Below are positions 1 through 12,569 of a DNA stretch of 12,569 nucleotides, piece after piece (position 1 is the first letter of the stretch; every line of letters starts with the position of its first letter). The notes under the pieces are model-generated. The model was not told the origin of the DNA and did no database searches. It was given only the letters and a program-made list of their open reading frames with translations. The translations under genes and the position numbers were made by a program. Origin of the DNA: Solobacterium sp. (GTDB taxonomy: Bacteria > Bacillota_I > Bacilli_A > Erysipelotrichales > Erysipelotrichaceae); the NCBI GenBank assembly GCA_017514645.1, contig JAFWJP010000230.1, positions 1 to 12,569 of the forward strand, given 5' to 3'.

Positions 1-351
1 CTCTCCTACTCCCAGGACAATATCCGCAGGAACATCGAAGACAAGGAAGAACTCACCCGCTTTGACAACAAGGGGTTCGCGACCATGTATGCCATGAGCA
101 CTGCCATGCGCTACAGTGATACCTTCCATCCCTCCAATCCGCTCCTGCCGATCCTTTCAGCCAACGGCAAGGACGATCCGGTCACCGGATACGAAAAAGG
201 TCTGGCGGATACCCGGCGCTTTCTTGAGAAAGCGGGATATACCAACCTGACCTTCATCACCTACAGCAATATGATGCATGAAGTCCTCAACGAAGATGAC
301 CACGACATTGTGTACAAGGACATCATGGACTTCATCCATGCCAATCTCTGA
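1..351 (+). CDS. Alpha/beta hydrolase (lysophospholipase-like), C-terminal part
   Basis: The gene enters the window already open in frame 1; 116 codons and a TGA stop are visible. The visible part is the C-terminal third of a serine hydrolase of the alpha/beta fold (lysophospholipase/monoacylglycerol lipase-like, Hydrolase_4 type). It shows the acid-residue segment ILSANGKDDPVTGYEKG, which resembles the family pattern G-x-D-D-P-V, and a late histidine in NMMHEVLNE at the usual place of the catalytic His. The nucleophile serine and oxyanion region lie upstream of the window, so activity cannot be judged. It is a soluble cytoplasmic protein by appearance. A strong terminator overlaps the stop codon, so it is the last gene of its transcript. 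The substrate is unknown. Confidence 0.85.
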   Translation, partial: LSYSQDNIRRNIEDKEELTRFDNKGFATMYAMSTAMRYSDTFHPSNPLLPILSANGKDDPVTGYEKGLADTRRFLEKAGYTNLTFITYSNMMHEVLNEDDHDIVYKDIMDFIHANL

Positions 352-374
352 ACTCTCCCGCGGGAGAGTTTTTT
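351..374 (+). terminator. Rho-independent terminator of the hydrolase gene
   Basis: A perfect 20-bp palindrome (351-370; arms AACTCTCC and GGAGAGTT around CGCG) runs into six T (369-374). The first base of the palindrome is the last base of the TGA stop. The convergent gene on the minus strand ends at 373, so the two genes share this spacer. On the minus strand no T-run follows the hairpin, so it should mainly stop the plus-strand transcript. Confidence 0.9.
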
Positions 375-2031
375 ATTTTCTTCCCACAAGCAGTGCTGAA
401 CCTTTCAGAGTCATCCACCGCGCTTCTTCAGCAGTCATGAAGAGACCGTCATCCGTCGGAATCAGCCGGACATCCTCAAACCCCGCATCCTTCAGTTCCT
501 TCATGAACTTCTGCATATCTCCGTAGCGCATGGGTGACATGATATCGTGGATGGCAAACGTACCTCCCTTCTTCAGTACACGCAGTGTTTCCCGCAGAAG
601 CTTCTGCTTATTGTGACCGGCGATATTGTGGTAGACATAGTTGGACGTGACCGCGTCAAAAGATTCGTCCGGATAATCCAGCCGGACCGCGTTTCCGTTT
701 TCAAAGTGTACATTGCGGACCTTTTCCGCCCTTGCGTTATCCTCACAGCGCTTCCGGCTGTAGGAAGCGTATTCCGGACCCCAGGGATCAATGCCGAACA
801 CCTCAGCCTGCGGATTCCTCTTTGCACACGCAATGGACAATGCACCGCTTCCGCACCCCACATCCAGGATCCTTCCGCCTTCCGGCACCTGGATGTACGC
901 AGCGGTTCCTTCTACGATCTGCTTCGCCATCTTCCGTTCACCTTCATAGGAGAACTGCTTGTGCAGAGCGTTCAGCCAAAGTGCCGCAGCACCGCAGCCG
1001 GCCGCACCCGCCGCCAGGATACCGCGCACACCGCATTTCACATGCAGAGACGCATCTTTCGTCAAAGGAACCGACAGTGCGCAGGCTGCCGACAATACCG
1101 CCGCACCGCCCGCAAATCCGACAATCATACCCTTCGGCACCCAGTTTGCATAGTCCGGAACACTGTGATCCGTCTGAGGGGATATCCGTACCGTACGTGC
1201 CTTCTCTTCTGTATCATCTGTTTCATCATAGCCATCATAGGGTGCATCCGGATCATGCGGTTTTTGTTTTTTCAGGGAATTGCAGACACGATCAATGTGC
1301 GCAAACGCGAAATCCAGGTCATCCGTCCATCCGGTATGCCCGGTAACGATCACATAGTTCCGTCCGCGTTCCCTGAGCGTCTTCGCCAGTGCTGCCAGTG
1401 ACCGTTTCGACAGATCATTGTCCTCTGCCAGCGAATTGATGAAACTGTATCCCCCGTCTGCCCCGAGCCACAAGGTATCCCCGGTAAAAACGTAACGGTC
1501 ATCCACAATGTAGACCATATGTCCCCAGGTATGTCCCGGAACCAGCAGACACTCCACCTTGATGCCCGAAACATCCATTACCTGACCGTCTTCCAGCAAT
1601 GTCCGGTGATTGTCGCTGACGACCGGCGGAAGTTTGTAGAGACCGAAGATGACCTTCCGGCGCAGTTCCCCGGTCATGTAGCGGTTCTCCATCGTACTGA
1701 GATACACTTCGGCGTCCCGGAACAGACCATCGCTGTCCCGTTCCAGCGCACCGACATGGTCCGTATCCTGATGTGTCAGAAAGATATGCCTGATCTCTGC
1801 CGGATCGATATCCAGCCAGGACATCTTTTCCGCAAGACGCGGATAATTGTATCCCGCATCGATCATGATCGTTGTACCGTTCTTCGTATAGAAGAAGATG
1901 TTGGCGATCCATTCCCTTACACACGCAGTATGCTTATCGATCCAGCCGGTCGGCATCGGCTTGAAGATCTCCTTGCCCCGGTACCCGATACTCATGACGA
2001 TCTTCTGAAACTGTGAAGCCTGTTTTGACAT
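373..2031 (-). CDS. MBL-fold hydrolase / two TM helices / SAM methyltransferase fusion
   Basis: A 552-residue protein with three parts. Residues 1-250 are a metallo-beta-lactamase fold: THQDTDH at 86-92 gives H87, D89, D91 and H92, followed by PGHTWGH (165-171), FTGDTLW (182-188) and VTGHTGW (229-235). D89 replaces the second His of canonical HxHxDH, a variant I recall in related Bacillota MBL proteins. An acidic linker (about 255-295) leads to two hydrophobic helices at about 302-324 and 335-355. Residues 365-552 are a class I methyltransferase with LDVGCGSG (389-396), acidic FGID (412-415), the SNYVYHNI segment and LRVLKKGGTFAIHD. Both catalytic parts should lie on the same, presumably cytoplasmic, side. 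The start has GGAGG 8 nt upstream. There is no frameshift at the junction, so the fusion is read directly from one frame. The substrates are not known. The gene is apparently monocistronic. Confidence 0.9.
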   Translation of the reverse strand: MSKQASQFQKIVMSIGYRGKEIFKPMPTGWIDKHTACVREWIANIFFYTKNGTTIMIDAGYNYPRLAEKMSWLDIDPAEIRHIFLTHQDTDHVGALERDSDGLFRDAEVYLSTMENRYMTGELRRKVIFGLYKLPPVVSDNHRTLLEDGQVMDVSGIKVECLLVPGHTWGHMVYIVDDRYVFTGDTLWLGADGGYSFINSLAEDNDLSKRSLAALAKTLRERGRNYVIVTGHTGWTDDLDFAFAHIDRVCNSLKKQKPHDPDAPYDGYDETDDTEEKARTVRISPQTDHSVPDYANWVPKGMIVGFAGGAAVLSAACALSVPLTKDASLHVKCGVRGILAAGAAGCGAAALWLNALHKQFSYEGERKMAKQIVEGTAAYIQVPEGGRILDVGCGSGALSIACAKRNPQAEVFGIDPWGPEYASYSRKRCEDNARAEKVRNVHFENGNAVRLDYPDESFDAVTSNYVYHNIAGHNKQKLLRETLRVLKKGGTFAIHDIMSPMRYGDMQKFMKELKDAGFEDVRLIPTDDGLFMTAEEARWMTLKGSALLVGRK

Positions 2032-2058
2032 CCCCTGTTCCTCCGTTTCTTACGCAAA

Positions 2059-2104
2059 TTAGTTATAACTAACTACAATATATACCGATTCCCGGCATTT
2101 TAAC
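2059..2104 (-). promoter_or_regulatory. Promoter and palindromic operator of the MBL-methyltransferase gene
   Basis: On the minus strand GTTAAA (2099-2104) and TATATT (2077-2082) are separated by 16 bp, a plausible sigma-A promoter with a weak -35. Just downstream of the -10 is a perfect 14-bp palindrome, TTAGTTATAACTAA (2059-2072), placed where a bound repressor would block initiation. Its size and symmetry suit a MarR- or TetR-type dimer, but no such regulator is encoded in this window. The palindrome is seen directly; its role is inferred. Confidence 0.5.
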
Positions 2105-2115
2105 AGTTCTTTTCA

Positions 2116-2162
2116 GGCGGATCCGGAAAACAAAAAGAGCAGACCCATCGTACGGATCCGCC
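2116..2162. repeat. 10-bp inverted repeat between the fusion gene and the ybjQ-like gene
   Basis: GGCGGATCCG (2116-2125) and CGGATCCGCC (2153-2162) are exact reverse complements, with a 27-nt loop. Read on the minus strand, the loop carries a T-rich stretch and no T-run follows the second arm, so it is not a canonical terminator. It is nevertheless the only candidate 3' structure for the ybjQ-like transcript, which ends at 2189. Confidence 0.35.
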
Positions 2163-2188
2163 CCTTCCGCAATCATCCTGTTTCTTCC

Positions 2189-2503
2189 TCAGCGTACAAA
2201 ACGCACAGCTGTCCCGTACGCCATGACTTCCGCAGCGCTCTGCATGATGGACGAAGACGCATAGCGCACGCAGACGACGGCATCTGCACCCAGGTACTCC
2301 GCTTCCTCCACCATCCGCTTGGTCGCCAGCGCCCTGGCATCGTTCATCATCTCATAGTATTTCGTCAGCTCACCGCCGACCAGCGTCTTCAGTCCTGCAC
2401 CGATATCCTTGATCGCGTTGACTGTCTGGATCGTGCTTCCTTTCACCAGACCCAGCATTTCCAGCTCTTTTCCGGCAATCGTATCAGTAGTTGTTAAGAT
2501 CAT
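2189..2503 (-). CDS. YbjQ / UPF0145 family protein (heavy-metal-binding-domain annotation)
   Basis: A 104-residue protein of the YbjQ (UPF0145) family. It has the family pattern: an N-terminal beta strand ending in GKE, then GGELTKYYEMM, an A-rich helix with RMVEEAEYLGADAVV, and a C-terminal AYGTAV. The family forms oligomeric rings and is often annotated as heavy-metal-binding; its true role is not settled, and no His/Cys metal cluster is obvious here. An in-frame ATG lies 24 bp further upstream (2527). I choose the one at 2503 because GGGGAGGT sits 7 nt before it and the resulting length matches the family. Its first 20 bp overlap the end of the small membrane protein gene, implying coupled translation. 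Confidence 0.88.
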   Translation of the reverse strand: MILTTTDTIAGKELEMLGLVKGSTIQTVNAIKDIGAGLKTLVGGELTKYYEMMNDARALATKRMVEEAEYLGADAVVCVRYASSSIMQSAAEVMAYGTAVRFVR

Positions 2504-2714
2504 CTGTTTCACCTCCCCGGAGTTCATGGATCCGTTCCCGAAGTACCACGATCATCCCGATACCGAGCGCAATGATGAGCGCAATGTTCAGAAGCCTTGC
2601 CCAGACCGGTACGCCCTCCTCCAGCCAGAGCAGGATCTCCACCGGGCAGAACGCAATGAAAAGTACACCGATCAGCAGGGACGATCTCATTTCCTTTTTC
2701 TGATTCCTTGGCAT
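2484..2714 (-). CDS. Small two-helix membrane protein upstream of the ybjQ-like gene
   Basis: A 76-residue protein with two hydrophobic helices, about residues 11-26 and 36-55, and a basic-then-acidic C-terminal tail RERIHELRGGETDDLNNY. I recall similar tails (RIKEIKxGEEDDLSxY-like) in uncharacterised Bacillota proteins next to YbjQ genes, so it is probably a conserved partner; no function is known. Start choice: GGAG lies 9 nt before the ATG at 2714. The earlier ATG at 2732 would fall on the predicted transcription start, and one at 2690 has its AGGA too close. The stop lies 20 bp inside the ybjQ-like gene, and the codons for the GGE of the tail also form the next gene's ribosome binding site. 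Confidence 0.72.
   Translation of the reverse strand: MPRNQKKEMRSSLLIGVLFIAFCPVEILLWLEEGVPVWARLLNIALIIALGIGMIVVLRERIHELRGGETDDLNNY
2511..2518 (-). promoter_or_regulatory. Ribosome binding site that fixes the ybjQ-like start
   Basis: GGGGAGGT on the minus strand, 7 nt before the ATG at 2503. It lies inside the coding sequence of the upstream membrane protein, so the two reading frames share these bases. Confidence 0.75.
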
Positions 2715-2736
2715 TGCATGAATCTCCGTCATCTTC

Positions 2737-2742
2737 AGTATA
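2737..2742 (-). promoter_or_regulatory. Candidate -10 box for the small membrane protein / ybjQ-like pair
   Basis: TATACT on the minus strand lies 7 bp beyond the T-run of the preceding operon's terminator. Transcription would begin near 2730. A matching -35 is not obvious; TGAAAG at 18 bp is poor and falls in the terminator loop. The position right after a terminator favours a new transcription unit. Confidence 0.4.
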
Positions 2743-2748
2743 GCATAG

Positions 2749-2774
2749 AAAAATGCAGGCCTTTCAGCCTGCAT
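2749..2774 (-). terminator. Terminator of the PASTA-ABC-lipoprotein operon
   Basis: On the minus strand ATGCAGGC (2767-2774) pairs perfectly with GCCTGCAT (2753-2760) around the loop TGAAAG, followed by five T (2749-2753, first T shared with the stem). It begins 8 bp after the stop codon of the DUF4349 gene. Confidence 0.92.
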
Positions 2775-2782
2775 ATTGCTTA

Positions 2783-3715
2783 TCAAAGAATCTTGTCTCC
2801 CTTGACTTCCTTTTTCGCCTGTCTTCTGCCCTTCAGCCATCTCCAGCACTTCCGCACTGCCCAGATGAGCGGAACACCGATCACAGCCACCGGAATCAGC
2901 CGGATGATCGTCAGGATCACCTGCTGGATGAGCCAGACAAAGAACTGTCCTGCCCACTGCAGCGTGGATACGAACCGCTTCCCGAAGTTGCCCGTATACA
3001 GATCCTCATTGGTCTCGGTATACTCCGTCACTTCCCGTACATTCAGGTATACCGTGGAATACTCCACATCGGTATCCATGTCATTGCGCAGATTCTGATA
3101 GTACTTCAGATCCGATTCCACCTCGCTCAGACGGCGCTCGATCGTGATCATATCCTCCACGTTCTGCGCGTTCCTGAGCATCTCCAGCAGACGCTCCTGC
3201 TGAATCTCCAGACTCTCGATCTCCGTGGAAACACTGCTGTAGCGCCGGGTGATGTTCTCGATGTTCGTGCTCAGGCTTCTGACCTTGCCGGTTCCCTGCA
3301 TATCATTCAGGAAATCATAGAACCTGCCGGAAGGTACTCTCAGTGTCATGGACAGGGAACGTGTTCCCTTATTGCCGTAACCGCGCCAGCTGTTGTCATA
3401 ATCATATGCGTTCTCGTTCTGGATCATGACACCGTACTGATCGATCCAGGTACGGATATTCTTCACCGTCTCATCATAGTCCAGCGTCTCAATTTCCAGA
3501 CTTCCGGTATAGACCAGTTTCTCGGAACTCTGTTCCTCATCGTCTGTACGTTCGGCGTCCTTCTCGTCATACGCCGCTTCTTCCATGGCTGCGGGACTGT
3601 AGTCCGCAATCCCGTTTGTCGTGTAGAATTCCGCCCCTGCAGCGTCTTCCTTCGCACTGCCGGAACAGCCGGACAGTATGAGCAGTGTACTGAGTACAGT
3701 TAACAGTTTCTTCAT
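2783..3715 (-). CDS. DUF4349-family lipoprotein
   Basis: A 310-residue protein. The N-terminus is a lipoprotein signal with lipobox LSGC, so Cys17 would be the lipidated residue. An acidic, low-complexity stretch (20-65) follows. The DUF4349 core starts at LVYTGSLEIET and includes LRVPSGRFYDFL (125-136). A charged coiled-coil hairpin spans about 155-212, and then comes a strand region with VEYSTVYLNVREV. A hydrophobic helix (about 252-287) ends in a basic tail. This layout implies an extracytoplasmic domain anchored at both ends. The family has no firm biochemical role; members are often next to ABC exporters or sigma-factor loci. GGAGG lies 7 nt before the ATG. The ATPase stop is 10 bp upstream, so this is the last gene of the four-gene operon. 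Confidence 0.88.
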   Translation of the reverse strand: MKKLLTVLSTLLILSGCSGSAKEDAAGAEFYTTNGIADYSPAAMEEAAYDEKDAERTDDEEQSSEKLVYTGSLEIETLDYDETVKNIRTWIDQYGVMIQNENAYDYDNSWRGYGNKGTRSLSMTLRVPSGRFYDFLNDMQGTGKVRSLSTNIENITRRYSSVSTEIESLEIQQERLLEMLRNAQNVEDMITIERRLSEVESDLKYYQNLRNDMDTDVEYSTVYLNVREVTEYTETNEDLYTGNFGKRFVSTLQWAGQFFVWLIQQVILTIIRLIPVAVIGVPLIWAVRKCWRWLKGRRQAKKEVKGDKIL

Positions 3716-3725
3716 GTTGAACCTC

Positions 3726-4403
3726 CTATCTGAGATCCCTGAGCACTCCGTTTCTCAAAAGGATCCGGCGATCGCTCAGTTTCGATACTTCATTCGAATG
3801 CGTCACCACAATGATCGTCTTCCCGTATTTCTCTGCCAGCATCTGGAACAGTTTGATGATCTCCTGCTCGGTCTCCGTATCCAGGTTTCCTGTCGGCTCA
3901 TCCGCGAAGATCAGATCCACGTTTCCCGCAATCGCTCTGGCGATCGCTATTCTCTGCTGCTCACCTCCGGACAGTCTGTTGACCAGTCTGTCCGCCTTGG
4001 TGTTTACGATGCCGACCATATCGAGCAGTGCGTAGGCAAGCTCCTTGTGGTTGGGGGGCAGTTCATTGTCTGTCTCCGTCATTGCCAGCAGAACGTTCTC
4101 CACACCGGTCAGATAGGAGATCAGGTTGTAGGACTGGAACACAACGCCTACCTTGTTGCGGCGGTATTCGTACAGTCCGATTTCATCCACATCCTGACCG
4201 TCATAGTAGATCTTGCCCTCTTCCTGCTTGTCCAGACCCGCCATAATGCTCAGAAGCGTTGTCTTGCCGGATCCGGAAGGACCCAGGATGGTATAGAACG
4301 TACCGCGTTCAAAGTCATAGCTCAGATTCTTCAGAATATCTCTCCGGTATCCACCGTCAATATATCCGTAGCTGATATCTTCCAGTTTCAGTATCGTATC
4401 CAT
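3726..4403 (-). CDS. ABC transporter ATPase, MacB/LolD type
   Basis: A 225-residue cytoplasmic ATPase with all expected motifs: Walker A GPSGSGKT (41-48), Q-loop VVFQSYNL (Q90), signature LSGGEQQR (144-151), Walker B LIFADEP (164-170, catalytic E169), D-loop GNLD and switch histidine H202 in VTHSN. The length and the EPTGNLDT segment are typical of the MacB/LolD/FtsE group that works with FtsX-fold permeases. It therefore most likely drives the permease encoded 8 bp upstream, by mechanotransmission rather than by classical import. AGGAGG lies 4 nt before the ATG, a short spacing. There is no sign of damage. Confidence 0.95.
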   Translation of the reverse strand: MDTILKLEDISYGYIDGGYRRDILKNLSYDFERGTFYTILGPSGSGKTTLLSIMAGLDKQEEGKIYYDGQDVDEIGLYEYRRNKVGVVFQSYNLISYLTGVENVLLAMTETDNELPPNHKELAYALLDMVGIVNTKADRLVNRLSGGEQQRIAIARAIAGNVDLIFADEPTGNLDTETEQEIIKLFQMLAEKYGKTIIVVTHSNEVSKLSDRRILLRNGVLRDLR

Positions 4404-4411
4404 AATCCCTC

Positions 4412-5989
4412 CTAGTTCTGCTCCAGCAGGATCTGTTTCGGATTCAGCCGCATGATCATATAGGACGGTACCAGGATCGCAATCAGAACGACTGCCGCGC
4501 CGAGAATGTAGATCTCACCCACCAGTTTCGGGGAAATGCGCACTTCATACTCCGACAGCAGCTCTTCCTGAGTCACTTCCGTGAAGTAGTTCGTATCACC
4601 GTAGTAGTAATATCCGCCGTTGTAGGATTCATCCTCGTACTGCGCATCGCTCTCCGTCTGATAGGACAGGACTGCTTCACCGACTCTTCCCGCGATCAAG
4701 GAACCGCTTCCTACAGCCAGCGTAAAACCGACCAGCGCAATCAGGATCAGTTCATAGAACAGCTGCAGAACGATCTTCACCTTGGAAACACCGATGCTCA
4801 GAAGAACACCGATTTCATATTCCCTCGTCTTCAGGGTCAGCGCTGTTACAAGCGTGATGATGACAACAGCGTTGACGACCACGATCCAGACCACGAAGTT
4901 GGCGAAGAAGCTCATCGTATCCAGAGGACGCGCCATCTTCCTGAACTGTTCATTGTTCGCGTTCAGCTTGGTATAGTCCGCAAGATCACCTTCATGATCC
5001 TTGACAAAGTCATCAACATTCAGAGGATCATCCAGCAGATAGACCACCTTGTTCGGTGTCTCTGCCTGCGCCAGCTGCTGTTCCAGATCAACTTCGCTGT
5101 ACCATTCCGGATTCTGCTGGCTGTAGTACTCATACTGTACGCGCATGATCTCTCTCTGCATTTCCGAGAACGTACTCAACGGGATCAGAATGATGTTCTG
5201 GGGATTCTCATACGGAGACATCCAGCGGTAGTAATCCGACGCCGGATCTGCTTCATTCGCATTGTTGTAGATACCGATGATCTCCAGGGGAAGATCAAAC
5301 TCCTCCACCGTCCGGTTCATCGGCGTCAGCCATTCCTGGGCCCACATATCCAGAGTGGATACCGTGATCGTATCACCGACCCGCAGGTTGTTCTGTTCCG
5401 CCAGCTGTTCCGTGATCAGCGCGACTTTCTTCGCATCCTCCAGATCATTCTTGTCAAAGTAGCGTCCGGAAGTCACCGTGAAGGTTCCTTCCTCCAGTTC
5501 GATCATATTGTCCGTACCGTTCGCATACAGCATGATCGTCGGCTCGACATACTCCATCTCCGTACCGTCTTCCATCATGACCGTTCCGCCGTGGTTGTTC
5601 TCCTCGTAATCATTGTTCAGTTTTACATAGTCGAAATCCCTGGCATACGCTGTCGTATTGGTCAGATAGTTCAGAGCCTTTACCCGCTCATCCTGAGCGA
5701 TATTCAGCGCTGTCTCCCTGTCCAGACGCGGAGAATTGCGGTAGGCTTCCTGCTGCTCATCCTCATCCTCCAGACTGTCCGCATAGCGCCAGAACGCATC
5801 ATAGTCGATCTCATAGCTGACCGCAGCCCGCATGCGCTGCCTTGTCAGGATCTTTGCATTGTCCGCCGCCTGCGACACACCCAGTCCCAGAATGACCAGA
5901 TTGCCGATCAGAAAGAATGTCACGATCAGAAGAATCGTCTTCGTCGGTTTCCTTGTGATGTATCTCCATGCTCGTTTGAACGCGTTCAT
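4412..5989 (-). CDS. MacB/FtsX-type ABC transporter permease
   Basis: A 525-residue permease with four membrane helices at about 17-38, 362-385, 407-433 and 490-512. The large extracytoplasmic MacB-PCD-like domain lies between TM1 and TM2. The FtsX-fold coupling segment REYEIGVLLSIGVSK (389-403) and the C-terminal LNPKQILLE are family hallmarks. Unusual is the TM3-TM4 loop (about 442-488), which is tyrosine- and acid-rich, with four consecutive Tyr at 460-463. Family members with this fold include MacB, lipoprotein movers and bacteriocin/peptide-sensing exporters; the substrate cannot be assigned here. The ATG overlaps the stop of the PASTA gene by 4 bp (ATGA), and its AGGAGG lies in that gene's last codons, so translation is coupled. 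Confidence 0.93.
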   Translation of the reverse strand: MNAFKRAWRYITRKPTKTILLIVTFFLIGNLVILGLGVSQAADNAKILTRQRMRAAVSYEIDYDAFWRYADSLEDEDEQQEAYRNSPRLDRETALNIAQDERVKALNYLTNTTAYARDFDYVKLNNDYEENNHGGTVMMEDGTEMEYVEPTIMLYANGTDNMIELEEGTFTVTSGRYFDKNDLEDAKKVALITEQLAEQNNLRVGDTITVSTLDMWAQEWLTPMNRTVEEFDLPLEIIGIYNNANEADPASDYYRWMSPYENPQNIILIPLSTFSEMQREIMRVQYEYYSQQNPEWYSEVDLEQQLAQAETPNKVVYLLDDPLNVDDFVKDHEGDLADYTKLNANNEQFRKMARPLDTMSFFANFVVWIVVVNAVVIITLVTALTLKTREYEIGVLLSIGVSKVKIVLQLFYELILIALVGFTLAVGSGSLIAGRVGEAVLSYQTESDAQYEDESYNGGYYYYGDTNYFTEVTQEELLSEYEVRISPKLVGEIYILGAAVVLIAILVPSYMIMRLNPKQILLEQN

Positions 5990-7839
5990 CCATTGCCTCC
6001 TTGTTCATTCTGTCCAGTTTCTCCGCCAGACGTTTGATCCCCAGAGGATCCACCTTCATCTTCCGATGAAGATTCGCCATTATTGTATTTAATAGTCACC
6101 GCTTCATTGGACTTGATAACGTATTGTGTTGAATCGTTTGTTTTAACGGTATGACCACCAACTTCTATCTGTATGTTTTCAATCGAGTTGTCTTGAACAT
6201 AGGTACAGCTGAGTCCATTACTATTGCAGAAACTCTGCGCCGCGCTCAGGCTTGCCGCATCGCTTCCGGAAAGTACGATATCCTTCACTTCCGGCGATGG
6301 TGCCGGTGCGTCCTTCGGTCCCAGGGATACCTGATAGCTGATGCGGGCATCCAGGTTCAGAGGACGCTCACAACCATCCTTCGCAATACCCTGATTCGTA
6401 TTGTCACAATGAATTGCTACGATCGTATCCTTAGGGTAATTGCTGTAAACGCGGGTCGCGTACGCTCCGTATTCTCCCGCCTGGATCCTGGCACCCTTGG
6501 TGTTCAGGTCATCAATGTAATTTTCCAGTTTGAAGTAGTTCACACCGATCCATTCATCCGTCGCTGTCTCCAGACGCGGCAGATACAGCGAAATCGTGAC
6601 TTCCAGCACTGTACCGGAATCCACCAGGGACCCAGCCGGCAGAGACTGATAGATGACCGTACCCGCCGGTGCTTCGTTGTATACCGACTTCGGGACGACC
6701 GTTACACTGTTTTTCGGGTCTGCCTTCCAGGCTTCAAACTGTTCCTGCGTATAACCCACCAGGTTGGGGATCTGGACACCTTTTCCCTTGGATACAGTAA
6801 CCGTCAGGGTTTCCCCTTCCTTCATCGCCTGTCCGGAAGCGACGCTCTGGGAAATGACCGTACCGGCCGCTTCCTTGTCGCTGTAGACTTCCGTCTTGAC
6901 CAGGGCGATCTTCTTCGTCCTTGCCCAGTTCTCCGCTTCTCCGACCGTTCTGCCGACGAAGTTCTCCACCGTGACCTGTCCGGCCGGTGCTTCACCCTTC
7001 GATACAACGATCGAGAGATTCGTTCCTCTGGTAAAGCTTCCTTCGTCCACATTGCGCAGATCGTAGGAGATGACATGTCCGTTCTCCACAGTCGTGCTGT
7101 ACTGAGTCGTTAGTTTGACTTTCTGCAGCTTGTTCTCACTGATCCACTCCCGGATCTCATCCTGGGTCATATTCCGGATATCCGGGAAGTCGATGAGTTC
7201 ATCCGGATCCGCACCGAGCGATACGACGAAAGTCATCGGCGTACTTGTCTTGACCTTCTTTCCCGGTGTAATGCTCTGGGATATGACAACATCCGCCGGT
7301 ACATCAAAGCTGTATTCGTTCGTGATCGCAACCGCTGTGTTCTCAATCTTGTTCTGCCGGGCCCAGGTACTGACCTCACTCAGATTCTTTCCGACAAAGT
7401 CGGGCATCTTGATCTTCGGGGCAAGAAACAGCCACCACAGCAGCAAACACAGCAGTGCCGCACCCGCACCAAGCCCGATCTTGACCGGTGTCTTCAGTGT
7501 CCGTTTCGGCTTCTCCACCTTCTGCAGTGTTTCCTCCTGGAAACTTGCCGGTCTGTCATCGAACACATCGTCGTCAGGCTCCGGCATCACGATCTCCTCC
7601 GGTTCTTCCGGTACCGTGGTCTTTTCCGGTTCTTCCTTCGGCGCTGCCGGCCGGACCGGCTTCACCGGTTCTTTCACCGGTTCGGGAATATCAAATTCCT
7701 CCTCTTCGGGCAGATTTTCCTCATATTTTACCGGATTGCGGGGCTGGTAGTCGGCAATACTGTCGATCTTCTCCCGTTTTCCGCTCTTTTTATCTTCCAG
7801 TTCCTGCGCAAGCTCACGCATGAAATCTCTCTGGGCCAT
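5986..7839 (-). CDS. PASTA-domain membrane protein without a kinase domain
   Basis: A 617-residue protein. Residues 1-118 are cytoplasmic, with a Pro/Glu-rich part (about 42-92) containing PVKEPVKPV. One membrane helix (121-140) follows. Four PASTA repeats are recognisable at about 142-208, 216-281, 287-351 and 354-417, each ending in a V-x-V-S-(K/L)-G-like strand and carrying V-I-S-Q-S or V-I-Y-Q-S. Two more divergent domains (about 427-507 and 518-585) each hold a cysteine pair (C478/C490 and C538/C545), and the end is a Ser/Gly/Glu tail. PASTA domains in Ser/Thr kinases of the PrkC/Stk1 type and in PBP2x bind cell-wall muropeptides or beta-lactams, but no kinase or transpeptidase domain is present. 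The start has AGGAGG 7 nt upstream. It is the first gene of the operon with the ABC genes, suggesting a wall-sensing or localisation role for that transporter. Confidence 0.92.
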   Translation of the reverse strand: MAQRDFMRELAQELEDKKSGKREKIDSIADYQPRNPVKYEENLPEEEEFDIPEPVKEPVKPVRPAAPKEEPEKTTVPEEPEEIVMPEPDDDVFDDRPASFQEETLQKVEKPKRTLKTPVKIGLGAGAALLCLLLWWLFLAPKIKMPDFVGKNLSEVSTWARQNKIENTAVAITNEYSFDVPADVVISQSITPGKKVKTSTPMTFVVSLGADPDELIDFPDIRNMTQDEIREWISENKLQKVKLTTQYSTTVENGHVISYDLRNVDEGSFTRGTNLSIVVSKGEAPAGQVTVENFVGRTVGEAENWARTKKIALVKTEVYSDKEAAGTVISQSVASGQAMKEGETLTVTVSKGKGVQIPNLVGYTQEQFEAWKADPKNSVTVVPKSVYNEAPAGTVIYQSLPAGSLVDSGTVLEVTISLYLPRLETATDEWIGVNYFKLENYIDDLNTKGARIQAGEYGAYATRVYSNYPKDTIVAIHCDNTNQGIAKDGCERPLNLDARISYQVSLGPKDAPAPSPEVKDIVLSGSDAASLSAAQSFCNSNGLSCTYVQDNSIENIQIEVGGHTVKTNDSTQYVIKSNEAVTIKYNNGESSSEDEGGSSGDQTSGGETGQNEQGGNG

Positions 7840-7865
7840 AGGTATCCCTCCTGCATGCAGTATTC

Positions 7866-7885
7866 ATTGTACCATGTTTCCATGG
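7866..7885 (-). promoter_or_regulatory. Extended -10 promoter of the PASTA-ABC operon with an inverted repeat
   Basis: On the minus strand TACAAT (7866-7871) is preceded by TGG (TGn), an extended -10 that can work with a poor -35; none is clear here. Transcription would start near 7859, about 20 nt before the ATG. The inverted repeat CCATG-TTTC-CATGG (7872-7885) abuts the -10 and could be an operator, though it is short. Confidence 0.55.
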
Positions 7886-7953
7886 CTCAGGACCTTTTGT
7901 AAGGGATTCTTAAGGTTCTGCCCTACAGGACGGGATCCACACGCGGAAATGAC

Positions 7954-7980
7954 AAAAAATCTCAGAAATCTCCTGAATCT
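7954..7980 (-). terminator. Weak terminator-like hairpin
   Basis: On the minus strand TTCAG (7973-7977) pairs with CTGAG (7961-7965, one G-T pair) around a 7-nt loop, followed by a run of T (7954-7959). It starts 9 bp after the stop of the 26-codon ORF at 7987. The stem is only 5 bp, so strength is doubtful. Confidence 0.35.
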
Positions 7981-7986
7981 GATCAT

Positions 7987-8067
7987 TTACATGTTTCTGT
8001 CCAAAGGATCCACTGCCTTCGGATACTGCCCGCGTCTGATCAGCGCTGCAATCCGCCTGTCCCTCAT
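7987..8067 (-). CDS. Possible 26-residue ORF, or frameshifted end of a decayed gene
   Basis: ATG at 8067, stop TAA at 7987; product MRDRRIAALIRRGQYPKAVD and six more residues. AGGAG lies only 2 nt before the ATG, too close for ordinary initiation, but the ATG overlaps the stop of the preceding short ORF (ATGA), which permits reinitiation. A weak terminator hairpin follows within 10 bp. The charged, helix-friendly composition resembles real protein. It could be the tail of one gene split by a frameshift together with the ORF at 8064-8249. No family is recognised. Confidence 0.3.
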   Translation of the reverse strand: MRDRRIAALIRRGQYPKAVDPLDRNM

Positions 8068-8249
8068 TTCTCCTGATCCATCCCATCGATCCGGGAACAG
8101 ATCTCTTCCCGCGCGGTCGTTTCTTCTGCTGCCTGCATATCATGAAAAAAGCCTCCGACAATGTCCGCTGCAGTTTCAAAGACTGCACACTGGTCATATG
8201 AACGAAGGCTTTCAATACCCCTGCTTACTGAAAACTGCATCGCTCTCAC
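8064..8249 (-). CDS. Possible 61-residue ORF, low support
   Basis: An open frame from ATG at 8249 to TGA at 8064. The composition looks protein-like in its second half (FETAADIVGGFFHDMQAAEE, then a charged helix). Against it, the ATG lies inside the kinase gene's terminator hairpin, no convincing ribosome binding site is present, and a terminator-like hairpin with six T falls in the middle. It may be a remnant of a longer gene whose 5' part is lost, or chance. No family is recognised. Confidence 0.22.
   Translation of the reverse strand: MRAMQFSVSRGIESLRSYDQCAVFETAADIVGGFFHDMQAAEETTAREEICSRIDGMDQEK
8145..8212 (-). ncRNA. Nested hairpin RNA ending in a T-run (small RNA, attenuator or second terminator)
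   Basis: On the minus strand AAAGCCTTCG (8203-8212) pairs with CGGAGGCTTT (8148-8157, one G-T pair) across about 45 nt, and six T end at 8145. The enclosed part folds further: CAGTG with CATTG, then TGCAGT with ACTGCA around CTTTGAA. The nested layout plus T-run looks like a short structured transcript with its own terminator. It also could act as a backup terminator of the kinase gene, or as an attenuator for transcripts entering the PASTA operon. No known RNA family is recognised. Confidence 0.4.
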
Positions 8250-8257
8250 GATGCAGT
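8231..8257 (-). terminator. Terminator of the cytidylate kinase-like gene
   Basis: On the minus strand ACTGCATCG (8249-8257) pairs perfectly with CGATGCAGT (8234-8242) around TGAGAG, followed by TTTT (8231-8234). It starts 6 bp after the TAA stop. Confidence 0.85.
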
Positions 8258-8263
8258 CGATGT

Positions 8264-8860
8264 TTACTCTGCGGAACGCTCAACGATTCCCTTCAGGATC
8301 GCCACACAGTTTTCAATGCCCAGCTGTCCGCTGTCGAGGCAGACTTCATAGTGACGCGCGTCACCCCATTCGATCTCAGTATAGATCTGGTAGTAAGCCC
8401 GTCTCTGTTTATCCTTGTCCTTCAGACGCTTCAGCGGTTCTTCACTCGTCTCTCCATAGACTTCCACGATCCGCTTTGCCCGCTTCTCGATATCCGCATG
8501 AACGAAGACCTTCAGAACATCTTCCCTGTCCTTCAGGATATAGTCCGCACAGCGACCGACAATCACACAGCTTTCCTTGTCCGCAAGCTCCTTGATGATT
8601 GCGCTCTGGATCTGCCAGATCTGATCTTCATTGGTCATACCGGGATAATATCCTCTTCCGAGCATTGAGGAGAACCTTCCCTGGGAACTGTACTCTCCCT
8701 TGTTTTCGATATAGGACTCTGCCAGTCCGCTTCTTTCCGCCACTTCTTCAATGATCTCACGATCATAGCATTTGATACCGAGCTCGTCCGCCAGAATTCT
8801 TCCGATCGTTCTGCCGGCGCTTCCGAATTCACGGCTGATCGTAATTACCTTGTATGTCAT
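8264..8860 (-). CDS. Cytidylate kinase-like family protein
   Basis: A 198-residue P-loop-type protein of the family annotated cytidylate kinase-like (AAA_26 group). It shows the N-terminal strand and modified phosphate loop VITISREFGSAGRTIG (5-20), then CYDREIIEEVAERSGL (31-46), a substrate-lid region rich in Gly/Tyr (66-75), and CVIVGRCADYILKD (98-111). These replace the classical GxxGxGKT of true Cmk, and the real substrate of this family is unproven. It is cytoplasmic. Start choice: GGAGG lies 10 nt before the ATG at 8860; a TTG at 8869 would sit only 1 nt from that site. The gene appears monocistronic, with its own promoter and terminator, divergent from the MFS gene. Confidence 0.9.
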   Translation of the reverse strand: MTYKVITISREFGSAGRTIGRILADELGIKCYDREIIEEVAERSGLAESYIENKGEYSSQGRFSSMLGRGYYPGMTNEDQIWQIQSAIIKELADKESCVIVGRCADYILKDREDVLKVFVHADIEKRAKRIVEVYGETSEEPLKRLKDKDKQRRAYYQIYTEIEWGDARHYEVCLDSGQLGIENCVAILKGIVERSAE

Positions 8861-8904
8861 GATCTGCAAACCTCCGCTTGAGGATAACCATGTCCTCTAT
8901 CTTT

Positions 8905-8931
8905 ATTGTATTACCATATTCCGGCTGAAAA
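8905..8931 (-). promoter_or_regulatory. Candidate promoter of the cytidylate kinase-like gene
   Basis: On the minus strand TACAAT (8905-8910) is a good -10. The best -35 is TTTTCA (8926-8931) at a short 15-bp spacing. The leader to the ATG at 8860 would be about 38 nt. Confidence 0.4.
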
Positions 8932-8973
8932 GTAAAAATGCTGCGGCATACAGTACCGCTTTCTGACGCAATA

Positions 8974-9007
8974 AACGATATCGTTCCCCGAGACCGTGAT
9001 AATCGTT
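8974..9007 (+). promoter_or_regulatory. Palindromic operator candidate upstream of the MFS gene
   Basis: A perfect 12-bp palindrome, AACGATATCGTT (8974-8985), is followed 16 bp later by another ATCGTT half (9002-9007) that touches the -35 box of the MFS promoter. Repeated half-sites suggest a regulator bound between the divergent genes. No regulator is encoded nearby. Confidence 0.4.
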
Positions 9008-9035
9008 TGATTTTGAGCATTTTCCGTACTAATAT
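9007..9035 (+). promoter_or_regulatory. Sigma-A promoter of the MFS transporter gene
   Basis: TTGATT (9007-9012) and TAATAT (9030-9035) are separated by the ideal 17 bp. Transcription would start near 9042, giving a leader of about 53 nt. Confidence 0.65.
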
Positions 9036-9039
9036 TGTT

Positions 9040-9070
9040 CTGTTTTCCGGACTGTTTGAAACCGGAACAG
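9040..9070 (+). promoter_or_regulatory. Leader hairpin of the MFS mRNA
   Basis: CTGTT-TT-CCGG (9040-9050) pairs with CCGGAACAG (9062-9070) as a 9-bp stem with a 2-nt bulge and an 11-nt loop. It starts at the predicted 5' end of the mRNA and ends 10 nt before the AAAGGAG site. There is no T-run, so it is not a terminator; it may stabilise the mRNA end or be chance. Confidence 0.35.
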
Positions 9071-9094
9071 CAAACCCGAAAGGAGTCCCGTCCG

Positions 9095-10243
9095 ATGAAA
9101 TTTCTCCGGATCAGCCTGCTGAACATTGTCTACTTCGGTATCCAGGCACCGTTCATCTATCTGTCGACCTATGCGCTGGCACTTGGTGTGCCGGATGATC
9201 TTCTGAGCATCCTGATCGGTGTATCGTTCCTTGCGGCTTTCCTCGGTCAGTTCTTCTGGGGAGCGTTGTCCGACCGGATCCGTTCAACAAAAAAGATCAT
9301 GGTCATATGTACCTTGCTGAGCATTGCGGACTTCCTTGTGATGTGGTTCCTGAAGAGCGTTCCGGTATTTGCCGTCACCTATATTGCACTGGGTTTCTTT
9401 ATCTCCCCGGCAATATCCATTCTGGATTCCTGGTCCCTGGATCTTCTGGACTATGATTCTTCCTCCTACGGCAATGTCAAGAGTATCGGTGCGATCGGCT
9501 TTGCCGGCGCGATGCTCGCACTCGGCTATCTGATCGAGAAAGCCGGGTTTACCACTCTGTTTGTTTCAGGACTGCTCTTCTGTGTCCTGTGTATCCTGCT
9601 GTCCCTGTCCCTGCCGGACAAACAGTTCCGTACGGCAGCGGTATCCGAAAAAGGAAAACTGGATCTCAGCATCTTCCGGAATACCACATTCATCCTGCTG
9701 CTCGTATCGGTCTTCCTGGTCGGTCTGGCCATTGCCCCGCCGAACAACCTGAAGATCCTGATCATCCAGCAGGCCGGCGGAACGGTAGCGGACATGGGCA
9801 TCGACAATGGTGTGGGCTATGCGATCCAGGCACTGATGTACGCCGCAGCCGGGCACCTCAGCGGACGTCATCCGTACCGCAATCTGAATACAGCGATCAT
9901 CTGCACCGCTGCAGGTATGCTGTGTGCCGCGTTTGCCAGCAATATCTGGATGGTCTACCTCTCAACCCTGCTGATCTACGGTGCATTCAGCGTAGAGAAT
10001 ACCGTGATCCGGATGCTGAGCAGGCGTCTGTTCGCTCCGGAACACCTGACGACCGTCCTGTCGATCATCGATGCTGTCTTCCTGCAGCTGGCCGGTTTCA
10101 TCGGTCTTGTTGCGGCGGGCGGAATCATCGCCAGAACATCCCTGGTCACGCTGATGCTCATCTGCTTCGCCCTCTGTGTTCTGGCTGTCGGTACCGTCAG
10201 CCTCATGGCTCTGCACAGATCAAATCAGAAGACTGCTGCCTGA
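9095..10243 (+). CDS. Major facilitator superfamily transporter
   Basis: A 382-residue integral membrane protein with about 12 hydrophobic helices. The MFS motif A between TM2 and TM3 is clear (GALSDRIRSTKKI, 56-68). The segment DSWSLDLL followed by SYGNVKSIGAIGFAGA (124-139) is typical of the MFS_1_like group related to LacY/NupG-type proton symporters and putative sugar or drug transporters. The two halves are joined by a short cytoplasmic loop (about 174-193). The substrate cannot be assigned. Start choice: AAAGGAG lies 9 nt before the ATG at 9095; an in-frame ATG at 9035 overlaps the -10 box and cannot be used. It has its own terminator, so the following DJ-1 gene is a separate or weakly linked unit. 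Confidence 0.93.
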   Translation: MKFLRISLLNIVYFGIQAPFIYLSTYALALGVPDDLLSILIGVSFLAAFLGQFFWGALSDRIRSTKKIMVICTLLSIADFLVMWFLKSVPVFAVTYIALGFFISPAISILDSWSLDLLDYDSSSYGNVKSIGAIGFAGAMLALGYLIEKAGFTTLFVSGLLFCVLCILLSLSLPDKQFRTAAVSEKGKLDLSIFRNTTFILLLVSVFLVGLAIAPPNNLKILIIQQAGGTVADMGIDNGVGYAIQALMYAAAGHLSGRHPYRNLNTAIICTAAGMLCAAFASNIWMVYLSTLLIYGAFSVENTVIRMLSRRLFAPEHLTTVLSIIDAVFLQLAGFIGLVAAGGIIARTSLVTLMLICFALCVLAVGTVSLMALHRSNQKTAA

Positions 10244-10254
10244 CGATTGGAATC

Positions 10255-10282
10255 AACCCGGATCATTGCGGTCCGGGTTTTC
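10255..10282 (+). terminator. Terminator of the MFS gene
   Basis: AACCCGGA (10255-10262) pairs perfectly with TCCGGGTT (10272-10279) around a 9-nt loop, ending in TTTT-C. It starts 12 bp after the stop. Confidence 0.85.
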
Positions 10283-10284
10283 TG

Positions 10285-10290
10285 TATACT
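10285..10290 (+). promoter_or_regulatory. Candidate -10 box for the DJ-1/PfpI gene
   Basis: TATACT directly follows the MFS terminator, 42 nt before the DJ-1 ATG. TTGCGG (10266-10271) is the nearest -35-like sequence, but its spacing of 13 bp is too short and it lies in the terminator loop. Support is weak. Confidence 0.3.
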
Positions 10291-10331
10291 TTCCGGCAGA
10301 ATTATGTTTCAATGGCACCAGGAGTACCGTT

Positions 10332-10913
10332 ATGACCAATGTATATATCATTCTCTTCGACGATTTCGAACCGCTGGATGTTTTCGGACCTGTAGAAGCC
10401 CTCGGAAATATCGAGGACTATCATCTTCACTATATTTCGATGAACGGCGGTGTGGTTCAGAACCGCCAGGGCATCCGTATCCTCACGGAACCGTTCTCTG
10501 ATACCGAAAACGGAGGGATCCTGCTGATTCCCGGCGGTATGGGTACCCGGAAGATGATCAAGGACACTGCGTTTATCACTGCACTCGGCAGACTGATGCG
10601 CAGTGCGGCCTATGTCCTGTGTGTCTGTACCGGATCCGCCCTCGCTGCAGAAACCGGCATGCTGGACGGCAGACACGCAACATCCAACAAATACGCGTTT
10701 GACTGGGTCAGAGAAGGTCATGGTGCCGTCCTCTGGGACAGAAATGCCCGCTGGGTCTCTGACGGCAGGTTCTATACATCAGCCGGTGTATCGGCCGGTA
10801 CGGATATGGCACTCGGATTCATCATGGATCAGTTCGGTGTGGCAAAAGCAGAGGAGATCTGCCGCCGGATGGAATACCACTGGAACAGAGAACCGGATCA
10901 CGATATCTTCTGA
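10332..10913 (+). CDS. DJ-1/PfpI family protein, isonitrile-hydratase-like
   Basis: A 193-residue cytoplasmic protein of the DJ-1/PfpI (class I glutamine amidotransferase-like) superfamily. It shows FDDFEPLDVFGPVEAL (9-24, with D16 and E22), LLIPGGMGTR (64-73), the nucleophile elbow VLCVCTGSALAAETGMLDG with candidate Cys99, the ATSNK segment after it, and TSAGVSAGTDMALGF (149-163). This set is closest to isonitrile hydratase-like and AraC-associated members; no DNA-binding domain is attached. The physiological substrate is unknown. AGGAG lies 7 nt before the ATG. An open frame extends further upstream, but through the MFS gene end and terminator, so the ATG at 10332 is the start. It ends at a bidirectional terminator. 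Confidence 0.9.
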   Translation: MTNVYIILFDDFEPLDVFGPVEALGNIEDYHLHYISMNGGVVQNRQGIRILTEPFSDTENGGILLIPGGMGTRKMIKDTAFITALGRLMRSAAYVLCVCTGSALAAETGMLDGRHATSNKYAFDWVREGHGAVLWDRNARWVSDGRFYTSAGVSAGTDMALGFIMDQFGVAKAEEICRRMEYHWNREPDHDIF

Positions 10914-10918
10914 AAGAT

Positions 10919-10946
10919 AAAAGCTCTGATGTACATCAGAGCTTTT
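10919..10946. terminator. Bidirectional terminator between convergent genes
   Basis: A perfect 28-bp palindrome with arms AAAAGCTCTGATG and CATCAGAGCTTTT, so both strands give a 13-bp stem ending in T-runs. It serves the DJ-1 gene (+) and the zinc-ribbon operon (-). The last codons (Lys-Leu) and TGA stop of the minus-strand gene lie inside one arm. Confidence 0.93.
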
Positions 10947-11517
10947 CTTGTCTTCCGGTCTTGACGACTGTGTCTCCCGGTGAAGCCGGGATTCCCTTTG
11001 CAGGGATCTTCAGCGTACATTCATATCCGGCTTCCCCCGCTCTGGAAAGCAGAGATCCCCCGGCCACATCATCCAGATGGACGGGATACGCTGTTCCTTC
11101 GTGGATAAGGACTGCATCTTCGCCCATATTGAACCGTCCGTAGAGAGGATACCCCTTCAGCCGGAGTACAGGTATCCTGAAGAGCCCCGTCTTCTCCGTC
11201 TGTACCTGATCCACTCGGAACACCGCGTCACATCCATCATTGGCATCCCGCAGGTTTTCCAGCCGGTCCGGTGCGGTTTTCATGACCTCCCGGACTTCTT
11301 CCGTATTCAGTTTCACCAGCGCGTCATCCGTGATCCACATGTCTCTCTGCATCCGCTGTGATACCGGATACAGAAAGCGGATGCGCCGGACACAGTTACC
11401 GCACAGAGGTGCCTGATCCGCCAGTACGACCGTACCGCCGCCGTATACCGTGAATGCCGGTCTTCCGCAGACAGCGCACGGACCGAGATCCATCCGGACC
11501 ACCATTGTTTCCGCCAT
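10936..11517 (-). CDS. Zinc-ribbon protein with EF-Tu domain 2-like barrel (paralogue B)
   Basis: A 193-residue protein. The N-terminus has a four-cysteine zinc ribbon, CAVC (C14, C17) and CGNC (C39, C42), followed by RRIRFLYP. The middle (about 60-100) is charged and helical, ending in DAVFRVDQ. The C-terminal part (about 118-187) runs as beta strands with GYPLYGRFNMGEDAVLIHEG, GEAGYECTL and SPGDTVV. This order (G-x-F...G-E-D-x-V, then A-G-E-A-G, then P-G-D-x-V) resembles the beta barrel of EF-Tu domain 2. There is no GTPase domain. It shares C-x2-C, IR-F/I-LYP and FRVD with the gene just upstream, so the two are tandem paralogues. Its ATG overlaps that gene's TGA by one base (TGATG). Function is unknown. 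Confidence 0.78.
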   Translation of the reverse strand: MAETMVVRMDLGPCAVCGRPAFTVYGGGTVVLADQAPLCGNCVRRIRFLYPVSQRMQRDMWITDDALVKLNTEEVREVMKTAPDRLENLRDANDGCDAVFRVDQVQTEKTGLFRIPVLRLKGYPLYGRFNMGEDAVLIHEGTAYPVHLDDVAGGSLLSRAGEAGYECTLKIPAKGIPASPGDTVVKTGRQEKL

Positions 11518-12143
11518 CAGACCGTTTCCTCCTGTCCGCAGATCTCCAGAATATCACCAGGATAGATGAACGGGACATCTTCCTTGAAGACCAGGATTCC
11601 GTGACACCCTTCATCAAGAAACTCTGAAGGTTTCGGCACAAGACCCTTGATGATCCGTTCCGCACTGTCTGCCTTCACGGTCAATGTCTTCCCGCGCCGG
11701 TGTACCCGGATCGTATCTTCCGCTGTAAACGACCCGAGAATGACCGTACCCGACACAGTATAGTCCGACGGTACGATCCGTCCTTTGCCGGCATTCTTCA
11801 GCCGCCGTTTATTGTCATCCACCCGGAAATACGCCTTTCCGCCGCCCAGCTCTGCCCGCATACGCTCACGTACGCTTTCCGCCGCCGGCAGCGCTTCCCG
11901 GTACTCTTCCATTGTCATATCCGCCAATGGGTCCACCCAGACCGTCCGCTCATCCGAGCCGGCATCGAACCCGTCCGATGATTCCGTATATGTGCTCTGC
12001 CAGGTAAAGGAACGCGGATACAGGATCCGGATCTTTGCGGCACATTCCCGGCAGAGCGGCAGATCATCCTTCAGGTATGCGGTCTCTCCGTCATCTTCCC
12101 TGACCGTTCTGCCGCAGGCAGTACAGGCAAATGTTCTGTTCAT
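11517..12143 (-). CDS. Zinc-ribbon protein with EF-Tu domain 2-like barrel (paralogue A)
   Basis: A 208-residue protein. C7, C10, C31 and C34 (CTAC and CREC) form a zinc ribbon followed by AAKIRILYPRSF. A charged helical middle (about 68-103) leads to KAYFRVDDNKRRLK. Residues 128-201 look like an EF-Tu domain 2 type barrel: YTVSGTVILGSFTAEDTIRV, a central KTLTVKADSAERIIKG, then FLDEGCHGILVFKEDV and YPGDILEI. These correspond to the GTVVTGRV, LDEG-x-AGDNVG and GQVL positions in EF-Tu. No G-domain is present. Its start has AAAGGT 9 nt upstream, and the gene begins 7 bp after the DUF4091 stop. A translation- or RNA-related role is possible but unsupported by neighbours. Confidence 0.78.
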   Translation of the reverse strand: MNRTFACTACGRTVREDDGETAYLKDDLPLCRECAAKIRILYPRSFTWQSTYTESSDGFDAGSDERTVWVDPLADMTMEEYREALPAAESVRERMRAELGGGKAYFRVDDNKRRLKNAGKGRIVPSDYTVSGTVILGSFTAEDTIRVHRRGKTLTVKADSAERIIKGLVPKPSEFLDEGCHGILVFKEDVPFIYPGDILEICGQEETV

Positions 12144-12150
12144 GGTTCTG

Positions 12151-12569
12151 TTACCTTTCCATCAGCCTCAGCAGAAATCCCGGCAGGATCTCTTCCAGCA
12201 CAGCTGCCCGGTCAATGGTTTCTCCTAGGCGCTTTACTTCTGCCGTGATCAGATCCTTGTCCGCCTGTGATCCCGCGGTTACTGCACCGTACGCATTCCA
12301 GCGTCCCTGTGCCCGCCTCACCGGACTGTTATCCTCCAGCAGACGGCGGATATATCCCCTTCCGGCATGTTCCATCAGATACGTATACTTGGCAGCTTCC
12401 TGCATTCCCTCTTCGATCATGCACAGCCGATAGGACTTCACCGGTACCGGATCTGCACTGTCACGCTCATCCGGATAGATCAGATACGTATCTCCTGCTT
12501 CAAAGTTTTCAAAATCAAACGTATGTAGCGGATCGGCTGTCCAGGCATTGTATGCCCAGCGCAGATAAC
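12151..12569 (-). CDS. DUF4091 (GH123-like) glycoside hydrolase, C-terminal part
   Basis: The gene runs off the window edge; the visible 138 residues are the C-terminus. The stretch starting YLRWAYNAWTADPLHTF, with FEAGDTYLIYP, a short loop, then SYRLCMIEEGMQEAAKYTYL, matches the DUF4091 pattern (LRWAYNSWTEDPL, AGDTYLVYP, RLREGIQDYE) found at the end of GH123-like and related putative glycosidases. Most residues needed for catalysis would lie upstream of the window. The protein is probably a glycan-degrading enzyme, fitting a gut bacterium. It is followed after 7 bp by the zinc-ribbon pair, so it heads or joins that operon. Whether the product is secreted cannot be seen. Confidence 0.75.
   Translation of the reverse strand, partial: YLRWAYNAWTADPLHTFDFENFEAGDTYLIYPDERDSADPVPVKSYRLCMIEEGMQEAAKYTYLMEHAGRGYIRRLLEDNSPVRRAQGRWNAYGAVTAGSQADKDLITAEVKRLGETIDRAAVLEEILPGFLLRLMER

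What the first reader, a model, noticed from the sequence alone, without database searches (positions are those of the whole stretch)
2783..7839. Kinase-less PASTA protein in one operon with a MacB-type ABC complex and a DUF4349 lipoprotein
Seen: four minus-strand genes separated by -4, 8 and 10 bp between one promoter and one terminator. Known: PASTA domains bind wall muropeptides; FtsX/MacB-fold permeases transmit force across the membrane and often control wall hydrolases. Inference: a complete envelope machine in which a PASTA anchor positions or gates the ABC complex and the coiled-coil DUF4349 protein is its periplasm-side partner, analogous in logic to FtsEX with a hydrolase or adaptor.
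Basis: partly seen in the sequence, partly recalled or inferred. Interest (0 to 1): 0.7.

Follow-up and report, generated by a model that had tools for sequence, protein, structure and literature searches.

The report
Wall-binding subunit of an ABC machine
A bacterium related to gut Solobacterium carries a putative cell-wall-binding membrane protein whose gene, in nearly all relatives examined, sits beside an ATP-driven membrane machine, which suggests a wall-sensing ABC system whose job is still unknown.

Summary
The four minus-strand genes and their spacing (-4, 8, 10 bp) are real and a terminator-like hairpin follows; the promoter is only a candidate seen by eye. Three genes form a conserved module: a kinase-less PASTA protein, a MacB/FtsX-type (type VII) permease and its ATPase. 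Of 84 distinct PASTA proteins of this type, 76 were not cut by contig ends; 75 of these have the permease next door or one gene away. A later check set gave 26 of 27. Gene order varies. The module occurs in several families of one class and on an Enterococcus raffinosus megaplasmid. A second kinase-less PASTA family in the same bacteria has no such neighbour in 16 of 16 loci. DUF4349 is not core: it directly follows the ATPase gene in four genomes of one genus. By fold the permease groups with YtrF, MacB, LolC/E and FtsX. GntR or two-component genes precede the module in some relatives. Best reading: a type VII ABC system whose PASTA subunit couples wall state to ATPase cycles, probably in wall homeostasis or antibiotic stress. 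Linkage is shown, function inferred. Ten literature searches found no description.

The parts
5986..7839 (-). Kinase-less PASTA membrane protein, 617 aa: disordered cytosolic N-tail (about 115 aa), one TM helix (117-138), four Pfam PASTA stretches, then further small domains to about 585
   Evidence: PASTA fold matches PrkC/PknB structures
7531..7545 (-). Conserved juxtamembrane cytosolic motif SFxEE (residues 99-103); E103 invariant in alignments A1 and A2
   Evidence: invariant columns; motif counts
7426..7491 (-). Predicted transmembrane helix of the PASTA protein (residues 117-138)
4412..5989 (-). Type VII (MacB/FtsX-fold) ABC permease, 525 aa, one N-terminal and three C-terminal long helices around a MacB_PCD-like outer domain
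3726..4403 (-). ABC ATPase, 225 aa; Walker A (GPSGSGKTT), signature (LSGGEQQR), Walker B (IFADEPTGNLD) and H-loop (VVTHS) read by eye
2783..3715 (-). DUF4349 lipoprotein with C-terminal hydrophobic helix, 310 aa; accessory, directly next to the ATPase gene only in the closest relatives
2753..2774 (-). Terminator-like hairpin and T run after DUF4349
7866..7874 (-). Candidate extended -10 TGGTACAAT upstream of PASTA (by eye; same string in relative L104)
8231..8256 (-). Terminator-like hairpin after the upstream cytidylate-kinase-like gene (by eye)

Best explanation
The module is a three-gene type VII ABC system with its own wall-binding subunit. Shown: a single-pass PASTA protein without a kinase domain is encoded beside a MacB/FtsX-fold permease and its ATPase, and this linkage is kept across families while the gene order changes. 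Inferred: two permeases and two ATPases form the usual type VII dimer; the PASTA rod outside the membrane binds peptidoglycan or lipid II; the conserved cytosolic tail and juxtamembrane SFxEE motif touch the ATPase or permease, so that wall state and ATP cycles are coupled across the membrane. The most likely job is wall homeostasis or the response to wall-active antibiotics, as for Ytr of Bacillus subtilis, and not bulk transport. DUF4349 is a recent lineage-specific addition.
Against: No expression, binding or complex data. Two PASTA genes lack the permease neighbour: L207 and L279, which keeps the tail motif. The cytosolic tail varies greatly in length, and the SFxxE form is rare in the PERM-ATP-PASTA branch (2 of 41). 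Deleting ytrF gave no clear phenotype in B. subtilis (PMC12772383, passages). Permease paralogues without a PASTA neighbour exist, some beside regulator-like genes (L236-L238, by eye). Fold alone does not separate YtrF from MacB, LolC/E or FtsX. Complex prediction could not be run.
Confidence: 0.5

Rival explanations
1. Efflux pump: a MacB/YknYZ-like exporter of peptides or antibiotics in which the PASTA rod replaces the MacA/YknX adaptor and guides substrate through the wall.
For: Permease fold groups with MacB, with streptococcal 5xu1 and with the outer domain of YknZ; two permeases with one ATPase in L041, L042, L137 and L287, L293 recall heterodimeric transporters.
Against: No membrane fusion protein domain found: the BSH labels precomputed for five homologues listed were not reproduced in the four of them that I scanned; the model shows a string of PASTA domains, not an adaptor fold. 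Downstream neighbours that I named were varied.
Confidence: 0.22
2. Bce-like detoxification and sensing module that frees lipid II from antimicrobial peptides and signals to the neighbouring two-component system.
For: Response regulator and histidine kinase genes directly upstream in 6 loci and in Enterococcus L222; permease paralogues L236-L238 have regulator-like genes too (by eye).
Against: The permease model has four long membrane helices, unlike BceB; BceB rows align mostly about 182 residues (7tch: 338 at rmsd 13.5). The window itself shows no two-component genes in the proteins scanned.
Confidence: 0.15
3. FtsEX-like control of a wall hydrolase, with PASTA as the anchor that places the hydrolase.
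For: Fold and weak profile relation to FtsX; one permease cluster of the same family carries a PcsB-coiled-coil/M23 hydrolase (L242); UvrB-like genes in 18 loci and a protease-like gene in 14 lie upstream (named by eye).
Against: No hydrolase was found as a constant neighbour: the genes after the ATPase that I looked at vary, and L242 lacks PASTA.
Confidence: 0.1

Closest known systems
YtrEF / YtrGABCDEF of Bacillus subtilis
   Different: The word PASTA does not occur in PMC12772383 or PMC11466899, which treat the Ytr system; identity only 13% in the structure alignment; the window lacks the GntR part
FtsEX
   Same: Type VII permease plus ATPase with a partner outside the membrane; weak profile match to FtsX
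   Different: Permease scores far below the FtsX cut-offs (30.1 against 250, 18.4 against 225 bits); the linked gene is a PASTA protein, not a hydrolase or EnvC
MacAB / YknXYZ exporters
   Same: MacB_PCD and FtsX Pfam domains and fold
   Different: No adaptor domain in the window genes scanned; ATPase and permease are separate, unlike MacB
PASTA kinases PrkC/Stk1/PknB
   Same: PASTA rod on a single TM helix
   Different: No kinase domain; the genome has a kinase gene beside a PP2C-like gene on another contig (names partly by eye)

Membership tests
Type VII ABC transporter (MacB/FtsX fold) | Permease with N-terminal TM, large outer domain, three C-terminal TMs and FtsX domain | tested here: met
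   (one search's hydropathy scan adds one borderline fifth peak)
Type VII ABC transporter (MacB/FtsX fold) | Cognate ATPase with catalytic motifs | tested here: met
   (ABC_tran); motifs by eye in the translation
FtsEX | Permease over curated FtsX score | tested here: not met
   30.1 of 250 and 18.4 of 225 bits
MacAB/YknXYZ tripartite exporter | Membrane fusion (adaptor) protein in the operon | tested here: not met
   for the window genes; for five PASTA homologues
Ytr system | YtrF-like permease fold | tested here: inconclusive
Ytr system | YtrA-type GntR regulator and YtrBCD in the operon | tested here: not met
   absent in the window; partial likeness in L052, L054, L055, L061
PASTA Ser/Thr kinase | Protein kinase domain | tested here: not met
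   NF033483 202.6 of 450 bits, best stretch in the PASTA part
Wall-sensing system | PASTA domains bind peptidoglycan, lipid II or beta-lactam | not testable with these tools
   fold only; muropeptide sensing by PASTA kinases is stated in PMC8528326 (passage)

The most novel reading that the evidence does not exclude
An ABC counterpart of the PASTA kinase: binding of wall fragments or lipid II by the PASTA rod is passed through its TM helix and conserved cytosolic tail to a type VII ATPase-permease, so that wall state gates a mechanical ABC machine rather than a kinase. It would be a further class of partner for type VII ABC systems, spread through Bacilli.
Probability: 0.3. Interest if true: 0.82.

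Novelty: new variant of a known kind. Interest (0 to 1): 0.58.

Why it matters
Type VII ABC systems are known to work with partners such as EnvC, MacA, LolA and TesA (abstracts), and PASTA domains are known from kinases and penicillin-binding proteins. A PASTA protein as a near-constant third gene of a type VII ABC operon joins two wall-related themes and gives a concrete, testable candidate for how wall state reaches an ABC machine. Homologues of the PASTA protein are named by sources only as PASTA proteins, or as kinases although only PASTA domains are listed for them, so the system is easy to overlook.

Tried and rejected
Misbinning of the contig: suspected because the five other same-genus genomes of the first sample lacked the genes; rejected, since 31 of 70 genus genomes have the permease, two at 86% identity with the same downstream genes.

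Adaptor (BSH) domain in PASTA homologues: labels (five homologues) were not reproduced in the four scanned.

Open frames of 600-980 aa that I first took for the PASTA kinase: the eleven that I scanned have PASTA but no kinase domain; they form a second PASTA family and served as control. By eye 9 of 10 start with a membrane helix or lipobox near the N-terminus; L260 does not.

Loci that first looked incomplete (L202, L211, L116, L117, L165): my overlap filter hid the ATPase; tblastn found it. Counts (88 PASTA ORFs) included loci fetched by permease match, so the count used is, restricted to PASTA-chosen loci: 97 ORFs, 84 distinct, 8 cut by contig ends. One of those 8, L216, belongs to the second family. 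These loci are the better-scoring part of the hits: 40 of the 65 rows were fetched at first. Type was set by best-scoring query, not by neighbours. The check set was not deduplicated by sequence.

Plasmid search found 5 Enterococcus raffinosus records; I looked at two, one without annotation.

Literature: all ten searches; in the listings, and in passages of seven papers, none described a PASTA protein with a type VII ABC pair. The library holds open-licence papers only.

Full report
OBSERVATION. Pfam gives four PASTA stretches without a kinase; FtsX plus MacB_PCD; ABC_tran; DUF4349. A terminator-like hairpin follows at 2774-2753. The promoter was not found by the scan; an extended -10 at 7874-7866 is seen by eye and recurs in the relative L104.

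CONSERVATION. The PASTA protein was searched in 145 genomes of the family, and 40 of the 65 listed places were fetched. One branch has the order PASTA-permease-ATPase, a second permease-ATPase-PASTA. A scan of public genomes gave 35 named loci, Solobacterium, other Erysipelotrichaceae and one Bacillota MAG, 18 of them with a ruminant host in the title. Class-wide searches with two alignments (395 genomes each) found it in further families. For loci chosen by PASTA match there are 84 distinct PASTA proteins: 43 PASTA-PERM-ATP, 18 PERM-ATP-PASTA, 3 PASTA-PERM-PERM-ATP, 1 ATP-PERM-PASTA, 8 PASTA-PERM where the stretch ends inside the permease, 1 PERM-PASTA without ATPase seen (L208), 1 followed by a protein that fuses ATPase and permease (L206), 1 without neighbour (L207) and 8 cut by contig ends. 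So 75 of 76 assessable cases have the permease next door or one gene away. Because these were the better-scoring hits, a check set of 40 further stretches was fetched at the end: 33 of this PASTA type, 3 cut, 3 repeats, and 26 of the remaining 27 have the permease. The exception, L279, keeps the tail motif but has no permease gene nearby.

CO-OCCURRENCE AND CONTROLS. In 70 genus genomes the permease is in 31, PASTA in 30 and both in 27; Fisher p 9e-12. Of the seven mismatches, six end at a contig break in or beside the missing gene; in the seventh (G148) the permease starts 597 bp from the contig start. In genomes with two or more systems, PASTA and permease pair by lineage, not by genome: L072/L210 77% and 93%, L073/L215 69% and 80%, against 21-26% for the other pairings of these four loci. 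A second kinase-less PASTA family, found in the own genome on contig C164, has no permease or ATPase neighbour in 10 of 10 loci (Pfam finds no kinase in these ten) and in 6 of 6 more (L290 and L291 are cut at one end). By eye most of the ten lack the long cytosolic tail. Permease paralogues without PASTA exist: none in L235-L246 has one within the stretch fetched, though some of these contigs stop near the gene.

DUF4349. It follows the ATPase gene with a 10-bp gap in G153 and G156, the closest relatives (86% permease identity), followed by the same YbjQ gene as in the window, and with 88 bp in G181. In G156 and G181 the contig ends before PASTA. It lies about 1.5-6 kb downstream in L158, L161, L165, L167, L168 and L217, L218. 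In the family sample 31 of 145 genomes have it over the cut-off; in the 14 others that also have the PASTA system it is on another contig. It is an accessory here. One paper passage describes a DUF4349 protein with a lipobox that was tested as a tail-anchored candidate (PMC10924467, passages), which matches the layout seen here.

NEIGHBOURS THAT HINT AT FUNCTION. Response regulator plus histidine kinase directly upstream in six loci, and GntR plus ATPase plus membrane protein in four (one example of each scanned). On an Enterococcus raffinosus megaplasmid the order is response regulator, histidine kinase, 424-aa protein, ATPase, permease, ATPase, PASTA. The genes after the ATPase that I looked at vary. 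Passages on Ytr say that overexpression thickens the wall (PMC8060467), while a ytrF deletion gave no clear phenotype (PMC12772383).

READING. The linkage is strong; the function is inferred. I favour a wall-coupled type VII ABC machine with PASTA as its wall-binding subunit (0.5), over an exporter (0.22), a Bce-like module (0.15) and hydrolase control (0.1). It is a new variant of a known kind: type VII ABC fold and PASTA fold are both known, and the fixed pairing was not found in print in the ten searches made.

Noticed in passing
L256 2084-4096 (G000:C164): A second kinase-less PASTA protein (670 aa, five PASTA stretches) in the same genome, with a short N-tail and a 202-aa membrane protein gene beside it; relatives of it were found without ABC neighbours.
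   Followed up: partly
L257 2440-4691 (G000:C143): The PrkC-type PASTA kinase lies after RsmB-like, RlmN-like and PP2C-like genes (names by eye); its reading frame has an in-frame stop and the contig ends inside it.
   Followed up: no
L242 2693-8750 (G020:C27): Permease-ATPase-permease cluster with a PcsB-coiled-coil/M23 wall hydrolase and two-component-like genes (by eye) upstream; a possible hydrolase-linked relative without PASTA.
   Followed up: partly
L050, L051, L057, L058, L062, after the ATPase: A conserved 699-720 aa protein follows the module in five loci; in L051, the one scanned, it is a GH9 (cellulase-family) protein with a lipoprotein-like start.
   Followed up: no
L222: The whole module with two-component genes on a 1.19-Mb Enterococcus raffinosus plasmid; in another plasmid, pCX012922, the PASTA gene is annotated in two pieces near insertion sequences.
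   Followed up: partly
L279 4195-5697: A PASTA protein of the ABC-linked type, tail motif included, without a permease gene beside it: a loss or a relocated partner.
   Followed up: partly
window 7885-7872: Inverted repeat CCATGGAAACATGG overlapping the candidate extended -10, a possible operator.
   Followed up: no
window 373-2031: One protein joins a metallo-beta-lactamase-fold domain and a methyltransferase domain.
   Followed up: no
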